This document shows, piece by piece, positions 1-64,000 of a stretch of DNA of 64,000 bases. The stretch comes from Sulfuricella denitrificans skB26 (GTDB lineage: Bacteria > Pseudomonadota > Gammaproteobacteria > Burkholderiales > Sulfuricellaceae), in assembly GCF_000297055.2 (NCBI RefSeq), contig NC_022357.1, forward strand, positions 2,243,501 to 2,307,500. Direction: 5' to 3'. The stretch's first letter is position 1. Every line of letters begins with the position of its first letter. A program made the translations under genes and the position numbers. Below the pieces are notes generated by a model. The model worked only from the letters and a program-made list of their open reading frames with translations, searched no databases and was not told where the DNA came from.

Positions 1-282
1 CTTGGGCTCGGTCACCTGGAAATACAGGATGCCGTCCACCTGCAACTGTGTGTTGTCCCTGGTGATGCATATCTGGCTGGGCACATCGAGCGGGACTTCC
101 TTGAGCATGTGCTTGTAGGCCACGCGATCGATGAACGGCACCACAATATTCAGCCCCGGCGCAAGGGTGGAATGGTATTTGCCAAGACGTTCGACCACTA
201 GCGCGTATTGCTGCGGCACCACCTTGACCGCCTTGATGACAAAAATGACGGCTGCCAGCAGAATGAAAATTGCGATTTCCAT
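1..282 (-). CDS. qmcA: Paraslipin/stomatin-like SPFH protein, N-terminal part
   Basis: The gene begins at 282 and runs off the left edge, so 94 residues are visible. It opens with one hydrophobic segment (IAIFILLAAVIFVIKAV) followed by VVPQQYALVVERLGKY and an HSTLAPGLNIVVPFID stretch, typical of the SPFH/Band 7 family of stomatin-like membrane scaffold proteins. QmcA-type proteins are anchored in the inner membrane and oligomerise; their exact role is unsettled. It follows an NfeD gene by 15 bases on the same strand, the classic NfeD-stomatin operon pair, which supports the call. The C-terminal part lies outside the window, so an intact reading frame cannot be confirmed. Confidence 0.85.
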   Translation of the reverse strand, partial: MEIAIFILLAAVIFVIKAVKVVPQQYALVVERLGKYHSTLAPGLNIVVPFIDRVAYKHMLKEVPLDVPSQICITRDNTQLQVDGILYFQVTEPK

Positions 283-297
283 GTTATCCCCTAATTG

Positions 298-714
298 TTA
301 CAGTTTGAGGTGCGTCAGAATCAGAATCGATCCGCGCATCGTCTTGATGTAGAGCGTCTGGTCGCGCGGCGTATCGGTGGACTCGGGCTCGGCGTCCCAT
401 TCTGCGCCACGGTAATGCACACGTGCAGTGCCGTCCTCTTTCCAGACCACGACCTGAACCGGTTGACCGATATCCAGGCCCTGATTCAATGCCGCATCGG
501 GACGCCCGAATTTCGAACGACGCAGAATCACCGTGCCGACTATACCGGTCACCGCACAAAGCGTGAGTTGCAGTGGCAGGCTCATTCCAAGTAACGCCAC
601 AATACCGCCAACGCCCAACGCAAGGCCCAACACCAGCATATAAAACGTACCGGTCGCCATCTCCAGCGCCAGCAAAACCAGGGCTAACAAAAACCAGTAA
701 ATATAAGGCGCCAT
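298..714 (-). CDS. nfeD: NfeD family membrane protein
   Basis: A 138-residue protein with two or three closely packed hydrophobic segments in the first ~75 residues (YIYWFLLALVLLALEMATGTFY and the Gly/Leu-rich stretch after it). A soluble C-terminal OB-fold-like domain ends in LYIKTMRGSILILTHLKL. This is the short NfeD form without the serine protease domain. NfeD proteins partner stomatins, and here the stomatin-like gene lies directly downstream. I chose the ATG at 714 because AGGTGG sits just upstream; a longer reading from a TTG at 741 lacks such a site. Function beyond membrane-domain organisation with its partner is inferred from the family. Confidence 0.88.
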   Translation of the reverse strand: MAPYIYWFLLALVLLALEMATGTFYMLVLGLALGVGGIVALLGMSLPLQLTLCAVTGIVGTVILRRSKFGRPDAALNQGLDIGQPVQVVVWKEDGTARVHYRGAEWDAEPESTDTPRDQTLYIKTMRGSILILTHLKL

Positions 715-821
715 TTCTTCCACCTGTTTTTTCCAGCCCAAATCCTAACAGATTAATGAGTCCTGAGTTCGTCGTATCGCGACGCGATAATGCTTTGGAC
801 TCAGAAATTTTAAACTCGGGG

Positions 822-1850
822 CTACTCTTTCCTCTCAATCAGCATGGCATCGCCATAACTGAAAAAACGGTAACGCTGCTCCACCGCATGACGGTAAGCA
901 CAGCGGATGTTTTCCATGCCACCGAAAGCCGACACCAGCATCAGCAGGGTGGATTTCGGCAGATGGAAATTGGTCAACAGCCTCTCCACGACCCTGAAGC
1001 GATAGCCGGGAAAAATAAAGATATTCGTCTCGCTGCTCCCGGCTTCCAGCTCGCCGCTCGCCGCCGCAGATTCCAGCGCCCGCAATGAGGTAGTGCCCAC
1101 GGCCATAACGCGCCCACCCGCCGTCCTGGCTTGCCGGATCAGATCCACAGTGCGTTGCGGCACGGTGTACCACTCGCTGTGCATATGGTGCTCGGCGATG
1201 TTTTCCACGCGCACTGGCTGAAAAGTCCCTGCGCCGACATGCAGCGTGACATAGGCAATTTTTACCCCCATTTTTTCCAGGCTTTCCAGCATCGCTGGAT
1301 CGAAATGCAGGCCCGCTGTAGGCGCGGCCACTGCGCCGGGCTGGCGTGCGTAAACGGTCTGATAGCGGGATTCGTCCAGCGCTTCAGGAGCATGGGTGAT
1401 GTAAGGCGGCAGCGGCAGGCTGCCATACTGTTCCAGCAGTTCCAGCAGCGGTGTTTCCCCGGCAAAGTGCAGACGGTAGAGTTCGCCTTGCCGCTCCTCC
1501 ACCGTCGCCGCGATCACGCCCGCCAGCAGCAGGCCAGAATCAAGCTTGGGCGCATGACTGGCGCGGATCTGGGCGAGCGCATGATGCTCGTCCAGCACCC
1601 GCTCGATCAGCACCTCCAGTTTGCCACCACTATCCTTCACACCGAACAGCCTGGCCTTGATCACGCGCGTGTCGTTGAACACCAGCAAATCGCCGGGCTT
1701 GAGCAATTGCGTCAAATCGCAGAACCGGCCATCCGCCAGCGCGCCACTCACGCCGTTGAGATGAAGCAAACGGCTCTGACTGCGCTCTTGGGTGGGAAAC
1801 TGGGCGATCAGTTCGGGGGGTAGATCGAAATCGAAATCACTGGTTTTCAT
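822..1850 (-). CDS. queA: S-adenosylmethionine:tRNA ribosyltransferase-isomerase QueA
   Basis: 342 residues, full length for QueA. It transfers and isomerises the ribosyl group of SAM onto 7-aminomethyl-7-deazaguanine in tRNA, giving epoxyqueuosine at the wobble position of GUN-anticodon tRNAs. Family signatures include the start [63 protein letters not shown] and [17 protein letters not shown]. It is transcribed away from the tRNA-Leu gene, and the two share the short 1851-1931 interval. No tgt is seen beside it; the downstream neighbours are nfeD and the paraslipin gene. Confidence 0.97.
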
Positions 1851-1860
1851 ACGAAGAAAC

Positions 1861-1889
1861 TTGCCGGGAAAATGTTTTTGGTTGATAAT
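1861..1889 (+). promoter_or_regulatory. Sigma-70 promoter for tRNA-Leu
   Basis: TTGCCG at 1861-1866, a 17-base spacer and GATAAT at 1884-1889. Spacing is ideal, and the predicted start near 1896 lies about 36 bases upstream of the mature tRNA 5' end. Confidence 0.6.
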
Positions 1890-1904
1890 TCGCGACTTCC
1901 AGAC

Positions 1905-1927
1905 AGTCCGGATGTTTCATCCGGACT
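1905..1927. other. Perfect hairpin in the tRNA-Leu 5' leader
   Basis: AGTCCGGATG and CATCCGGACT form a perfect ten-pair stem around a TTT loop, ending four bases before the mature tRNA. It would be transcribed from the promoter at 1861-1889 as part of the precursor. There is no T-run, so it is not an intrinsic terminator. It could guide 5' processing or act in the opposite direction in the queA leader. Confidence 0.6.
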
Positions 1928-1931
1928 TCTA

Positions 1932-2018
1932 GCCGGGATGGCGGAACTGGTAGACGCACGGGACTCAAAATCCCGCGCTAGCAATAGCGTGCCGGTTCGA
2001 TTCCGGCTCCCGGCACCA
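1932..2018 (+). tRNA. tRNA-Leu(CAA)
   Basis: An 87-base class II tRNA including the encoded CCA. The acceptor arms GCCGGGA and TCCCGGC pair perfectly. The anticodon stem CGGGA/TCCCG carries the loop CTCAAAA, giving anticodon CAA, which reads UUG. A long variable arm (GCGCTAGCAATAGCGT) and the T arm with GGTTCGATTCC follow, as expected for leucine tRNAs. Confidence 0.96.
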
Positions 2019-2025
2019 CACAAAC

Positions 2026-2049
2026 AAAGGGCAGCCTCAGCTGCCCTTT
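2026..2049 (+). terminator. Terminator hairpin after tRNA-Leu
   Basis: AAAGGGCAGC and GCTGCCCTTT form a perfect ten-pair stem with a CTCA loop, eight bases after the tRNA CCA. The following bases (CGTATTTCT) are only moderately T-rich. It also separates the tRNA from the convergent panD gene. Confidence 0.75.
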
Positions 2050-2070
2050 CGTATTTCTGCCTGGCACCGG

Positions 2071-2451
2071 TTATGCCGCCTGAACCGGAATCTGCCGCCG
2101 CTGGTCGACGATGCGGTTGTCCGCATCCACATACACCAGTTCGGGCTCGAACTTCTGCAATTCCAGCTCGTTGTACATGGCATAGGTAGCGATGATGACG
2201 AGGTCGCCGGGATTGGCCTTGTGCGCCGCAGCGCCGTTCACGGAAATAATGCCCGAACCGCGCTGCGCCTTGATGGCATAAGTGGTGAAACGCTCACCAT
2301 TGCTCACGTTGTAGATGTCGATCTGCTGGTATTCGCGGATGTCCGCAGCCTCCAGCAAATTTTCGTCAATCGCGCACGAACCTTCGTAATGAAGTTCGGA
2401 ATGCGTGACGGTGACACGGTGCAGCTTGGATTTGAGCATCAATCTTTGCAT
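2071..2451 (-). CDS. panD: Aspartate 1-decarboxylase PanD
   Basis: 126 residues, normal length. It is a pyruvoyl enzyme that decarboxylates L-aspartate to beta-alanine for pantothenate synthesis. The self-cleavage site Gly24-Ser25 is visible in YEGSCAID, with Lys9 and the conserved Tyr58 region ([13 protein letters not shown]) also present. It is the last gene of the minus-strand pantothenate run, 37 bases after panC. Maturation in enterobacteria needs PanZ, but most other bacteria cleave unaided; no panZ is seen here. Confidence 0.97.
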
Positions 2452-2488
2452 GAAGACTCACCCCATAGTCGGTGAAAAAGGACTGGCA

Positions 2489-3334
2489 TTATAAGTCTTT
2501 GTCCGCATTGAGACAAATTTCCAGGTTATCGATCAATCGGGTCTTACCCAACCATGCCGCTGCCAGCACCACCAGACTCATATCGCCGGCCTTCGCCGGT
2601 TCCAAGGATTTGGCGGCCCGTACCGAAACATAGTCGACACGCCAGCCGTGAGCTTTCAGGTCGGCAATGGCGGCGCATTCCAGAGCCAGAAAATCGCGGT
2701 TACCCGCAACAATAGACTCCCGGATTAAAGCAAGGTTCCGGTACAGCCGCACCGCATCGGTGCGATCTTTCGCACTGAGATAGGCGTTGCGCGAGCTGAG
2801 AGCGAGGTTGTCCTCTGCACGCAGGGTTTCCCCCGCTACGATCTCTACCGGCAAATTGAGCTGCCGCACCATGGCGCGAATCACGTGCAACTGCTGGTAA
2901 TCCTTCTTGCCGAACACCGCCGCCTGCGGCTGGACAATGTTGAACAGCTTCAGCACCACCGTCGCCACGCCGCGAAAATGACCGGGGCGAAAGGCGCCGC
3001 ACAGTTCGTCCGCCAGCGGCGACGGTTCGACGTAAATCTGCTGCAGCTCGGGGTATAAGTCTTCCACCGCAGGCGCGAAAACAATATCAGCCAGACCTTC
3101 AAGCTTGGCGCAGTCCTGATCGAAAGTGCGCGGATAGCTGGAAAAATCTTCGTTCGGACCGAACTGCAGGGGATTGACGAAGAGGCTCACCACCACGCAA
3201 CGACCATGCTCGCGCGCCTGCCGAACCAGAGCCAGATGCCCCTGGTGCAGGTTGCCCATGGTGGGCACGAAAGCGACTGAAGGCTCGGATTTCAGTCGTT
3301 CCCGTATAGTCTGAACAGCCGCTACAATCTGCAT
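2489..3334 (-). CDS. panC: Pantothenate synthetase PanC
   Basis: 281 residues. It ligates pantoate and beta-alanine using ATP via a pantoyl-adenylate. The nucleotidyltransferase HIGH-type motif is PTMGNLHQGHLALV, the GKKDYQQ motif follows mid-protein, and SSRNAYLS corresponds to the KMSKS-type loop. I place the start at the ATG at 3334 (MQIVAAVQTIRERL), the normal family N-terminus. The frame stays open further upstream into the end of the chemoreceptor gene, but that extension resembles nothing in PanC. It lies between the chemoreceptor gene and panD. Confidence 0.97.
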   Translation of the reverse strand: MQIVAAVQTIRERLKSEPSVAFVPTMGNLHQGHLALVRQAREHGRCVVVSLFVNPLQFGPNEDFSSYPRTFDQDCAKLEGLADIVFAPAVEDLYPELQQIYVEPSPLADELCGAFRPGHFRGVATVVLKLFNIVQPQAAVFGKKDYQQLHVIRAMVRQLNLPVEIVAGETLRAEDNLALSSRNAYLSAKDRTDAVRLYRNLALIRESIVAGNRDFLALECAAIADLKAHGWRVDYVSVRAAKSLEPAKAGDMSLVVLAAAWLGKTRLIDNLEICLNADKDL

Positions 3335-3356
3335 GCACGGGTTTCCTGATAACCGG

Positions 3357-4484
3357 TCAGAGGCTCCCGGGTGCACACAATAGAGCGGCATTATTCTTGC
3401 CGCTTTCGGCCAGGTGGCTGAGTTCATGGAGAACATGCACACTGGAGTCTTCCATTGCCTTGACCTTCTCCAGACCTTTTTGGATCTCGCCAGCATAATA
3501 ATGTTCAACTGCGGCCAGACCTTGGGCATGAAATGCCTTGTGCGGCGGTTCAATCTCCTTGTAGCCCTCAAGCTTGGAGAAACAGCCATGTCCATCGCCC
3601 TCGTAATACCACTTTCCGAGCCGGCAACCAGTATGCGGCGCGAACTCGCCCGGCTGCTTGCTGGAAATACCGAGAAACACCTTGTAAATTTCGAACTTGT
3701 AGACCAGGTGATCGATCTTGGCCACCTCGGTAAAGCTGCGCAGCGCGCTGGCAGCGATGGCGGCTTCCATGTCGTGAGTCAGGTTCATCAGGTTTTGCAT
3801 ATTGCCGGAGGCATCGTTGACATCTTGCATGAATGCCTCGGCCTGGCGCGGACTTAGCTCGATCTGGGCTTTGGCCTGAGAAGTTTCGGTCTGGATCGCT
3901 ACCACCAGGGTGGAAATCTCGCTGGTGGCCTTGGTGGTGCGCTCAGCCAGTTTGCGCACCTCATCAGCCACCACCGCAAAGCCGCGCCCCTGTTCACCAG
4001 CACGCGCAGCTTCAATGGCGGCATTGAGTGCCAGCAAATTGGTCTGGTCGGCAATTTCCTTGATCAGGTTGACGATGCCGCCGATCTGGCTGGCACGCTC
4101 ATTCAGGCTTTCGACATTGCGCGCAGTTTCCTGGGTACGTGCCGACATTTCGTGCATATTGCTGGCAATCCGGCCCAGAGCGGCCGAATTGGCGCTCAGC
4201 TGTGCAACTGCTGTCACCGTTCGCTCTTTCTCGTCCTTCATTGCCATCGCCAGCGCCGCCATGGTTTTCTGGACATCCATAGCGCTCTGACCGTACAGGC
4301 CCAGGTACTGAAATAACTCTCTCATATCACCCTGCAGGGATTTTTCCGCGAGGTCCTGTTGCAAAGCGGCATTTTCAGCCTGCATACTTTCAACCTGCGC
4401 CTTCAGGTGATTGCTTTCCACTTCCAGAAGCCGATTTCTGGTAATCAACCCAGCCAACTCCGCCTTATATTTTCCGCAAAACAT
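3357..4484 (-). CDS. Soluble methyl-accepting chemotaxis-type protein with CZB zinc-binding domain
   Basis: 375 residues with no transmembrane segment, so a cytoplasmic receptor. Residues ~1-60 are a coiled coil. Residues ~85-245 form a signalling helical hairpin whose tip ([41 protein letters not shown]) is the CheA/CheW contact. The C-terminus is a CZB domain with likely zinc ligands His259 (KIDHLVYK), Cys287 ([13 protein letters not shown]) and His315 (PHKAFH). CZB proteins sense zinc-linked redox changes such as hypochlorite in some bacteria; the stimulus here is unknown. A strong AGGAGG precedes the ATG. The gene interrupts panB-panC and seems to have its own promoter. Confidence 0.9.
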
Positions 4485-4534
4485 GATACGTCCCTCCTTA
4501 TTTGTTTTTTCTCAACAAGGCATCTACTGCACAA

Positions 4535-4564
4535 CTATACGGCGTTGAATGTTGTTGTCGTCAA
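4535..4564 (-). promoter_or_regulatory. Possible promoter for the CZB chemoreceptor gene
   Basis: On the minus strand TTGACG (4564-4559) is followed after 18 bases by GTATAG (4540-4535). Spacing is slightly long. The predicted transcript would start about 45-50 bases upstream of the chemoreceptor ATG and would allow it to be expressed apart from panB. Confidence 0.4.
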
Positions 4565-4580
4565 CAGCAGAAAAAACCAC

Positions 4581-5372
4581 TTAGAAACAATGCTCTGATG
4601 CTGGGAACAGCCCATCCTTTACAGCTCGAACATAATTCTTGACCGCCTCCTGGATGCTGTCGGTACCGGCCAGGAAATTTTTGGCAAATCTGGGTGGCTT
4701 GCCGGGATAAATGCCGAGCAGGTCATACAGCACCAGCACCTGGCCGGCGCAATCCGGGCCGGCACCGATGCCGATGGTGGGGATCGTCAGTTGCTGCGTC
4801 ACCTGCTGCGCCAGCGCCGCCGGAATCGCCTCCAGCACCAGCAGGCCAGCGCCGGCCTGCTGTAATGCAAGCGCATCCTCGATCACCTTCTGCGCCGCCG
4901 CGTCGCCTTTGCCCTGCACCTTGTAGCCGCCGAGCTGGTGCACGGACTGGGGCGTGAGGCCGACATGGCCGCACACCGGGATGCCGCGCTCTACCAGAAA
5001 GGCCACTGTCTTCGCCATCGCCGCGCCGCCTTCCAGCTTGACCATCTGTGCGCCTGCCGCCATCAGTTTGGCGGCATTACGCATGGCTTGGGCTGGTCCT
5101 TGCTGATAACTGCCGAAGGGCATGTCGGCGACGACAAAAGGTTTCTTCGCTCCGTGCCCGACGCAGCGGGTGTGGTAAACCATGTCGTCCATGCTCACCG
5201 GCAGGGTAGTTTCCTCGCCCTGCACTACCATGCCGAGCGAATCTCCGACCAGCAGCACATCCACGCCCGCATTTTCCAGCAGGGTGGCAAAGCTCGCATC
5301 GTAGCAGGTGAGCACGGCAATTTTCTCGCCGCTGCCGGCCATCTTCTGCAAATTGCTCAAGGTAACTCTCAT
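4581..5372 (-). CDS. panB: 3-methyl-2-oxobutanoate hydroxymethyltransferase PanB
   Basis: 263 residues, full length. It transfers a hydroxymethyl group from methylenetetrahydrofolate to alpha-ketoisovalerate, the first committed step to pantoate. Family motifs are [33 protein letters not shown] (metal-binding Asp in GDSLG), [34 protein letters not shown] and [15 protein letters not shown]. The gene follows the deoxynucleoside kinase gene with only three bases between them, so it is part of the pcnB-folK-dNK-panB operon. Confidence 0.97.
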
Positions 5373-5375
5373 CGG

Positions 5376-6017
5376 CTACCCTGCCCAGTTGAAAAATTCG
5401 CGGCCGCCACGCATTTGGCCAACACGCTCGATCAGCAGCTCCAAATCCTGCGACTGGTCGACGTAATTGAGGTTCTCGCTGTTGATGATCAACAGTGGCG
5501 AAGCTTCGTAATGATAGAAATACTCGCTGTAGCTGTCCGCTACCCGCGTCAGATACTCCACCGAGACCGTGCTTTCGTACTCCACCCCGCGACGCCGAAC
5601 GCGCTCGGCCAGCACTTCCGGCGGCACCTGCAGATAGATCACCAGATCGGGCCTGGGTGTCTGCAACTGCAAGTTGTCGTAAATCTGCCGGTAAAGATGA
5701 TATTCCTCTTCGCTCAGATTGAGTTTTGCAAACAACAAGTCCTTGTCGAGCATGAAATCAGCCACGGCAGCACCGCCGAACGCACCCATCCGCTTCAGCT
5801 CCTGAACCTGGGATGCGCGCTGAAGCAGGAAAGACAGTTGAGTAGGCAGAGCATAGCGTTCCGCATCTTGATAGAAGCGCGGCAAAAAAGGATTTGCGTC
5901 CGCATTCTCGAGCATCAGAGCAGATTGAAAACGCTCTGAAAGAAGTTGAGCCAGACTGGTCTTGCCAACCCCGATCGGCCCGGCAATCACTACATAATGG
6001 TATTTTTCGAACAGCAT
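5376..6017 (-). CDS. Deoxynucleoside kinase (deoxyadenosine/deoxyguanosine kinase family)
   Basis: 213 residues. It starts with a P-loop, GPIGVGKTSL (about residues 13-22), followed by the family motif ENADANPFLPRFYQD and the substrate-site region FLLQRASQVQEL. ARG-type phosphate contacts appear in LAERVRRRGVEYE. It salvages deoxynucleosides to monophosphates; the base preference cannot be read from sequence. A gene of this family between folK and panB is a recurring betaproteobacterial arrangement. Spacing is six bases from folK and three bases to panB, consistent with one transcript. Confidence 0.85.
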   Translation of the reverse strand: MLFEKYHYVVIAGPIGVGKTSLAQLLSERFQSALMLENADANPFLPRFYQDAERYALPTQLSFLLQRASQVQELKRMGAFGGAAVADFMLDKDLLFAKLNLSEEEYHLYRQIYDNLQLQTPRPDLVIYLQVPPEVLAERVRRRGVEYESTVSVEYLTRVADSYSEYFYHYEASPLLIINSENLNYVDQSQDLELLIERVGQMRGGREFFNWAG

Positions 6018-6023
6018 CCTGGT

Positions 6024-6521
6024 TTATTCCTCCATCCGTTCTACACGCTGGCCGGCACACTTTTCCAGACACTCGCCCACCGATCCATACCCACCTATGA
6101 TGCGACTTGGCGCGATTTCATGCAAAGGCTGGAGCACGAAGGCACGCTCGTGCATGCGCGGATGCGGCAAGGTCAGCCCGTGTTCGTGACAGCTCAGGTC
6201 GTCGTAGAGCAGGATATCCAGGTCGAGGATGCGCGGCGCATTGCGGAATTCGCGCACCCGCCCGTGGCGATGTTCCATGTCGAGCAGCGCTTCGAGCAAC
6301 GCATGCGGCGCAAGGCCGGTTTCGATCTCGGCCACGGCATTGATGAAGTCCGGCTGATCGGCGTAGCCCACCGGTTCGCTGCGGTAGAGTGAGGAACACG
6401 ACAGCAGCCGGGTCTGCGGCAGATTACCGAGTTCATCGCAAGCCTTGAGGATCTGCGCGCCGGGGTCGGACAGGTTGCTGCCGAGGCCAATATAGGCGCG
6501 CTTGAAAAGCGAATGCAACAT
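6024..6521 (-). CDS. folK: 6-hydroxymethyl-7,8-dihydropterin pyrophosphokinase FolK
   Basis: 165 residues. It pyrophosphorylates 6-hydroxymethyl-dihydropterin before condensation with p-aminobenzoate in folate synthesis. The hallmark YIGLGSNLSDP near the N-terminus, FINAVAEIETGLAPHALLEALLDMEHRHGRVR, and the metal-binding RILDLDILLYDD are all present, followed by LPHPRMHERAFVLQPL. It lies four bases after pcnB, suggesting tight coupling. Confidence 0.97.
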   Translation of the reverse strand: MLHSLFKRAYIGLGSNLSDPGAQILKACDELGNLPQTRLLSCSSLYRSEPVGYADQPDFINAVAEIETGLAPHALLEALLDMEHRHGRVREFRNAPRILDLDILLYDDLSCHEHGLTLPHPRMHERAFVLQPLHEIAPSRIIGGYGSVGECLEKCAGQRVERMEE

Positions 6522-6525
6522 AAAC

Positions 6526-7899
6526 TTAGTCCTGCGGCTCAGCGATTGATACTTCTCCTGCCTCTCCGGCAGCCTTGGGCTTGCGACGGCGCCGTCGCTT
6601 CTTGGCAGCGGGGGCTTCGTCCTTGATCAGCATCTCGCCGCGTTTGTGATCACCAGCGTCCTGAAAATCATCCCACCAGCGGCCAACCTCGGCATCGACC
6701 TCGCCACTCTCGCAACGCATCATCAGGAAATCGTACGCGGCGCGAAAGCGCGGGTGTTCGAGCAGGCGAAACGGACGCTGGCCGGCGCGCTGCAGGAAGC
6801 GCGGCTGCATAGTCCAGATTTCCTTCATCACCGCATCGTAACGGTGGGGGATCGCCAGTTTCTCGCTCTGCGCCGCCAACACCACATCCATCGCCAGGTG
6901 CAGTGCCGGAACCGGCTTTTCCCCTTCAGCCTGGGATTGCTGCCAGGCAACCAGCACTTCATGCCAGAGCAGAGCCGCGAACAGATAGGCAGGCGAAACC
7001 GGCTTCCCTTCCTCGATGCGCTGGTCGGTTTTGGCCAGCGCCAGCATGACGAAGCGTTCGCCCATCGGCTGCTCCAGGATCACGTCCAGCATCGGCAATA
7101 AGCCATGATGCAGACCCTTCTTGCGCAGCAGCAGGATACTTTGTACCGCATGACCAGAAAAAAGCAGCTTGAGCATTTCGTCGAACAGCCGCGCCGCTGG
7201 AACATCCTCCAGCAACTCGGCCAGTTCCCGGATCGGCTTGATCGCCGCCGGGTCCAGTTTCAGCCCGAGTTTGGCGGCAAAACGCACGGCGCGCAGCATC
7301 CGCACCGGGTCCTCGCGGTAACGCTGGGCCGGGTCGCCGATGATGCGCATCACCCCGGCTTTGAGATCGGCCACGCCATTGTGGTAATCCCAGATTTCCT
7401 GGCTTACGGGGTCGTAATACAGCGCGTTGATCGTAAAATCGCGGCGCATCGCGTCCTCCACCTGGGAACCGAATACGTTGTCGCGCAGGATGCGCCCACT
7501 TTGCTGATCGGTCTGGCGATCATCGCTGTCGTTGTTGGTGGCGACAGCGACGGTGCGAAAGGTGGACACCTCGATGGTTTCGGGTCCGCACATCACATGG
7601 ACGATGCGGAAGCGCCGCCCGATGATGCGGGAACGCCGGAACAGATGACGCACTTCGTCCGGATCGGCATCGGTGGCTACGTCGAAATCCTTGGGTTCCC
7701 TGCCCAGTAGCAGGTCACGCACCGCGCCACCCACAACGAAGGCCTTGAAGCCTGCCTGCTGCAGCGCCTTCACCGTCTTCAGCGCACACGGAGTGAGCTG
7801 GTCGGCGGTGATGCCGTGAGATTTCAGTTTAAAGATGCGTGGCTCACCATTTTTTGGTGATTTTTTCTGGAAAACGCGGCTGATAAGTTTACGGATCAT
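6526..7899 (-). CDS. pcnB: Poly(A) polymerase I PcnB
   Basis: 457 residues. It adds 3' poly(A) tails that promote RNA decay. The class II nucleotidyltransferase site is VGGAVRDLLLGREPKDFDVATDADPDEV, with the two catalytic aspartates in DFDVATDA. RRDFTINALYYDP and GDPAQRYREDPVRMLRAVRFAAKLGL follow in the neck/RNA-binding domains. The C-terminus is strongly basic (KKRRRRRKPK), as in PcnB rather than tRNA CCA-adding enzymes. It is the first gene of the minus-strand folK/dNK/panB run. Confidence 0.94.
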   Translation of the reverse strand: MIRKLISRVFQKKSPKNGEPRIFKLKSHGITADQLTPCALKTVKALQQAGFKAFVVGGAVRDLLLGREPKDFDVATDADPDEVRHLFRRSRIIGRRFRIVHVMCGPETIEVSTFRTVAVATNNDSDDRQTDQQSGRILRDNVFGSQVEDAMRRDFTINALYYDPVSQEIWDYHNGVADLKAGVMRIIGDPAQRYREDPVRMLRAVRFAAKLGLKLDPAAIKPIRELAELLEDVPAARLFDEMLKLLFSGHAVQSILLLRKKGLHHGLLPMLDVILEQPMGERFVMLALAKTDQRIEEGKPVSPAYLFAALLWHEVLVAWQQSQAEGEKPVPALHLAMDVVLAAQSEKLAIPHRYDAVMKEIWTMQPRFLQRAGQRPFRLLEHPRFRAAYDFLMMRCESGEVDAEVGRWWDDFQDAGDHKRGEMLIKDEAPAAKKRRRRRKPKAAGEAGEVSIAEPQD

Positions 7900-7925
7900 T
7901 CTTTAAGTAGTCTCTGGGTGGCTAG

Positions 7926-8044
7926 GAGTTAAGAGGTGAGGGGTAAGAGGTGAGGCGTGAGGGGAAAAGTCAAAAGCGGTGCCGACTCCGATTTTACCCC
8001 TAACCCCCTCACGCCTCACCCTCTAACCCCTCACGCCTCACCCT
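7926..8044. repeat. Inverted array of GTGAGG-type units (copy 1)
   Basis: The left arm (7926-7964) has tandem GAGGTGAGGGGTAAG / GAGGTGAGGCGTGAGGGG units. The right arm (about 7994-8044) carries the complement (CCCCCTCACGCCTCACCC repeated). They would fold into a long imperfect hairpin filling most of the interval between the pcnB start and the metallo-hydrolase end. A second element of the same design is at 51798-51896. Confidence 0.8.
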
Positions 8045-8048
8045 TTAT

Positions 8049-9071
8049 TTATTTGCCGAAATAGATTTCTTGTTCCATCTCGCGGTAAATGAAATTGGCA
8101 TTTTTTTTATGGTTCTCATGGTAAAGCGGAGTTGCGTGCCAGTCCGCAAAATCGGACAGGCGCACCGCGCTTTCGAGATCCTGCCCCGCCTCCACAGCGG
8201 CGCCCATTTCATCGCGCAGTCGCTGGATGTAGCTGTAAGTCTTTTCCACCATCGGGAACGGCGGTGTCTGGGCGCTGCCATGGCCCGGAATCATCAGCCG
8301 AGTATCCGGAAAAGTTTTCCGCATCCAGTCTATCGCCTCCAGAGCGGCACCTGAATGTCCATCGCCCATGAAAGTGGAACGGTTGTTGAAGGCGAGGTCG
8401 GAAATCCACAGAACCCGGTCTTCCACCTGATGCACCACGAGATCGCCGAACGAATGGTGGTGGTCGGCATTATACACGGCGAAGGTTTTGCCGCCCAAAG
8501 TGAAATCATAGTGGCTATAGATCTCGCCGCCCACCAGGATGTCGGGCTCTACGCCCTCGAATCCCTTCATGTCCGCGCCCAGGATGCGGCGGCGAAAGGC
8601 AACCGAAGCCGGCAGATTGTCTGAACCAAGATATTCCAGCGTACCCACGTGGCCGACGATCCTGATGCCGGGAAGCCGCCGAAATGCCACCGCGCCATAG
8701 GAATGGTCGGGATGGTTGTGGGTGAGAATCAAATACCTGATCGGCTTGTCTGTCACCTTGCGCACCGTGACAATCAGCCGCCGACCCAGCTTGGGCGTTC
8801 CCAGGCTATCGATCACCACCACCCCCTCGTCGGTCACGACGAAGCCGGCGTTGCCGTTGAAACCGCGGTTCTTGCCATCGACCTCGGCTATATTGGCGTA
8901 GAGGAAATAAACGTCAGGAGCAATGCGATAATAGGGCAAAGGCTTGCTGTCGGAATCCCTGCCGGAGATGATAATTTCAGGGACTTCTACAGTATCCACC
9001 GCCTGCTGGGGCAAACGGTCGGCATGTGAGGCGAACGATAAGGCAAACAGACTGCAGACGGCTAACCTCAT
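8049..9071 (-). CDS. Exported metallo-beta-lactamase-fold hydrolase
   Basis: 340 residues counted from the ATG at 9071, which overlaps the stop of the upstream ABC ATPase gene (ATGA). The N-terminus MRLAVCSLFALSFASHA looks like a signal peptide, so it probably acts in the periplasm. The zinc site is THNHPDHSYGA, with further ligands in ADHHHSFGD and PGHGS. Periplasmic members linked to quinoprotein relay systems look similar, but no quinoprotein gene is adjacent, so the substrate is unknown. Translational coupling to a B12/siderophore-type transporter suggests a link with that ligand. Confidence 0.75.
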   Translation of the reverse strand: MRLAVCSLFALSFASHADRLPQQAVDTVEVPEIIISGRDSDSKPLPYYRIAPDVYFLYANIAEVDGKNRGFNGNAGFVVTDEGVVVIDSLGTPKLGRRLIVTVRKVTDKPIRYLILTHNHPDHSYGAVAFRRLPGIRIVGHVGTLEYLGSDNLPASVAFRRRILGADMKGFEGVEPDILVGGEIYSHYDFTLGGKTFAVYNADHHHSFGDLVVHQVEDRVLWISDLAFNNRSTFMGDGHSGAALEAIDWMRKTFPDTRLMIPGHGSAQTPPFPMVEKTYSYIQRLRDEMGAAVEAGQDLESAVRLSDFADWHATPLYHENHKKNANFIYREMEQEIYFGK

Positions 9072-9826
9072 GCCGGCAGAAAATAACTGCCAACCTCCGT
9101 TTCGATTTCCCGCAATCCGCACTGGTAGAGCTCCTCCAGATTCTTTAGTGTCATCAGCTCGGCAGCGCTGCCGGCCAACACTCTTCCCCCATCATACAAC
9201 ATCAGGATGTGATCGCAATAACGTCCGGCCCACAGCGTCTCGTGCAGCACCATCAGCACCGCCTTGCCTTCCTCAACGGCAAGGCGCTGCAGCAGCCGCA
9301 ATGCCTCCGCCTGGTGACCCAGATCCAGATGCTGCAGGGGCTCGTCGAGGCAGTAATGCTGAGGCGCCTGGGCCAGCAGCATGGCAACCCTCACACGCTG
9401 CCTCTCTCCGCCGGAAAGGGTAATCAGTGTTCGGTGCGACATATCGGCCATGCCCATCTGTTGCAGCGCTGCCAGCGCAGCTTCCTCGTCACCGTCCGTG
9501 ATGCCGAAACCGCGACTATGGGGATAACGCCCGAGCAGCACGTATTCCAGCGCCGTCCCCCAGAATTCGTGGCCTTCGTCCTGGGGGAGCACGCCGATCT
9601 GCCGGGCCAGTTCGCGACGGGGATAATCCGGCAGAGGTTTGCTGTCCCAGGTAACCAGGCCGGCATCGGGTGCTCGCAGCCCGCTCAAGGCGTGCAGCAG
9701 GGTGGTTTTGCCGCTGCCGTTGCGCCCCAGAATACCCCAGCATTCGCCGGGTTTGATCGCGATACTCAGGTCGCGGCACAGGACTTTGCCAGGGACAGAC
9801 AGGTTCAGGCCTTCGGCGCGCAGCAT
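9068..9826 (-). CDS. ABC transporter ATPase, B12/iron-siderophore type
   Basis: 252 residues of the BtuD/FecE/FhuC type. Walker A is GRNGSGKTTLL, the signature is LSGGERQRVRVAMLL, Walker B is HYCLDEPLQHLD, and the switch histidine is in VLHET. It energises import through the adjacent FecCD-type permease, with which it overlaps by one base (TGATG). No substrate-binding protein gene lies in the cluster. The ligand, corrinoid or siderophore, cannot be decided from sequence. Confidence 0.9.
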   Translation of the reverse strand: MLRAEGLNLSVPGKVLCRDLSIAIKPGECWGILGRNGSGKTTLLHALSGLRAPDAGLVTWDSKPLPDYPRRELARQIGVLPQDEGHEFWGTALEYVLLGRYPHSRGFGITDGDEEAALAALQQMGMADMSHRTLITLSGGERQRVRVAMLLAQAPQHYCLDEPLQHLDLGHQAEALRLLQRLAVEEGKAVLMVLHETLWAGRYCDHILMLYDGGRVLAGSAAELMTLKNLEELYQCGLREIETEVGSYFLPA

Positions 9827-10788
9827 CAGGTTCTCCGCGTCAGCAGAAACAGCAGCAACGGTACGCCGAGCAGTGCGGTAAGCACCCCTACCGGCAGCTG
9901 TTGCGGTGCAATGGCCGTGCGCGCCAGAGTATCGGCCAGGGTCAGGAAGCTGCCGCCGGCCAGCACGGCCAGCGGCAACAGCCAGCGATGGCCGCTGACG
10001 CCAAGCAGGCGAACGAAGTGCGGCACGATCAGGCCAACGAAGCCGATCGCTCCGGCCTCAACCACCACCGCCGCAGTGGCGGCGGAGGCGGTAAAATATA
10101 TACCTAACTGCAGCGGCCTCACCGCCACACCCAGTGACCGGGCCTTGAGTTCGCCAAGGCCAAGGATGTCCAGGCTATTTGCCTGCCACCAGGCAAGTGC
10201 CAGCGCCGCTATCAGTACGCCCAAGGCCAGGCCCGGAGCCTGCGCCTGGGAAAGATCACCCATCAGCCAGAACAGCATGCCGCGCACCTGAGCCCCCGGC
10301 GCCAGGGTGAGCAGCAGGCTGATCAGCGCACTGAACCCCGCCGACAGCACCACGCCGGTAAGCAGCAGGCGCACCATGTTCCCTCCACGGCCAAAGCCCA
10401 GGGCAAACACCAGTCCGACCGCGGCCAGCGCCCCGCCGAGAGCGGCAAGGTTTACCGCCGCAGCTGCCAGGCCAAACAGCATCGCCGCCAGAGCCGCCAC
10501 GGCCGACCCGCCGGAAATGCCCAGGACGTAAGGATCGGCCAGAGGGTTGCGCAGCAACGCCTGCAACAGCGCGCCGGCCAAAGCCAGCAGGCCGCCGCAG
10601 GCGAAGGCGCTGGCCACGCGCGGCAGGCGCAGCTGCCACACGATATCCGTCGCCAGTCCAGCTTCCTTGCCGGCAAGCGCGCACATCACCTCACCCAGGG
10701 ACAGGTCGACGCTGCCAAAAGCGACGCCAGCCAGCAGACTGAGTGGCGTCAGGATCAGGAACAGGGTCAGCAGGAAGGGACGCGACAC
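9826..10788 (-). CDS. FecCD/BtuC-type ABC transporter permease
   Basis: 320 residues, very hydrophobic, with about ten transmembrane segments. Family motifs include LRLPRVASAFACGGLLALAG near residue 50, NPLADPYVLGISGG, and GFVGLIVPHFVRLLG near residue 235, the segment that contacts the ATPase. It starts nine bases after the HAD phosphatase gene and overlaps the ATPase gene. With the ATPase it forms an importer for cobalamin or an iron chelate. A CbiM-like permease gene is divergent nearby, which mildly favours a cobalt/corrinoid link (inference). Confidence 0.9.
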   Translation of the reverse strand: MSRPFLLTLFLILTPLSLLAGVAFGSVDLSLGEVMCALAGKEAGLATDIVWQLRLPRVASAFACGGLLALAGALLQALLRNPLADPYVLGISGGSAVAALAAMLFGLAAAAVNLAALGGALAAVGLVFALGFGRGGNMVRLLLTGVVLSAGFSALISLLLTLAPGAQVRGMLFWLMGDLSQAQAPGLALGVLIAALALAWWQANSLDILGLGELKARSLGVAVRPLQLGIYFTASAATAAVVVEAGAIGFVGLIVPHFVRLLGVSGHRWLLPLAVLAGGSFLTLADTLARTAIAPQQLPVGVLTALLGVPLLLFLLTRRT

Positions 10789-10797
10789 GAGTGCAGC

Positions 10798-11463
10798 TTA
10801 ATTCCGCAGGGAAATGATCGGCCAGCCGCTGTTCTCGGCATGCGCCTTCAGGGTAGGATCGGGGTCCACCGCCACCGGGTTGCTGACCCGCTCCAGCAGC
10901 GGCAGATCATTGAGGGAATCGCTGTAGAACCAGCTCTCTTTCACGCCGCCCCAATCCACTCCGCGCTGTTTCAACCAGGCTTCGAGCCGGGTGATTTTCC
11001 CCTCGCGGAAGCAAGGCGTGCCGTCCACCTTGCCGGTGAATTCACCACCGTTCTGTTCCGGTTCCGTCGCAATCAGGTGCTCGACCCCGAACGCTCTGGC
11101 GATCGGCATCGTAACGAAGCTGTTGGTGGCGGTGATGATCGCCACCAGATCCGCCTCGCGCAGGCTCCGGTCGACCAGATCGCGTGCCTTCTGGTTAATG
11201 ATCGGCAAAATCTTTTCGCGCATGAACTGGCCATGCCAACTATCCAGCTGAGTCCGCGTGTGGCGGGACAGCGGCTTGAGCTGAAAATCGAGGAACTCGT
11301 GGATATCCAGCGTGCCAGCCTTGTACTGATCGTAGAACGCCTGATTGCGCGCCTCGTACACCTCGCGGTCGAGCACGCCGCGCTCTATCAGGAACTGCGC
11401 CCACTCGAAATCGCTGTCCCCGGAAAGCAGCGTATTGTCCAGATCAAATAGTACCAGTCGCAA
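10798..11463 (-). CDS. HAD-IB family phosphatase
   Basis: About 221 residues. Motif I is LVLFDLDNTLLSGDSD (nucleophile and acid Asp), motif II lies in AIITATNSF, and motif III/IV is YSDSLNDLPLLE. This is the SerB/histidinol-phosphatase-like HAD-IB group, which dephosphorylates small metabolites; the exact substrate is unknown. No ATG fits. The best start is a TTG at 11463 preceded by GGAG at a seven-base gap, which puts motif I at the N-terminus; a TTG at 11478 is possible. It is the first gene before the FecCD permease. Confidence 0.82.
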   Translation of the reverse strand: MRLVLFDLDNTLLSGDSDFEWAQFLIERGVLDREVYEARNQAFYDQYKAGTLDIHEFLDFQLKPLSRHTRTQLDSWHGQFMREKILPIINQKARDLVDRSLREADLVAIITATNSFVTMPIARAFGVEHLIATEPEQNGGEFTGKVDGTPCFREGKITRLEAWLKQRGVDWGGVKESWFYSDSLNDLPLLERVSNPVAVDPDPTLKAHAENSGWPIISLRN

Positions 11464-11514
11464 AATCAATCTCCACAAACTAAAATAAGGCGGAGTATAG
11501 CTTAAAATAACAAG

Positions 11515-12180
11515 ATGAATTTACCTGACAATCTCCTGCCTTCAGGCTGGTACTGGACCGGACAGGGGCTCTACGCACTGATCTTGCTCTGGGCAATCCT
11601 GACCGCACCCTGGCGCAAACTCAGGGATGCCAGCCCGCTGAATGTGTGGCTGGGAGCCTGCGTACTTCTCATGGCGCTCTGGAGCGTCAAGACCGGGATC
11701 AAGCCGGGGCTGAACTTTCACCTGCTCGGCACTACCGCCATGACGCTGATGTTCGGCCCGCGACTGGCCTTGATCGGACTCAGCATCGTCCTGACTGCCG
11801 TCACCCTGGCGGGCATGAGCGGATGGCAAGGATACGGCTGGAACGGCCTCATCATGGGCGCCTTGCCTGTGGCCGTGAGCTACGGCATTTACTGGCTGGC
11901 AGACCGTAAGCTGCCCAACCATCTTTTCGTCTACATTTTTCTCAACGCTTTTTTCGGCGGCGCACTGGCAATGGCAGCTGCGGGCCTGGGCGGAACACTG
12001 CTGCTGCAACTGTCTGGTGCCTACCCGCCCGCCTACCTCTACCACGACTACCTGCCCTACTTCATCCTGATAGCCTGGTCCGAGGCAGTCACCACCGGCA
12101 TGGCCATCACCCTGATGGCGGTTTACAGCCCGCTCTGGCTCAGCACCTTCGACGATGCGCGCTATTTGAGGCGAAAATAA
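11515..12180 (+). CDS. CbiM-like energy-coupling factor permease (predicted)
   Basis: 221 residues with about six or seven transmembrane segments (from LYALILLWAIL to ITLMAVYSPLWL). It resembles the CbiM-like predicted permease family with conserved KPGLNFHLLGTTAMTLMFGP and LPYFILIAWSEAVTTGMAITL. Relatives are the metal-binding membrane component of cobalt/nickel ECF importers, but no EcfA ATPase or EcfT is adjacent, so it may work alone or with distant partners. It is divergent from the HAD/FecCD/ATPase operon. Confidence 0.7.
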   Translation: MNLPDNLLPSGWYWTGQGLYALILLWAILTAPWRKLRDASPLNVWLGACVLLMALWSVKTGIKPGLNFHLLGTTAMTLMFGPRLALIGLSIVLTAVTLAGMSGWQGYGWNGLIMGALPVAVSYGIYWLADRKLPNHLFVYIFLNAFFGGALAMAAAGLGGTLLLQLSGAYPPAYLYHDYLPYFILIAWSEAVTTGMAITLMAVYSPLWLSTFDDARYLRRK

Positions 12181-12273
12181 ATGGCGCGCAATAACCATTG
12201 GGTATTTGCTGCTGTAAGGTTGCCGGCTGATGTGAGCATCAATTAACCCCGCCTTAAAGCAATTATTCAGCGG

Positions 12274-13359
12274 CTAAACTGACTTTTTTGGGTTTTTGTC
12301 CAACTGGATAGTAAGCGCTTCCAGGCGTTGCCTGGTTGCATCGATTTCAGCTGCAATTTGGGGATGTTCGGTTTCCGCCGCCGCCTCCTTGAGCGCCTCG
12401 AGTTCCTCAAGACGCTGCTTGAGGTGCAGCGGCTCGTTTTTCTCCATTTCCAGTTTTTCCGCTTCATCCGCCTTGTCAAAAATCAGGGTTTCCGGCTCTT
12501 CCTCCGCGGCCGCTTCATGCGTTATTCTTTCCGCATGATCCTCCTGTGGAATCATCACGCGCCCCTCCGGCAACCGCCTCTGGTTCATGAACGCAGGGGA
12601 AACGATCTCGATGCCATTACCGTGCAGTTCGTCCAGTATGCCTTTTTGCAGGTTCGACCTTACCGTCAGGAGTTGCTTGACCTCGGCAAGAAACCCCGCA
12701 ATTCGATATGAAACCGAGAAATCTCCCAGATTCCTGATCTGGACGAAGGGCTCTTCCAGCCCGGCATCTTCCGCCGCTTTTTTCAGCAATGCCTCAATGC
12801 GTATGCGGGAGATATCGTAGCCCAGCGACAGCGTGGCGGAAACGATGGTGCCGGAGGTACGAACGACCGTCACCGGATTGTTGACCAGGTACAGATTCGG
12901 CAAGCTTGTCAGTTCGCGATCTTCCGTCTGGATTTCGGTATGAAACAACCCTCTTTCCGTCACCCGGCCAAACTGTTCTCCGACACGGACAAAGTCCCCT
13001 GAGCGAAAGCTGCCCACCGTTCGCAACATAAGGCCAGCCATGGCGTTCGAAACAAATGTGGTTGAAGAAAGCGCGACAACGCCGGTCAGAACCAGACCGA
13101 CCAGGCTCAGCACCTGGCCTCGTGTCGTATCCGACATCGGGATAAGCAGAAGCACTACCAGCACGCCAGCCAGAGTAAGCAGCAGCATGATGAGCTGGCG
13201 CGGCAACCGCAACTCCGCCCCCAATTCAGGGTGGCGGTCGAGCAGGAGCCAGTTCATGCCCCACAGCAGTAGCGCGACAACCGCTACTGCCACCAGGACG
13301 GGAATATGCGAATGCAAAGCCGAGAGCAATTCCAGCCAGACGTCCATATGCCACTCCAT
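12274..13359 (-). CDS. MscS-family mechanosensitive channel with C-terminal coiled coil
   Basis: 361 residues. Three hydrophobic segments lie in the first ~110 residues. They are followed by a pore-lining helix region (VVALSSTTFVSNAMAGLMLRTVGSFRSGDFVRVG) and the MscS beta domain (GRVTERGLFHTEIQTEDRELTSLPNLYLVNNPVTVVRTSG). Residues ~290-355 are a charged Glu/Lys-rich coiled coil absent from minimal MscS. It would release solutes under hypo-osmotic shock. The gene stands alone, convergent with the CbiM-like gene. Confidence 0.88.
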   Translation of the reverse strand: MEWHMDVWLELLSALHSHIPVLVAVAVVALLLWGMNWLLLDRHPELGAELRLPRQLIMLLLTLAGVLVVLLLIPMSDTTRGQVLSLVGLVLTGVVALSSTTFVSNAMAGLMLRTVGSFRSGDFVRVGEQFGRVTERGLFHTEIQTEDRELTSLPNLYLVNNPVTVVRTSGTIVSATLSLGYDISRIRIEALLKKAAEDAGLEEPFVQIRNLGDFSVSYRIAGFLAEVKQLLTVRSNLQKGILDELHGNGIEIVSPAFMNQRRLPEGRVMIPQEDHAERITHEAAAEEEPETLIFDKADEAEKLEMEKNEPLHLKQRLEELEALKEAAAETEHPQIAAEIDATRQRLEALTIQLDKNPKKSV

Positions 13360-13485
13360 CAGTAGAAATTACCTATAATCCAATCGCTATGCCGCCTCAT
13401 GAATAAATAGCGGATAAAGTTATTGTTGCATATCGAATGCTGCTAGTGGGATTTTCCTCCATGCAGGAATTTCGGCGGATCAAAA

Positions 13486-13507
13486 TCTGGAACACCCGTT
13501 TTGAGCG
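13486..13507. repeat. 22-bp dispersed repeat, copy 1
   Basis: TCTGGAACACCCG followed by TTTTGAGCG. The same 22 bases recur at 43364-43385 with a single difference at position 14. Here the copy lies in the 270-base gap between the mscS-type gene and the nifJ terminator. Nothing else is evident in the gap. Confidence 0.7.
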
Positions 13508-13568
13508 ACATAATTCCAGGACATCACCCTGCGATTCACTGATTCTCCGAATGGATTACAAATCTCCC

Positions 13569-13601
13569 AAAAAAAAGCCGCGCCAAAAATGCCGGCACGG
13601 C
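13569..13601 (-). terminator. Intrinsic terminator of nifJ
   Basis: On the minus strand GCCGTGCC and GGCGCGGC pair with one mismatch (13601-13577), followed by eight T residues (13576-13569). It lies 31 bases beyond the nifJ stop. CCTCCCC sits just before the stem (13611-13605), an arrangement also seen in the candidate small RNA at 17392-17451. Confidence 0.85.
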
Positions 13602-13632
13602 CAAGGGGAGGAAACACACTAACTGAGACCAA

Positions 13633-16600
13633 TCAGGTTTCAGTTGGTTCCTTCTTTACGCCAGTTTCGGCCCCCTTGCTGGAAACGCCCGCCATCTGCT
13701 CATAAAAAGCGAAGCGCTTCTGCAGTTCATTCTCGTAAAACGCCAGCACTTCCCCGCCGTCACTATCCATTTCCTTCACCAGTCCGCGGAAGCGCGGCTC
13801 GTTCTGGACGAACTCGCGGTAGGACACAGACGGCCTCTGCGAATCCAGCTTGAGCGGATTCTTGCCTTCCTGTTCGCGCCGCGGATCGAAGGTGAACAGC
13901 GGCCAATGACCTGAGCTCACCGCCAGTTCCTGCTGCTGGTGCTGCTTGCTCAGATCGTAACCGTGCTCGCCGCAAGGACTGTAGGCAATGATCAGCGACG
14001 GTCCGTCGAAGGATTCCGCTTCGAGGAAGGTCTTCAGGGTGTGAATGTCCTTCGCGCCATAGGCGACATGGGCGACGTAGACGTGGCCGTAGCTCATGGC
14101 GATCTGCGCCAGATCCTTCTTACCGGTGTGCTTGCCGCCGGCGGCGAACTTGGCCATGGCGCCGCGAGGTGTGGCCTTGGAGGCTTGGCCGCCGGTGTTG
14201 GAATAGACCTCGGTATCCAGCACCAGGATATTGACGTTGCGACCGGTGGCGATGACATGATCCAGACCGCCGAAGCCAATGTCGTAGGCCCAGCCGTCGC
14301 CGCCGATAATCCACACGCTTTTCTTCGCCAGGTAATCGGCCAGGCTTTCCAGCTGCCGCGCCTCAGCTGCATCGATGCCGGCCAGAACCTGGCGCAGCTG
14401 CTCGACGCGCTCGCGCTGGGCGAAAATACCGGCTTCCGTGGTCTGATCCGCATTAAGAATGGCATCCACCAACGCGCCGTCGATACGGCCCTTCAGCTTC
14501 TCCAGCAATTCACCCGCATGCTCGGCATGCTTGTCGATGCTGACGCGGAAACCCAGGCCGAATTCGGCGTTATCTTCGAACAGCGAGTTCGCCCAGGCCG
14601 GGCCGCGTCCTTCAGCGTTCTGGCTGTAGGGCGTGGTTGGCAAGTTGCCGCCGTAAATCGAGGAGCAACCGGTAGAGTTGGCAATCACCATGCGGTCGCC
14701 GAACAGTTGGCTGGCGAGGCGGATGTAGGGCGTTTCTCCGCAACCGATGCAGGCGGTGGGGAATTCGAACAAGGGCTCCATCACCATCGCTCCCTTGATG
14801 GTGGAGGTGCGCAGCTTGGTACGATCGAACTCCGGCAGCGTCAGGAAGAACTTGAAATTCTCGCGCTCCTGTTCACGTAGTGCAGCCTGCGGCCGCATTT
14901 CCAGCGCCTTGTGGCCATCGACCTTGGAAACCGCCGGACAAATATCCACGCACAAGGTGCAACCGGTGCAGTCTTCGGGCGCAACCTGGTAACTGATGTG
15001 CATACCCTGCTCGAATTCCTTGCCCTTGACCTGAATGTGCTTGAAAGTGGGAGGGGCGTTCTTGGCCATGCTGGCCGGGAAAACCTTGGAGCGGATGGCA
15101 GTGTGCGGACAAACGAATGGGCACTTGCCGCAATAGATGCACAATTCCTCGTCCCACACCGGGATTTCCTGCGCCAGGTTGCGCTTGTCCCACTGGGAAG
15201 TGCCGGTGGGCCAGGTGCCATCGTTGGGCAGCGCGCTGACCGGCAGTCGGTCGCCATAGCCGGCCATGATTTCGGCAGTGATCTTCTTGACAAACTCGGG
15301 AGCGAAGGCCGGCACGGTCTCCGGCATCTTGTGGGTACTGGTGGCCTGCGCCGGCACTTCCACCTGGTGCAGGTTGGCGATGGTTTCGTCGATCGCCTTC
15401 CAGTTGGCTTCCACCACCTCCATGCCCTTCTTGCTGTACGATTTTTCGGCGGCATGCTTGATCTTCTCGATCGCCAAGTCGCGCGGCAGCACACCGGAAA
15501 TGGCGAAGAAGCAGGTCTGCATGATGGTGTTGATGCGGTTGCCCATGCCGGTTGCCTTGGCGATGGCGTAGGCATCGATGACGTAGAACTCCAGCTTCTT
15601 GTCGATGATCTGCTGCTGCATCGTATGCGTCAGGGTGTTCCACACCTTGTCTGCCGGCTCCGGCGAATTGAGCAGGAAAACCGCCCCTTCCGCAGCCGAA
15701 CTCAGCATGTCGTAGCGTTCGAGGAAAACCGGCTGGTGACAGCCGACGAAGTTGGCCTCGTTGTTACCGATCAGGTAGGGGGAATGGATAACCTTGGGCG
15801 AGAAGCGCAAGTGGGAAATGGTCGCCGCACCGGCCTTTTTCGAGTCGTAAACAAAATAGCCCTGGCCATAGAGATCGGTTTCCTCGCCCAGGATCTTGAT
15901 GGTGTTCTTGTTGGCGCCCACCGTGCCGTCCGCTCCCAGACCGTAGAACACGCAGCGATTCACGCCGTGGCCGGCATCGGTACGGAAATCCGCGTCCCAG
16001 TCCAGGCTGGTGTGGGTGACATCGTCGATGATGCCGATGGTGAAATGGTTTTTCGGCTGATCTTTTTTCAGTTCGTCGAATACGCCCTTGATCATGCCCG
16101 GCGTGAATTCCTTGGAAGACAGGCCGTAGCGCCCGCCGACCACACGCGGCATGGCGGGAAAATGGCAAACGCTGTGCCCGCAGGATTCGGCAATTGCCGT
16201 CACTACATCCTTATAAAGCGGTTCGCCGTCTGCACCCGGCTCCTTGGTACGGTCGAGCACGGCAATGTGCTTGGCCGTGACCGGAATGACTTTGAGCAGT
16301 TCATCCGCCGCAAATGGCCGATACAAGCGCACCTTCACCATGCCCACTTTCTCGCCGTGAACGTTGAGGTGGTCTACGGTTTCCTCGGCCGCCTCTGCAC
16401 CGGAACCCATCAACAGCATCACGCGCTCGGCATCTGGCGCACCGACGTATTCATACAGATGGTACTGGCGGCCGGTCAATCCAGCGAACTTGTCCATGGT
16501 TCTCTGCACAATTTCCGGCATGCGGTCATAGAACAGATTGACCGTCTCGCGCGCCTGGAAGTACACGTCCGGGTTCTGCGCCGTGCCGCGAATCGCAGGA

Positions 16601-17238
16601 TGGTCTGGCGACAGCGCGCGGGCGCGGTGAGCGAATACCAGCTTGTCGTCGATCATCGCGCGCACTACCTCGACCGGCACCTGCTCGACCTTGGCCACCT
16701 CGTGCGAGGTGCGGAAACCGTCGAAGAAATGCAGGATAGGCACGCGCGATTCAAGTGTAGCAGCCTGGGCAATCAGCGCCATGTCCATCGCTTCCTGCAC
16801 CGAATTGGAGGCAAGGAAAGCGAATCCGGTGGCCCGAACAGACATCACGTCACTGTGGTCGCCAAAAATAGACAGGCCCTGCGCCGCCAGCGAGCGCGCT
16901 GCCACGTGCATCACGAAAGGCGTCAGCTCACCGGCGATCTTGTACATGTTGGGGATCATCAGCAGCAGACCCTGCGAGGAGGTAAAGGTGGTCGCCAGGG
17001 AACCCGTCTGCAATGCGCCGTGAATAGCGCCAGCAGCGCCTCCCTCGCTCTGCATCTCGATCACTTCCGGAACAGTACCCCACAGGTTTTTGACACCCTC
17101 CGCCGACCAGGCATCGGCGTATTCCCCCATCGGCGAGGAAGGGGTAATCGGATAAATCGCGATCACCTCGTTGGTCAGATGGGCGATATAGGCAGCGGCT
17201 TCATTGCCGTCGAGAGTAACCATACGTGCTTGAGACAT
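13633..17238 (-). CDS. nifJ: Pyruvate:ferredoxin (flavodoxin) oxidoreductase NifJ
   Basis: 1201 residues, a single-chain PFOR of normal length. It reversibly oxidises pyruvate and CoA to acetyl-CoA and CO2, reducing ferredoxin or flavodoxin. The N-terminus has YIAHLTNEVIAIYPITPSSPMGE. A two-cluster ferredoxin domain sits mid-protein (CIYCGKCPFVCPHTAI and CTGCTLCVDICPAVSK). The thiamine diphosphate domain includes CIGCGETPYIRLASQLFG, ANSTGCSSIYGGNLPTTPY and GGDGWAYDIGFGGLDHV with VYSNTGGQASKATP. It is monocistronic with its own terminator. A 7Fe ferredoxin gene, a possible partner, lies at 23801 and shares an upstream element with this gene. Confidence 0.97.
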   Translation of the reverse strand: MSQARMVTLDGNEAAAYIAHLTNEVIAIYPITPSSPMGEYADAWSAEGVKNLWGTVPEVIEMQSEGGAAGAIHGALQTGSLATTFTSSQGLLLMIPNMYKIAGELTPFVMHVAARSLAAQGLSIFGDHSDVMSVRATGFAFLASNSVQEAMDMALIAQAATLESRVPILHFFDGFRTSHEVAKVEQVPVEVVRAMIDDKLVFAHRARALSPDHPAIRGTAQNPDVYFQARETVNLFYDRMPEIVQRTMDKFAGLTGRQYHLYEYVGAPDAERVMLLMGSGAEAAEETVDHLNVHGEKVGMVKVRLYRPFAADELLKVIPVTAKHIAVLDRTKEPGADGEPLYKDVVTAIAESCGHSVCHFPAMPRVVGGRYGLSSKEFTPGMIKGVFDELKKDQPKNHFTIGIIDDVTHTSLDWDADFRTDAGHGVNRCVFYGLGADGTVGANKNTIKILGEETDLYGQGYFVYDSKKAGAATISHLRFSPKVIHSPYLIGNNEANFVGCHQPVFLERYDMLSSAAEGAVFLLNSPEPADKVWNTLTHTMQQQIIDKKLEFYVIDAYAIAKATGMGNRINTIMQTCFFAISGVLPRDLAIEKIKHAAEKSYSKKGMEVVEANWKAIDETIANLHQVEVPAQATSTHKMPETVPAFAPEFVKKITAEIMAGYGDRLPVSALPNDGTWPTGTSQWDKRNLAQEIPVWDEELCIYCGKCPFVCPHTAIRSKVFPASMAKNAPPTFKHIQVKGKEFEQGMHISYQVAPEDCTGCTLCVDICPAVSKVDGHKALEMRPQAALREQERENFKFFLTLPEFDRTKLRTSTIKGAMVMEPLFEFPTACIGCGETPYIRLASQLFGDRMVIANSTGCSSIYGGNLPTTPYSQNAEGRGPAWANSLFEDNAEFGLGFRVSIDKHAEHAGELLEKLKGRIDGALVDAILNADQTTEAGIFAQRERVEQLRQVLAGIDAAEARQLESLADYLAKKSVWIIGGDGWAYDIGFGGLDHVIATGRNVNILVLDTEVYSNTGGQASKATPRGAMAKFAAGGKHTGKKDLAQIAMSYGHVYVAHVAYGAKDIHTLKTFLEAESFDGPSLIIAYSPCGEHGYDLSKQHQQQELAVSSGHWPLFTFDPRREQEGKNPLKLDSQRPSVSYREFVQNEPRFRGLVKEMDSDGGEVLAFYENELQKRFAFYEQMAGVSSKGAETGVKKEPTET

Positions 17239-17292
17239 CGAAACACCCCTTTTATGACGACATGTACAACCATTTAAGACAAAACTGTCGAT

Positions 17293-17308
17293 GATATGTT
17301 CAAATTAC
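17293..17308 (-). promoter_or_regulatory. Element upstream of nifJ shared with the cytochrome/fdxA interval
   Basis: On the minus strand the 16 bases GTAATTTGAACATATC lie 55 bases before the nifJ ATG. The same 16 bases with one change are at 23671-23686. Both downstream leaders also contain ATAAAAGGGG or a close variant near the start codon. TTGAAC could be a -35 hexamer, but the -10 is not clear at nifJ. Confidence 0.45.
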
Positions 17309-17391
17309 CATGACTCGAGAAGCCAGGCAACCATCATCATATAATCTATCTAAGATATCTTATACAAGTTTGAATTAGCCGAAAAAACGAC

Positions 17392-17451
17392 AAAAAAAAC
17401 CGCCCGCCGACGAATCGACAAGGCGGAACAGGGGAGGTATGTTCTTGGTTC
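17392..17451 (-). ncRNA. Candidate ~60-nt small RNA with CCUCCCC motif
   Basis: An orphan transcription unit on the minus strand between divergent nifJ and hrpA. A consensus promoter (17486-17458) would start RNA near 17451. A 5' single-stranded stretch of about 25 bases contains CCTCCCC (17437-17431). It is followed by a stem (CCGCC/GGCGG, 17426-17400) and eight T residues (17399-17392), a good intrinsic terminator. No convincing open frame fits. CCUCCCC could pair with Shine-Dalgarno sequences, as in anti-SD-type regulatory RNAs. The transcript is a prediction. Confidence 0.55.
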
Positions 17452-17457
17452 GATTTC

Positions 17458-17486
17458 AATATACAAATACCAAGTAATTTAGTCAA
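17458..17486 (-). promoter_or_regulatory. Sigma-70 promoter of the candidate small RNA
   Basis: On the minus strand TTGACT (17486-17481), a 17-base spacer, and TATATT (17463-17458). This is one of the best sigma-70 matches in the window. Its only product would be the ~60-nt RNA ending at 17392, or read-through into the nifJ leader. Confidence 0.65.
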
Positions 17487-17546
17487 GTAATTTCCACTTG
17501 CCCCGGGTGTATAATTCCGGCCACACCTGCTTACCTGCAAACCGCC

Positions 17547-20500
17547 GTGCAACAGACACTCCGAACCCTCGCCGCCGCTATTTCCTCCTGCATGATCTCA
17601 GACCGCCACGCTTTCCGGCGGCAACTGGACAAGCTGCGCGCACTGGCCACCGCCAACAAGCCCATGGACGCCCCGCTACAGCAACTGCAAGGCGCAGTGG
17701 AGCGCTCTGCCGGGAGGCTGAAACAAAGGCTGGAGCGGCTACCCGTCCCCACCTATCCTGAAGAGCTGCCGGTCTCGGGCAAACGGGCGGACATCGCCGC
17801 CGCCATCGCCGCCAACCAGGTGGTCATCGTTTGCGGCGAAACCGGCTCGGGCAAGACCACCCAGCTGCCGAAAATCTGCCTGGAACTCCAACGCGGAGCA
17901 GCCGGCCTGATCGGCCACACCCAGCCGCGACGCATCGCCGCCCGCACCGTGGCTTCGCGCATCTCGCAGGAACTGAAAAGCCCGCTCGGCCAGATCGTCG
18001 GCTACAAAGTACGCTTTTCCGACCATACCAGCGCAGACAGCTACGTCAAGCTGATGACCGACGGCATCCTGCTTGCGGAAACACAGAACGACCGTTTCCT
18101 TTCCGCCTACGACACCATCATCATCGACGAGGCGCACGAGCGCAGCCTCAACATCGACTTCCTCCTCGGTTACCTGAAGCAGATTCTGCCCAAGCGTCCC
18201 GACCTGAAAGTCATCGTCACCTCGGCCACCATCGACGCGGAGCGGTTTTCAAATCACTTCGACGGCGCCCCGGTGATTGAAGTTTCCGGTCGGCTGTATC
18301 CGGTTGAAATGCGCTACCGACCGCTGCACCAGCGCAAGAACGAGGCCGGGAAAATTGAAGACGATATTAGCGAAGCGAATATCGAGGAAGCCATCCTCGA
18401 TGCAGTGGATGAAGTTTCACGCACCGGTTCCGGCGATATCCTGATCTTCCTCCCCGGCGAACGCGAAATCCGCGACACTGCTGAAGCCTTACGCAAGCAC
18501 CATCCGGCAGGCAGCGAAATCCTGCCGCTGTTCGCCCGCCTTTCTGCCGCCGAGCAGGAACGCGTGTTCAAGCCCGGCGGAGCACGCCGCATCGTGCTCG
18601 CCACCAACGTGGCGGAGACCTCGCTCACCGTGCCCGGCATTCGCTACGTCATCGACCCCGGTTACGCCCGCCTGCTACGTTACAGCTACCGTTCCAAGGT
18701 GGAGCGATTGCAGGTCGAAAAAATCTCCCAGGCCTCGGCCAACCAGCGCGCCGGTCGTTGCGGCCGGGTGATGAGCGGGGTGTGCGTGCGACTGTACGCG
18801 GAGGAGGATTTCAACACCCGCCCCGCCTTCACCGACCCGGAAATCCGCCGCAGCAACCTCGCCGCCGTGATCCTGCGGATGAAGGCATTGGGCCTGGCCG
18901 ACATCGAGGATTTCCCGTTCCTCGAACCGCCCGACTCGCGCGCCATCGTCGACGGCTTCAAGCTGCTGGAAGAACTTGGCGCGGTGGACGCGCAGCGCGC
19001 GCTGACCGAAACCGGCCGCCAGCTCGCCAAATTCCCGATCGACCCGCGCATCGCCCGCATGATCCTCGCAGCCAAGGCGGAAAACTGTCTGACCGAAGTG
19101 CTGATCATCGCCTCCGCGCTTTCCGTGCAGGACCCGCGCGACCGACCGATGGACCGCCAGCAGGCAGCGGACGACAAGCACCGCCAGTTCCAGGACGACA
19201 ACTCCGACTTCGTTGCCTACATCAAGCTGTGGGCGTTCTACGACGAGGCGCTGAAGCACAAGAAATCCAACCGCAAGCTGCTCGACCTGTGCCGCGAGCA
19301 TTTCCTCTCCGCCACGCGTTTGCGCGAGTGGCGCGAGATCCACGGCCAGCTCCACGCCCAAGTGGTGGAGATCGGCCTGCGCCCGAACCAGACCCCGGCC
19401 AGTTATGAGGAAATTCATCGCGCATTATTGGCCGGCCTGCTCGGCAACCTCGGCGTCAAGACCGAAAGCCAGGAATATGCCGGGGCGCGGGAAATCAAGT
19501 TCCACCTCTTTCCCGGTTCGGTGATTTTCAAGAAAGCGCCGAAATGGGTGATGGCGGCGGAGCTGACCGAAACCACCAAGCTCTACGCCCGCTGCGCCGC
19601 CAAAATCGAACCGGAATGGGTGGAAAAGGTCGCCGTCGATCTGCTGCGCCGCCACTATTTCGATCCCCACTGGGAAAAGACCACCGCCCAGGTCGCCGCC
19701 TACGAACGCGTCAGCCTGTACGGTCTGACGCTGGTGCCGCGTCGCCGCGTCCACTACGGCACGATCAACCCGATCGAGTCGCGCGACATCTTTATCAAGG
19801 GCGCGCTGGTAGCGGGTGAATTTAATACCCGTGCCCCGTTCTTCGAACACAACCGCAAGCTTGTCGCCGAAGTCGAAGAACTGGAGCACAAGTCGCGCCG
19901 CCAGGACGTGCTGGTGGACGAGGAGCGCATTTACGCCTTCTACGATGCCCGCATCCCGGAGGGCATCCACAACGGCGCGGATTTCGACAAATGGCGGCGC
20001 GGTGCTGAAGCCCAGGATAAGCGCCTGCTGTTCATGAACAAGGACGACCTGATGCGCCACGGCGCCGATGCCGTCACCGTCGAGCTGTTCCCTGAAACCC
20101 TGATGATCGGCGAAACAGCCTGCCGCCTCGCCTACCGTTTCGAACCCGGCCACCCGCTCGACGGCGTCACCCTCTCCGTGCCGCTGCACCTTTTGAACCA
20201 GATGGACGCCAAGCGCTTCGACTGGCTGGTGCCGGGCATGATCCGCGAGAAGCTCACCGTGCTGGTCAAAGGATTGCCCAAGCGGTTGCGTAGCGCCTGC
20301 GTGCCGGTGCCGGATTTTGTCACCGCTGCATTGATGGAAATATTACCCTCTCCCCAACCCTCTCCCATCAAGGGAGAGAGGGCCATTACTCCCTCCCCCC
20401 TCGCGGGGGAGGGCTGGGGAGAGGGGGAAAGCCGTGTCCTCTCCGAAGCCCTCGCCGTCTTCCTGCGCAAAAAAACCGGCCAGGAAATCCCGCCCGACAC

Positions 20501-21518
20501 CTGGAAGGAAGCCGACCTGCCGCTGTACCTGCGCATGAACTTCAAGGTAGTTGACGAGTCCGGCGCCGAGATGGCCTCCGGCCGCGACCTCGCCGCGCTC
20601 AAGGAAAATCTCGGCCAGGCCGCACGCCTCACCTTCGCCAGCGCGCCGGAACTCGACATCGAAAAGGAAGGACTAACCAACTGGGATTTCGGCGACCTGC
20701 CGGAAAAGATCGCCTTCACCCGCCATGGACAATCTCTCACCGGCTACCCGGCGCTGGAGGACGACGGCGACTCGGTCTCGATCCGCTTGTTCGACACCCC
20801 CGAAGCGGCGGAATCCGCCATGCGTGCCGGTGTGCGCCGATTGCTGCGGCTCGCCCTTAACCCGCAGATGAAGCAACTGGAAAAGAGCCTGCCCGGTTTC
20901 ACCCAGACCGCTATCCTGCTGCGTTCCGTCGCCAACCCCGACGACCTGAAAGAAGACCTGCTCACCGCCATCACCGACCGCGCCTTCCTCGGCGACGACG
21001 AACTGCCCCGCACCACCAAGGACTTCGCCACACAAAAGGACCGCGCCCGCACCCGCCTCGCTGCCGTCTCGGACGGAGCATGCCGTATCCTCGCCACCAT
21101 CGCCACCGACTACCAGGCGATACAGGCCAGGCTCGCTGCCAAACCGCCCGGCAATATCGCCGCCGACATCCGCGAGCAACTCGTCAACCTGGTCTACAAG
21201 GGCTTTCTCAACGCCACCCCGTGGGAACAGTTGCAGCACCTGCCACGCTACCTCAAGGCCACCGTGCGCCGACTGGAAAAACTCTCCGGTGCGGTTGAGC
21301 GCGACGCCAAATACACTGTTGCCATCCGGGCGCTATGGCAGGATCATCAGAAGCGGCTGGAAAAGCACCGCAAGGAAGGGATTAGCGACCCGGAACTACA
21401 CAAGTTTCGCTGGATGATGGAAGAGTTGCGGGTGTCGATGTTTGCGCAGGAACTGAAGACGCCTTATCCGGTATCAGTCAAAAGGCTGCAAAAAGCATGG
21501 GAAGGGGTGAAGGCGTAA
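17547..21518 (+). CDS. hrpA: DEAH-box ATP-dependent RNA helicase HrpA
   Basis: 1323 residues. Walker A GETGSGKTTQLPKI is at ~97-110, the DEAH box IIIDEAHERS at ~190-199, SATIDAERF soon after, and helicase motif VI QRAGRCGRV near 410. The long C-terminal region matches E. coli HrpA (ribosome rescue and mRNA processing roles) rather than HrpB. The start is a GTG at 17547; the N-terminus from there aligns with the conserved HrpA leader, better than starting at the ATG at 17592. Residues ~932-962 are an in-frame repeat insertion absent from E. coli HrpA. A strong bidirectional terminator follows. Confidence 0.95.
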   Translation: MQQTLRTLAAAISSCMISDRHAFRRQLDKLRALATANKPMDAPLQQLQGAVERSAGRLKQRLERLPVPTYPEELPVSGKRADIAAAIAANQVVIVCGETGSGKTTQLPKICLELQRGAAGLIGHTQPRRIAARTVASRISQELKSPLGQIVGYKVRFSDHTSADSYVKLMTDGILLAETQNDRFLSAYDTIIIDEAHERSLNIDFLLGYLKQILPKRPDLKVIVTSATIDAERFSNHFDGAPVIEVSGRLYPVEMRYRPLHQRKNEAGKIEDDISEANIEEAILDAVDEVSRTGSGDILIFLPGEREIRDTAEALRKHHPAGSEILPLFARLSAAEQERVFKPGGARRIVLATNVAETSLTVPGIRYVIDPGYARLLRYSYRSKVERLQVEKISQASANQRAGRCGRVMSGVCVRLYAEEDFNTRPAFTDPEIRRSNLAAVILRMKALGLADIEDFPFLEPPDSRAIVDGFKLLEELGAVDAQRALTETGRQLAKFPIDPRIARMILAAKAENCLTEVLIIASALSVQDPRDRPMDRQQAADDKHRQFQDDNSDFVAYIKLWAFYDEALKHKKSNRKLLDLCREHFLSATRLREWREIHGQLHAQVVEIGLRPNQTPASYEEIHRALLAGLLGNLGVKTESQEYAGAREIKFHLFPGSVIFKKAPKWVMAAELTETTKLYARCAAKIEPEWVEKVAVDLLRRHYFDPHWEKTTAQVAAYERVSLYGLTLVPRRRVHYGTINPIESRDIFIKGALVAGEFNTRAPFFEHNRKLVAEVEELEHKSRRQDVLVDEERIYAFYDARIPEGIHNGADFDKWRRGAEAQDKRLLFMNKDDLMRHGADAVTVELFPETLMIGETACRLAYRFEPGHPLDGVTLSVPLHLLNQMDAKRFDWLVPGMIREKLTVLVKGLPKRLRSACVPVPDFVTAALMEILPSPQPSPIKGERAITPSPLAGEGWGEGESRVLSEALAVFLRKKTGQEIPPDTWKEADLPLYLRMNFKVVDESGAEMASGRDLAALKENLGQAARLTFASAPELDIEKEGLTNWDFGDLPEKIAFTRHGQSLTGYPALEDDGDSVSIRLFDTPEAAESAMRAGVRRLLRLALNPQMKQLEKSLPGFTQTAILLRSVANPDDLKEDLLTAITDRAFLGDDELPRTTKDFATQKDRARTRLAAVSDGACRILATIATDYQAIQARLAAKPPGNIAADIREQLVNLVYKGFLNATPWEQLQHLPRYLKATVRRLEKLSGAVERDAKYTVAIRALWQDHQKRLEKHRKEGISDPELHKFRWMMEELRVSMFAQELKTPYPVSVKRLQKAWEGVKA
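20346..20430. repeat. Intergenic-type palindromic repeat inserted in frame in hrpA
   Basis: CCCTCTCCCCAACCCTCTCCC, a hairpin AGGGAGAGAGGG region, then CCCTCCCCCCTCGCGGGGGAGGG and CTGGGGAGAGGG. The whole unit is self-complementary and resembles repeats usually found between genes. It is translated without a stop as SPQPSPIKGERA...SPLAGEGWGEG and separates two conserved parts of HrpA. Confidence 0.85.
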
Positions 21519-21532
21519 AACCCCTCATGCCA

Positions 21533-21552
21533 GTGCGCCCGGCAGGGCGCAC
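21533..21552. other. Perfect hairpin downstream of hrpA
   Basis: GTGCGCCC and GGGCGCAC pair perfectly around GGCA, 15 bases after the hrpA stop and just before the intrinsic terminator. It may stabilise the mRNA 3' end. Confidence 0.6.
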
Positions 21553-21553
21553 C

Positions 21554-21586
21554 AAAAAAAACCGCCCCGGATGGGGCGGTTTTTTC
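21554..21586. terminator. Bidirectional intrinsic terminator
   Basis: ACCGCCCC and GGGGCGGT (21561-21580) around GGAT, with A residues before and T residues after. It serves hrpA on the plus strand and the convergent multiheme cytochrome gene on the minus strand. Confidence 0.92.
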
Positions 21587-21608
21587 TTAGGGGCTTTAGA
21601 TTCTATCG

Positions 21609-23606
21609 TTATGGATTCGGTCCATTATGGCAGTCATAGCAGCCCACTTTCTGCCCTGCGGCGAAACTCTTCGTGCCATTTTCCACCGTAAAGGTCTTGG
21701 CCATCTTGACCTGGCTCAACGCGGTGCCGCGATAATCGGCGCCGTGGCAGTAGGTACAAGACGAGGTGCTTGCCTTTGCTGCGCTCTCATGCCCCTTAAC
21801 CCAGCCTTGGCCGAAAGTGTGCAAACCATGTGGCCCACCATTGGCAGTGACCGGTAGCGCCGTCGTATGACAGGCGCTGCATTCAGAGACAGTTCCCGCA
21901 TGGCCCTGGACAGCGATGCTCTGCGTATTGTCATCAGCGTGACTGGAAGGATAAATCGCGTGAGTCGCGCCGTGACATGCCTCGCACTGTAATCCGCCGT
22001 GCCCTTTGCTGAAGCGGTACAAATTCAATCCCGTAACAGGGGTGTTGGCGTTGGTTGCAAAGGTATGATCCGTCGGCACAATGGCAACACCGTTGGCGTT
22101 CACGCCGGAAGTGGCACGCTGGCCAGGTGCTGCTTTATTGTGGCACGCCTCGCAAGTCGGCTCGTTGTACCACCCTTGACGAGCTTTATTGCCAACCTGC
22201 GCATTATTGCCGTGACAGCTTTGGCAACTCATCAGCAATTTGCCATTGGCATCTACCGCTTTGCCCATGGCACCACGCAGACACTGAGTAGCCGAGCCTG
22301 GATGGCACAAATAGCACGAAGTACGGTCATTAATATTATCCAGCGGTAACAGGGTTGCTGGATCTTTTACCGTGGAATGCTTGGTGTGCAGCGCCTGTGT
22401 AAACGGCGTGGTACCCGCTACACCTTTCATCACCGTTGTTTTGTTCAGCTTGTCAAAGTAAGCGTTACTGGCATGGCAGGCAGCGCATAGAACCGGTTTC
22501 CCGCCATTCGCAGTAGCCAATAAGCCACTTGTGTTGTAACCATTTTGGCTAAGGCCCGTCTTGTACAACGTATTGGATAGCTTATTCTGATCATGCAGTT
22601 TCAGAATATTTTTCTTCCAGTCCCTGTCGGCATTGGCATCGAAAACCCAGCCTGTCGTCGGCTTGGCCGCCATCGCCGCAGCATTGCCCGTAGTAATTGA
22701 AGAGTGGCATCCCTTGCAGGTCATCTCATCGCTCACGGGCAGCACGGTCGTGGTTGTAGCCAGCACCTTGCCGCTCAGATCCTTGGCGACAACTTTAACC
22801 GTGGGGTAAAAATTCTTCTTGAAGGTGTCATCAAATGGCGTAACCGGGATACCCTCAGCTTCAAACCAGGCGTACTGGGTGTTGTAGCTCATCGGTGCCG
22901 GAACAAGTGAAGGCGCCTTGTTACCAGGGGCGGGGGTACCCGTGGCCAGTCCGTCCAGATTGAGGCCGACATTAGGTGCCGGGTTGAGGCCAACCAGACC
23001 ATTGACCCATGACCAGAAATTGGTTTTATTCGCACTGGAAGTATTGATGGATCCGGTACTGTCCGCCACAGCTTCGTAAGTAATCCTGACGTTGCTGGCA
23101 ATCAGTTTGCCCGACTTGTCCTTGAGTTGAGCATGCAGGGAATTATATGGGGGCAAGATGGCGAAAACCGAAAAATCCAGACCATCCATGCAGTGCATGC
23201 CCAGATCGTTCCACGCCAAAAGCGTATAAGTGCTGGTCGTGGTGGTACCACCCGTTGTGGTGCCACCGCCGCCAGTGCTTGTGGCCAGCACTTGAATGCT
23301 GGCATCTCTACTGCTGTTGCGGTCTTTTACTGTAACGGTGGTCGAGCCCGCCTTGAGCCCTTTCAGCGTAACTTTCCCATTGGCATAGGAAGCGCTAACC
23401 ACGGATGTTTCGTGGGATTCAACTGAAACCGTACCGGATGCGCTCGTCACAGTAAGCGTGGCCGTGGCGCCCACATTCATCAGGACCGATGACGGGCTAA
23501 CCTGTAGCCTACTCTCATCGGCAATTGCCGTGACAGCAGTAAACAATGCGGCCAGGAACAGCAGAAATGAGAATGGGAATGGGAATGGTACAGTACGAGC
23601 GTTCAT
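21609..23606 (-). CDS. Secreted nine-heme c-type cytochrome with an N-terminal Ig-like domain
   Basis: 665 residues. A signal peptide ([22 protein letters not shown]) is followed at ~30-110 by a bacterial Ig-like (BIG2-type) domain with [20 protein letters not shown] and [14 protein letters not shown] Gly/Thr-rich linker leads into a large domain starting [14 protein letters not shown]. Nine CXXCH motifs follow in order: CKGCH, CAACH, CYLCH, CQSCH, CEACH, CEACH, CSACH, CTYCH, CYDCH. It should be a periplasmic or surface electron carrier; donor and acceptor are unknown. The gene is single, divergent from fdxA, and convergent with hrpA across a shared terminator. Confidence 0.88.
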
Positions 23607-23670
23607 GGCAACCCCTTTTTATTGATATATGTCATGAAGTGTATACCGTACAAATAGTAAGGTTTATTAC

Positions 23671-23686
23671 GATATGTTCACATTAC
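23671..23686. promoter_or_regulatory. Element shared with the nifJ upstream region
   Basis: GATATGTTCACATTAC on the plus strand matches 15 of 16 bases of the element at 17293-17308. It lies 64 bases upstream of the cytochrome gene on the minus strand and 115 bases upstream of fdxA on the plus strand. On the cytochrome side GTGAAC followed after 16 bases by TACTAT could be a promoter. Confidence 0.45.
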
Positions 23687-23800
23687 TCTGAACCTGCTCG
23701 CCAAGCCCTGAAACAGCAAGTTTGGACATTCCTATTTCAGGATCACACCAAAATATTTCAATCTGCTATTTTTAAATGGTTACGACTTGAGGTACGAAAA

Positions 23801-24124
23801 ATGACTTATGTAGTGACTGAAAACTGCATCCTCTGCAAGTACACCGACTGTGCGGTTGTTTGTCCGGTGGAATGCTTTCACGAGGGACCTAACTTTCTGG
23901 TGATCGATCCGGATGAATGCATCGATTGCGACGTATGCGTGACGGAATGCCCGGCTGAAGCGATTTTTGCTGAGGCGGACCTGCCGCCGGGACAGGAGAA
24001 GTTTCTCGAAATCAATGCAGAACTGGCAAAAACCTGGCCCGTCATCACCTTGAAGCAGGATCCTCTTCCCGAGGCGGAAAAATGGAAGGGGGTTGAGGAC
24101 AAGCTGCAATATCTGGAGAAATAA
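23801..24124 (+). CDS. fdxA: 7Fe ferredoxin FdxA
   Basis: 107 residues. The N-terminus [26 protein letters not shown] binds a [3Fe-4S] cluster and part of a [4Fe-4S] cluster. The second set [19 protein letters not shown] completes it, and the long C-terminal tail is typical of Azotobacter-type 7Fe ferredoxins. It is a soluble low-potential electron carrier. The ATG at 23801 follows GAGG at a good distance; the frame is open upstream but that part has no ferredoxin features. A plausible redox partner is NifJ (inference, supported by the shared upstream element). Confidence 0.95.
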
Positions 24125-24202
24125 CCCATTGCTCCTGGCACTTTAGCGTAAGCAGCATCTGACACCTACTTCCCAATTCTCTTCTACATTGGAGTCAACG
24201 AA

Positions 24203-25087
24203 ATGAGCAAGATGACACCCCGATCCAGCAACCCCGAATTCGATAGTCTGGTACCCAACACCCCCTTCACCCGCCGTGCTTTCGTCATTAGCATGCTGGG
24301 CGTGGGTTTCGCACTCGCCACTCAGCCGGTCATGGCCGACACCGTGATCAAAACCAGCACCGAAGGCCTCATTGCGGGAGAAATCAAGGTACCCGTCAGC
24401 GATGGCGACATGGTCGCCTATCGTGCGCAACCCGACAAAGGGGCCAATTTTCCTGTCATCCTGGTGATTTCCGAGATTTTCGGTGTCCACGAGCATATCG
24501 CCGATATCTGCCGGCGGCTGGCTAAACTCGGCTACCTGGCCATCGCCCCGGAACTATTTGCGCGCCACGGCGATCCACGCAAAATCAGCAGCATCCAGGA
24601 TATCCTCGACAACATCGTCGCCAAAGTACCGGACGCCCAGGTCATGAGCGATATTGATGCCTGCGAGGCTTGGGCCAAAGCGCATGGCGGCGACACGTCG
24701 CGCATGGCGATCACCGGCTTCTGCTGGGGCGGGCGCATCACCTGGCTGTACGCTGCTCACAACCCTCGTCTCAAGGCTGCCGTAGCCTGGTACGGCCGGA
24801 TCGACGGGGTGGACAGCGAACTGACGCCGAGACAACCGCTCGACTTGGCGGCGCAACTGAAAGCACCGGTACTGGGGCTTTATGGCGGCCAGGACCAGGG
24901 CATCCCGCTGGACGATGTGGAGGCCATGCGTGCGGCCATCAAGAAGGCCGGCGGCAAGTCCGAGCTTCATGTCTATCCCGACGCGCCCCATGCCTTTAAC
25001 GCCGATTACCGGCCCAGCTACCGCAAGGGTGCCGCCGAAGATGGATGGAAGCGCATGCAGGCATGGCTGAAGAAGAACGGGGTGTAA
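24203..25087 (+). CDS. Dienelactone hydrolase family protein with export signal
   Basis: 294 residues. After an N-terminal region containing [23 protein letters not shown], a twin-arginine-like signal, comes an alpha/beta hydrolase of the dienelactone hydrolase (carboxymethylenebutenolidase) family. The nucleophile Cys is in TGFCWGGR, the acid Asp in YGGQDQGI, and the His in [10 protein letters not shown]. It is probably periplasmic. The natural substrate is unclear; no aromatic degradation genes are nearby. A flavin reductase-like gene follows 56 bases later. Confidence 0.87.
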
Positions 25088-25143
25088 TTCGAATTCTCTC
25101 AAAACGCCAATAACTATGCGGAGTGTCGAAACGGGGTGCCGAG

Positions 25144-25680
25144 ATGGCAAAGAATTCCTTTCCCTTGCCCAAGGTCTATAGCCTGCTCGAACCGGGGCCG
25201 GTCGTGCTGATTACGACCGCCGGCAAGGAGCGGATGAATATCATGACCCAATCGTGGCACACCATGATCGAATTCGAGCCACCGCTGGTGGGGTGCGTGA
25301 TCAGCAACCGGAACCACTCGTTCGACACCCTGAAGGCCACCAAAGAATGCGTGATCAACATCCCGACGGTGGAACTGGCGGAAAAAGTGGTGGGCTGCGG
25401 CAACACTACCGGGCGCAATATCGACAAGTTCAAGCACTTTGGACTCACGCCAGTAGCCGCCTCGTGCGTCCGGGCGCCCCTCATCGACGAATGCTATGCC
25501 AGCCTTGAATGCAAGGTCGTCAACGGGAAGATGGTAACCAGATACAACTTCTTTATCCTCGAAGTGCTCCAGGCGTGGGCAGACTCCTCGATAAAACATC
25601 CGCGAACGATTCACCATCTCGGCACAGGCGCGTTCATGGTCGCCGGCAAGAGGATCAAACTCCCCTCCAAAATGAAATAA
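25144..25680 (+). CDS. Flavin reductase-like FMN-binding protein
   Basis: 178 residues from the ATG at 25144. It has a split-barrel flavin reductase fold with conserved PVVLITTAGKERMNIMTQSWHTMIEFEPPLVGCVISNRNHSFDTL and the ECVINIPT segment. Such proteins bind FMN and either reduce flavin with NAD(P)H or serve other redox roles. An upstream GTG at 25123 would add seven residues, but GGGGTG before the ATG is the better ribosome site. It follows the dienelactone hydrolase gene. Confidence 0.85.
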   Translation: MAKNSFPLPKVYSLLEPGPVVLITTAGKERMNIMTQSWHTMIEFEPPLVGCVISNRNHSFDTLKATKECVINIPTVELAEKVVGCGNTTGRNIDKFKHFGLTPVAASCVRAPLIDECYASLECKVVNGKMVTRYNFFILEVLQAWADSSIKHPRTIHHLGTGAFMVAGKRIKLPSKMK

Positions 25681-25710
25681 TCCCTATCGTTGAGTATTCC
25701 GTTGCGCGCA

Positions 25711-26172
25711 ATGCCCCGCCCCGCGCGCCCGCTTGCGCGGAAACCCCATCAGGCGGTATTCTCGCAACATACTCCGAACTTTACTCCCGTGCCCAAGCCA
25801 ATCACAAAATTGCTCCGCCAATTCGGAGCCGTGTCTACCGTACTTTTTGCCCCTGCATTACGCTTGGGCAAGGGATTCTTCGCGCTCCAGAATCGGGAAC
25901 GGACACAGCTATTGGAAGAAATGACCCAGATGCGTGATCTGATGCCGCTGCTCATGAAGCAGCGCAACGGTTATCACTGGACCAAGGATGATCGGCAGCA
26001 TATCCGGAAGCACTTGCGCAATCTGGCGAGGATAAGCCCCTACATCATCCTGTTCGTAGCGCCCGGCGGGCTGTTCTTGCTGCCGGTAATGGCCTGGTGG
26101 TTGGACCGGCGCCGGATCAAGCGCAATGCCGACGCCCAGCGTGCGCGCAACGAGGCCGCCAACCGCAAGTAA
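25711..26172 (+). CDS. Hypothetical membrane protein with one C-terminal transmembrane segment
   Basis: About 154 residues. The N-terminus is Pro/Arg-rich, followed by a charged region ([24 protein letters not shown]) and, near the C-terminus, [39 protein letters not shown]. This last part is a single membrane span ended by arginines and faintly resembles the LETM1-like family. Function unknown. The start is uncertain: the ATG at 25711 has no clear ribosome site, and a GTG at 25789 would remove the low-complexity N-terminus. Confidence 0.6.
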
Positions 26173-26243
26173 TCTGCATCGCGCCCCATAAGAAAACCCG
26201 CTCCGCCGTCCATCAATCCGGCGTTTCATCGAAAGAATCATCC

Positions 26244-26696
26244 ATGCAAATCTGGGTCGATGCCGATGCCTGCCCCGGCGTCATCAAGGAAATCCTGTTT
26301 CGCGCCGCCGAGCGGGCTCAAATCTCAATGACGCTGGTCGCTAACCAGTTTCTGCGCACCCCGCCATCGCGTTATATCAAGGCTATACAGGTCCCTGCCG
26401 GCTTCGATGTCGCGGACGGCAAGATCGTCCAGCATCTGGAACCAGGCGACCTGGTGATCACCGCCGACATCCCCCTGGCCGCCGAAGTCATCGCCAAAGG
26501 CGGCCACGCACTCAACCCCAGGGGTGAATTTTACACTCCGGACACGATACGCGAACGCCTCAACATGCGCGACTTCATGGACATCCTGCGCAGTAGCGGC
26601 GTGGAAACTGGCGGCCCGGCATCGCTCAGCCAGAGCGACCGCAAAGCCTTTGCCAGCCAACTGGATCGCTTCCTGGCCAAAAACCACAAGCAGTAG
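26244..26696 (+). CDS. yaiI: YaiI/UPF0178 (DUF188) family protein
   Basis: 150 residues, normal for the family. It begins [24 protein letters not shown], with the conserved VDADACP motif, and has [31 protein letters not shown] in the centre. The fold is predicted to be PIN-like with acidic residues, but the function is not established. The start ATG at 26244 matches the family N-terminus. Confidence 0.92.
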
Positions 26697-27017
26697 AAAA
26701 ATGTTTCGTTAGAATAAAGCTCTGAAAATCACGAAAGGGAGCAGGGGCTCAGCTCTTTTCGCAAGTTGACGATTAAGTAATCAACCTTATCGCCATGTCG
26801 AACAAGCACCCTACCAATGATTAATAGCCCTTGGCACGCAAAGACTAGCGATCTGTATTAGGCGTCTAAACAATCTATCAACCAGTTAGCTTTCATACTA
26901 GAAACCGATACCTGCTAGTATTAATCAGGCTATTTACTAATCTTGACGGCAGCGCAAAAGGTCTCAATAAACAAATAGCAGGATAAGCATAACTTTTAAT
27001 TATTAAGGACGTTCCTG
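26697..27017. other. Intergenic region before frmA
   Basis: A 321-base AT-rich gap without a convincing gene. TTGACG at about 26943 followed near the usual spacing by AATAAA is a weak promoter candidate for frmA. No FrmR-type operator is recognised and no frmR gene is adjacent. Confidence 0.4.
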
Positions 27018-28127
27018 ATGAAATCAAAAGCCGCTGTTGCATGGGAAGTGAAAAAACCCCTGTCTATCGAGATGATAGACGTGGAAGGCCCGAAGGAAGG
27101 CGAGGTGTTACTCAAAGTCATCGCATCGGGAGTCTGTCATACGGATGCGTTTACCCTGTCCGGCGATGACCCCGAAGGCGTTTTTCCTGTGGTGCTGGGC
27201 CACGAGGGCGGCTGCGAAGTGGTGGAGTGCGGCCCCGGCGTCAAGGATCTGAAACCGGGTGATCATGTGATCCCCCTGTACATTCCCGAATGCGGCGAAT
27301 GTGAATATTGCCATTCCACCAAGACCAACCTGTGCCAATCCATTGCATCCACCGTGTGGACCGGTTTCATGCCCGACGGCACGCGACGCTTTTCCATGAA
27401 CGGCAAGCCCATTTACCACTATATGGGCTGCTCCACGTTTTCAGAATATACCGTGGTGCCTGAAATTGCCTTGGCAAAAATCAATAAAGCGGCCCCGCTG
27501 GATAAGGTCTGCCTGCTGGGCTGCGGCGTCACCACCGGTATCGGCGCGGTCATCAACACGGCCAAGGTCGAACCCGGTTCAACAGTAGCGGTCTTCGGTC
27601 TGGGCGGTATAGGTTTGTCCTGTATTCAGGGCGCCGTGATGGCCAAGGCGAAACGCATCATTGCTGTGGACATCAACCCGGGTAAATGGACTATGGCCAA
27701 GGCACTGGGCGCGACGGATTTCGTCAACCCCAAGGAATTGAGCGGCAGTGTTACCGAAGCCATTGTTGAAATGACCAAGGGCGGCGTCGACTATTCCTTC
27801 GAGTGTATCGGCAATGTGCACGTGATGCGTGAAGCACTGGAGTGCACACACATGGGCTGGGGTGTCTCCACTATCATCGGGGTCGCCGGTGCCGGTCAGG
27901 AAATCTGCACCCGCCCGTTCCAACTGGTCACAGGCCGTACCTGGAAGGGCAGCGCGTTCGGCGGCGTCAAGGGACGGACGGAGCTGCCCGGCTACGTGGA
28001 CCGTTACATGAGCGGCGAAATCGAGCTGGACAAAATGGTCACCCACACCATGCCGCTCGAGGATATCAACCGCGCATTTGATTTGATGCACAGCGGTGAA
28101 AGCATACGCTCCGTGATCATTTTCTAG
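27018..28127 (+). CDS. frmA: S-(hydroxymethyl)glutathione dehydrogenase / class III alcohol dehydrogenase
   Basis: 369 residues. It oxidises S-hydroxymethylglutathione, formed from formaldehyde and glutathione, to S-formylglutathione using NAD+. Catalytic zinc ligands are in [13 protein letters not shown] and [10 protein letters not shown] with the later LLGCGVTTG. The structural zinc lobe is [17 protein letters not shown], and the NAD-binding motif is [13 protein letters not shown]. It is followed after 12 bases by its pathway partner frmB, giving a complete glutathione-dependent formaldehyde detoxification pair. Confidence 0.97.
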
Positions 28128-28139
28128 GATGTTTGAATC

Positions 28140-28982
28140 ATGAAGCAAATCGAAAGCATCAAAGCGTTCGGCGGATGGTTGAACCGCTACGAGCATCAGT
28201 CCAGCAGCTGTCATTGCACCATGACTTTTTCCGTTTATCTGCCGCCTCAGGCAGCAACGGGAAAAATCCCCGCAGTCTATTGGCTGTCGGGCCTTACCTG
28301 CACCGATGATAATTTCCGCACCAAGGCCGGCGCGCTACGTTATGCCGCCGAACTTGGGCTGGCGTTGATCATGCCGGACACCAGCCCCCGCGGCGTTGCC
28401 GTGGCCGATGCGCCGGATCGCTACGATCTGGGCAAGGGTGCCGGCTTTTATGTCAATGCCACCCAGCCACCCTGGTCAGCACACTTCCAGATGTATGACT
28501 ACGTTACTGCAGAGCTGCCGGCACTGGTCGAGGCCAATTTGCCGGTACTGCCCGGCATCAAATCCATTAGCGGCCATTCCATGGGTGGTCACGGCGCACT
28601 GATCTGTGCATTGAAGGAAAAAGGCGCCTACCGTTCCGTTTCCGCCTTTTCACCCATTTGTCACCCCGTGAAATCTCCATGGGGCGAGGGGTATTTCGGT
28701 GCTTATCTGGGGGATGATAAAGAACAGTGGAAAGCCTACGATGCAACCGAACTGATCAAGGCCGGACACACTGCCATACCGATATTAATCGATCAGGGCA
28801 CCAATGATGAGTTCCTGGCCGAACAACTGTTTCCACAGGATCTGCAAGCGGCCTATGCAGAACACGGCGCGACCCTCACGCTGCGCATGCAAGAAGGCTA
28901 TGATCACAGCTACTATTTTATTGCCACATTCATTGGCGAACATTTAGCCTATCATGCCAAGGCACTTACTGATCCGCATTGA
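28140..28982 (+). CDS. frmB: S-formylglutathione hydrolase
   Basis: 280 residues, an esterase D-type alpha/beta hydrolase that cleaves S-formylglutathione to formate and glutathione. The nucleophile elbow is SGHSMGGHGAL, with the acid Asp in DQGTNDEFL and the His in EGYDHSYYFI. LSGLTCTDDNF near residue 50 forms the oxyanion region. It lies directly after frmA. Formate produced could feed a formate dehydrogenase elsewhere; none is in the window. Confidence 0.97.
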   Translation: MKQIESIKAFGGWLNRYEHQSSSCHCTMTFSVYLPPQAATGKIPAVYWLSGLTCTDDNFRTKAGALRYAAELGLALIMPDTSPRGVAVADAPDRYDLGKGAGFYVNATQPPWSAHFQMYDYVTAELPALVEANLPVLPGIKSISGHSMGGHGALICALKEKGAYRSVSAFSPICHPVKSPWGEGYFGAYLGDDKEQWKAYDATELIKAGHTAIPILIDQGTNDEFLAEQLFPQDLQAAYAEHGATLTLRMQEGYDHSYYFIATFIGEHLAYHAKALTDPH

Positions 28983-28992
28983 TGTCTCTTAC

Positions 28993-29007
28993 TCGGCCTA
29001 AGCGGCC
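28993..29007. repeat. Left member of a 15-bp inverted repeat flanking the copper island
   Basis: TCGGCCTAAGCGGCC here; its exact reverse complement is at 43078-43092. It is ten bases after the frmB stop. The rest of 28983-29194 has no gene; it contains degenerate AATGTCCGCT / AATGACCGCT motifs. Confidence 0.6.
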
Positions 29008-29194
29008 GGTCAGTGAGGTTCTATAAGTTGTATAGGTGAATGTCCGCTTTAACAAGTCTTGGAATTAAAAACCAATGACCGCTCCACTTCCAACACCGGT
29101 CAGGCACGATTTTTTTGGGAAATCAGGGTATAGAAGACTGACTTATAGCGCGAGATGGAGCGACTGACCGCAAGGCCAGCCGAAATTCCTTTGG

Positions 29195-29810
29195 TTATAT
29201 CTCGGTTTGTTCGGATATCTCCAGTGCATCGTCAACTTCAATACCCAAGTACCGCACGGTGCTTTCCAACTTTGAGTGTCCAAGCAACAGTTGCACTGCC
29301 CGCAAATTTTTGGTTCGCCGGTAAATTCAGAGTAGCCTTGGTTCGGCGCATCGTATGTGTGCCATAGGCGGTGGAATCAAGGCCAATAGCAGCGACCCAT
29401 CGATGCACGATCCAGGCGTATTGCCGGGTTGAAACATGCGGTGAGTTTTGCAGTCGACTTGGGAACAAGTATTGTTCCGACTTCAGATTGGCCTTAGTAA
29501 TCCATGCGGCGACCGTGTTTCTGGTTTCTTCCATCAGCTCAAACTGAACTGGCTTCTGTGTTTTTCGTTGAATTACCATCGCCCGCGTCAACATCTGGTT
29601 GCCGTGAGCAACGTCCCGGACCCGTAGGTTGACCAGATCACAACCTCGCAGCTTGCTGTCGATGGCTAGGTTAAACATGGCCAGGTCTCGGACACGTTTG
29701 CCGAGTTGCAGATGGATACGAATGGCCCAGATGTCTTTCAGCTTCAGTGGTGGCTTCTGCCCGATCAGTTTGCCTTTATTCCAGGGTTCGAGGGATTGAG
29801 CGATTTCCAT
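29195..29810 (-). pseudogene. Tyrosine recombinase/integrase, frameshifted
   Basis: The open frame from 29810 encodes a short integrase: WNKGKLIGQKPPLKLKDIWAIRIHLQL, RDLAMFNLAIDSKLRGCDLVNLRVRDVAHG (first catalytic Arg) and YGTHTMRRTKATL (HxxR motif). It then reads out of frame to a stop near 29238. One extra base near 29321-29330 explains this. The next frame continues as YRRTKNLRAVQLLLGH, then SKLESTVRYLG with the catalytic Tyr, and stops at 29195. The second half of the active site is therefore separated, so the gene is probably dead unless frameshifting occurs. It sits at the edge of the copper island. Confidence 0.85.
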
Positions 29811-29931
29811 TTCAGACTCCTTGTTGATTGAACGGAATCTGATTCTGCGGTATGGCTTCGCTACTGTCGGCGTCTGCTTTAGGATATCTTTACGCTATGA
29901 GTGCAGCGAAAAACAAGTTTACTCAAGTCAC

Positions 29932-32196
29932 TCATAGGCTGATGCGCCGTAACCGCAAAGCATTAGTAATCACCGACACCGAGCTAAAGCTCATGGCCGC
30001 CGCGGCGATCATGGGCGAGAGTAACAGGCCGAAGAAGGGATACAACACGCCGGCGGCCACCGGCACACCCAACGCGTTGTAGATGAAAGCGAAGAACAGA
30101 TTCTGGCGGATGTTGCTCATGGTGGCATGCGAAAGTTTTCTGGCGCGCACGATGCCGCGCAGGTCGCCCTTGACTAGCGTCACTCCGGCGCTTTCCATGG
30201 CTACATCGGTGCCAGTGCCCATGGCGATGCCAACCTGGGCTTGGGCCAGAGCTGGGGCATCGTTGATGCCATCGCCTGCCATGGCGACGATACGACCTTC
30301 GGCCTGGAGTTGTTTCACTACCGCCGCTTTCTGATCCGGCAGTACTTCGGCATGGATCTGATCAATATTCAATTTCGCCGCGACCGCCTCGGCCGTCTTG
30401 CGGTTGTCGCCGGTGAGCATGACAATCTGTATGCCTTCTTCGTGCAGCAATCGGATTGCTTCCGCTGTAGTTGATTTGATCGGGTCGGCCACACCGATGA
30501 GACCGGCGATGCGTCCATCAACACCTAGGAACATGACCGTCTGCCCCTCGGCGCGCAGGGCGTCGGCTTGCGCCGGCAGATTGTCCGCGTCGATGCCGAG
30601 ATCCTGCAACAATTTGATATTGCCCAGGGCAATCTTGCGTCCCTCAACCACGCCGGTTACCCCCTTGCCGGTGACCGATTGAAAATCCTCTGCCTGCACC
30701 AGTTCGACCGCACGTTTTTCCGCACCGCGCACGATAGCGGCGGCCAATGGATGCTCGCTGGCGCGCTCGATACTGGCGGCCAGGCGCACAATTTCAGTTT
30801 CATCGAAACCTGCCGCCGGGGTGACGCTCACCAGCTCTGGATGACCTTCGGTGAGAGTGCCGGTCTTATCCACCACCAGGGTGTCTACCTTGCGCATCAC
30901 CTCAAGCGCCTCGGCGTTCTTGAACAGCACACCCATCATGGCGCCGCGCCCCGTGCCTACCATAATGGAGACCGGCGTGGCGAGTCCCAAGGCACAGGGA
31001 CAGGCGATGATCAGCACCGCGACAGCATTGATCATTGCATGAGCCAAACGCGGTTCCGGCCCCCACACACCCCACACGACGAACGTAATCACAGCAGCGA
31101 TAATCACTACAGGAACGAAATACCCAGAAACTACGTCCGCCAGCTTCTGGATCGGCGCGCGGGAACGCTGCGCCTCCGCCACCATGTGCACAATCTGCGC
31201 CAGCAGGGTTTCACTGCCGACTTTTTCTGCTGTCATCAACAGACTGCCGGTGCCGTTTACCGTGGCGCCGATAACCTTGGTTCCGGTACGTTTCTCCACC
31301 GGAACCGGTTCACCGGTGACCATGGATTCATCCACATGACTCATGCCATCGACCACTGAGCCGTCTACCGGGATCTTTTCGCCGGGGCGGATGCGCAAGC
31401 GGTCGCCAGGCTGGACCTGCTCCAGCGGGATGTCTTCTTCGCGGCCATCGTCACGCACGATGCGCGCCGTTTTGGGCGCCAATCCCAGGAGCAATTTGAT
31501 GGCGGCATTGGTCTGACTTCGGGCGCGCAGCTCCAGCACCTGCCCCAGCAGCACCAGGGCGGTGATCACTGCGGCGGCCTCGAAGTAGACCGGCACCACG
31601 CCCATGTCATTGAATACCGAGCGCGGAAATAGGCCCGGCACCAGCGCGGCAACCATGCTGTAGCCCCAGGCCACCGCTACGCCAAGACCGATGAGGGTGA
31701 ACATGTTGAGATTGCGTGTCACCAGTGACTGCCACCCGCGCACAAAGAAAGGCCAGCCGCCCCACAGCACTACTGGCGTGGCCAGCAACAGTTCCAGCCA
31801 CTGACGGGTGTGAGGATGGATGACCTGCGCAAAGAGATCAGGCCAGAACTCCGCGCCCATGGCGCTGAACAGTATCGGAATGGCCAGGACAGTGCTGAAC
31901 CAGAAGCGGCGAGTCATGTCACGCAGTTCGGTATCGTCCTCTTCCGCCGCTATGGTACGTGGCTCCAGGTTCATGCCGCACTTGGGACAGTTGCCGGGAT
32001 GATCCTGCACCACTTCCGGGTGCATGGGGCATGTGTATTCGGTTTTCGTCGCGGGTGCGGGCATGCCCATCGGCTCCAGGGTCATGCCGCATTTGGGACA
32101 GACGCCCGGCTCCTGCTGTCGCACTTCGGGATGCATGGGGCAGGTATAGGTACTTGTACAGGTACCACTTATGCTGCAAGCCGGATCGGAAGCCAT
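29932..32196 (-). CDS. Copper-translocating P-type ATPase with two N-terminal heavy-metal-binding repeats
   Basis: 754 residues from the ATG at 32196 (AAGGATA upstream). The N-terminus has two YTCPMHPEV...CPKCGM repeats (about 17-43 and 52-80) in place of CXXC ferredoxin-like domains. Then come P1B-ATPase motifs: TGEPVPVEK, the metal-binding CPC in [14 protein letters not shown], the phosphorylation site [20 protein letters not shown] and [14 protein letters not shown]. It should export Cu(I) from the cytoplasm. It is the last gene of a minus-strand set that includes the HD-GYP and Met-rich protein genes. Confidence 0.93.
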
Positions 32197-32207
32197 GGGG
32201 TTATCCT

Positions 32208-33008
32208 TTATCTTTGTAAAGAAATCGGCAGTGATTTCTCTGAAGGCAACATTTCTGCCTGTGGCGGTACGTCGGCGCATTTGAGCGCCACCATCTTGCG
32301 CAGCGTTGGCTCTTCCGTCAGAAATGCTGCTACAGCAACAGGATCGAACTGGGTGCCGGACATGCGCCGAATTTCTGCCTTGGCGTTATCGAAGGACTGC
32401 CCCTTGCGATAAAAGCGATCGGATGTCATCGCATCCAGCGTGTCAATGACCGCAAACAGCCTGGCCCACAGCGGAATGGCCTCCCCTGCGAGCCCCTGTG
32501 GGTAACCTGACCCGTCGAACCGCTCTTCATGGCAAAGAACGATCTCCGCCGCCTGAGCAAGATGGGGTACACCTGCGAGTATTTGCCGGCCAATTTCAGG
32601 ATGCTGCTGCATGATCTTCCATTCCTCTGGCGTCAGTGGACCTTGCTTGAGCAGGATGGCATCCGGGGTGCCGATCTTGCCGATATCATGCAGAAGCGCA
32701 CCCCAGTAAACCTGGCGCAACGTTATTGCATCATCGCTAAAGCGTTTGGCCAGCACCATGGTATGGCAGGCAACCCGTTTCGAATGCAGGCCGGTCTCGT
32801 GTTCGCGCGCATCCAGCGCAGCCGCCAGCGCTTCAGCCAATGACACGTAAGGCATTTCGTTAGCTGCCCATGCCGGGGCATGACGAGCCGTGTCGAGGAC
32901 GCAGTTCTCGCACAACGTGCCGTCTTTATCTTGCCGACGCAAACCCGCGGCAACATCCATATCGCAGCTTCGGCAGGTGCATGGGTGAGAGGCGTTTAAT
33001 TCAGTCAT
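32208..33008 (-). CDS. HD-GYP domain phosphodiesterase with N-terminal Cys motifs
   Basis: 266 residues from the ATG at 33008, which overlaps the end of the upstream gene. The first ~45 residues hold CTCRSC and LCENC, a possible zinc or copper site. The HD-GYP domain follows with [16 protein letters not shown], the metal-binding [15 protein letters not shown], and [15 protein letters not shown]. Family members degrade cyclic di-GMP; activity here is inferred. It lies 11 bases before the copper ATPase gene. An HD-GYP protein inside a copper operon suggests metal-linked second-messenger control. Confidence 0.82.
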
Positions 33009-33396
33009 GAGCGCGCCCCGAGCGAATTTTTCCCGCATCACTGCTGCCACTATATTCCGAAGGGGGGTGGTTGCAGCACGCGCCACCTCCCGAATGCGCA
33101 TTGGATTTGGTGTTTTCATCCACGAAGCGATACCACCCTAATTTAAGCTTCCACCAGAAGCCTTCTGCACGGGCGATGCCAGACTTATCGAGGAGCGCCT
33201 CGATATCGTCAACACCGATGCAGGATGCATCGTACGAGATATGGAGCTGACCACGCTGATCCACCTGCGCATCGATGACGGGCTCGATGGCACGAAGTTG
33301 ACGCACTGCTTCCTGCACTCGCTCCGCGGCGACAGGTGCCAGAGGAATTTTCCGGCTTACATCGAATGCCCCACTGGTTTGCTTCTTGTCAGTCAT
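33001..33396 (-). CDS. Hypothetical HMA-like metal-transport-associated protein
   Basis: 131 residues. Residues ~15-80 (PLAPVAAERVQEAVRQLRAIEPVIDAQVDQRGQLHISYDASCIGVDDIEALLDKSGI) have the pattern of a heavy-metal-associated ferredoxin-like fold but lack the usual CXXC. The tail has GGGACCNHP, a possible alternative metal site. There is no signal peptide, so it is probably cytoplasmic. Its stop overlaps the start of the HD-GYP gene, so the two are likely translationally coupled. Function unknown; assignment is by fold pattern and context. Confidence 0.6.
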   Translation of the reverse strand: MTDKKQTSGAFDVSRKIPLAPVAAERVQEAVRQLRAIEPVIDAQVDQRGQLHISYDASCIGVDDIEALLDKSGIARAEGFWWKLKLGWYRFVDENTKSNAHSGGGACCNHPPSEYSGSSDAGKIRSGRAHD

Positions 33397-33447
33397 GTCA
33401 TTGCACTCCCATCCATAGCCTCACCAGACACGCTGGCGGGCAGCCTG

Positions 33448-33690
33448 CTACTGTGTCAAATCCAGCTTTCTCTTCTGAAACTCCTGTTCGTCGATCTCTC
33501 CCCGCGCGTAGCGTTCCTTGAGAATACCCAGCGCCTTGCTGTCGCCGACACTCCGACTGCCTGCTCTGGAGGAAGAGACCATCCATTTCACCAGCGCAAC
33601 AATGCCGACGATGATGAGCACCCACCACAGGATCATGAATATCCCGCCAAATCCGAAGCCTCCAGTCATGCCATAATAATTGCCCATCAT
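33448..33690 (-). CDS. SHOCT domain small membrane protein
   Basis: 80 residues: a Gly-rich N-terminus, one transmembrane helix (IFMILWWVLIIVGIVALVKWMV) and a C-terminal SHOCT motif (ALGILKERYARGEIDEQEFQKRKLDL). SHOCT proteins are common in metal-resistance clusters, where they may organise oligomers; the role is unknown. It lies between the Met-rich periplasmic protein gene and the HMA-like gene. Confidence 0.85.
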   Translation of the reverse strand: MMGNYYGMTGGFGFGGIFMILWWVLIIVGIVALVKWMVSSSRAGSRSVGDSKALGILKERYARGEIDEQEFQKRKLDLTQ

Positions 33691-33780
33691 CGTGTTCTCC
33701 TGTGCTCCGTTCTGTTAGCCTCGGAATTGGCCACCTTCAAATGCGGCCAGCCCAGGCATGATTGTTCCCGTGCAATAGGC

Positions 33781-34488
33781 TCAGTAACCCATCATGCCGC
33801 TGCCAAAGCCACGGCGCATTTTGGCTTTCTGCTCTTTGGTCAACACGGTGGCCGCCTTGTTCTCCGCATCGATGCGCGCCTCCATTGCATGCCGTTGCAG
33901 GTCAGCAAGTTTGCTGAATGCCTTGCCGATCGCCACCGGGTCGCGTTTCTCCACGTCAAACAAATCACTCATTTTTTCCTGCTCGTCCCACATCTGGCGC
34001 ATGAGCGCGCGCTGCGTCTTCCTCAACTCGGTTTGAATCTTCTCCAGTTGGGCGGTCTGCGCATCGCTCAAGTCAAGCATCGCCATCGGCCCCATCCTGC
34101 CTGCCCATCCACCATGCTCCATGCCATAGCCCTGTCCCATGCCACCGCCCATCATTCCCGATCCCATCATCATTCCATTGCCAGGGCCACCCATACCACC
34201 CATCATGCCAGGACCCATGCCATAACCCTGTCCCATGCCGCCGCTCATCATGCCTGGCCCCATTCCCCCGCCCATCATTCCCATGGGACAACCACCGTTT
34301 TTGCCCATATTTCCACTAGGTCCATTGCCCGGCATTGTGGCAGGCGCACCGCTTCCCTGTGCCTGGCCTTGCATCATCATTTGTTGATTAGGCATCGTAG
34401 CCTCATCTGCCGAAGCAGGCGCTACTGTTCCTCCCAATGCAACGGCAATGAGGGAAGATGAAAATAAGGTTTTCATGGATTTGTTCAT
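33781..34488 (-). CDS. Met/Gly-rich periplasmic Spy/ZraP-like protein
   Basis: 235 residues. A signal peptide (LFSSSLIAVALGGTVAPASA) is followed by a long Met/Gly-rich region (~50-125) with repeated MMGGGMG and GQGYGM units, likely to bind Cu(I) or Ag(I) through methionines. The C-terminal helical part (LDLSDAQTAQLEKIQTELRKTQRALMRQM and VLTKEQKAKMRRGFG) has the Spy/CpxP/ZraP pattern of periplasmic metal-linked chaperones. AAGGAG precedes the ATG at 34488. It begins the gene set leading to the copper ATPase. Confidence 0.82.
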   Translation of the reverse strand: MNKSMKTLFSSSLIAVALGGTVAPASADEATMPNQQMMMQGQAQGSGAPATMPGNGPSGNMGKNGGCPMGMMGGGMGPGMMSGGMGQGYGMGPGMMGGMGGPGNGMMMGSGMMGGGMGQGYGMEHGGWAGRMGPMAMLDLSDAQTAQLEKIQTELRKTQRALMRQMWDEQEKMSDLFDVEKRDPVAIGKAFSKLADLQRHAMEARIDAENKAATVLTKEQKAKMRRGFGSGMMGY

Positions 34489-34580
34489 TTGGAACTCCTT
34501 TATTCTTACTGTTAAAAAAACGACTGAAATTTACTGTGCGCCATCAAAAAAAACCGCGCCTAATCTTTGACACCTGTACG

Positions 34581-35567
34581 TCACTTGATTACCGCAATCT
34601 GGTGTCCTTCGCCCCCCGGCAACTGGATCGTGTCGGTAACGGTAAATGTCTTCTGGTCCACCACCCAGATCTTTGGGGCCTTGCTGCTGGAGACATACAC
34701 TTTTCCGGTTCCAGGGATTTTGTCGAGGTGGTAAGGCTCAGGGGAAAGGGTGAGAACACGCTGTTCGCCGGTAACGGTATCCAGTGCAACCAGCTTGTCA
34801 TCCGCGCGGCTGCTGACAAACAAAGTTTTTCCGTCATCGCCGATATCCAGGCCGTGCAAGCGCTTTCCGATTTTGTAGCTGCGTTCCACCTTGCCGCTTT
34901 GCAGCGAAACCACGGAGACGGTACCGGCACGATCATTGGCCACGTATAGTGTTTTTTCGTCAGGAGAAAAAACTAGATGTTCCGGCGACGGCCCGGCTTC
35001 CAATGAGCGAATCACTTCCCACTTGGCAAGATCGATCTCGCTGATGGTCCCGTTGCCGCTGTTGCTAACGTAGGCGCGCTTTCCGTTTTTCGTTACCAGC
35101 GTGTAATTTGGGACGGGTCCGGTTTTAATTGTCTTGAACACTTTATTGTTTATCAGGTCGACAATGCTGATTCCGCCACGCGTCGGATGTGTGGAAATGA
35201 CAAATTTGCCGTCAGGTGTAATTGCCTCGTGGTGAGTCCACCCGGATACCGGAATCTCTGCCATGACATGGCCGTGCTCGGGGTGGATTACATACAGTTT
35301 GCTGTTTGGTGTATCCGCTGGTGCGCCGGCAGGAACGGGAGTTTCCTTCAGGCTCCCGGCCACCAGATATTCACCATCTGGCGTCGCTACTAATCCGTGA
35401 GGATTCTCCACACCAGGATAACGCCGGATAATCTTGTCGCTTGCCACATCGACGGCGATTACTTCATTGCCCGATCCTAGAGGGATGAATGCTGTCGGTG
35501 AGGCAAATACGAATGTTCCACTCCCTAGACAGACAATTCCCAGGATCCACTGATTAAGACGGCGCAT
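34581..35567 (-). CDS. Secreted YncE-like beta-propeller protein
   Basis: 328 residues with a signal peptide (WILGIVCLGSGTFVFASP). Repeating blade motifs of the YVTN type follow, such as KRAYVSNSGNGTISEIDLAKWEVI, KTLYVANDRAGTVSVVSLQSGKVE and KTLFVSSRADDKLVALDTVTGEQ, about seven in all. Proteins of this group are periplasmic propellers with varied or unknown roles. It lies 16 bases downstream of a small cytochrome c gene, so the two may work together in periplasmic electron transfer or copper handling. Confidence 0.82.
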   Translation of the reverse strand: MRRLNQWILGIVCLGSGTFVFASPTAFIPLGSGNEVIAVDVASDKIIRRYPGVENPHGLVATPDGEYLVAGSLKETPVPAGAPADTPNSKLYVIHPEHGHVMAEIPVSGWTHHEAITPDGKFVISTHPTRGGISIVDLINNKVFKTIKTGPVPNYTLVTKNGKRAYVSNSGNGTISEIDLAKWEVIRSLEAGPSPEHLVFSPDEKTLYVANDRAGTVSVVSLQSGKVERSYKIGKRLHGLDIGDDGKTLFVSSRADDKLVALDTVTGEQRVLTLSPEPYHLDKIPGTGKVYVSSSKAPKIWVVDQKTFTVTDTIQLPGGEGHQIAVIK

Positions 35568-35583
35568 TTGATTTTTCTCCTTC

Positions 35584-35937
35584 TTACTTGGCTTGTTGAA
35601 ATGTCTTGCGCATGTACTTCAATGCTGCCTTCAGGTCTGCATCAGTCAATGCCGGATTCCCGCCGCGAGGCGGCATTTCCATCGGCGAACCCGGCGACTT
35701 GAAACCTTCCACCATGCGCTTGAGTAATACAGCATCATCCTGCGACAGTGGCGCTGCCACTTCAGTCAGATCCGGGACGCCAGGTAAGCTTCCGGCACCA
35801 TCGCCACCATGGCAGGCGAGGCAGATTCCGTTATAGACCGCTTCACCGTGGCCAAGATCGTCCGCGGCAGATGAAAGACTGACGAACACTGCACAAGTTG
35901 CAGCCAGAACGATCAAGCGTGCGCGTGCGCATGGCAT
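35584..35937 (-). CDS. Small periplasmic monoheme cytochrome c
   Basis: 117 residues: a signal peptide (LIVLAATCAVFVSLSSA), a CLACH heme site at ~40 (GICLACHGGDGAGSLPGVPDL), and MEMPPRGGNPALTDADLKAALKYMR at the C-terminus, which supplies the likely axial Met. It is a class I cytochrome c. It is followed closely by the beta-propeller gene. Partners are not identifiable from sequence. Confidence 0.88.
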   Translation of the reverse strand: MPCARARLIVLAATCAVFVSLSSAADDLGHGEAVYNGICLACHGGDGAGSLPGVPDLTEVAAPLSQDDAVLLKRMVEGFKSPGSPMEMPPRGGNPALTDADLKAALKYMRKTFQQAK

Positions 35938-36007
35938 CTCAGTTGTACTCCTGGATGTCGAACCTTATTCATGCAGCATCGCCCACCTATTTTTTGTGAC
36001 CGTCAGA

Positions 36008-36235
36008 TCATCCCTTGCTGAAAAATTGCCGCAACTCAATGGATGTGGGGTGCCCCCGGAAAACGACTTCATCATTTACGATGAGGTTTGGGGAATGCCT
36101 AATGCTGTGGGCCACGACCACATCCGGGTGCTCCTCGACAAACAACACCTCGAACGGGATGCCTATATCCTTGAGCTCGTGCTGTAAGCCAGAACAGTGA
36201 CTGCAACTCTTGGTCGCAACAATCTTGACGTTCAT
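36008..36235 (-). CDS. Glutaredoxin/thioredoxin-like small protein
   Basis: 75 residues from the ATG at 36235, which has AGGAG six bases upstream. It begins MNVKIVATKSCSHCSGLQHELKDIGIPFEVLFV, a thioredoxin fold with a CSHC redox or metal site. No signal peptide is seen. It follows the DUF411 gene and probably acts in thiol or metal handling in the copper island. Specific partner unknown. Confidence 0.8.
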   Translation of the reverse strand: MNVKIVATKSCSHCSGLQHELKDIGIPFEVLFVEEHPDVVVAHSIRHSPNLIVNDEVVFRGHPTSIELRQFFSKG

Positions 36236-36267
36236 GAAAATCTCCTTAGTTTTACGCAAAATTCAAT

Positions 36268-36708
36268 TCAATATTTGGCATAAGTCCGGGTGGACCCATC
36301 GCGGTTCACGAGAAAAACCTCATAAGCACCTTTGTGTCCCCCCATTTCCATGCCGGGCGAGTCCATCGGCATGCCCGGCACGGCCAGACCGCGAGCACGG
36401 GGATGTTCTTTAAGTAGACGCTTGATTTCTTTGGCTGGTACATGGCCTTCGACCAGGTACCCACCAACTTCAGCGGTATGGCAAGAGCCGTAACCTGGGG
36501 GTACGCCTAGACGGGATTTGTATTCCACCACGTTGTTGGTGTTATGGCTTCTGACCGTAAAGCCATTGGCTTTGAGGTGGTCGATCCATTTCTCGCAACA
36601 ACCGCAAGTCGGGCTTTTGTAGACATCAACGACTGTGGCATCGGTTGCAGCCCACACAGAAGAGGTGGCCAAGCCAATGAATAAGGCACTAAGGATGGTA
36701 ACTTTCAC
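36268..36708 (-). CDS. DUF411 (CopG-like) periplasmic metal-binding protein
   Basis: 146 residues. A signal peptide (ILSALFIGLATSSVWA) leads into the DUF411 domain with VYKSPTCGCCEKWIDHLKANGF (CGCC site), GSCHTAEVGGYLVEGHVPAKEI and GLAVPGMPMDSPGME. The family is thioredoxin-like; CopG of Vibrio cholerae is a copper-binding member. It probably handles copper redox state in the periplasm. A CusR/CopR-like box lies about 65 bases upstream at 36773-36794. The glutaredoxin-like gene follows. Confidence 0.9.
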   Translation of the reverse strand: MKVTILSALFIGLATSSVWAATDATVVDVYKSPTCGCCEKWIDHLKANGFTVRSHNTNNVVEYKSRLGVPPGYGSCHTAEVGGYLVEGHVPAKEIKRLLKEHPRARGLAVPGMPMDSPGMEMGGHKGAYEVFLVNRDGSTRTYAKY

Positions 36709-36772
36709 ACGCGGCTCCTTGTTTCAAGATGATTTCAGTATGGCCCGCGGTCCCCCACGACAAGCTGACAGG

Positions 36773-36794
36773 AAGATGACAATCCCGTCATTTA
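36773..36794. promoter_or_regulatory. CusR/CopR-like operator upstream of the DUF411 gene
   Basis: AAGATGACAA-TC-CCGTCATTTA, close to the CusR box AAAATGACAA-N2-TTGTCATTTT (four differences over twenty positions). On the minus strand a TTGTCG with CATACT 16 bases later (36762-36735) would be the promoter it controls. The expected regulator is CopR at 40715. Confidence 0.55.
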
Positions 36795-36843
36795 GGCTGT
36801 TTTATGGGTTCGGTATTCCATACCGCCGTTCATCGGGAGCAAC

Positions 36844-37479
36844 TCAATGCACATGACCGTCAGCGTGTTCATGGCCACCCGCTGTTAGTGCCTGCGGAAC
36901 GGAGTTGTCACTCCTGCCATGCATGTCTGCTTCTACGTCAAGTCCGCCATGCGAGTGGCCGTCGCTGGCCTCAACCAGGGCAACATACTGACTTTCTGAA
37001 AGTGATGGCAGGTCTTGCAGAAAGGCCACCAGATCCCAAATAACCTCATCCTCCATTCCGCCTTTGGACCAAGCCGGCATGCCGCTGGCCTTGATGCCAT
37101 GCTTGATAACCCAGAATTTGCGTGCGGCCGTACTTGCTGCCGCTTTGGTGGATCGAGACAAGTCGGGCGGGGTCGGGTACAAACCCATTCGGATTTCCGA
37201 ATCTGCCTTTCCGGGTGCGAGATGGCAACCTACGCACATGGCAGCGTAATTCCCCGCCCCGCGGCGCGCCCGATCTGTGTCAGACAAATTGGCGGGCGCT
37301 GTTAGATCACGAGTTTGGCGATCGATGGCTTGTTCACGCGCCGTCTCGATCAAACTATAGACAAGCGGGCTGTGCGGTGTGTCTGCCGCAATATCAAGCA
37401 CACCGAAATAAACGGCTACCGCACCAGCCGCCAGACCGACTCCCAGAGCGGTCAGCATTCCCATCAAAAAACGGTTCAT
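36844..37479 (-). CDS. Membrane-anchored cytochrome c with His-rich tail
   Basis: 211 residues. An N-terminal hydrophobic segment (LMGMLTALGVGLAAGAVAVYFGVLDIA) anchors or exports it. The heme site is CVGCH in AAMCVGCHLAPGK, and SGMPAWSKGGMEDEVIWDLVAFLQDLP gives the likely axial Met. The last ~40 residues are rich in His (HSHGG, GGHEHADGHVH), a possible copper or zinc site. It follows copB by 25 bases, so it belongs to the copAB operon. Confidence 0.85.
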   Translation of the reverse strand: MNRFLMGMLTALGVGLAAGAVAVYFGVLDIAADTPHSPLVYSLIETAREQAIDRQTRDLTAPANLSDTDRARRGAGNYAAMCVGCHLAPGKADSEIRMGLYPTPPDLSRSTKAAASTAARKFWVIKHGIKASGMPAWSKGGMEDEVIWDLVAFLQDLPSLSESQYVALVEASDGHSHGGLDVEADMHGRSDNSVPQALTAGGHEHADGHVH

Positions 37480-37504
37480 CAGAAATGTCCTCCAAGGTAG
37501 AAAA

Positions 37505-38560
37505 TCAGAACCAGAAACGCACGCCGGCGACCCAGCGCGTCACACCGGTCGATTCTCCTTCCGCCCGGGCAAGATTGGCCGTCTGGCCAAATTTGCCCGT
37601 CCGTTCGACGCCGATATAAGGCGCGAACTGACGTGTGAATTCATACCTCAGGCGCAATCCCGCTTGCGCTTCCGACAGTCCGGCGCCGACACCCCGTACT
37701 GCGTCGCTCTTGCCATACCAGTTGACCTCGACACGTGGCTGCAAAACGAGTTTTTGCGTAAGCAGCAGCTCATACTCAGTACCCAGGCGCAGCGCGGTTC
37801 TTCCGTTATTCCCAACGTAGGCGGCCGCATCGACTCCGAACCAGTAAGGAGCGAGGCCCTGGACACCGAAAGCCAGCCACCCACGATCAGGCCCTACGCC
37901 GCTGTCGTAACGCATGCCTGCTTGCGTATCCCAGAAGGTTGCAATGGCATGCCCCCAGAGCAGTTCGGTCCGGGCCTCCTGCAATTTACCCTTGGCAATA
38001 TCGCCCTCAGCCTTGAAGACCAGCCGGTCGTAATCCCGGCCGAACCAGGCTTGCATATCGTAAGCGGTGTCGTTGCTGTCGCGTGTATAGCCTCGCTCCA
38101 GCCGATCGACGAGCAACGAGCCAAAGTTGTGTTCATCTCCCAGGCGTAGTTCTCGTGGCCCTGGACGTGAATAGGGCCCGGATTCGAGAGTATAGCCACC
38201 CGAATAGGCATGTGGATCACGCGCATCCGCAGGAGCGGAGCCGCCCTGCATGTTCATCTTGCCCTGATCCATGGTGTTGCCGCCTTGGCTCATGCCATCC
38301 ATAGACTGTTGCGGGGCCGAGGCGTTGCCATGATCCATGCCCAGCATGCCTCCCATGGAATCTGACATGTCGTGCTTCATCTCCGGCTGTACGGCAGGCA
38401 TGTCCGGCATCGTGCTGTGATCCATGCCGCTATGGTCCATTGCGGGCATCGCATCATCCGTCGTCATGGGCATGGCCGTAGCATCCGTTTGCGCCCACGC
38501 CGGCGATACGCTCAGGGCGGCAAGCACTACAGCCAGCAATTTCATACGCGTATTCATCAT
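37505..38560 (-). CDS. copB: Copper resistance outer-membrane protein CopB
   Basis: 351 residues from the ATG at 38560 (GAGAGG upstream). A signal peptide (LLAVVLAALSVSPAWA) is followed by a Met/His-rich segment (MDHSGMDHSTMPDMP, MGGMLGMDHGN), a likely copper-binding region. A beta-barrel domain starts near HAYSGGYTLESGPYSRPGPRELRLGDEHNFGSLLVDRLE and ends with the terminal Phe motif AGVRFWF. CopB proteins accompany CopA in periplasmic copper resistance. It is located 27 bases after copA. Confidence 0.93.
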   Translation of the reverse strand: MMNTRMKLLAVVLAALSVSPAWAQTDATAMPMTTDDAMPAMDHSGMDHSTMPDMPAVQPEMKHDMSDSMGGMLGMDHGNASAPQQSMDGMSQGGNTMDQGKMNMQGGSAPADARDPHAYSGGYTLESGPYSRPGPRELRLGDEHNFGSLLVDRLERGYTRDSNDTAYDMQAWFGRDYDRLVFKAEGDIAKGKLQEARTELLWGHAIATFWDTQAGMRYDSGVGPDRGWLAFGVQGLAPYWFGVDAAAYVGNNGRTALRLGTEYELLLTQKLVLQPRVEVNWYGKSDAVRGVGAGLSEAQAGLRLRYEFTRQFAPYIGVERTGKFGQTANLARAEGESTGVTRWVAGVRFWF

Positions 38561-38587
38561 CTTTTTCCTCTCTTTGATCTGCATTGC

Positions 38588-40354
38588 TCAAGCCACCACC
38601 ACTTCGCGGAACATGCCGGCGTCCATGTGATAGAGCAGGTGGCAGTGCCAAGCCCAGCGTCCCGGCGCGTCGGCAGTAACGAGGAAACTGATGCGTTGCG
38701 CGGGCTGCACGGGAATCGTGTGACGCCGCGCCTGAAAGTGGCCTTCCGGGCTTTCCAGCTCGCTCCACATGCCGTGCAGGTGCATGGGGTGGGTCATCAT
38801 GGTGTCGTTGTGCAAGATGACTCTTAGCCGCTCGCCGTGCCGGAAATGCACGGGAGTGGATTTTCCGAACTCGAGGCCGTCTAGCGACCAGGTGTAGCGC
38901 TCCATGTTGCCGGTCAGATGCAGCTCGATCTCGCGCTCGGGGCCGCGCATGTCGAGCGGGCCGTCAATCGTGTGAAGATCGGCCAGTGTCAATACTCGGC
39001 GCCCATTGTCACGCAGTCCGATGCCGGGGTCATCCAGATTGGTGCGCGCCATGTCGACCCGCATGTCGGTGCTGGGACCATATTCAGTTTTCGCGTGGCG
39101 CACCTGGCTACTTGGTATGGCCAACCCACCTGACATCGCCATCCCCGGCATGACGTGCCGACTGTGGTCCATGGCCATGCCGCCGTGGTTCATGCCACCC
39201 ATGGCGCCCATCATGTCCGTCATGGTTAGCCATTCGGCTTTGTCTAGTTCGGGCACGGTCGCGGTAAGCCCTTCGCGCACAGCGAGCGTCCCTCTGGCAA
39301 AACCGGTGCGATCCATGGACTGGGCAAAAATCGTGTAGGCGTCGTCATTGGGCTCGACGATCACGTCATAGGTTTCCCCTGGGCCGCAACGGAATTCGTC
39401 CACCGTTACAGGGTCGATATCCTGGCCGTCAACCTGAACCACTTTCATTTTCAGGCCCGGGATACGCACATCGAAGAAGCTCTGGGTGCCGCTGCTTATA
39501 AAACGCAAACGCACGCGCTCGCCACGCTGGAACAACCCTGTCCAGTTGCCGTCCGGGGTGCTGCCGTTCATGAGGAAGGTGTAGGTGTAACCAGAAATAT
39601 CCGCCAGATCGGCGGGGCTCATGCGCATCTCGTTCCACATCTTGCGTTTTTCGAACGCAGTCTTGAACCCGCTGCGCGAGGCATCGCGAAAGAAATCCGA
39701 GACGGTAGGCTGGTTGAAATTATAGTAGTCGCTCTGCATCTTGAGCTTGGCAAAAATCCGCATCGGGTCTTCGTCGGTCCAATCGGACAGTTGCACCACA
39801 TAGTCGCGATCGGCACGGATTTTCTCGCCTCCCGCCGGTTCAACGACGATGGCTCCATACATGCCGGTCTGTTCCTGAAAACCGCTATGGGAGTGGTACC
39901 AATAGGTGCCGCTTTGCACCACCTTGAAGCGGTAGGTGAAGGTTTCCCCTGGGGCGATTCCCTTGTAGCTGATGCCCGGCACACCATCCATTTGGTACGG
40001 TAGAATGATGCCGTGCCAGTGGAGGGAAGTGGTTTCGCGCAGTTTATTGGTCACACGGATCGTCACTGTTTCGCCTTCCCGCCAGCGCAACGTGGGTGCC
40101 GGGATCGAGCCGTTGACAGTGGTGGCCATGCGCGGATTTCCAGTGAAATTAACCGGGGACTCGCTGATAACAAGATCAAACTCGGTTCCGGTGAGCACCG
40201 GGACGCGGCTTGAGACTGGGTCTGCGATGCTTGCCCAGACTGGTTTGACAACCGACATCAGGCCGAGCATAACGCTGCCTGCCGCGAGTCCCTGAACGAA
40301 TTTTCGGCGCGGCAAATTCGGTACGGCGAGTGAAAGAGAGGAATGATGTTTCAT
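38588..40354 (-). CDS. copA: Copper resistance multicopper oxidase CopA
   Basis: 588 residues with a twin-arginine signal (LPRRKFVQGLAAGSVMLGLMS), so exported folded. Multicopper oxidase ligands are LHWHGI, YWYHSHSGFQEQ, HPMHLHGM and, at the C-terminus, WHCHLLYHMDAGMFREV, covering the type 1 and trinuclear sites. A Met-rich stretch (MTDMMGAMGGMNHGGMAMDHSRHVMPGM) probably binds extra copper. It oxidises Cu(I) and sequesters copper in the periplasm. The start overlaps the stop of a small upstream gene. Confidence 0.96.
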   Translation of the reverse strand: MKHHSSLSLAVPNLPRRKFVQGLAAGSVMLGLMSVVKPVWASIADPVSSRVPVLTGTEFDLVISESPVNFTGNPRMATTVNGSIPAPTLRWREGETVTIRVTNKLRETTSLHWHGIILPYQMDGVPGISYKGIAPGETFTYRFKVVQSGTYWYHSHSGFQEQTGMYGAIVVEPAGGEKIRADRDYVVQLSDWTDEDPMRIFAKLKMQSDYYNFNQPTVSDFFRDASRSGFKTAFEKRKMWNEMRMSPADLADISGYTYTFLMNGSTPDGNWTGLFQRGERVRLRFISSGTQSFFDVRIPGLKMKVVQVDGQDIDPVTVDEFRCGPGETYDVIVEPNDDAYTIFAQSMDRTGFARGTLAVREGLTATVPELDKAEWLTMTDMMGAMGGMNHGGMAMDHSRHVMPGMAMSGGLAIPSSQVRHAKTEYGPSTDMRVDMARTNLDDPGIGLRDNGRRVLTLADLHTIDGPLDMRGPEREIELHLTGNMERYTWSLDGLEFGKSTPVHFRHGERLRVILHNDTMMTHPMHLHGMWSELESPEGHFQARRHTIPVQPAQRISFLVTADAPGRWAWHCHLLYHMDAGMFREVVVA

Positions 40355-40536
40355 ACGGTACGGCCCTTCAATCTAAAATAACGCTGGGCTCCGGTCGGTA
40401 GATTGATCGAGCCTGTCGCGCCCGAATTGGATTCAGGAGACGATTGCGCTTCATGTGGTTTGGCCGCGATTTTTTCGTCGCCGTGGGCGATACCTACCGC
40501 CAGCAGGCCTATCGGTGCTACGCTTGCGATTCTCAT
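40351..40536 (-). CDS. Small exported protein translationally coupled to copA
   Basis: 61 residues, starting MRIASVAPIGLLAVGIAHGDEKIAAKPHEAQ. The N-terminus resembles a short signal peptide and the rest is hydrophilic, Ser/Glu/Gly-rich. GGAG lies five bases before the ATG at 40536. Its stop overlaps the copA start (ATGA), so it likely sets copA translation. I do not recognise the family; it may serve only as a leader for coupling. Confidence 0.5.
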   Translation of the reverse strand: MRIASVAPIGLLAVGIAHGDEKIAAKPHEAQSSPESNSGATGSINLPTGAQRYFRLKGRTV

Positions 40537-40637
40537 TTGTTCTCCTTGTTCAATGATTCGATCCATACTCACTCCCTGATCACAATGCTATTGATTGCAT
40601 CTTGCAAGTACGCGTCCAACATGAACCTGACAAGTGA

Positions 40638-40653
40638 ATTACAAACCTGTAAT
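40638..40653. promoter_or_regulatory. Cop-box palindrome between copA and copR operons
   Basis: ATTACA-AACC-TGTAAT, a perfect 6-4-6 palindrome in the divergent interval (40537-40714) between the copA and copRS transcripts. Direct-repeat or palindromic boxes of this type bind CopR/PcoR-like regulators. It lies about 100 bases from the small copA leader gene and 62 from copR. Confidence 0.6.
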
Positions 40654-40714
40654 GCGCTATTCCATAAGGCGCGAGCTGTGGCAGGATGCTTCCACCTAGC
40701 CTGGTATTTCCCCC

Positions 40715-41407
40715 ATGAAAATCCTGATCGTTGAAGACGAGCCCAAGACGGGCGATTACCTGAAACAGGGGCTCACCGAGGCCGGCTTTGTCACCGATCT
40801 GGCCCGTGATGGCTGGGACGGGCTGGAACTCGCCAAAGCGGGGCAATACGACCTGATGATCCTGGACGTGATGCTGCCCGGCATCAATGGCTGGCAGGTG
40901 CTCGAAGGTGTGCGCCGGGCCGGAATCGATATGCCGGTCCTGTTTCTGACTGCGCGTGACCAGATAGAAGATCGGGTCAAAGGGCTTGAACTGGGTGCCG
41001 ACGATTATCTGGTGAAACCTTTTGCTTTTGCCGAATTGCTGGCCCGGGTACGAACCCTGGTACGCCGGGGCCATGCCAGTCTGGAATCCGCCGTTCTCCA
41101 GGTTGCCGATCTGGAGCTGGACCTGCTTCGGAGACGCGCCTGGCGGGCGGGTCGCAAGATCGAGCTTACAGCCAAGGAATTCGCCCTGCTGGAACTGTTC
41201 ATGCGCCGAAAGGGTGAGGTGCTGCCCCGCAGTCTGATCGCCTCACAGGTCTGGGACATGAATTTCGACTCCGATACCAACGTCATCGATGTGGCTGTGC
41301 GCCGCCTGCGGGTCAAGGTCGACGAGGATTTTGAATTCAAGCTCATCCACACCGTGCGGGGGATGGGCTACGTGCTGGAGCCTCCACAGGAAGGCACGGC
41401 GCCATGA
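40715..41407 (+). CDS. copR: Heavy-metal response regulator CopR/CusR type
   Basis: 230 residues of the OmpR family. The receiver domain has [19 protein letters not shown], the phospho-acceptor Asp in [15 protein letters not shown], and the Lys in [15 protein letters not shown]. The winged-helix output domain contains [50 protein letters not shown]. The pattern matches the CusR/CopR/CzcR subgroup. It overlaps copS by four bases and is divergent from copAB across a cop-box palindrome. Confidence 0.94.
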
Positions 41408-42798
41408 AAAACTTGTCCCTGACCGCTCGGATCAGCTTGCTTTTCGCAGCGTCTGCTTGCTTGGTCTTGCTGGTGGCGGGCTATTTTCTGACGCAAGCAG
41501 TTGAGACCCATTTTAGGGAAGAGGATCGGCGCGAACTCAATGGCAAAATTGAACTCATCCAGAATTTATTCGAACACGCCTATAGTCAGAAACAGTCGGA
41601 TCTTCTGACCAAACAACTGGATGACGCTCTGGTCGGACATCATGGCCTTGCAGTGGCGGTAGCGGATGCGACGGGCGATGTCTGGTTCGCTACACCTGGC
41701 GCTGATTTCCCTCGTACGCTGCTGCAAAACTGCCAAACCCAGTCAGCGGGGTGGAAGTATGGCACCTTGCTGCAATGGAAACAGGCCGGGTTAAGCTACC
41801 GAGGTATAGCCGTGTCGATTACCGCAGGCAGTGGCAAGTCATACGCCGTGGCCGTGGCACTGGATATCCAGCATCATGAGCTGTTCATGAACAAGTTCCA
41901 GTCAGTGCTGGCCCTTGCTATCTTTTTGTCTGCCTTGGCCACCGCCAGTTTGGGCTGGATCGCCACTCGATGGGGGCTCTCACCTTTGCGTCAGGTCACC
42001 GACATGGTGGCAAGCATTTCCGCCGAACACTTGGCAGAGCGCCTGCCGGCTACAGACTTGCCTACGGAACTCAGACCTCTAGTGATCGCCTTTAATGCCA
42101 TGCTGGCTCGCCTGGACGATTCCTTCCGGCGGCTCTCCGAGTTTTCTTCCGACATCGCGCACGAACTGCGCACGCCCATTTCCAACCTTATGACCCAGAC
42201 CCAAGTGGCGCTTTCCAGCGCACGCAATAACGATGAGTACAAAGAAGTCCTTTACTCCAGTCTGGAGGAATATGAACGCATGGCCCAGATGGTTGGCGAC
42301 ATGCTCTTCCTTGCCCAGACCGACAACGGCTTACTCAAACCGGGCCTGGAAAAAGTCAATCTGGCTAATGAAACTCAGGATTTGTTTGATTACTTCGAGG
42401 CTTGGGCAGAAGAACGTGCCGTTACGCTGAGTCGGACGGGGTCTGTCACCGTCCACGGCGACCGACTGATGTTGCGGCGCGCGCTCAGCAACTTGATATC
42501 GAACGCCATCCGACACACCTCACAAGGGCACACCGTGCAAGTATCCCTAGCCAGGCATGGGGATAAGGCCAACGTTTCTATTGAAAATCCAGGCATGGAA
42601 ATCCCGGCAGCGCACCTTCCTAGATTGTTCGATCGCTTTTACCGTGTTGATCCATCGCGTCAACGCAAGGGAGATGGCGCTGGGTTGGGCCTTGCCATCG
42701 TCAAATCCATCGTTGAGGCGCATGGCGGCTCAATCACAGTCACGTCCGCCAACCAGAGAACACAGTTCCAACTCACATTGCCTGCGGTTTTTGAATGA
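41404..42798 (+). CDS. copS: Heavy-metal sensor histidine kinase CopS/CusS type
   Basis: 464 residues. Two transmembrane helices (~10-30 and ~165-185) bracket a periplasmic sensor domain, followed by a HAMP domain. The phospho-acceptor His is in [24 protein letters not shown]. The ATP-binding core has [20 protein letters not shown] (N box) and [26 protein letters not shown] (G box). The family senses Cu(I)/Ag(I) in the periplasm. The ATG overlaps the copR stop. Confidence 0.94.
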
Positions 42799-43077
42799 TG
42801 CAAATGACCAACGCAAGCCGCTGCGAACGGGAAGCCTGCTTTTGCTGCACACGGACGGTAAGGCAGCAAACGTTGAGTGACCGCATGGAGTCTGGGGCAA
42901 CCAGTCAGCTTTTCTGAAAGCCAACACTAATAATTAGCTTCCCCTGAATTTTTTCCATAAATATCCAAACTGAACGATATTGGCTCTTAAGAGCGGACAT
43001 TAGTGCTAGATGCTAAAACTAGCCCCATCACTTAATACCGGTCATTCACCAAAGCCAAATTTCGATCTTCTCTCACG

Positions 43078-43092
43078 GGCCGCTTAGGCCGA
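43078..43092. repeat. Right member of the 15-bp inverted repeat flanking the copper island
   Basis: GGCCGCTTAGGCCGA, the exact reverse complement of 28993-29007. The two copies enclose about 14 kb: the broken recombinase and the whole copper-resistance set. Confidence 0.6.
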
Positions 43093-43363
43093 CTTCCTGC
43101 CGGATGATCAGTTTCCACCAGCGTCTACTAAATCGCGGTTAGCGGCCAATCGCCTTCCATTTGTCATCAGACGGATTAGGGTCGATTGTGTGAATTCGCC
43201 AATGTCCACTGTCGGGCTGTTCAGTTTGTGGTGCATTAGAAAAATTATCATGCTCTGAAGCAGACGTTCGCCAACCGTCACTTCCTACCCGGAACGAACT
43301 GTCAGGCTGACCGCTTTATATGTCCGACATTCGGTCGAAGCAGACAGTTATTAAAACAAAAAT

Positions 43364-43385
43364 TCTGGAACACCCGATTTGAGCG
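43364..43385. repeat. 22-bp dispersed repeat, copy 2
   Basis: TCTGGAACACCCG followed by ATTTGAGCG, matching 21 of 22 bases at 13486-13507. It ends ten bases before the -35 of the ArsR-type promoter. Confidence 0.7.
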
Positions 43386-43395
43386 CCAAGAAAAA

Positions 43396-43456
43396 TTGAC
43401 GCGCTACCCCAAAGCGCGCATTATATGAACGATAGCGTATATGTACGCTGGTTCAT
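43396..43456 (+). promoter_or_regulatory. Promoter and palindromic operator of the ArsR-type operon
   Basis: TTGACG (43396-43401), a 17-base spacer and CATTAT (43419-43424) form the promoter. A 32-base near-palindrome covers 43425-43456: outer arms ATGAAC and GTTCAT, inner AGCGTA-TATG-TACGCT. It covers the predicted transcription start, as expected for repression by the ArsR-type protein encoded just downstream. Confidence 0.7.
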
Positions 43457-43466
43457 AAATAGAGAT

Positions 43467-43778
43467 ATGCGAAGCAATCCCGCAACTTCCCCTCTGTTCC
43501 AAGCACTAAAAGTGCTCGGAGAGTCGAATCGACTACAAATCCTGATGCAACTGGGGTTGGAGTGCCGTCCGGTGACGGACATCATCAACGCCATTGGTTT
43601 GCCCCAGACCAATGTCTCATTTCATCTCCGCGTTTTGCGTGAAGGCGGGTTCGTGAGGGCCGAGCGTCGCGGAACATTCATCTATTACTGCCTGAATGAT
43701 CCTGAACTGTTACGCATTCTCCATGACCTCAAGGAATGGCTGGAAACGCGTCCGCTACCTTCGCAAGATAAGAAATAG
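43467..43778 (+). CDS. ArsR-family transcriptional regulator
   Basis: 103 residues from the ATG at 43467. The winged helix has PLFQALKVLGESNRLQILMQLGLECRPVTDIINAIGLPQTNVSFHLRVLREGGFVRAERRGTFIYYCLND. The classic arsenic CXC motif is absent; single cysteines are in LECRP and YYCLND, so the ligand may not be arsenite. An upstream ATG at 43425 is in frame, but it lies inside the operator and over the predicted transcript start, so I prefer 43467. It is the first gene of an operon with two methyltransferases. Confidence 0.88.
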   Translation: MRSNPATSPLFQALKVLGESNRLQILMQLGLECRPVTDIINAIGLPQTNVSFHLRVLREGGFVRAERRGTFIYYCLNDPELLRILHDLKEWLETRPLPSQDKK

Positions 43779-43802
43779 CCCCTGGAATTGAAAGGACCAC
43801 CC

Positions 43803-44405
43803 ATGGAACAGCAAGAAAAACTTTTTCCCGCAACCTCAATGCCCGATCCGGACTGGTGGCAGACGCTATGGTCAAACCCGGATGCCACTATCAGTGCGCT
43901 TGGTATCCAGGCCGGGATGGAAGTGGTCGATTTGTGTTGCGGTGACGGCTATTTCACGACCGCGATTGCTCGACAGGTGGGCGCGGGACATGTCATCGGG
44001 TTCGATCTCGATCTAGGCATGTTGGAGCAGGCGAAAGCCGCATGTCAGGGTGCGAATAACTGCATATGGATTGCCGGGGACGCTTGTGAACTCAGCCAAC
44101 TCATCGAAGAAAAAGTGGATTACGTGCTGATCGCTAACACCTTTCACGGCGTGCCAGACCCGCTAGGACTTGCGCGTGAAGTAGCCGCGATCCTGAAACC
44201 TGGCGGGCGTTTTGCCATCGTGAACTGGTATCCGCTGCCACGGGAAGAAACCACTGTACTCGGACAGCCGCGGGGACCCCGCACCGATATGCGCATGTCA
44301 CCCGAAGCGGTTCAAGCCGTCGTGGAACCGGCAGGGTTCGTGCTGGAAGCGGTCGTGGACCTTCAGCCCTACCATTACGGCGCGGTATTCATTCTCAAAT
44401 CCTGA
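43803..44405 (+). CDS. SAM-dependent methyltransferase (class I), ArsR operon
   Basis: 200 residues. The SAM-binding motif I is MEVVDLCCGDGYFTTAIARQV, motif II GHVIGFDLDLGMLEQAK, then ADVIL-like DYVLIANTFHGVPDP and the LKPGGRFAIVNWYPLP post-motif. It begins MEQQEKLFPATSMPDPDWWQTLWSNPDATI. The substrate is unknown. It lies 24 bases after the ArsR-type gene and before a second methyltransferase, suggesting coordinated modification of one toxic compound. Confidence 0.82.
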   Translation: MEQQEKLFPATSMPDPDWWQTLWSNPDATISALGIQAGMEVVDLCCGDGYFTTAIARQVGAGHVIGFDLDLGMLEQAKAACQGANNCIWIAGDACELSQLIEEKVDYVLIANTFHGVPDPLGLAREVAAILKPGGRFAIVNWYPLPREETTVLGQPRGPRTDMRMSPEAVQAVVEPAGFVLEAVVDLQPYHYGAVFILKS

Positions 44406-44436
44406 TATCACCAACCAGCTCGACTTTCGGAATGCC

Positions 44437-45183
44437 ATGAGCAACGACCACTCACAATGCGGTAGCCAAGACCCGCTAGACCAGATCCGCTCACTCTACA
44501 CAGAACTCGCACGGCGTCCGGACAAGGACTTTGGCTGGAACAAGGGCAAGGAAAATGCCAGGCAGCTCGGCTATATGGAAGAGTGGCTTGCCCGGCTGCC
44601 CGATGTCGTCTGGGAATCGGCAGCCGCTGTAGGAAATCCTTTCTCTCTTGGCCCCATCCATCCTGGTGAAACCGTGGTTGATCTAGGCTGTGGCGCGGGG
44701 GCAGATGCCTGTGTGGCGGCGCTTCTGGTTGGATCAAAGGGCAAAGTTTATGGCTTTGATGCCACACCGGCAATGGTGGAAAAAGCACAGAACAATGCCA
44801 GTGCGTCGGGCCTATCCCAGGTTGAATTTCGTGAAGCGGACATGATCCATCTTGGTCTTCCTGACGCAGTCGCCGATGTCATAATCTCTAACGGTGCGAT
44901 CAATCTGGCCTTGGACAAGCCCAAGGTCTTTGCCGAGGTTTTTCGGGTTCTGCGCGGCAACGGCCGTTTTCAGTTCGCAGACATGCTCCGGGAACATGGT
45001 GCGACGTCGGCCTGCTGTAGCGGAAATTCCTGGGCTGATTGCGTGTCCGGTACCATGGGGGCGGAGGAAATCAAAATCTTGCTACATGAAGCGGGATTCG
45101 AGGACGTTCAGTTGGTGGAGTTCACCGGATACAAGACGTCATCCGCCACGGTTGGGGCAACATTTAAAGCCCGCAAACCGTAA
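44437..45183 (+). CDS. ArsM-like SAM-dependent methyltransferase with altered cysteine set
   Basis: 248 residues. ETVVDLGCGAGADACVAALLVG and GKVYGFDATPAMVEKAQNNA are SAM-binding motifs typical of arsenite methyltransferase-like proteins. The region VIISNGAINLALDKPKVFAEVFRVLR matches ArsM, but the active-site Cys usually found in SNC is Gly. ACCSGNSWADCVSG retains the later Cys region with an extra CC pair. It may methylate a different metalloid or metal. The ArsR-type gene and another methyltransferase precede it. Confidence 0.78.
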   Translation: MSNDHSQCGSQDPLDQIRSLYTELARRPDKDFGWNKGKENARQLGYMEEWLARLPDVVWESAAAVGNPFSLGPIHPGETVVDLGCGAGADACVAALLVGSKGKVYGFDATPAMVEKAQNNASASGLSQVEFREADMIHLGLPDAVADVIISNGAINLALDKPKVFAEVFRVLRGNGRFQFADMLREHGATSACCSGNSWADCVSGTMGAEEIKILLHEAGFEDVQLVEFTGYKTSSATVGATFKARKP

Positions 45184-45582
45184 AGTAAGGCTGGCTCCAC
45201 TGGCCAGCCGTCTCTTGCCGAATGCGGGGGTGCCTTTGTGTTCAACGCATTGACTGCTTTGGCCGACTATGTCGGTGCCTGTCTGCCGCTGAATGGCGGC
45301 TTCTGGCAGGAGCAAACGTTCATCGGTTGAGAATTTCCGCCTCGTCAATGGCCCCTCATGGCACGAAGCCGCAATAGCGTCTTGCTAACAGCCTGCCGCA
45401 AAGCGGTCGTCCATAGTCAATTGAATTTGGGAGGGCGTGACCGACGGCTCAGGCCGAATTGCCGCCATCCCACTCCAACCGCAAACAAATAATGATCGCA
45501 AAGATTCGCGTGAAAATGGACAAGAAACCGTATTGGGATTGCAAGCGGGAACCCCTATATGGCAAACGACTATTGGGTCGGC
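45184..45582. other. Intergenic region after the methyltransferases
   Basis: About 400 bases with no convincing gene. A stem GGCTGGC/GCCAGCC at 45189-45209 follows the stop but lacks a T-run. GCAAAGCGGTCGTCCAT near 45398 belongs to the degenerate motif family seen at 29038 and 42992. Confidence 0.45.
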
Positions 45583-45906
45583 CTAGTAAAGTGCCATTGT
45601 CAGATCTATTTCCCTCGCCCAGGCATCAATGCCACCGTCCAGATTGACGACTTGTGCGAAGCCAGCCCGCTCCAGAAAAGCAGCCACATGCATACTTCGC
45701 ACGCCGTGGTGACAAATCACGATGATTTCCTGCTCTGGGTTCAACACCTCTATCTGCTGGGGTATTTGCCCCATCGGGATGAGCCGCGATCCCGCGATGC
45801 TGCAACGTTCAAATTCCCAAACTTCCCGTACATCCAGTAATAAAGGCTGAACCGAGCTATTTTCGAGATGGACTTTAAGCTCGGGAGGTCTTAGTCTTTT
45901 GATCAT
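45583..45906 (-). CDS. Single-domain rhodanese-like protein
   Basis: 107 residues: KRLRPPELKVHLENSSVQPLLLDVREVWEFERCSIAGSRLIPMGQIP and the active-site loop VICHHGVRSMHVAAFLERAGF, with the catalytic Cys. Single-domain rhodaneses move sulfane sulfur, for example from thiosulfate, in the cytoplasm. It is convergent with the methyltransferase operon and has no operon partner. The exact acceptor is unknown. Confidence 0.9.
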   Translation of the reverse strand: MIKRLRPPELKVHLENSSVQPLLLDVREVWEFERCSIAGSRLIPMGQIPQQIEVLNPEQEIIVICHHGVRSMHVAAFLERAGFAQVVNLDGGIDAWAREIDLTMALY

Positions 45907-46168
45907 TGATTATGATGCCTGGAAAGAGTGAGAAGAAATAATATAGCTAATCGCAAAAAATATTCCTGCCGCATTAATAAATTTTTGAAAAATTTAGCTG
46001 ATTTATTCGTGCAAGCACCTCCCCCTGGACGCACGCTTTTCACTTACATGTCACTTTTGACAGCTATGTACAAGCCACCCCATACTTGGCCTCATGTGGT
46101 TGAAATGCCCAGCCGTAAGTGATGCTGTGTGATCGCTTTGCTTTTTGATATTTTGTGACCTTAAGAAA

Positions 46169-47911
46169 ATGAATTCTCCCGCACCACTCTCCTTTACCGC
46201 CTTTCTCCAGTGCACAGACTACTCGCTACTTCGATGCCTCACCGCCGATCCCGAGCAGGCCCGCCACGCCCCCAACAAGACGCTCCGCCAAGTCAAGTCC
46301 GGCCACTACGTTGAGGTTCTCCCGACGCCTCTGCCGAATCCCCGCTACGTCATCCACAGCCGAAGTTTTTTCCGTGAGCTGAACTTGTCTGAAAGCGCCG
46401 CCAGTTCGGGTTCCTTCATGCATTTCTTCACTGGCAATCCGACGGTTGCCGTGGGGGCCGCAAACGCCGATGTCGAGTCCCCCCACGTTCAAGCCAGCGG
46501 CTGGGCGAGCGGCTACGCCCTTAGCATCTACGGGCAAGAAATGTACCATAACTGCCCCTTCAAAAACGGCAACGGTTACGGGGACGGGCGCGCCATTTCC
46601 GTGCTTGAGGTGCTTCTCTCTAACGGTCATCGCTGGGAGTTCCAGCTCAAGGGCGGCGGCACGACCCCTTATTGCCGCGGTGGCGACGGCCGTGCGGTGC
46701 TTCGGTCCAGTATCCGTGAGTTCCTTGCGTCGGAAGCGATGGCAGCGCTGGGGGTGCCTACCTCTCGGGCACTCTGCCTCTTTGTCTCCCGCAGCGAAAC
46801 CATCTCGCGCCCCTGGTACTCCCCGGGTGCCAAAACCGAAGAGCCGGACCGCATGGTGGACGAGCCAGCCGCCATCACGACGCGCGCCGCCCCCTCCTTC
46901 CTCCGCGTCGGGCAGCTCGAACTGTTCGGGCGGCGGGCGAGGAAAAACGAGCACCCGCGTGCCCTCGCGGAGCTCGAGGCGATCTTCCTGCATACGCTAG
47001 CACGAGAGTACCCTGACATCGCAACTCAGCTGTGCCACCCCGAGGCAACGCTTACCGACAAAGTCTTAGCCGTCGCGCGGGAGTTCGGCGCGCGCCTGTC
47101 CCGGTTGGCCGCCCACTGGATTCGGGTGGGGTATTGCCAGGGAAACTTCAACAGCGACAACTGCTCACTAGGGGGGCGGACGCTGGACTACGGGCCTTTC
47201 GGCTTCATCGAGGCATATAACCCGATGTTTCAGATGTGGATCGGCGGCGGAGAGCACTTTTCCTTTATGAACCAGCCGATAGCCGCTGTGACGAATTTCA
47301 AGATGTTCTGCACGGCCCTGGTACCGCTGCTGGGGCAGGACGCGATTCAGGAGCTGGGGAAGATTTTGGAGGCCCAGCCGGAGATCATGAACCGTGAGAT
47401 GAATCGCATGTGGGCGGAAAAGATGGGCCTTGCCGAGTTTCGCATGGAACTTTTCGCGGCGCTTCACGCGCTCATGGCGGAAACGCCGGTGGACTATACG
47501 ATCTTCTGGCGGGAGCTCTCGAACCTGCCCAGGCACGTGGCGGCACTGCGCCCTGGCTTCTACGAGACACGCGGGGGATATGCTCAGGACAGCGTCGCGA
47601 TGGAGGCGCGCTGGGCGGTGTGGCTGCAGAAGTGGCACGCGGCGCTGGAACAAGAGGGGCGCGATCCGGCTGGAGTGTCAGCGGCAATGAAGAGGGTTAA
47701 CCCTAAGTACATTCCGAGGGAGTGGATGATGGTTGAGGCGTATCGAAGCGCCACAGACGCCGGGGATTACAGTCTTGTGCAGAGGTTGCACGACGTTCTG
47801 GATGATCCGTACGGCGAGCAGTCGGAGACGGTGGCGGCGCTATATTACAAGAAGAAAGAGGAGAAGTTCTTTGACCTGGGCGGCACGTCGCACTGCAGCT
47901 GCTCGTCGTAG
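46169..47911 (+). CDS. selO: SelO-family protein adenylyltransferase (YdiU), long form
   Basis: 580 residues, longer than the ~480-residue YdiU of E. coli. SelO is a pseudokinase-fold enzyme that transfers AMP to proteins under oxidative stress. Conserved segments are GWASGYALSIYGQEMYHNCPFKNGNGYGDGRAI, WEFQLKGGGTTPYCRGGDGRAVLRSSIREFLASEAMAALGVPTSRAL, GYCQGNFNSDNCSLGGRTLDYGPFGFIEAYNP and FFDLGGTSHCSCSS at the end. The final Cys-Ser-Ser is where eukaryotic SELENOO has Sec-Ser-Ser. The ATG at 46169 is preferred; a TTG at 46145 is in frame. No partner genes are adjacent. Confidence 0.9.
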   Translation: MNSPAPLSFTAFLQCTDYSLLRCLTADPEQARHAPNKTLRQVKSGHYVEVLPTPLPNPRYVIHSRSFFRELNLSESAASSGSFMHFFTGNPTVAVGAANADVESPHVQASGWASGYALSIYGQEMYHNCPFKNGNGYGDGRAISVLEVLLSNGHRWEFQLKGGGTTPYCRGGDGRAVLRSSIREFLASEAMAALGVPTSRALCLFVSRSETISRPWYSPGAKTEEPDRMVDEPAAITTRAAPSFLRVGQLELFGRRARKNEHPRALAELEAIFLHTLAREYPDIATQLCHPEATLTDKVLAVAREFGARLSRLAAHWIRVGYCQGNFNSDNCSLGGRTLDYGPFGFIEAYNPMFQMWIGGGEHFSFMNQPIAAVTNFKMFCTALVPLLGQDAIQELGKILEAQPEIMNREMNRMWAEKMGLAEFRMELFAALHALMAETPVDYTIFWRELSNLPRHVAALRPGFYETRGGYAQDSVAMEARWAVWLQKWHAALEQEGRDPAGVSAAMKRVNPKYIPREWMMVEAYRSATDAGDYSLVQRLHDVLDDPYGEQSETVAALYYKKKEEKFFDLGGTSHCSCSS

Positions 47912-48075
47912 GGGGAAAAGGTTCTGTCGTGATAACGGAGTCTGGCGGAACAGAGTTGCGCTTTCGCGTTGCCTTTGTAGTAACCAGAATAGTTGATTCT
48001 GTCGAAGCTGTTGCATGACCAATCGGCCGGGGCGACTAACTGCAATGAGCTAAAGCACTCATTCAGGAATAAAGC

Positions 48076-48134
48076 ACCCCGCGGCAAGCCACGGGGTATT
48101 AACTACACTCTTCAAGCTGCTGGCTTTCGCCAGC
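48076..48134. repeat. Hairpin-rich intergenic element between selO and nasT
   Basis: ACCCCG/CGGGGT with an inner GGC/GCC pair (48076-48097), then GCTGGC/GCCAGC around TTTC (48119-48134). It lies in a 420-base gap (47912-48331) without a convincing gene. The context (CTGCAATGAGCTAAAGCACTC, then hairpins, then GGGCGGGGAATTAAACCC) resembles the end of an insertion element or a miniature repeat, but no transposase is present. Confidence 0.5.
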
Positions 48135-48331
48135 CTTCGCCTCAAGTGGGCGGGGAATTAAACCCAAAGAGATTAAAGTCGGCTCACGTTTGGCGCATCA
48201 GGTGTATATCTCGCCCGTTTTTGGTGCGCCCATATAGCCCTGTCTTTTGGTCACACCGTCTATTTTCACTGATTCTATTCAGGATCAACCAGTTGCCTGC
48301 CATGGTATGAGAATTGCGTTATCGGCAAGTT

Positions 48332-48937
48332 ATGAACCCCCCCGTCAAACCCTCTGAATTCCCTCTTCGTGTCTTGCTGGTAGACGAAACCTTCGAGCGC
48401 GCGGCGCTTCTTAAGCACGCCTTGCAGGATGCAGGCTGCAAGATTGTGGCTCACGTCTCCTCCAGTGCCGATCTGCCTGGCCTGGTGGCTGAATTAAAAC
48501 CGGATCTGATTATTCTGGATACGGAGTCCCCAGACCGGGACACGCTGGAGAATTTATGCGTTATCAGGCGTGATCAACCGCGCCCGATCGTGATGTTTAC
48601 CCACGATGATGATAGCGACAAGATCCACGCTGCCATTCGTGCCGGCGTCAGTGCTTATGTTGTAAATGGCCTGAAAAGCGAGCGTTTGCGTCCCATCATG
48701 GACGTGGCGATTGCACGCTTCAATGAATTTCAGGCAATGCGGGCGGATCTGGCAAAAGCGGAAGGCCAGCTTTCGGAGCGCAAGGATGTGGAGCGCGCCA
48801 AGGGAATTTTGATGAAGCAGCGCGGCTGGTCCGAAGAAGAGGCCTATCAGGCTTTGCGCAAAGCGGCCATGGACAAGGGCTCTCGCTTGGCGGACGTGGC
48901 GCGGCAGTTGGTCGAGATCACGGAATTGTTGGGTTAA
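48332..48937 (+). CDS. nasT: ANTAR-domain antitermination regulator NasT
   Basis: 201 residues from the ATG at 48332 (a TTG at 48314 is in frame). A pseudoreceiver domain (LRVLLVDETFERAALLKHALQDAG, LIILDTESPDRDTLEN) is followed by a C-terminal ANTAR RNA-binding domain (ERKDVERAKGILMKQRGWSEEEAYQALRKAAMDKGSRLADVARQLVEI). NasT binds tandem hairpins in nitrate operon leaders and prevents termination. Such a leader starts 38 bases after the stop. NasS, its usual inhibitor and nitrate sensor, is not beside it. Confidence 0.93.
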   Translation: MNPPVKPSEFPLRVLLVDETFERAALLKHALQDAGCKIVAHVSSSADLPGLVAELKPDLIILDTESPDRDTLENLCVIRRDQPRPIVMFTHDDDSDKIHAAIRAGVSAYVVNGLKSERLRPIMDVAIARFNEFQAMRADLAKAEGQLSERKDVERAKGILMKQRGWSEEEAYQALRKAAMDKGSRLADVARQLVEITELLG

Positions 48938-48944
48938 ATAATTC

Positions 48945-48960
48945 TGGCACGTGTATTGCT
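48945..48960 (+). promoter_or_regulatory. Sigma-54 promoter of the nrt operon
   Basis: TGGCACGTGTATTGCT: GG at 48946-48947 and GC at 48958-48959 with ten bases between, a full match to the -24/-12 consensus. RNA would start near 48971, just before the first ANTAR hairpin. Confidence 0.85.
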
Positions 48961-48974
48961 TTAGGTAAATCAAC

Positions 48975-49034
48975 GGTCCAACGACGGGCCACAGCAAGTG
49001 AATAGAATCTGAGCCGACCAACGACGGTTGGCTC
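48975..49034 (+). promoter_or_regulatory. ANTAR-type tandem hairpin leader for NasT
   Basis: Hairpin 1 (48975-48990): GGTCC/GGGCC around the hexaloop AACGAC. Hairpin 2 (49011-49034): a nine-pair stem GAGCCGACC/GGTTGGCTC around the same hexaloop AACGAC. A at loop position 1 and G at position 4 match the known ANTAR target consensus. Twenty bases separate the stems. Binding of NasT should favour read-through of the terminator that follows. Confidence 0.88.
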
Positions 49035-49043
49035 ATAAGGACA

Positions 49044-49107
49044 AAGGCGTCCATTCGCGGGAGTAATTCCTTTCGCGGATGCGACGCCTTTTTTGTTTTG
49101 TTTTTTT
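49044..49107 (+). terminator. Regulated terminator before nrtA
   Basis: A long stem pairs 49044-49059 (AAGGCGTCCATTCGCG) with 49074-49090 through one bulge, followed by TTTTTTGTTTTGTTTTTTT. It lies between the ANTAR hairpins and nrtA and would stop transcription when NasT is not bound. Confidence 0.9.
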
Positions 49108-49122
49108 ATCCAGGAGAAAACC

Positions 49123-50376
49123 ATGACTACAGATTCCAAAAACAGCCGGAGAGATTTCATGAAAAAAGGCGCTACTTTACTGGGGGCCGGGGCATTGATG
49201 TCCATGGTCGATCCAGCAATACGTGTCGGTGCCTGGGCAGCAGGTTCCGATGCACCGGAAAAGGCCGAGGTCAAGATCGGCTTTATTCCTCTGACAGATT
49301 GCGCCTCGGTGGTGATCGCTTCGGTGATGGGCTTCGACAAGAAATACGGCATAAAAATCGTGCCCAGCAAGGAAGCCTCCTGGGCCGGCGTGCGCGACAA
49401 GCTGGTGAACGGCGAACTGGATGCTTCCCATGTGCTGTACGGCCTGATCTACGGGGTTCAGCTGGGCATAGGCGGGCCGAAAAAAGACATGTCGGTACTG
49501 ATGAGCATCAACAACAATGGCCAGGCCATTTCCCTGTCCAATCAGCTGAAGACCAAAGGTGCGGTGGATGGCACCAGTCTGGCTGCGCTGATCAAGAAGG
49601 AGCCGCGCGAGTATATTTTCGCCCAGACCTTCCCCACCGGCACCCACGCCATGTGGCTTTACTACTGGCTGGCGTCGCATGGCATCAATCCATTCGCCGA
49701 CGTGAAGAACATCACCGTGCCGCCACCGCAAATGATCGCCAACATGCGGGTAGGCAATATGGATGGATTTTGCGTCGGCGAACCCTGGAACGCACGGGCC
49801 ATTCGCGACAACGTGGGCTTTACGGCTGTCACCAGCCAGGACATCTGGAAGGACCATCCGGAAAAAGTGCTCGGCACCACGGCTGAATTCGTACATAAAT
49901 ACCCCAATACTGCGCGAGCCATGATCATGGCAATGCTGGATGCATCCAAATACATTGACGACATGAAGAACCGGGCGCAAGTGGCCAAGATTATTGCCGA
50001 GAAATCCTACGTCAACACCGATTTCGACTCCATCGAGGATCGCATGCTGGGCCAGTACGACAACGGCAACGGAAAGAAATGGCAGGATGCCAATTACATG
50101 AAGTTCTACAACGACGGTGCGGTGAACTTCCCCTACCTGTCAGACGGTATGTGGTTCCTCACCCAGCACAAGCGCTGGGGCCTGCTCAAGGAAGATCCGG
50201 ACTACCTGGCAGTGGCCAAGCAGGTCAACCAGATCGAACTGTACAAACAGGCTGCGACCCAGACCAAGACGCCCATTCCGAAGGATGTCATGCGTACCAG
50301 CAAGCTTATGGATGGCAGTGTATGGGATGGCAAGAACCCCAAAGCCTACGCCGCCAGCTTTAAAGTTAAAGCGTAA
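49123..50376 (+). CDS. nrtA: Nitrate ABC transporter substrate-binding protein NrtA
   Basis: 417 residues from the ATG at 49123 (AGGAG upstream). A twin-arginine signal (NSRRDFMKKGATLLGAGALMS) precedes the CmpA/NrtA-type binding domain: IGFIPLTDCASVVIASVMGFDKKYGI, ASHVLYGLIYGVQLGIGG, TFPTGTHAMWLYYWLASHGINPFADV, NMDGFCVGEPWNARAI. It captures nitrate (possibly nitrite) in the periplasm for NrtB and NrtC. It is the first gene after the sigma-54/ANTAR leader. Confidence 0.94.
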   Translation: MTTDSKNSRRDFMKKGATLLGAGALMSMVDPAIRVGAWAAGSDAPEKAEVKIGFIPLTDCASVVIASVMGFDKKYGIKIVPSKEASWAGVRDKLVNGELDASHVLYGLIYGVQLGIGGPKKDMSVLMSINNNGQAISLSNQLKTKGAVDGTSLAALIKKEPREYIFAQTFPTGTHAMWLYYWLASHGINPFADVKNITVPPPQMIANMRVGNMDGFCVGEPWNARAIRDNVGFTAVTSQDIWKDHPEKVLGTTAEFVHKYPNTARAMIMAMLDASKYIDDMKNRAQVAKIIAEKSYVNTDFDSIEDRMLGQYDNGNGKKWQDANYMKFYNDGAVNFPYLSDGMWFLTQHKRWGLLKEDPDYLAVAKQVNQIELYKQAATQTKTPIPKDVMRTSKLMDGSVWDGKNPKAYAASFKVKA

Positions 50377-50406
50377 TCAACTCTTGAACAATTTGAAAGG
50401 GACATC

Positions 50407-50820
50407 ATGACACCTGAAAAAATAGCACTGGTTCGCAGTAGCTGGCAGCAGGTAGTACCCATTCAGGATACTGCAGCCGGACTCTTTTATAACCGCCTGT
50501 TCGAACTGGACCCTTCCCTGCGCAACCTGTTCAACGGGGATATGGTCGAGCAAGGACGCAAGCTCATGATCATGATCAACATGGTCGTCAACAGCCTGGA
50601 CCGACTCGAATCCATCATCGGAATGGTGAAAGAATCAGGGCGTCGTCACGTCGGATATGGCGTCAAGGCAGAGCATTTCGACACCGTGGGCAATGCCCTG
50701 ATCTGGACTTTGGGCCAAGGGCTAGGCGCAGGCTTTACGCCCGAGGTCAAGGAAGGATGGGTCGAGGCTTATGGCGTACTGGCCTCTACCATGAAACAGG
50801 CTGCCTACGGCTCGGCATAA
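50407..50820 (+). CDS. Single-domain globin
   Basis: 137 residues with the pattern of flavohemoglobin globin domains: LVRSSWQQVVPIQDTAAGLFYNRLFELDP, the CD region FNGDMVEQGRKLMIM, and the proximal His in GRRHVGYGVKAEHFDTVGNALIWTL. No reductase domain is attached. Its place between nrtA and nrtB suggests removal of nitric oxide formed during nitrate/nitrite reduction, or oxygen sensing; this is inference from context. Spacing of 30 and 67 bases fits one operon. Confidence 0.9.
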   Translation: MTPEKIALVRSSWQQVVPIQDTAAGLFYNRLFELDPSLRNLFNGDMVEQGRKLMIMINMVVNSLDRLESIIGMVKESGRRHVGYGVKAEHFDTVGNALIWTLGQGLGAGFTPEVKEGWVEAYGVLASTMKQAAYGSA

Positions 50821-50887
50821 TACGAGCCCGTCTCCGGACTGGCACTTGCGCCAGCCCGGAGGTGCAGCCCACAAACAGGAGTTTAAA

Positions 50888-51799
50888 ATGAATGCAGCGA
50901 ATCCAGGCATAGAAAGCCTGAAGGAAATCACGGCAGGCGATGGAACCATCGCCACAGCCAAAGTCTTCAAGATTTCGCCATCTATCAATGTGAGCGAACC
51001 CGTGCCCACAACTGGGCGACGTTTTTCCCTGGCAGCCAAAAATTTCTTTAAATGGCTGGTTCCGCCGGTGCTGGGTCTGACGATTTTCATCGGCATCTGG
51101 GCACTGGTTTCCCAGACCAGCCCGCAACTACCCGGCCCGCTCAAGACCTGGGCATCGGCACAGCAGCTGTTCAGCGACCCTTTTTACAACAAGGGCCCCA
51201 ATGATCAGGGCATCGGCTGGAATATCCTGGCCTCGCTGCAACGGGTGGGGATCGGCTTCGGCATGGCAGCAGCAATCGGCATTCCCCTCGGCTTCATGAT
51301 CGGACGCTTCAAGTTTCTCAACGCCATGACCGCCCCGATCATCAGCCTGCTGCGCCCGGTTTCCCCCCTGGCGTGGTTGCCGATTGGCCTGCTGGTATTC
51401 AAGGCAGCCAATCCGGCAGCGATCTGGGTGATTTTCATCTCCGCCATCTGGCCGATGATCATCAACACCGCAGTCGGCGTAAACCGCATTCCGCAGGATT
51501 ACATGAACGTGGCAAAGGTACTCAACCTGTCGGAATGGAAGGTTTTCACCAAAATCCTCTTCCCCGCCGTGCTGCCCTACATGATGACCGGCATCCGCCT
51601 CTCTATCGGAGTGGCCTGGCTGGTAATCGTGGCTGCGGAGATGCTGACCGGCGGTGTCGGCCTGGGTTTCTGGGTGTGGGATGAATGGAACAACCTCAAC
51701 GTCGAGCACATCATCATCGCCATTTTCGTGGTCGGTATCGTCGGGTTACTGCTGGAGCAGATGCTGGTACTGCTGGCAAAACGGTTTAGTTACGAATGA
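50888..51799 (+). CDS. nrtB: Nitrate ABC transporter permease NrtB
   Basis: 303 residues from the ATG at 50888 (ACAGGAG upstream). About six transmembrane helices start at WLVPPVLGLTIFIGIWALVSQTSPQ. The coupling-helix region is LRPVSPLAWLPIGLLVFKAANPAAIWVIFISAIWPMIINTAVGVNRIPQDYMNVAKVL, typical of the NrtB/SsuC group. It forms the nitrate channel with NrtC. An inverted GTGAGG repeat begins over its stop codon and fills the gap to nrtC. Confidence 0.93.
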   Translation: MNAANPGIESLKEITAGDGTIATAKVFKISPSINVSEPVPTTGRRFSLAAKNFFKWLVPPVLGLTIFIGIWALVSQTSPQLPGPLKTWASAQQLFSDPFYNKGPNDQGIGWNILASLQRVGIGFGMAAAIGIPLGFMIGRFKFLNAMTAPIISLLRPVSPLAWLPIGLLVFKAANPAAIWVIFISAIWPMIINTAVGVNRIPQDYMNVAKVLNLSEWKVFTKILFPAVLPYMMTGIRLSIGVAWLVIVAAEMLTGGVGLGFWVWDEWNNLNVEHIIIAIFVVGIVGLLLEQMLVLLAKRFSYE

Positions 51800-51896
51800 G
51801 GTGAGGGGTGAAGCGTGAGGGGTGAGGCGGAAATTCAAAACCCGCACCGCACCGGTTTTTCGCCGCACCCCTAACACCTCACCCCTAACACCTCAC
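51798..51896. repeat. Inverted array of GTGAGG-type units (copy 2)
   Basis: The left arm starts inside the nrtB stop (GAGGTGAGGGGTGAAGCGTGAGGGG, 51798-51822). The right arm (about 51861-51896) repeats CACCCCTAACACCTCAC. The design matches 7926-8044. The last unit ends in CACAGGAG, so the repeat directly abuts the ribosome site of nrtC. Confidence 0.8.
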
Positions 51897-51907
51897 AGGA
51901 GTTAATC

Positions 51908-52699
51908 ATGGAAAAATATGTTCAGATCGAAAACGTGCAAATGACTTTCGACACCAAGAAAGGCCCCTTCGTCGCATTGCGCGACATCAACCTCAACATC
52001 GCGCAGGGGGAGTTCGTCTCCCTGATCGGCCACTCGGGCTGTGGGAAATCCACCCTGCTCAACCTGGTTGCCGGGCTGACCATTCCCAGCAACGGCGCAA
52101 TGCTCTGCGCCGGGCGGGAAATCGCCGGGCCTGGGCCGGAACGCGGGGTGGTGTTCCAGAATCATTCCCTGCTGCCATGGCTGACCTGCTTCGAAAACGT
52201 TCATCTGGCGGTCGAGCGTGTCTTTGCCCGGGCAGAAAGCAGCGCATCCATGAAAAAACGCACCCAGGCAGCGCTCGCGCTGGTCGGGCTGAGCCATGCC
52301 GAGCACAAGTATCCACATGAAATTTCCGGCGGCATGAAACAGCGGGTCGGCATCGCTCGCGCCCTGTCCATGCAGCCCAAAGTGCTGCTGATGGACGAGC
52401 CGTTCGGCGCGCTGGATGCCTTGACCCGCGCCCATCTCCAGGACGAACTGATGAAGATTGCAGCGGAAACCAAAAGCACGGTGATCATGGTGACCCACGA
52501 CGTGGACGAAGCCGTCCTGCTGTCCGACCGCATCGTGATGATGACCAACGGCCCGGCCGCCACCATCGGCGAGATCCTGACGGTCAGCTTGCCGCGCCCA
52601 CGCGAGCGTCTGGCACTGGCGAACAACCCGAAATACCACGAATACCGCGGTGCGGTGCTGGACTTCCTGTATCGCCGACAACTGCGCCCGGCAGCCTAA
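51908..52699 (+). CDS. nrtC: Nitrate ABC transporter ATPase NrtC/NrtD type
   Basis: 263 residues. Walker A is [16 protein letters not shown], the signature [16 protein letters not shown], Walker [18 protein letters not shown], and the switch [19 protein letters not shown]. It lacks the extra C-terminal NrtA-like domain found in cyanobacterial NrtC, so it resembles NrtD in length. It energises NrtB. It is the last gene of the operon. Confidence 0.92.
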
Positions 52700-53076
52700 A
52701 TGAGATGCACATAACTTGCTTAAGTTGTACTGACTGGATTTAAAAATGAAGCGCAACCATGAGTGCAACCTGAATATTTGAGGGTTCCCAATTCTTTCGG
52801 CAAGCGAATGAACCGTTGATGTTTTTTTATTTGTATCACCGGCAATTGCCGGGCATCAACTTGCCACATAGTTATGTTGGCTACGCTAAACCAATCACAC
52901 CGGACTCGCAACAACCGCTCCGGCAGGTTGGTTTAGCCAGCTTCCAGTATGGGTAATTTCGAGCAAATTCCACCTTCGCCCTGATTTTGTGCATCGTGCT
53001 CCAATCTGGGGCGGACAATTCCAGACAATTCTCGCAGGAAAACTACAACTCTTTATAAATCATAGTGTTGAGTAAA
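52700..53076. other. Intergenic region with nested stem-loops upstream of nirB
   Basis: No gene is supported. A palindrome CCGGCAATTGCCGG (52839-52852) lies within GTTGATG...CATCAAC (52815-52860). A second inverted repeat GCTAAACCAA/TTGGTTTAGC pairs 52885-52894 with 52928-52937. They could end nrt transcription or bind regulators of the sigma-54 promoter that follows. No clear NtrC palindrome was recognised. Confidence 0.5.
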
Positions 53077-53092
53077 TGGCACGATAGTTGCT
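53077..53092 (+). promoter_or_regulatory. Sigma-54 promoter of the nirB operon
   Basis: TGGCACGATAGTTGCT: GG at 53078-53079, GC at 53090-53091, spacing ten bases. It matches the nrt promoter at 48945 in 13 of 16 positions. The predicted start near 53103 is about 48 bases before the nirB ATG. Confidence 0.85.
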
Positions 53093-53150
53093 GAACATGC
53101 CAGTGTCTGAGCCCCATATTGATGCGGCTGCGAAACCAGGAGCTATATAA

Positions 53151-55598
53151 ATGCAAAAACAGAAACTCGTTCTCGTGGGTAACGGCATGGCCGGGGTGCG
53201 CACGCTGGAGGAACTGCTGAAAATCGCGTCTGATAAATACGACATTACCGTATTCGGCGCCGAGCCTCACCCCAACTACAACCGTATCCTGTTGTCCCCG
53301 GTCCTGGCTGGCGAGCAGACAGTCCAGGACATCATCATCAATGAGATGGACTGGTACGAGCAGAATCAGATCCATCTGCACATTAACAAAAAAGTCACCA
53401 AGATCGATCGCAAAAATCGCATCGTCTTTACCGAAGACGGCACCAGTGCGGAATATGACCGCCTGCTGCTGTCCACCGGCTCCAACCCCTTCATCCTGCC
53501 CATTCCTGGCGCAGAACTGCCGGGCGTCGTTTCCTTCCGTGATATCAGCGACGTTGAGGCTATGCTTGATGCGTCCAGCCGCTACCGCAATGCAGTGGTG
53601 ATCGGCGGCGGACTGCTCGGCCTGGAAGCCGCTAACGGCCTGATGTTGCGCGGCATGGACGTGACCGTCGTGCATATCGCGCCCTGGCTGATGGATCGTC
53701 AGCTCGACGAACCGGCGGCCCGCCTGCTGCAACAAAGCCTGGAAGCCAAGGGCCTCAAATTCCTGCTGGAGAAACAGACCGGCGCGCTGGTGCCGGGCGA
53801 ATCCGGCCGCGTCTGCGCAGTGAGCTTCAAGGATGGCGATAGCATTCCCGCCGATCTGGTGGTGATGGCGGTCGGCATACGCCCCAACACGGAGCTGGCT
53901 GAAAGCGCCGGTCTCTACTGCAATCGCGGCGTGGTAGTTAACGACACCCTGCAAACATTCGACCCACGCATCTACGCCGTCGGCGAGTGCGTCAGCCACC
54001 GCGGCGTGGCTTATGGGCTGGTCGCACCCCTGTTCGAACAGGCCAAAGTAGCCGCCAATCATCTGGCTGAATATGGCATAGGCTGCTATACCGGCTCGCT
54101 CACCTCGACCAAGCTCAAGGTCACCGGGATCGACTTGTTTTCCGCCGGAGATTACATGGGTGCTGAAGGCACCGATGCCATCGTGCTTTCCGACCCGGCA
54201 GGCGGCAATTACAAGAAAGTCGTGCTCAAGGACAACAAGGTGGTGGGCGCGGTGCTGTATGGCGACACCACGGAGGGCAGCTGGTATTTCGACCTGCTGC
54301 GCGAGGGGACCGATGTTTCGGATATTCGCTCTTCCCTGCTGTTCGGCCAGCACAACCTGGGCGATTCCGGCCACGGCGACCCTCATGCCCGCGTCGCGGC
54401 CATGCCGGACAGCGCCGAGATTTGCGGCTGCAATGGCGTTTGCAAGGGCGATATCGTCAAAGCCATCCGCGACAAGAAGCTTTTTACCCTGGATGAGGTG
54501 CGTGCCCATACCAAGGCGTCCAGTTCCTGCGGGTCATGTACCGGCCTGGTGGAGTCGCTGCTGGCAGTGACGGTTGGTGGCGACTATTCCACCGCACCGT
54601 CCAAAAAACCGATGTGCGGCTGTACCGAGCATTCCCATGACGAGGTGCGCGAAACCATCACCCGCCAAGGCATCAAGAGCATCCCCGCGCTGATGCATTT
54701 CATGGAATGGAAAACCCCCGATGGCTGCAACAAGTGCCGCACGGCGTTGAACTACTACCTGCTGTGCGCGTGGCCGTCCGAATACGTGGACGACAACCAG
54801 TCGCGCTACATCAACGAGCGCGTGCATGCCAACATCCAGAAGGATGGCACCTACTCCGTGATACCGCGCATTTTCGGTGGCGACACCTCGCCCAAACAGC
54901 TGATGGCGATTGCTCAGATTGCCGAGCGTTGGGAAGTACCCACGGTGAAGTTTACCGGCGGCCAGCGCCTCGATCTTCTGGGGATCAGGAAAGAACAACT
55001 GCCGGGCATCTGGAAAGACCTTTCCGAAGCCGGATTTGTCTCCGGGCACGCTTACGGCAAGGCCATGCGTACCGTAAAAACCTGTGTCGGCAGCCAGTGG
55101 TGCCGCTTCGGTACCCAGGATTCGACCACCATGGGGATCAAGTTGGAAGAACTCACCTGGGGTTCGTGGACACCACACAAGTTCAAGCTGGCCGTCTCGG
55201 GCTGCCCGCGCAACTGCGCCGAAGCCACCATCAAGGACTTTGGCGTAGTCGCGGTGGATTCGGGCTGGGAACTACATATCGGTGGCAACGGCGGGATCAA
55301 GGTGCGCGCCACCGACTTCCTGTGCCATGTAAAGACCGAGGAAGAGGTTCTGGAATACTGCGCCGCCTTCATGCAGGTTTACCGCGAAGATGCGCATTAC
55401 CTGGAGCGCACCGCGCCCTGGGTGGAACGACGCGGTCTGACCTATGTCAAGGAACGCGTGGTGGATGACGCCGAGCAGCGCAAGGTCTATGCCGAGCGCT
55501 TTTACGAATCGCAGAAATATTCACAGGACGATCCATGGAAAGCGCGTGGCGAGGGTGTGGATGCCCACGAATACAAGCCTATGGCTATCCTGAGCTGA
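53151..55598 (+). CDS. nirB: Assimilatory NAD(P)H nitrite reductase large subunit NirB
   Basis: 815 residues. An N-terminal FAD/NAD domain (LVLVGNGMAGVRTLEELL, VVIGGGLLGLEAANGLMLRG) is followed by a BFD-like [2Fe-2S] domain (CGCNGVCKGDIVKAI, SSCGSCTGLVESLL). The C-terminal siroheme/[4Fe-4S] half carries TCVGSQWCRFGTQDS and VSGCPRNCAEATIKDFG. It reduces nitrite to ammonium in the cytoplasm. It is the first gene of nirB-nirD-nasA-fused FeS/membrane subunit, under a sigma-54 promoter. Confidence 0.96.
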   Translation: MQKQKLVLVGNGMAGVRTLEELLKIASDKYDITVFGAEPHPNYNRILLSPVLAGEQTVQDIIINEMDWYEQNQIHLHINKKVTKIDRKNRIVFTEDGTSAEYDRLLLSTGSNPFILPIPGAELPGVVSFRDISDVEAMLDASSRYRNAVVIGGGLLGLEAANGLMLRGMDVTVVHIAPWLMDRQLDEPAARLLQQSLEAKGLKFLLEKQTGALVPGESGRVCAVSFKDGDSIPADLVVMAVGIRPNTELAESAGLYCNRGVVVNDTLQTFDPRIYAVGECVSHRGVAYGLVAPLFEQAKVAANHLAEYGIGCYTGSLTSTKLKVTGIDLFSAGDYMGAEGTDAIVLSDPAGGNYKKVVLKDNKVVGAVLYGDTTEGSWYFDLLREGTDVSDIRSSLLFGQHNLGDSGHGDPHARVAAMPDSAEICGCNGVCKGDIVKAIRDKKLFTLDEVRAHTKASSSCGSCTGLVESLLAVTVGGDYSTAPSKKPMCGCTEHSHDEVRETITRQGIKSIPALMHFMEWKTPDGCNKCRTALNYYLLCAWPSEYVDDNQSRYINERVHANIQKDGTYSVIPRIFGGDTSPKQLMAIAQIAERWEVPTVKFTGGQRLDLLGIRKEQLPGIWKDLSEAGFVSGHAYGKAMRTVKTCVGSQWCRFGTQDSTTMGIKLEELTWGSWTPHKFKLAVSGCPRNCAEATIKDFGVVAVDSGWELHIGGNGGIKVRATDFLCHVKTEEEVLEYCAAFMQVYREDAHYLERTAPWVERRGLTYVKERVVDDAEQRKVYAERFYESQKYSQDDPWKARGEGVDAHEYKPMAILS

Positions 55599-55619
55599 TC
55601 TGAAATAAGGACAAACAAC

Positions 55620-55964
55620 ATGCAAACAACCAACAATCAGCAAAACTGGGTCGAAGTCGGCCGTATCGAAGACATTCCGCTGCTAGGCGCGCGACTGGTG
55701 AAGTCCCCGAAAGGCGATATCGCCGTCTTCCGCACCCAGGGTGACGAAATCTTCGCCCTGCGCGACAAGTGCCCGCACAAAGGGGGGCCGCTTTCTCAGG
55801 GTATCGTGCATGGCAAGAAAGTCGCCTGCCCGCTGCACGACTGGAAAATCCATCTCGATACCGGGCTGGCCGTGGCTCCGGATGAAGGGTGCGCAGCACG
55901 CTTCCCGGTGGAAGTGCGGGATGGCCTGATCTACCTTTCCCTTGAGCCCGATTCCGGCCGTTAG
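55620..55964 (+). CDS. nirD: Nitrite reductase small subunit NirD
   Basis: 114 residues, a Rieske-type fold. Both ligand pairs are present: KCPHKGGPLSQG (Cys-X-His) and ACPLHDWKI (Cys-X2-His), so a [2Fe-2S] cluster is likely; some NirD proteins lack these residues. It assists NirB in electron transfer. It lies 21 bases after nirB. Confidence 0.94.
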   Translation: MQTTNNQQNWVEVGRIEDIPLLGARLVKSPKGDIAVFRTQGDEIFALRDKCPHKGGPLSQGIVHGKKVACPLHDWKIHLDTGLAVAPDEGCAARFPVEVRDGLIYLSLEPDSGR

Positions 55965-55982
55965 AATTACTGAGGAATAATC

Positions 55983-58187
55983 ATGCTCTTCGGACGCAAA
56001 CAAAAAAACCCGATCAAGATCGCCGACAAGGGCGTGGTCGAATGGAAATACGCCGCCTGCGGCTACTGTTCCACCGGTTGCTCGATTGAAGTCGGACTGA
56101 ACGCGGAAGGCAAGCCCGTCACCTCGCGCGGGGTGGCGGATGCAGACGTCAATCGCGGCAAGTTATGTCTGAAGGGCATTTTCGAACACGAGCTGTTTAC
56201 TTCAGCCGGGCGCGGCACCGAACCGCTGATGCGCGAGCAGTGGCATCAGGACTGGCAGCCCGCGACCTGGGATAGCGCGCTGGACAAGGTGCATGACGAA
56301 ATCGTGCGGATCCAGGCCAAATATGGGCGTGATTCTGTCGCCATCATCTCCACCGGACAGATGCTGACCGAAGAGTTTTACACACTCGGCAAACTCACCC
56401 GTGGCCTGATCGGCACCAACAACTACGATGGCAATACCACCCTGTGCATGGCGTCTGCGGTATCGGGCTACAAGCGCTCCTTCGGTTCGGACGGCCCGCC
56501 GGGCTGCTATGAGGATTTCGAGCATACCGACTGCCTTTTTGCCTGGGGTTCCAACCTGCCGGAGCAGCACCCCATCATCTACTGGCGCATGAAAGAAGCG
56601 CAGGAAAAACGCGGCTTTCCGCTGATCGTGGTCGATCCGCGCGTGACCATGCTGGCGCAGAACGCCCACATCCACCTCGCCATCACACCGGGCACCGATG
56701 TGGTGCTGATGAACGCCATGATGCATGTCATCTTCGCCGAAAAGCTAGAAGACAGTAGCTACATCGAGACCAATACCAATGGGATAGATATGCTGCGCGC
56801 CGAAGTCGCCAAATATGACCCGGTGACCGCCTCCAAAATCTGCGGCATCGACGAAGACACCATCCGCGTTGTTGCCCGTCTCTATGCCAAGGCCGGCGCA
56901 GCCATGGCGATCTGGACGATGGGGATCAACCAGTCCACCCACGGCTCGGACGGCGTGGTCGGCATCAACAATCTAGCGCTCATCACCGGCAACATTGGCA
57001 AGCCGGGCGGCACCAGCCTTTCCATTACCGGACAGTGCAACGCGATGGGCACCCGCGAATGGTCTTCCTGCTCCGGGCTGCCCAATTACCGCGCGCTGGA
57101 AAACCCCGATCACCGCGCGGAAATTGCCGATTTCTGGGGCATCGACCCGGAATTCTTCCCTAAAAAACGCGGCATGTTTCAAACCGACATTTACCACGCG
57201 ATTGAAAGCGGGCAGATCAAAGGGCTGTGGCTGATCGCGACCAATCCCTTATCGTCTCTGCCCAACAGCGCAAGGGTTCGCAAGGCGATGGAGAGCCTGG
57301 AGTTCTGCGCGGTGCAGGACTGCTATCACGACACCGAAAGCGCCCAGTACGCCCACGTTTATCTACCCGCAGGTACCTGGGCAGAAAAAGACGGCGTAAT
57401 GACTAACACCGAGCGCCGGATCAGCGTAGTGAAGCCGGTGACCCCACCTCCGGGCCAGGCCCAGCCTGATTTATGGATTTTCAACCGGATGGCGGAGCGC
57501 TTTAATCAGAGCGGCAAGGTCAATTTCCCGGAAAAGGCCGCCGACATCTTCCTCGAGATGGGAAAACTATCCGTCGGCCGGCTGGCCGATATCTCCGGCA
57601 TGAACCACGAGTTGCTGGAAAAACAACGGGGCATCCAGTGGCCATATACACAAGAGCAGGTAAAGAATGGCGAGGCCCCGCCCAAGGGAGGCAAGCGCCT
57701 GTATACGGTCGATGGCACTTTCAGCTATGCCGATGGCAAGGCCAAACTGATTCCCTTGCCTTTCATCGACAACAACGAAGTGCCGGATGAAAAATTTCCC
57801 ATCTGGCTGAACACCGGGCGCTTGATCGAGCATTGGCACGGCCGCACCAAGACCGGAAAAATTGGCAACAACAACAAATACAGCCCGATTCCGTTCATCG
57901 AAATAAACCCGGACCTGGCGGCAGAACTGAACATAGAGCGGGGCGAATATGTGCGGCTGGTATCTCGCCGCTCGGATGCAGTGGTGATGGCGATGCCGAC
58001 CCAGCGCGTACCGAAGAATATGGTTTTTCTGCCCTTTCATTTTCATGATTGCGCCAACCGCCTGACATTAGGCCTGCTCGACCCGCACTCGCGCCAGCCT
58101 GCCTACAAACAGTCAGCCGTGCGCATTGAACGCATCGCCAACCAGATGGCGGCGGCAAAATTGAGCATGGAAATGCGCAAGTTCTGA
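55983..58187 (+). CDS. nasA: NasA-like molybdopterin nitrate reductase catalytic subunit
   Basis: 734 residues. An N-terminal [4Fe-4S] set (ACGYCSTGC and GKLCLKG) is followed by TLCMASAVSGYKRSFGSDGPPGCYEDFEHTDC, where LCMAS holds the likely Mo-ligand Cys of Nas/Nap enzymes. NTGRLIEHWHGRTKTG and the C-terminal cofactor domain complete it. No Tat signal is seen, so it acts in the cytoplasm. The C-terminal [2Fe-2S] extension of Klebsiella-type NasA is absent. The neighbours nirBD point to nitrate as substrate; the next gene suggests a membrane electron source. Confidence 0.9.
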   Translation: MLFGRKQKNPIKIADKGVVEWKYAACGYCSTGCSIEVGLNAEGKPVTSRGVADADVNRGKLCLKGIFEHELFTSAGRGTEPLMREQWHQDWQPATWDSALDKVHDEIVRIQAKYGRDSVAIISTGQMLTEEFYTLGKLTRGLIGTNNYDGNTTLCMASAVSGYKRSFGSDGPPGCYEDFEHTDCLFAWGSNLPEQHPIIYWRMKEAQEKRGFPLIVVDPRVTMLAQNAHIHLAITPGTDVVLMNAMMHVIFAEKLEDSSYIETNTNGIDMLRAEVAKYDPVTASKICGIDEDTIRVVARLYAKAGAAMAIWTMGINQSTHGSDGVVGINNLALITGNIGKPGGTSLSITGQCNAMGTREWSSCSGLPNYRALENPDHRAEIADFWGIDPEFFPKKRGMFQTDIYHAIESGQIKGLWLIATNPLSSLPNSARVRKAMESLEFCAVQDCYHDTESAQYAHVYLPAGTWAEKDGVMTNTERRISVVKPVTPPPGQAQPDLWIFNRMAERFNQSGKVNFPEKAADIFLEMGKLSVGRLADISGMNHELLEKQRGIQWPYTQEQVKNGEAPPKGGKRLYTVDGTFSYADGKAKLIPLPFIDNNEVPDEKFPIWLNTGRLIEHWHGRTKTGKIGNNNKYSPIPFIEINPDLAAELNIERGEYVRLVSRRSDAVVMAMPTQRVPKNMVFLPFHFHDCANRLTLGLLDPHSRQPAYKQSAVRIERIANQMAAAKLSMEMRKF

Positions 58188-58202
58188 TGCAAAGGAATCC
58201 AC

Positions 58203-60026
58203 ATGTTTAAAGTACGCGACAACGAACCCGACTACGCCCTGCTGGCCGACAAAGATTCCCAGACCCTTAACCGCTATGGGCTGTCCATCGATAAAGCGCA
58301 GCAAGGCGACGCGCTGTACGGAAAAAGCCTGAACATCAATGGCGATGGCGAAATCGGCAGCAATCCCAACCGCTACAAACAGCACGGTTTCTATTTCAAT
58401 GCCGACAACTGCATCGCCTGCCATGCCTGCGAAGCCGCCTGCAGCGAAAAGAACGACAACCCGGCGCATATCGCCTTCCGCTCGGTGGGCTTCGTCGAAG
58501 GCGGCACTTACCCGAATTACCAGCGCCTCAACATTTCGATGGCCTGCAACCACTGCGACGACCCGGTCTGCCTGAAAGGCTGCCCGACCCGCGCCTACAC
58601 CAAGTTCGCAGAATACGGCGCGGTACTGCAAGACCCGGATATCTGCTTCGGCTGCGGCTACTGCACCTGGGTGTGCCCGTACAATGCGCCGCAGCTCGAC
58701 CCGGTCAAGGGTCAGGTCAGCAAATGCAACATGTGCGTGGACCGGCTCGAGGTCGGCTTGAAGCCCGCCTGCGTTTCGGCCTGTCTGGGCAAGGCACTGG
58801 ATTTCGGCGTGATCGAAAACATTCCGGAAGGGCGCGCCCAGGCCAAGACGGAAATCCCCGGTTTTCCCAGCCCCGAAATCACCCATCCGAACATCCGTTT
58901 TCAGCAAACACGCACCACCCAGCGCGACATGGTGCGGGTTGACAGCACTGCCCTGAAATACCACCGCGACGACACCAGCGGCGCATTCCGCCCGACACTG
59001 GACCCCAAGCATGGCTACCAGCGGCACTGGAACCTGAAGAAACTGCTCGGTTCACACGAAAACGCGCATATCGCCTTCACCCTGAGCGTACAGACCGTGA
59101 TGGGCGCATTTCTGTTGCTGATCCTGGGAGGCTGGCTGGGAAATGCGCCACTGTCCGCCTTTGGCGGCAGTGCCGCGTACCTGCCCTTGCTGGGCCTGAT
59201 GCTGGCGCTGATGAGCTTCGGCCTGTTCAAGCTCAACATGCATCTGGGCAAACCGCTGCGGTTCTACCGCGGTTTCAACAACCTGCGGCACTCCCCGGTA
59301 AGCCGTGAAATTGCCGGCGTGTCGCTGTTCTTCGCCGGACTGGCAGGCTACGGTTTCTTCACCTTCTTTGGCGGCATGATCGCCTCATTGATCGGCGACG
59401 CGCTGACCGGGGCGCTGCGCAATCTGGCTGCTGGCGCGGGGATACTGGGTGCTGGCCTGGGCGGATACTACATGATCAAGCTCTACCTGATCCCTGCCCG
59501 CCCCTTCTGGAACCACTGGCATACCGGCGCCGCTTTCGTGGCCACGGCACTGGGTCTGGGCGCACTGTTGCTGGCGTTGACCGCGTGGCTGACGGGTGCG
59601 CTGACCAACGAACTGGGGGTGGTCCTGGCCAGCGTGGCGGCCACAGGCTTTGCTCTGGAAGGCATCGGCCTGATAGTCCATGCCCGCGATCTCAAAGCCA
59701 AGGGCGACGAAGGCATGGCCTCGTTCTACGAGCAAACCACCACCTACGGCTACCCTTACTGGCTGCGCAACGGATTGCTGGCGACCAGCCTGATGCTGGC
59801 GCTGGGCATGGGGTTCATCGGGCAGGCCAGTGGACTGGCGTTCGCGATGCTGACCTTGACTGCACTGACCAGCGGGATTCTGGGACGGGCATTGTTCTAC
59901 GTGCTGGTCATCCCGACCACCATGCCTGGTGCGTTCTTCTGGAGGAACAAGGGATTTGTCGAACATGCAAAAGAAGTAGGTCTGGCCAACATGCCGCAAG
60001 TCGGCGTGGTGCCGGATGCACATTGA
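58203..60026 (+). CDS. DmsB-like FeS protein fused to DmsC-like membrane anchor
   Basis: 607 residues. Residues ~60-215 form a four-cluster ferredoxin domain: CIACHACEAACSE, CNHCDDPVCLKGC, CFGCGYCTWVCP and CNMCVDRLEVGLKPACVSAC. Residues ~290-600 contain about eight transmembrane helices of DmsC type. In DMSO reductase these are separate subunits that carry electrons from menaquinol to the Mo subunit. Here the fusion follows nasA by 15 bases, so it likely feeds the NasA-like enzyme from quinol. No Tat signal exists, so the FeS part should face the cytoplasm. Confidence 0.88.
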   Translation: MFKVRDNEPDYALLADKDSQTLNRYGLSIDKAQQGDALYGKSLNINGDGEIGSNPNRYKQHGFYFNADNCIACHACEAACSEKNDNPAHIAFRSVGFVEGGTYPNYQRLNISMACNHCDDPVCLKGCPTRAYTKFAEYGAVLQDPDICFGCGYCTWVCPYNAPQLDPVKGQVSKCNMCVDRLEVGLKPACVSACLGKALDFGVIENIPEGRAQAKTEIPGFPSPEITHPNIRFQQTRTTQRDMVRVDSTALKYHRDDTSGAFRPTLDPKHGYQRHWNLKKLLGSHENAHIAFTLSVQTVMGAFLLLILGGWLGNAPLSAFGGSAAYLPLLGLMLALMSFGLFKLNMHLGKPLRFYRGFNNLRHSPVSREIAGVSLFFAGLAGYGFFTFFGGMIASLIGDALTGALRNLAAGAGILGAGLGGYYMIKLYLIPARPFWNHWHTGAAFVATALGLGALLLALTAWLTGALTNELGVVLASVAATGFALEGIGLIVHARDLKAKGDEGMASFYEQTTTYGYPYWLRNGLLATSLMLALGMGFIGQASGLAFAMLTLTALTSGILGRALFYVLVIPTTMPGAFFWRNKGFVEHAKEVGLANMPQVGVVPDAH

Positions 60027-60234
60027 TCCTGAAAAACTCAGTTTAACCAGTGAATCGTCCCATTCCGACTCGCAGCGGTCATTCACAGCTTGCTGCTCGT
60101 CCGTCCGCTAGGCAGTGAAAACAGACAGCCTACGTTCCTTACAAGGAGCAGTGGCTATATCGCACCAATAGCGGAGGTTTAAGGTTCGGGTAATTGATTT
60201 ACCAAAAAAACAGGTAATTGGAAGCTTATTGTTT
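60027..60234. other. Convergent intergenic region with degenerate repeat
   Basis: About 208 bases between the convergent nitrate operon and the GGDEF/EAL gene. AGCGGTCATTCACAG near 60073 belongs to the dispersed motif family noted at 29038, 42992 and 45398. No clear terminator was found. Confidence 0.4.
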
Positions 60235-63200
60235 TTATCCCATAGAAGAAGTTTTTAATTTCTCCTCAAACAGCTCCAGCGGGACTGGCTTGCTGAACAA
60301 ATATCCCTGAAAGGCATGGCAGCCATGATGATCAAGGAATTCGCGTTGCGCTTCGGTTTCCACCCCTTCGGCAATGACGTTCAGCCCTAAAGCCTGTGAC
60401 ATTGCAATAGTGGCGTGCACAATGGCCGCATCGTTGGAGTCAAAAGCGATGTCGCGCACGAAGGATCGGTCGATCTTGATTTGGTCCAGCGGCAGGCGTT
60501 TCAGCTGGGACAGCGAAGAATAGCCCGTACCGAAGTCGTCCATCGAGAAACTCACGCCCAGTTTTTTTATTTCATGCATCTTGCCGATGGTGTCCTCGAT
60601 GTTCTCCAGCACGACACTTTCGGTCAGTTCCAGTTTGAGCTGCGCAGGCGGCGCTCCGCTTTCCAGCAGCACGCGCTGCACCTGGGCAACGAAGTTGGCC
60701 TGATGGAATTGCCTGGCGCTGACGTTCACCGCCACCGTCAGGTCGCGGGTCAGCGCATCGCGTTGCCATGCTTTGAGCTGCGTGCAGGCGGTTTCCAGCA
60801 CCCACAAACCGATCGGCACGATCAGTCCGGTTTCTTCGGCCAGCGGAATGAATTGATCAGGGAAAACCAGACCACGTTCGGGATGTGCCCAGCGCAACAG
60901 CACTTCCGCGCCCAGCGGACGGTGAAGGCGGTCCACCTGGATTTGATAGTACAGACGAAATTGCCGCTTCTCGAGGGCATGACGCAAATCCGCTTCCAGA
61001 TCCGCACGCATATCCAATGCTGTTTGCATCTGCGGGTCAAAAAAGCGGATGGCATTGCGCCCTGCCGCCTTGGCCTGATACATGGCAACGTCAGCATGCT
61101 GGAGCAAATCGTCCACGCTCTCCAGATGGCCATGGAACAGACTGATGCCGATACTCGGTGTGGTGTGGCACTCGTACTCTTTCAGCGCATAAGGCTGACT
61201 TAGCTTGTTGCGAATCTTTTCTGCGACCAGTTCGGTGAGTGTGGCCGCCTCGTCCTGCCGGCTGCTCAGCTCTTCAAGGACCACCACAAATTCATCGCCG
61301 CCCAGCCGGGCCACACTGTCACCTTCGCGCACACAGGTCTGTAACCTGCGCGCCACCTCGATCAACAGCAGGTCGCCCATGGCATGACCCCGCGTATCAT
61401 TGATGATCTTGAAATGATCCAGATCCAGAAATAGTAATGCACCATGCCGGCCGCTACGTGCGCTGACTGCCATCGCCTGCTGCAAACGGTCCATTAACAA
61501 GCGACGATTCGGCAGTTGGGTCAGAGGGTCGTAAAAGGCCAGTTGATGAATTTCCTGTTCCGACTGTTTGCGCTGACTTATGTCGGTAAACACGGCCACA
61601 TAATTGGAGACTTGCTGATTGTCATCGTAAACCGCCGTAATGGTCATGGATTTGGGATAGATCTCGCCATTCTTGCGCTTGTCCCAGACCTCGCCAGACC
61701 ACTTGCCGGTATCGCGTAATGCTGCCCACATGGCCTGATAGAAAGCCGCATCGTGGCGACCGGACTGCAGGATGCGCGGGTTTTGCCCGATGACTTCTTC
61801 TTTACTGTAGCCGGTAATCTCCTGAAAAGCCGGATTGACGCGCATAATTTTTGCGTCAGAATCGGTAATCAGGATGGCTTCCTGGGTTTCGAAGGTAGCC
61901 GCAGCGACGCGCAGATCCTCTTCTGCTGTCTTGTGTTCGGTGATGTCTTCGTAGATACCCAGCACGCCGATTACTTCATTGTTACCCTCACTCCACATAG
62001 GCACCTTGGAGGTGCGTACCCATACTTTGCACCCATCCGGTAGGGTTTGCGGTTCGTCGTAACTAATCTTGGGGTTGCCTGAGTTGATGACGCGATAATC
62101 GTCGGCACGATAAAGTTCGGCCTGATCTTTCCACACCATCTGGAAATCGTTCTTGCCAATCAGTTCACTTGGTCGCGTATAGCCTGCATCATGGGCAAAC
62201 AGGGAATTACAACCCAGATAATTCAAATCGCGATCCTTCCAGAATACGCGAATAGGCACCGTATCGATGAAAGACTCAAGCAACTTCCCCACCCTGAGCG
62301 CCTCGGTTTGCGTGGCCAGCAGCTGGTCACGTTCTTTCAGTAGCCGGCTTTGCCTGACGATGGCCAGCATGATGACCAGCACCGATCCGGCATAAGTCAG
62401 CCATTCAACAAGGTCTGGATCGCCAGGCCTTGAACCTGCCACGACCATGGCACCGCTGGCCAGGATGATAGTGATGATGGGGAGCATGCGTAAAAATCCT
62501 TCGCAGGCCCGATCCCATTCTGGCGCGTCGGAATGTTCAAGTTGCCAGACTGAAACCGCCAGTCCAGCCAGGAGAATTGCGATTGAAAAGGAAACGTTAA
62601 ACCATGCCCCATCGATGGCAAGGCCATTCAGGGCCATCAAGTTCCAGTGCATCCAACTCCATGCCGTAACTGCAACAGCAGGCAGAAAAAGAAAAAAACC
62701 TGAAGAGAAACGCAAGCGCATGGCCGGGATCATGATCAGGCCGATGCAGGTTGGAATAAGCAGGCTAACGGGGTAACTCACCAGCACGGCCATTGAGAGC
62801 AGATCAAGATCACCCCGCATGGGCAGATACAGCACCAGGACCAGCGTGAGCGAAGCAACCGACAGTGACAACACATCCAGCAGAACCGTCACCTGGCTCG
62901 CCTTGCGCACCCCGTTGCGAATTTCCAGAATCAACCCCATCGTCAGGCAAGGCCCCAGCCAGAGGTAAAAAAAGTCAGAGGGCGAGGGAAACTTGCTGTA
63001 CGCCAGGGCCACCTGTGCATCCCAGACAAGTTGCCCAAGGGCGTAGCCAGCAAATCCGGCAGCAAACCACCAGATTGCTCCAAAACGTTTTTGACCACTG
63101 ATTTGCCTCCGGCCCAACCAGGCGAGCACCGCAGCCGACGCGGTCGCAACTGTCCAATGCAGGTTGTCGAAGAACTTGATCCAGGATGGATCGTGAGAAA

Positions 63201-63300
63201 TATTTATTCCGACGATTCCAGCCACGATACCGGCCAGACCTATCAGAAAGACGATCCGGTTGATTTGAGGTATGCGGGAGAGGGCAGTTTGAAGTGGCAT
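60235..63300 (-). CDS. Membrane-bound PAS-GGDEF-EAL cyclic di-GMP protein
   Basis: 1021 residues. About eight to ten transmembrane helices fill residues 15-310. Two PAS domains follow (about 335-460 and 460-585; the second contains ITDSDAKIMRVNPAFQEITGYSKEEVIGQNPRILQSGRHD). The GGDEF domain has LDLDHFKIINDTRGHAMGD and an intact ARLGGDEFVVVLEE. The EAL domain has GAEVLLRW in place of EALLRW, LELTESVVLENIEDT, SMDDFGTGYSSLSQLKRLPLDQIKIDRSFV and AEGVETEAQ. Both synthesis and breakdown of c-di-GMP are possible. The gene is monocistronic. Confidence 0.92.
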   Translation of the reverse strand: MPLQTALSRIPQINRIVFLIGLAGIVAGIVGINISHDPSWIKFFDNLHWTVATASAAVLAWLGRRQISGQKRFGAIWWFAAGFAGYALGQLVWDAQVALAYSKFPSPSDFFYLWLGPCLTMGLILEIRNGVRKASQVTVLLDVLSLSVASLTLVLVLYLPMRGDLDLLSMAVLVSYPVSLLIPTCIGLIMIPAMRLRFSSGFFLFLPAVAVTAWSWMHWNLMALNGLAIDGAWFNVSFSIAILLAGLAVSVWQLEHSDAPEWDRACEGFLRMLPIITIILASGAMVVAGSRPGDPDLVEWLTYAGSVLVIMLAIVRQSRLLKERDQLLATQTEALRVGKLLESFIDTVPIRVFWKDRDLNYLGCNSLFAHDAGYTRPSELIGKNDFQMVWKDQAELYRADDYRVINSGNPKISYDEPQTLPDGCKVWVRTSKVPMWSEGNNEVIGVLGIYEDITEHKTAEEDLRVAAATFETQEAILITDSDAKIMRVNPAFQEITGYSKEEVIGQNPRILQSGRHDAAFYQAMWAALRDTGKWSGEVWDKRKNGEIYPKSMTITAVYDDNQQVSNYVAVFTDISQRKQSEQEIHQLAFYDPLTQLPNRRLLMDRLQQAMAVSARSGRHGALLFLDLDHFKIINDTRGHAMGDLLLIEVARRLQTCVREGDSVARLGGDEFVVVLEELSSRQDEAATLTELVAEKIRNKLSQPYALKEYECHTTPSIGISLFHGHLESVDDLLQHADVAMYQAKAAGRNAIRFFDPQMQTALDMRADLEADLRHALEKRQFRLYYQIQVDRLHRPLGAEVLLRWAHPERGLVFPDQFIPLAEETGLIVPIGLWVLETACTQLKAWQRDALTRDLTVAVNVSARQFHQANFVAQVQRVLLESGAPPAQLKLELTESVVLENIEDTIGKMHEIKKLGVSFSMDDFGTGYSSLSQLKRLPLDQIKIDRSFVRDIAFDSNDAAIVHATIAMSQALGLNVIAEGVETEAQREFLDHHGCHAFQGYLFSKPVPLELFEEKLKTSSMG

Positions 63301-63306
63301 TTTTTA

Positions 63307-64000
63307 TTAGAAGGCCTTGTTCACGGAGAACACCCAGTGCGTGCCCCCAATATCCAGGGTCTGACCATTCCCGTTGACGGAAATAAAATCGTTATAAATT
63401 TCCGCGCCGCTCGTGGAAGACAGGGCAACGGTTGCTGACCAGTCGTGCGGCAAAGTTTTCGTACCGCTGATTTTGTAATCACTATAACTTAACTTGCTAC
63501 TGTGAGTAACCACCTGACGACCGATATGCAGCCCGACACTGACTTCATGTCCAATGTCAAAACTGGCGTTGGCTTCATAATAACCGGAACCCCTGGTTCG
63601 CTTGCCGGGCTCCACTCCGCCTGATACGCCGCTGTTCCAGATGGACAAGGGGACAGTGTGGTCGTCATAACCATAGTAATCGGTCAAGCAGCGTGAATAC
63701 TTGAGGTTCAGCCAACGGTAGGAAATGCCGAAGATGGCCTCGACGGTGTCATACCGTTTGTCAGGGTATGCGCCTTTTGGAACGGCATCGCGGTAATTGG
63801 CGCCAGGGTAAAAATAGGCCCCCAAGCCAACATCGTAGGAAAGCATGTCGTCGAAAGGCTGGCGTAGACCGACATAAAGATCGACTTCAACCGAGCCGTT
63901 TGCATAGTACTGGTCTGTCAACTGCGAGAAGTTTGCACCTATGTACCCACCGCTACGATGCACCACTTCAGCACCACCCTGAAGTGCTGGCCGATTCCAG
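63307..64000 (-). CDS. Gcw_chp (TIGR02001-type) outer-membrane protein, C-terminal part
   Basis: 231 codons are visible; the frame runs open to the right edge, so the N-terminus is missing. The visible start RPALQGGAEVVHRSGGYIGANFSQL is the family motif following the missing SRGISQT-type segment. Alternating beta strands (VEVDLYVGLRQPF, LSYDVGLGAYFYPGA, SYRWLNLKYSRCLTDYYG) and a terminal Phe after WVFSVNKAF indicate an outer-membrane beta barrel. Function unknown; porin-like roles have been proposed for the family. It lies upstream of the GGDEF/EAL gene with a six-base gap, so the two may be cotranscribed. Confidence 0.82.
   Translation of the reverse strand, partial: WNRPALQGGAEVVHRSGGYIGANFSQLTDQYYANGSVEVDLYVGLRQPFDDMLSYDVGLGAYFYPGANYRDAVPKGAYPDKRYDTVEAIFGISYRWLNLKYSRCLTDYYGYDDHTVPLSIWNSGVSGGVEPGKRTRGSGYYEANASFDIGHEVSVGLHIGRQVVTHSSKLSYSDYKISGTKTLPHDWSATVALSSTSGAEIYNDFISVNGNGQTLDIGGTHWVFSVNKAF

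Follow-up and report, generated by a model that had tools for sequence, protein, structure and literature searches.

How transcription of the nitrate-uptake operon is regulated in Sulfuricella denitrificans skB26, and which signal its regulator reads, is the question raised by the short region between nasT and nrtA. This region contains a sigma-54-type promoter, a series of hairpins and a terminator, an arrangement expected of antitermination by an ANTAR protein. Such switches are ordinarily operated by the nitrate sensor NasS. We analyzed a 64,000-nucleotide stretch of the genome (3.22 Mb in two contigs), which is hereafter called the window and in which positions are counted from the first letter, together with related loci.

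In Klebsiella, the operation of Ntr control and ANTAR antitermination in series has been established for nasF (PMC5424462). The published ANTAR motif consists of two hexaloop hairpins, the second of which overlaps the terminator; in eut leaders, they are joined by a linker of 5–12 nt, and when the linker was cut to 3 nt or extended to 14 nt, induction was drastically reduced (PMC3369931). In the eutP leader, the loop positions are A29 and A53, giving a spacing of 24 (PMC3369931), and P2 of the nasF leader likewise overlaps the terminator (PMC3369936). In this study, we conclude with a probability of about 0.82 that the region upstream of nrtA is an ANTAR antitermination leader read by NasT and carried on a sigma-54-dependent transcript.

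Results

Organization of the nrtA promoter, leader and operon

The features are listed in Table 1. The nrtA-leader promoter begins 7 bp past the end of nasT, has exactly the GG-N10-GC spacing of a -24/-12 element, and predicts a transcript start at approximately 48971; rpoN is present in the genome. Two exact copies of the consensus TGGCACGNNNNTTGCW are present in the 64-kb window, against 0.04 expected from shuffled sequences. The initial annotation had described a sigma-54 promoter followed by two AACGAC hairpins and a strong terminator before nrtA, and all of these elements were found where it had placed them. The whole leader folds with -60.7 kcal/mol (z = -7.1 against shuffles). The AACGAC hexamer occurs at chance level, with 24 copies in the window versus 24.6 expected, so the signal beyond chance lies in the hairpins and their conservation, not in the hexamer. 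Likewise, the identity of the two hexaloops, previously regarded as unusually clean, is not special: relatives read AACGGC, AATGGC, AAAGAC and others at these loops, and only A1 and G4 are invariant.

Table 1. Features of the nasT–nrtA region and of the downstream operon
Feature	Position	Strand	Basis
NtrC-like site GCCCGTTTTTGGTGC upstream of nasT	48213–48227	+	one mismatch to GCAC-N7-GTGC; NtrC binding inferred
nasT sigma-54 promoter TGGTATGAGAATTGC	48303–48317	+	kept in 12/12 family sequences; predicted +1 at ~48329
nasT, REC-ANTAR antiterminator	48332–48937	+	Pfam ANTAR, 4.3e-20; conserved ATG at 48332
nrtA-leader sigma-54 -24/-12 promoter TGGCACGTGTATTGCT	48945–48960 (site listed 48945–48959)	+	exact consensus; kept in relatives
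H1, 5'-proximal hexaloop hairpin GGTCC-AACGAC-GGGCC	48975–48990	+	covarying stem
H2, ANTAR P1 hairpin, 10 bp, loop AACGAC	49010–49035	+	covariation; model R1, 51.2 bits over 49013–49053
H3, ANTAR P2 (antiterminator) hairpin GGAC-AAAGGC-GTCC	49039–49052	+	pairing, covariation, nascent fold
Intrinsic terminator stem	49043–49091	+	-31.8 kcal/mol; mutually exclusive with H3
Terminator U-rich tract	49086–49107	+	sequence
nrtA, nitrate-binding protein, Tat signal SRRDFMKK	49123–50376	+	PDB 2g29 NrtA, E 4e-84
Single-domain globin between nrtA and nrtB	50407–50820	+	Pfam Globin, 6e-15
nrtB (50846–51799) and nrtC/D ATPase (51908–52699)	50846–52699	+	TIGR01183, TIGR01184 above cutoff
Separate sigma-54 promoter before nirB	53077–53091	+	exact consensus; second copy in window

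The genes are arranged in the order nasT, leader, nrtA, globin, nrtB, nrtC/D, nirB, nirD and assimilatory nitrate reductase, and NrtA is 97% identical to its counterpart in Sulfuricella sp. T08. The nirB leader (~50 nt) contained no ANTAR element and no match to R1, our model of the P1–P2 pair. Because nirB has its own sigma-54 promoter without an ANTAR leader, the ANTAR gate directly covers only nrtA-globin-nrtB-nrtC. In Sulfuricella sp. T08 (L011), the nirB promoter is retained although the sequence on either side has diverged; as no more than the two closest Sulfuricella sequences were found to carry it, it is not a feature of the family. The globin gene between nrtA and nrtB is shared with several Sulfuricellaceae (L011, L154–L156).

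NasT is the sole ANTAR protein and co-occurs with the element

A genome-wide search for ANTAR domains returned exactly one protein, NasT, which is encoded just upstream of the leader and matches both the REC and the ANTAR domain in Pfam. Correspondingly, R1 gave one strong site in the genome (2.6e-12). A second match (L138, 19.6 bits), which seems to fall within an HU-like gene in antisense orientation, was taken as a chance hit. Among 120 genomes of the order, the element occurred in 21, all of which carry nasT, and in none of the 77 genomes that lack nasT (Fisher p = 7e-12, kinship not corrected for). R1 matched nothing in 22 of the 43 nasT genomes, and weak forms are lost by the covariance search. 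In one Burkholderiales genome, a stretch of less than 7 kb (G046:C1, 435070–441712) contains three P1–P2 elements, which may constitute a small NasT regulon.

The receiver domain of NasT has N118 in place of the conserved lysine, and lysine is present in 0 of 98 aligned NasT sequences. Regulation of NasT by phosphorylation was therefore judged unlikely, and regulation through contact with another protein is the likelier mode.

NasS was not found in the genome

The antitermination had been annotated as nitrate-responsive, a claim that the sequence does not establish. A search of the genome with the PF13379 profile did not find NasS: the only strong protein was NrtA (355 bits), and the next candidate scored 36.7 bits. 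Control NasS proteins reached 180–251 bits with the same model, so a true NasS would have been detected. NasS was likewise not found in nearly all genomes of the family. By comparison of coordinates, nasT has a gene of the NasS/NrtA type no more than 100 nt away in six of the 43 nasT-bearing Burkholderiales genomes; most of the others have a single gene of this type, 0.3–2 kb from nasT, and the inspected ones mostly encode a Tat signal. In Paracoccus, deletion of nasS results in constitutive expression (PMC3795266).

NrtA could itself stand in for NasS: as a Tat substrate, it would fold in the cytoplasm and might contact NasT before export, so that nrtA expression would feed back on NasT. NrtA is a relative of NasS (32% identity to the Sinorhizobium NasS control), nasT is directly 5' of nrtA in most relatives, and the missing receiver lysine, which makes protein contact likelier, fits such a role. 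However, the export signal of NrtA is clear, the protein has partners in a transporter, and the proximity of the two genes may reflect co-inheritance alone. We consider this putative sensor role unlikely, albeit the most plausible of the alternatives weighed here.

Nitrogen limitation as a candidate input

Control by nitrogen limitation, the other input previously proposed, has indirect support only. The genome encodes NtrC as well as the sigma-54 factor, and relatives carry NtrC-like sites: of 67 relatives, 35 have an exact GCAC-N7-GTGC sequence at most 260 bp from the promoter, versus 0.85 expected. Such a sequence is absent there in the window, and no NtrC-like site was found within 700 bp of the nrtA-leader promoter. 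Sites allowing two mismatches were uninformative (289 found versus 312 expected). The only candidate, upstream of nasT, is 732 bp before the nrtA promoter; most loci of the Sulfuricellaceae keep it, with one mismatch, at -731 to -745, and L101 has a perfect GCACCATTATGGTGC at the same place.

A sigma-54 promoter follows 90 bp after this candidate site and directly adjoins the start codon of nasT. A sigma-54 site near the nasT start was found in 32 of 87 nasT loci, against 0.25 expected. A TTG at 48314 was rejected as the start of nasT, for it falls inside the promoter, and the ATG at 48332 is conserved. As the conserved promoter ends 14 bp before this ATG, the nasT mRNA should be nearly leaderless. 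With no NasS found, and with a sigma-54 promoter and an NtrC-like site in front of nasT, the amount of NasT, set by nitrogen limitation, is a likely input of the switch. Judging from these sites, nitrogen limitation may drive both NasT and its target in a feed-forward loop.

The second and third hairpins as the probable ANTAR pair

H1, H2 and H3 each have the characteristics of an ANTAR hexaloop, namely a 6-nt loop with A1 and G4 closed by C:G. The initial annotation had overlooked H3, which overlaps the 5' arm of the terminator, and had taken the twin AACGAC hairpins H1 and H2 as the ANTAR pair. The loops of H2 and H3 are 23 nt apart, close to the spacing of 24 in eutP, and H3 overlaps the terminator, whereas the loops of H1 and H2 are 40 nt apart and neither hairpin overlaps the terminator. 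On these grounds, the working P1–P2 pair is most likely H2 and H3, with H1 as an extra hexaloop. The linker between H2 and H3 is just 3 nt when all 10 bp of P1 are paired, a length that proved too short in eutP; fraying of two outer P1 pairs would lengthen it.

Alternatively, H1 and H3 could be the working pair, with H2 as a hairpin inserted in the linker. The leaders of three relatives (L049, L055 and L073), in which a hexaloop at the position of H1 is followed by a plain hairpin and then by P2, conform to this arrangement. However, A1 and G4 of H2 are retained in 13 of the 14 members of the family, and the spacing of H2 to H3 is canonical, which makes the H1–H3 pairing improbable. Still less probable is the original proposal that H1 and H2 constitute the pair and that nitrate acts on it via NasS-NasT. 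The two loops indeed share A1 and G4, both stems covary, and the nasT gene adjoins the leader. Against this, the 19-nt linker between H1 and H2 is outside the published range (eutP induction is lost at a 14-nt linker, and a 20-nt extension abolished antitermination), both hairpins are clear of the terminator, the best-conserved element is H3, and the NasS that the proposal calls for was not found in the genome.

Conservation and covariation of the leader

We aligned 14 distinct sequences from Sulfuricellaceae and relatives. Covariation among homologs, on which the annotation of both AACGAC stems had been made to depend, was found in H1 as well as in H2. In the H1 stem, 94% of cells are paired and three of the five pairs show double changes; in the H2 stem, eight of the nine counted pairs are altered on both sides. 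H3 is paired in all 14 members, and its 5' strand is invariant save for one G-U variant, though it is outside the terminator. The sequence comparison thus identifies H1 as a conserved, covarying additional hexaloop at the 5' end of the transcript in the family.

A wider betaproteobacterial set comprised 34 distinct leaders picked for a P1–P2 spacing of 20–28. In this set, 97.6% of the cells of the P1–P2 pair are paired, a percentage that is biased because the rows were chosen for having hairpins. Double changes were found in 45 cells versus 13 in shuffles, a signal that was lost when the partner strand was slid, and selection alone does not account for how varied the pair types are. The outer pair of H3 also covaries among these 34 leaders. 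Of 69 distinct leaders in which a promoter and a terminator are both present, 46 have a hexaloop with A1 and G4 that starts 30–41 nt from the promoter TGG, compared with 0.3 in shuffles; this hexaloop corresponds to H1 in some leaders and to P1 in compact ones. The 5'-proximal hairpin of many relatives carries another kind of loop in place of the hexaloop. Some relatives have a long-linker form with a plain hairpin between P1 and P2; in L049, L055 and L073, this hairpin is strong and could hold the hexaloops close despite the long linker.

The idea that the region is just a plain terminator behind nasT with chance hairpins and no regulation, to which the position of the terminator directly 3' of nasT lends itself, has a negligible chance of being right, as a sigma-54 promoter is located between nasT and the terminator, and the element is conserved, covaries and strictly co-occurs with nasT.

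Folding order of the nascent leader

Nascent RNA extending to 49056 was predicted to fold as H1-P1-P2. In the full leader, the terminator was favored over the forced-P2 fold by 12.6 kcal/mol. H3 (49039–49052) and the terminator (49043–49091) overlap, and the forced-P2 fold showed them to be mutually exclusive: with P2 formed, the terminator was reduced to an upper stem ~10 nt from the U-tract. By this modeling, the leader has the geometry of canonical antitermination.

Discussion

From the elements themselves, their conservation and covariation, the single ANTAR protein and the missing NasS, all of which are read from the sequence, we infer binding of NasT to the leader, use of the promoters and the nature of the input signal. 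In the proposed mechanism, sigma-54 RNA polymerase would start at ~48971, and the emerging RNA would fold into H1, then P1 (49010–49035), and then P2 (49039–49052). Unless active NasT is present, P2 would be displaced by the terminator's 5' arm and transcription would stop at ~49090–49107. With NasT bound, P2 would be held, the terminator would shrink to an upper stem away from the U-tract, and nrtA-globin-nrtB-nrtC would be transcribed. The most likely role of H1 is that of a second site at which NasT is recruited. In the model proposed for EutV, P1 recruits one dimer, which is passed on to P2, and P1 is then taken by a second dimer (PMC8934654); the third hexaloop thus offers a natural test of recruitment and handover.

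A broader interpretation can be put forward tentatively, at less than even odds. In these Betaproteobacteria without NasS, the ANTAR switch would not sense nitrate; NtrC and sigma-54 would drive both the near-leaderless nasT and the nrtA transcript, the amount of NasT would be the signal, H1 would recruit NasT at a second site, and the two gates would form a coherent nitrogen-limitation feed-forward loop. Given that no NasS candidate was found in most of the sampled nasT-bearing Burkholderiales, how, or whether, nitrate controls the operon is an easily testable question.

The generic switch, in which a sigma-54 promoter, an ANTAR leader and a terminator precede a nitrate-uptake operon, is textbook; the third hexaloop and the missing NasS are a modest variant, seen in many Betaproteobacteria. 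Nothing relevant to a three-hexaloop ANTAR leader or a NasS-less NasT was found in a limited set of open-access papers. The closest parallel is Klebsiella oxytoca nasF, a nitrate assimilation operon with Ntr-controlled transcription, P1/P2 hexaloops with A1 and G4, and overlap of P2 with the terminator (PMC5424462, PMC3369936, PMC7496416). The reader there is NasR (NIT-ANTAR), whereas here it is NasT (REC-ANTAR), the leader has the extra H1 hexaloop, and the nitrate sensor was not found. The NasS-NasT systems of Paracoccus, Azotobacter and Pseudomonas likewise have nasT next to the genes of nitrate assimilation, as well as a hairpin-bearing leader, and Paracoccus also has an NtrC site upstream of nasT (PMC5424462). 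Unlike in these systems, NasS was not found in the present genome, and nasT has its own sigma-54 promoter at the start codon. Enterococcus EutV leaders share the dual hexaloop, the mutual exclusion of P2 and terminator, and the ~24-nt loop spacing (PMC3369931), but they serve ethanolamine genes under a phosphorylation-driven regulator, and a third hexaloop is not described there.

At the gathering threshold, Rfam found only a tRNA in the window. Two families nevertheless resemble the leader below their cutoffs. The consensus of P11 from Pseudomonas (RF00625) contains UUGGCACAagcaCUGC, a CAACG loop and GGACAAAGGCGUCC; it differs in having two hexaloops, and the window scored 19.8 bits, far under the cutoff of 70. 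The consensus of narK RNA (RF03032) begins with GGCaC...UUGC, a sigma-54 core, and continues with a CCAACGGCGG hairpin and ACAAAGACGU; in this family, the spacing from promoter to P1 is shorter and there is no third hexaloop. Because both consensus sequences combine a sigma-54 core with ANTAR-type hexaloops, narK RNA and P11 probably each represent an ANTAR leader read by NasT together with its sigma-54 promoter, and not an RNA that is transcribed over its full length. Against RF03032, the window reached 30.8 bits (E 2e-4 when 231 bases were searched) and so fell short of the gathering cutoff of 43.2, which the nrtA leader of a member of the Rhodocyclaceae (L039, 3827–3898) passed with 44.8 bits.

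What the first reader, a model, noticed from the sequence alone, without database searches (positions are those of the whole stretch)
55983..60026. NasA-like nitrate reductase paired with a fused DmsB-DmsC quinol module
Assimilatory NasA usually draws electrons from NADH or ferredoxin. Here it is followed at 15 bases by one polypeptide carrying a four-cluster FeS domain and a DmsC-type anchor, and the usual NasA C-terminal [2Fe-2S] domain is absent. This suggests a membrane-tethered, quinol-driven, cytoplasm-facing enzyme linked with NirBD, which would blur assimilation and respiration. I regard this as the best candidate for a little-described system.
Basis: partly seen in the sequence, partly recalled or inferred. 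Interest (0 to 1): 0.72.

Follow-up and report, generated by a model that had tools for sequence, protein, structure and literature searches.

The report
Quinol-linked assimilatory nitrate reductase module
A nitrate reductase used to feed on nitrate as a nitrogen source is paired, across many sulfur-oxidising, methane-oxidising and other mostly CO2-fixing bacteria, with its own membrane unit that most likely supplies electrons directly from the respiratory quinol pool instead of from costly NADH or ferredoxin.

Summary
A 734-aa NasA-like protein without the C-terminal [2Fe-2S] domain is followed after 15 nt by a 607-aa fusion of a four-cluster FeS domain and a DmsC-type 8-helix anchor. The finding is neither local nor accidental: 58 of 61 fusions in a 369-genome class sample lie directly downstream of a nasA of one monophyletic clade, and only one of the three exceptions is a real separation. 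In 85 fusions all 16 FeS cysteines and both DmsC quinol-site residues (E. coli H65, E87) are invariant. Positive-inside analysis puts the FeS and quinol-site side in the cytoplasm (9.65 vs 0.93 K+R), as for SoeC and opposite to six Tat-linked DmsC controls. There is no Tat signal in 67 clade NasA. The operon holds nitrate ABC transporter genes, nirBD, an ANTAR regulator and its hairpin-plus-terminator leader. The genome has NapA, but no NarG and no classical NasA. Best explanation: a cytoplasm-facing quinol:nitrate oxidoreductase for assimilation, working like SoeABC run in reverse with NasA as catalyst. The architecture is well supported; quinol as donor is inferred, not assayed. No paper found describes it. 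New variant of a known kind.

The parts
48314..48937 (+). ANTAR-type (NasT/NasR-like) antitermination regulator gene
   Evidence: ORF; family assigned by reading the sequence, no NCBIfam model matched at E<=1e-20; supported by the RNA target directly downstream
48975..49035 (+). tandem hairpins with identical AACGAC hexaloops: ANTAR-type RNA target
   Evidence: fold z=-6.66; only such tandem pair in the 64-kb window on either strand; overlaps a sub-threshold Rfam narK RNA match, 30.8 bits vs 43.2
49046..49094 (+). strong intrinsic terminator hairpin plus T run upstream of nrtA
   Evidence: fold; coordinates
49126..50376 (+). nrtA/nasF-like nitrate-binding protein with twin-Arg leader (ATG start after the leader)
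   Evidence: only such protein in the genome, so no separate NasS found
50407..50820 (+). small globin
   Evidence: by reading the sequence; no NCBIfam match
50846..51799 (+). nitrate ABC transporter permease (NrtB)
   Evidence: TIGR01183 259 bits, above cut-off
51908..52699 (+). nitrate ABC transporter ATP-binding protein (NrtC/D)
   Evidence: TIGR01184 351 bits, above cut-off
53151..55598 (+). nirB, NADH nitrite reductase large subunit
   Evidence: TIGR02374 970 bits, above cut-off
55620..55964 (+). nirD, nitrite reductase small subunit
   Evidence: TIGR02378 100 bits, above cut-off
55983..58187 (+). nasA-type catalytic subunit, 734 aa, no Tat signal, no C-terminal [2Fe-2S] domain
58203..60026 (+). 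fused FeS-anchor subunit (DmsB-DmsC type), 607 aa
58398..58811 (+). four-[4Fe-4S] ferredoxin domain, residues 66-203, 16 invariant Cys
59061..59921 (+). DmsC-type 8-helix membrane domain, residues 287-573
59241..59309 (+). putative quinol-site loop: H347 (= E. coli DmsC H65) to E369 (= E87)
   Evidence: both invariant in 85/85 fusions and in all 8 control anchors

Best explanation
NasA and the fused FeS-anchor protein form one membrane-bound complex on the cytoplasmic face. Quinol is oxidised at the DmsC-type site (H347/E369) near the FeS side of the membrane. Electrons pass through the four [4Fe-4S] clusters of the fused domain to the NasA [4Fe-4S] cluster and Mo-bisPGD, where nitrate is reduced to nitrite in the cytoplasm. 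NirBD then reduces nitrite to ammonium with NADH. Because the quinol site, the clusters and the substrate are on the same side and no heme crosses the membrane, the step should be electroneutral: it serves assimilation and spares one NADH (or two reduced ferredoxins) per nitrate, worth most where NADH must be made by reverse electron transport. Shown here: the genes, domain anatomy, invariant cluster and quinol-site residues, predicted inverted topology, near-obligate pairing, absence of Tat signals, nitrate operon context. Inferred: complex formation, quinol as donor, electroneutrality, physiological advantage.
For: Pairing: 58/61 fusions in 369 class genomes directly downstream of the clade nasA, gaps 2-796 nt; G226 and G227 lie at contig ends, only G055 is truly split; 69/70 loci elsewhere, and in the one exception an IS-type transposase gene lies upstream. 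The NasA clade is monophyletic, 100/100, 67-88% identical in most members versus 36-41% for Fer2_BFD-bearing NasA. Topology: 85/85 fusions have K+R on the FeS side, mean 9.65 (7-12) vs 0.93 (0-3); SoeC controls 10-12 vs 0-1; six DmsC whose catalytic partners have Tat signals 2-5 vs 5-9; 0/67 clade NasA have a Tat motif. Quinol residues H65/E87 invariant. Membrane-domain fold matches ActC of alternative complex III and PsrC with bound menaquinone. NasA motif CMASAV with Cys ligand and NasA/NapA-like INQ loop, not the FdhF-type CHGPSV. Sole NasA in a genome with NapA but no NarG. Operon of nrtABC, nirBD and ANTAR leader. NasA and fusion distances co-vary more (r=0.69) than NasA with NirB (0.33). 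RuBisCO in 54/60 module genomes vs 38/60 with classical NasA only (p=0.001) and 38/41 vs 31/48 by family (p=0.002).
Against: No activity, localisation or complex has been measured. H65/E87 are conserved in all DmsC relatives, including SoeC where the flow is the opposite way, so they show a quinone site but not direction. The AlphaFold model of the FeS domain is unreliable (pLDDT <50 over 54-248) and no model of the two chains together could be made. The RuBisCO association is partly phylogenetic. NasA could still accept electrons from ferredoxin as well.
Confidence: 0.77

Rival explanations
1. The pair is a respiratory (dissimilatory) nitrate reductase: quinol:nitrate reduction in the cytoplasm for electron disposal or ammonification with NirBD, not for assimilation.
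For: Anatomy is that of a respiratory CISM enzyme; NirBD can serve ammonification; many hosts are facultative denitrifiers (own knowledge).
Against: Operon has an ATP-driven nitrate importer (TIGR01183/TIGR01184 above cut-off) and an ANTAR antitermination leader as in nas operons; genome has NapA for respiration and no other NasA; by anatomy no proton translocation.
Confidence: 0.13
2. NasA is a soluble ferredoxin/flavodoxin-dependent enzyme (NarB-like) and the fused FeS-anchor protein serves something else or only tethers it.
For: NarB/NasC-type enzymes of about 730 aa without the [2Fe-2S] domain work with ferredoxin (own knowledge).
Against: Near one-to-one genetic pairing over dozens of families, correlated divergence, full cluster and quinol-site conservation; no other catalytic subunit is adjacent to the fusion in the pairs examined.
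Confidence: 0.06
3. The catalytic subunit is not a nitrate reductase but a formate dehydrogenase-like enzyme delivering electrons to quinone.
For: Best NCBIfam score is TIGR01591 Fdh-alpha, 541 bits.
Against: That is below its cut-off (666), and a classical NasA also scores best there (508 bits); active-site motifs are NasA/NapA type, not FdhF type; operon is nitrate transport plus nirBD.
Confidence: 0.03

Closest known systems
SoeABC (cytoplasmic membrane-bound sulfite-oxidising enzyme; e.g. Allochromatium vinosum, cited in PMC6335251)
   Same: Molybdoenzyme plus four-cluster FeS subunit plus DmsC-type anchor, no Tat signal, same K+R pattern placing the FeS side in the cytoplasm; a soeABC-type cluster occurs in the same genome (L138)
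   Different: Catalytic subunit is SoeA, not NasA; FeS and anchor are separate genes; electrons flow to, not from, quinone; fusion is only about 35% (FeS) and 22% (anchor) identical to it
DmsABC / YnfFGH (DMSO and selenate reductases)
   Same: DmsB-type FeS domain (38.5% identity) and DmsC anchor (26%) with H65 and E87
   Different: DmsA is Tat-exported and the complex faces the periplasm; K+R bias opposite; subunits separate; different catalytic subunit
Classical proteobacterial NasA with C-terminal [2Fe-2S] domain
   Same: Catalytic core, Cys-ligand motif, nirBD neighbourhood
   Different: 36-41% identity; carries Fer2_BFD and has no membrane partner
NarB / NasC assimilatory nitrate reductases
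   Same: About 700-730 aa core without [2Fe-2S] domain
   Different: NasC equivalog model NF047855 scores 471 against a cut-off of 1100; soluble, ferredoxin or NADH-reductase partner (own knowledge)
NarGHI respiratory nitrate reductase
   Same: Quinol to nitrate, cytoplasm-facing
   Different: NarG is a different clade; NarI is a di-heme protein allowing an electrogenic loop; none found in this genome

Membership tests
Assimilatory nitrate reductase, NasA kind | Mo-bisPGD core with N-terminal [4Fe-4S] and Cys Mo ligand in a NasA/NapA-like motif | tested here: met
   domains; CMASAV motif and four N-terminal Cys
Assimilatory nitrate reductase, NasA kind | cytoplasmic (no export signal) | tested here: met
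   0/67 clade members with a twin-Arg motif
Assimilatory nitrate reductase, NasA kind | operon with nitrate transport and nirBD | tested here: met
   nirB or a nirB-like gene in 43 of 47 loci with 8 kb upstream
Classical proteobacterial NasA subtype | C-terminal [2Fe-2S] BFD-like domain | tested here: not met
   absent in P0001; present in all 5 classical controls
NasC equivalog (NF047855) | score above the curated cut-off | tested here: not met
   471 vs 1100 bits
CISM electron-transfer module (DmsB/DmsC type) | four cubane clusters, 16 Cys | tested here: met
   16/16 invariant in 85 sequences
CISM electron-transfer module (DmsB/DmsC type) | DmsC-family anchor with quinol-site His and Glu | tested here: met
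   PF04976 48.9 bits vs cut-off 22.3; H65/E87 equivalents invariant
DmsABC proper | periplasm-facing, Tat-exported catalytic subunit | tested here: not met
   no Tat signal and inverted K+R bias
SoeABC-like orientation | DmsC anchor with FeS side in the cytoplasm | tested here: met
   K+R pattern as in two SoeC-type anchors; prediction only
SoeABC proper | SoeA catalytic subunit | tested here: not met
   P0001 carries NasA motifs and lies far from the SoeA-type protein in the tree
NapA | Tat-exported periplasmic enzyme, NapA equivalog score | tested here: not met
   397 vs 904 bits; a separate true NapA exists in the genome, 1604 bits
NarGHI | NarG equivalog with di-heme NarI | tested here: not met
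   35 vs 1084 bits; anchor is DmsC family
Quinol:nitrate oxidoreductase | quinol-dependent nitrate reduction by the complex | not testable with these tools
   needs a membrane assay

The most novel reading that the evidence does not exclude
A distinct, widespread class of assimilatory nitrate reductase: a monophyletic NasA lineage obligately paired with a fused, cytoplasm-facing DmsBC-type quinol dehydrogenase, which couples nitrate assimilation directly to the respiratory quinol pool in sulfur oxidisers, methanotrophs, their symbiotic relatives and other mostly autotrophic bacteria, where it spares NADH.
Probability: 0.7. Interest if true: 0.72.

Novelty: new variant of a known kind. Interest (0 to 1): 0.62.

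Why it matters
The known electron donors of assimilatory nitrate reductases are NADH, ferredoxin and flavodoxin (own knowledge). If this module works as inferred, a large set of chemolithoautotrophs, vent-tubeworm symbionts and methanotrophs pays for the first step of nitrate assimilation from the quinol pool, so their nitrogen budgets and reverse-electron-transport costs are calculated wrongly, and the gene simply annotated 'nasA' with nirBD in such organisms hides a membrane enzyme. It also gives a second case, besides SoeABC, of a DmsC anchor turned to the cytoplasm.

Tried and rejected
Formate dehydrogenase reading, prompted by the best NCBIfam score: rejected, since a classical NasA gives the same best hit and active-site motifs are NasA-like. 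Fusion occurring without nasA: tested in 369 genomes and 80 loci; exceptions are contig ends, one locus with a transposase gene upstream, and one true split. pmoA (PF02461) was sought in the 60 module genomes as a methanotrophy marker: no match, but the control did not ring either, so it says nothing. AlphaFold of the fusion: membrane part good, FeS domain unusable, so cluster-to-quinone distances were not measured. Ten literature searches found nasA+nirBD clusters in Zetaproteobacteria (PMC8114936) and Gallionellaceae (PMC10734462) but no description of the FeS-anchor partner in any passage read; only openly licensed papers were searchable. Tandem hexaloop leaders were not found in the seven related loci scanned, so the regulation is not claimed for the family.

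Full report
What is there. The two genes lie exactly as described: nasA 55983-58187 and the fusion 58203-60026, both +, 15 nt apart. They close an operon-like run: ANTAR regulator gene, leader RNA, nrtA, a globin, nrtB, nrtC/D, nirB, nirD, nasA, fusion. The next gene downstream is on the other strand (GGDEF/EAL protein). The genome (3.22 Mb, chromosome 3,130,594 nt plus 86,619 nt replicon) is a Sulfuricella: the fusion is 96% identical to that of Sulfuricella sp. T08.

Anatomy. NasA has the three molybdopterin-oxidoreductase domains and ends at 734 aa without a [2Fe-2S] domain; the five classical NasA proteins tested as controls all end in Fer2_BFD. Motifs around the Mo ligand (LCMASAV) and the INQS loop are NasA/NapA-like, not FdhF-like. 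The fusion carries a DmsB-type FeS domain and a DmsC domain. It also has an N-terminal extension of about 60 residues and a conserved C-terminal tail (IPTTMPGAFFW..GFVEHA) not seen in E. coli DmsB/DmsC. AlphaFold gives eight long helices with high confidence but fails on the FeS domain. The fold search returns quinol proteins: ActC of alternative complex III first, PsrC of polysulfide reductase with bound menaquinone, and cytochrome bd subunits.

Is the pairing real? In 369 genomes of the class, 60 hold the fusion at 61 places; 58 lie directly downstream of a nasA of the same clade, on the same strand. Of three exceptions two sit at contig ends and one (G055) is a true split, where the fusion lies next to a mobB-like gene (read from sequence) while nasA stays behind nrt-nirBD. 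In 70 loci from a separate collection with enough upstream sequence the score is 69; in the last an IS-type transposase gene lies upstream. A class-wide NasA search splits cleanly: about 62 places at 67% or more, and the rest at 36-41% with longer frames. The tree gives the clade 100/100 support, though joins outside it are uncertain. Pairwise distances of NasA and fusion correlate (r=0.69) better than NasA and NirB (0.33) in 39 loci with orthologous NirB. In Methylococcaceae and Cycloclasticus loci nirB is only 36-38% identical, yet the nasA-fusion pair is kept: the pair is the unit, NirBD the usual companion.

Which way does it face? Loops of the anchor were sorted by side. In all 85 fusions the side that bears the FeS domain and the H347/E369 loop holds 7-12 K+R against 0-3 on the other. 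Two SoeC-type anchors, the known cytoplasm-facing case, give 10-12 against 0-1. Six DmsC anchors whose catalytic partners carry Tat signals give 2-5 against 5-9. No clade NasA has a Tat motif (0/67). Hence a cytoplasm-facing complex; this is prediction, with a small but clean control set.

Does it have a quinol site? E. coli DmsC H65 and E87, known from mutants to matter for menaquinol (own knowledge), correspond to H347 and E369, invariant in 85/85 and in all eight control anchors. That shows a quinone site of the DmsC kind. It does not show direction; with nitrate as substrate the quinol-to-nitrate direction is the downhill one (own knowledge).

Assimilatory or respiratory? The importer is an ABC transporter. 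The leader carries two hairpins with identical AACGAC hexaloops (48975-48990, 49010-49035) and a terminator (49046-49094), the ANTAR antitermination layout of nas operons. The genome has a true NapA but neither NarG nor another NasA. I therefore favour assimilation.

Who has it? Sulfur-oxidising and methane-oxidising Gammaproteobacteria (GTDB sense), Sulfuricella, Thiobacillus, Gallionellaceae and Rhodocyclales relatives, tubeworm symbionts, Cycloclasticus, and two genomes of another class of the phylum. RuBisCO occurs in 54/60 carriers, 38/60 genomes with classical NasA only, and 81/246 with neither; by family 38/41 against 31/48 (p=0.002). This fits NADH sparing in autotrophs, but is partly shared ancestry.

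Known or new? NCBIfam has no model that takes this NasA in. Papers on Zetaproteobacteria and Gallionellaceae report nasA with nirBD without naming the FeS-anchor partner in the passages found; targeted searches found none that does. Each part is of a known kind and SoeABC is a precedent for the orientation. The combination, its fusion and its near-obligate distribution appear undescribed in the searchable literature. Verdict: new variant of a known kind.

Noticed in passing
window 48975-49094: Tandem AACGAC hexaloop hairpins followed by a terminator between an ANTAR gene and nrtA; overlaps a sub-threshold Rfam narK RNA (RF03032) match, suggesting that the narK RNA motif may be an ANTAR target.
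   Followed up: partly
window 48314-50376 and whole genome: NasT-like ANTAR regulator without a NasS partner: only one NrtA-type protein is found in the genome, so the nitrate sensor is unclear.
   Followed up: partly
L027 3528-8928, L031 3561-8747: nirB-nirD followed by a classical [2Fe-2S]-type NasA and then the quinol-type NasA plus fusion: both nitrate reductase types side by side in one cluster.
   Followed up: no
L132 840-3317, L133 993-3500: A further NasA-like lineage (826-836 aa, 36% identical, no Fer2_BFD in L132) grouping near the clade in the tree (93/90, long branches); partner genes not examined.
   Followed up: no
window 50407-50820: Small globin gene inside the nitrate transporter operon, possibly for nitric oxide protection.
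   Followed up: no
L107 4996-7739: In G055 the fusion is separated from nasA and lies beside a mobB-like molybdenum cofactor gene.
   Followed up: partly
L138 1226-5955: A soeABC-type cluster in the same genome, whose anchor has the same charge pattern as the fusion.
   Followed up: yes
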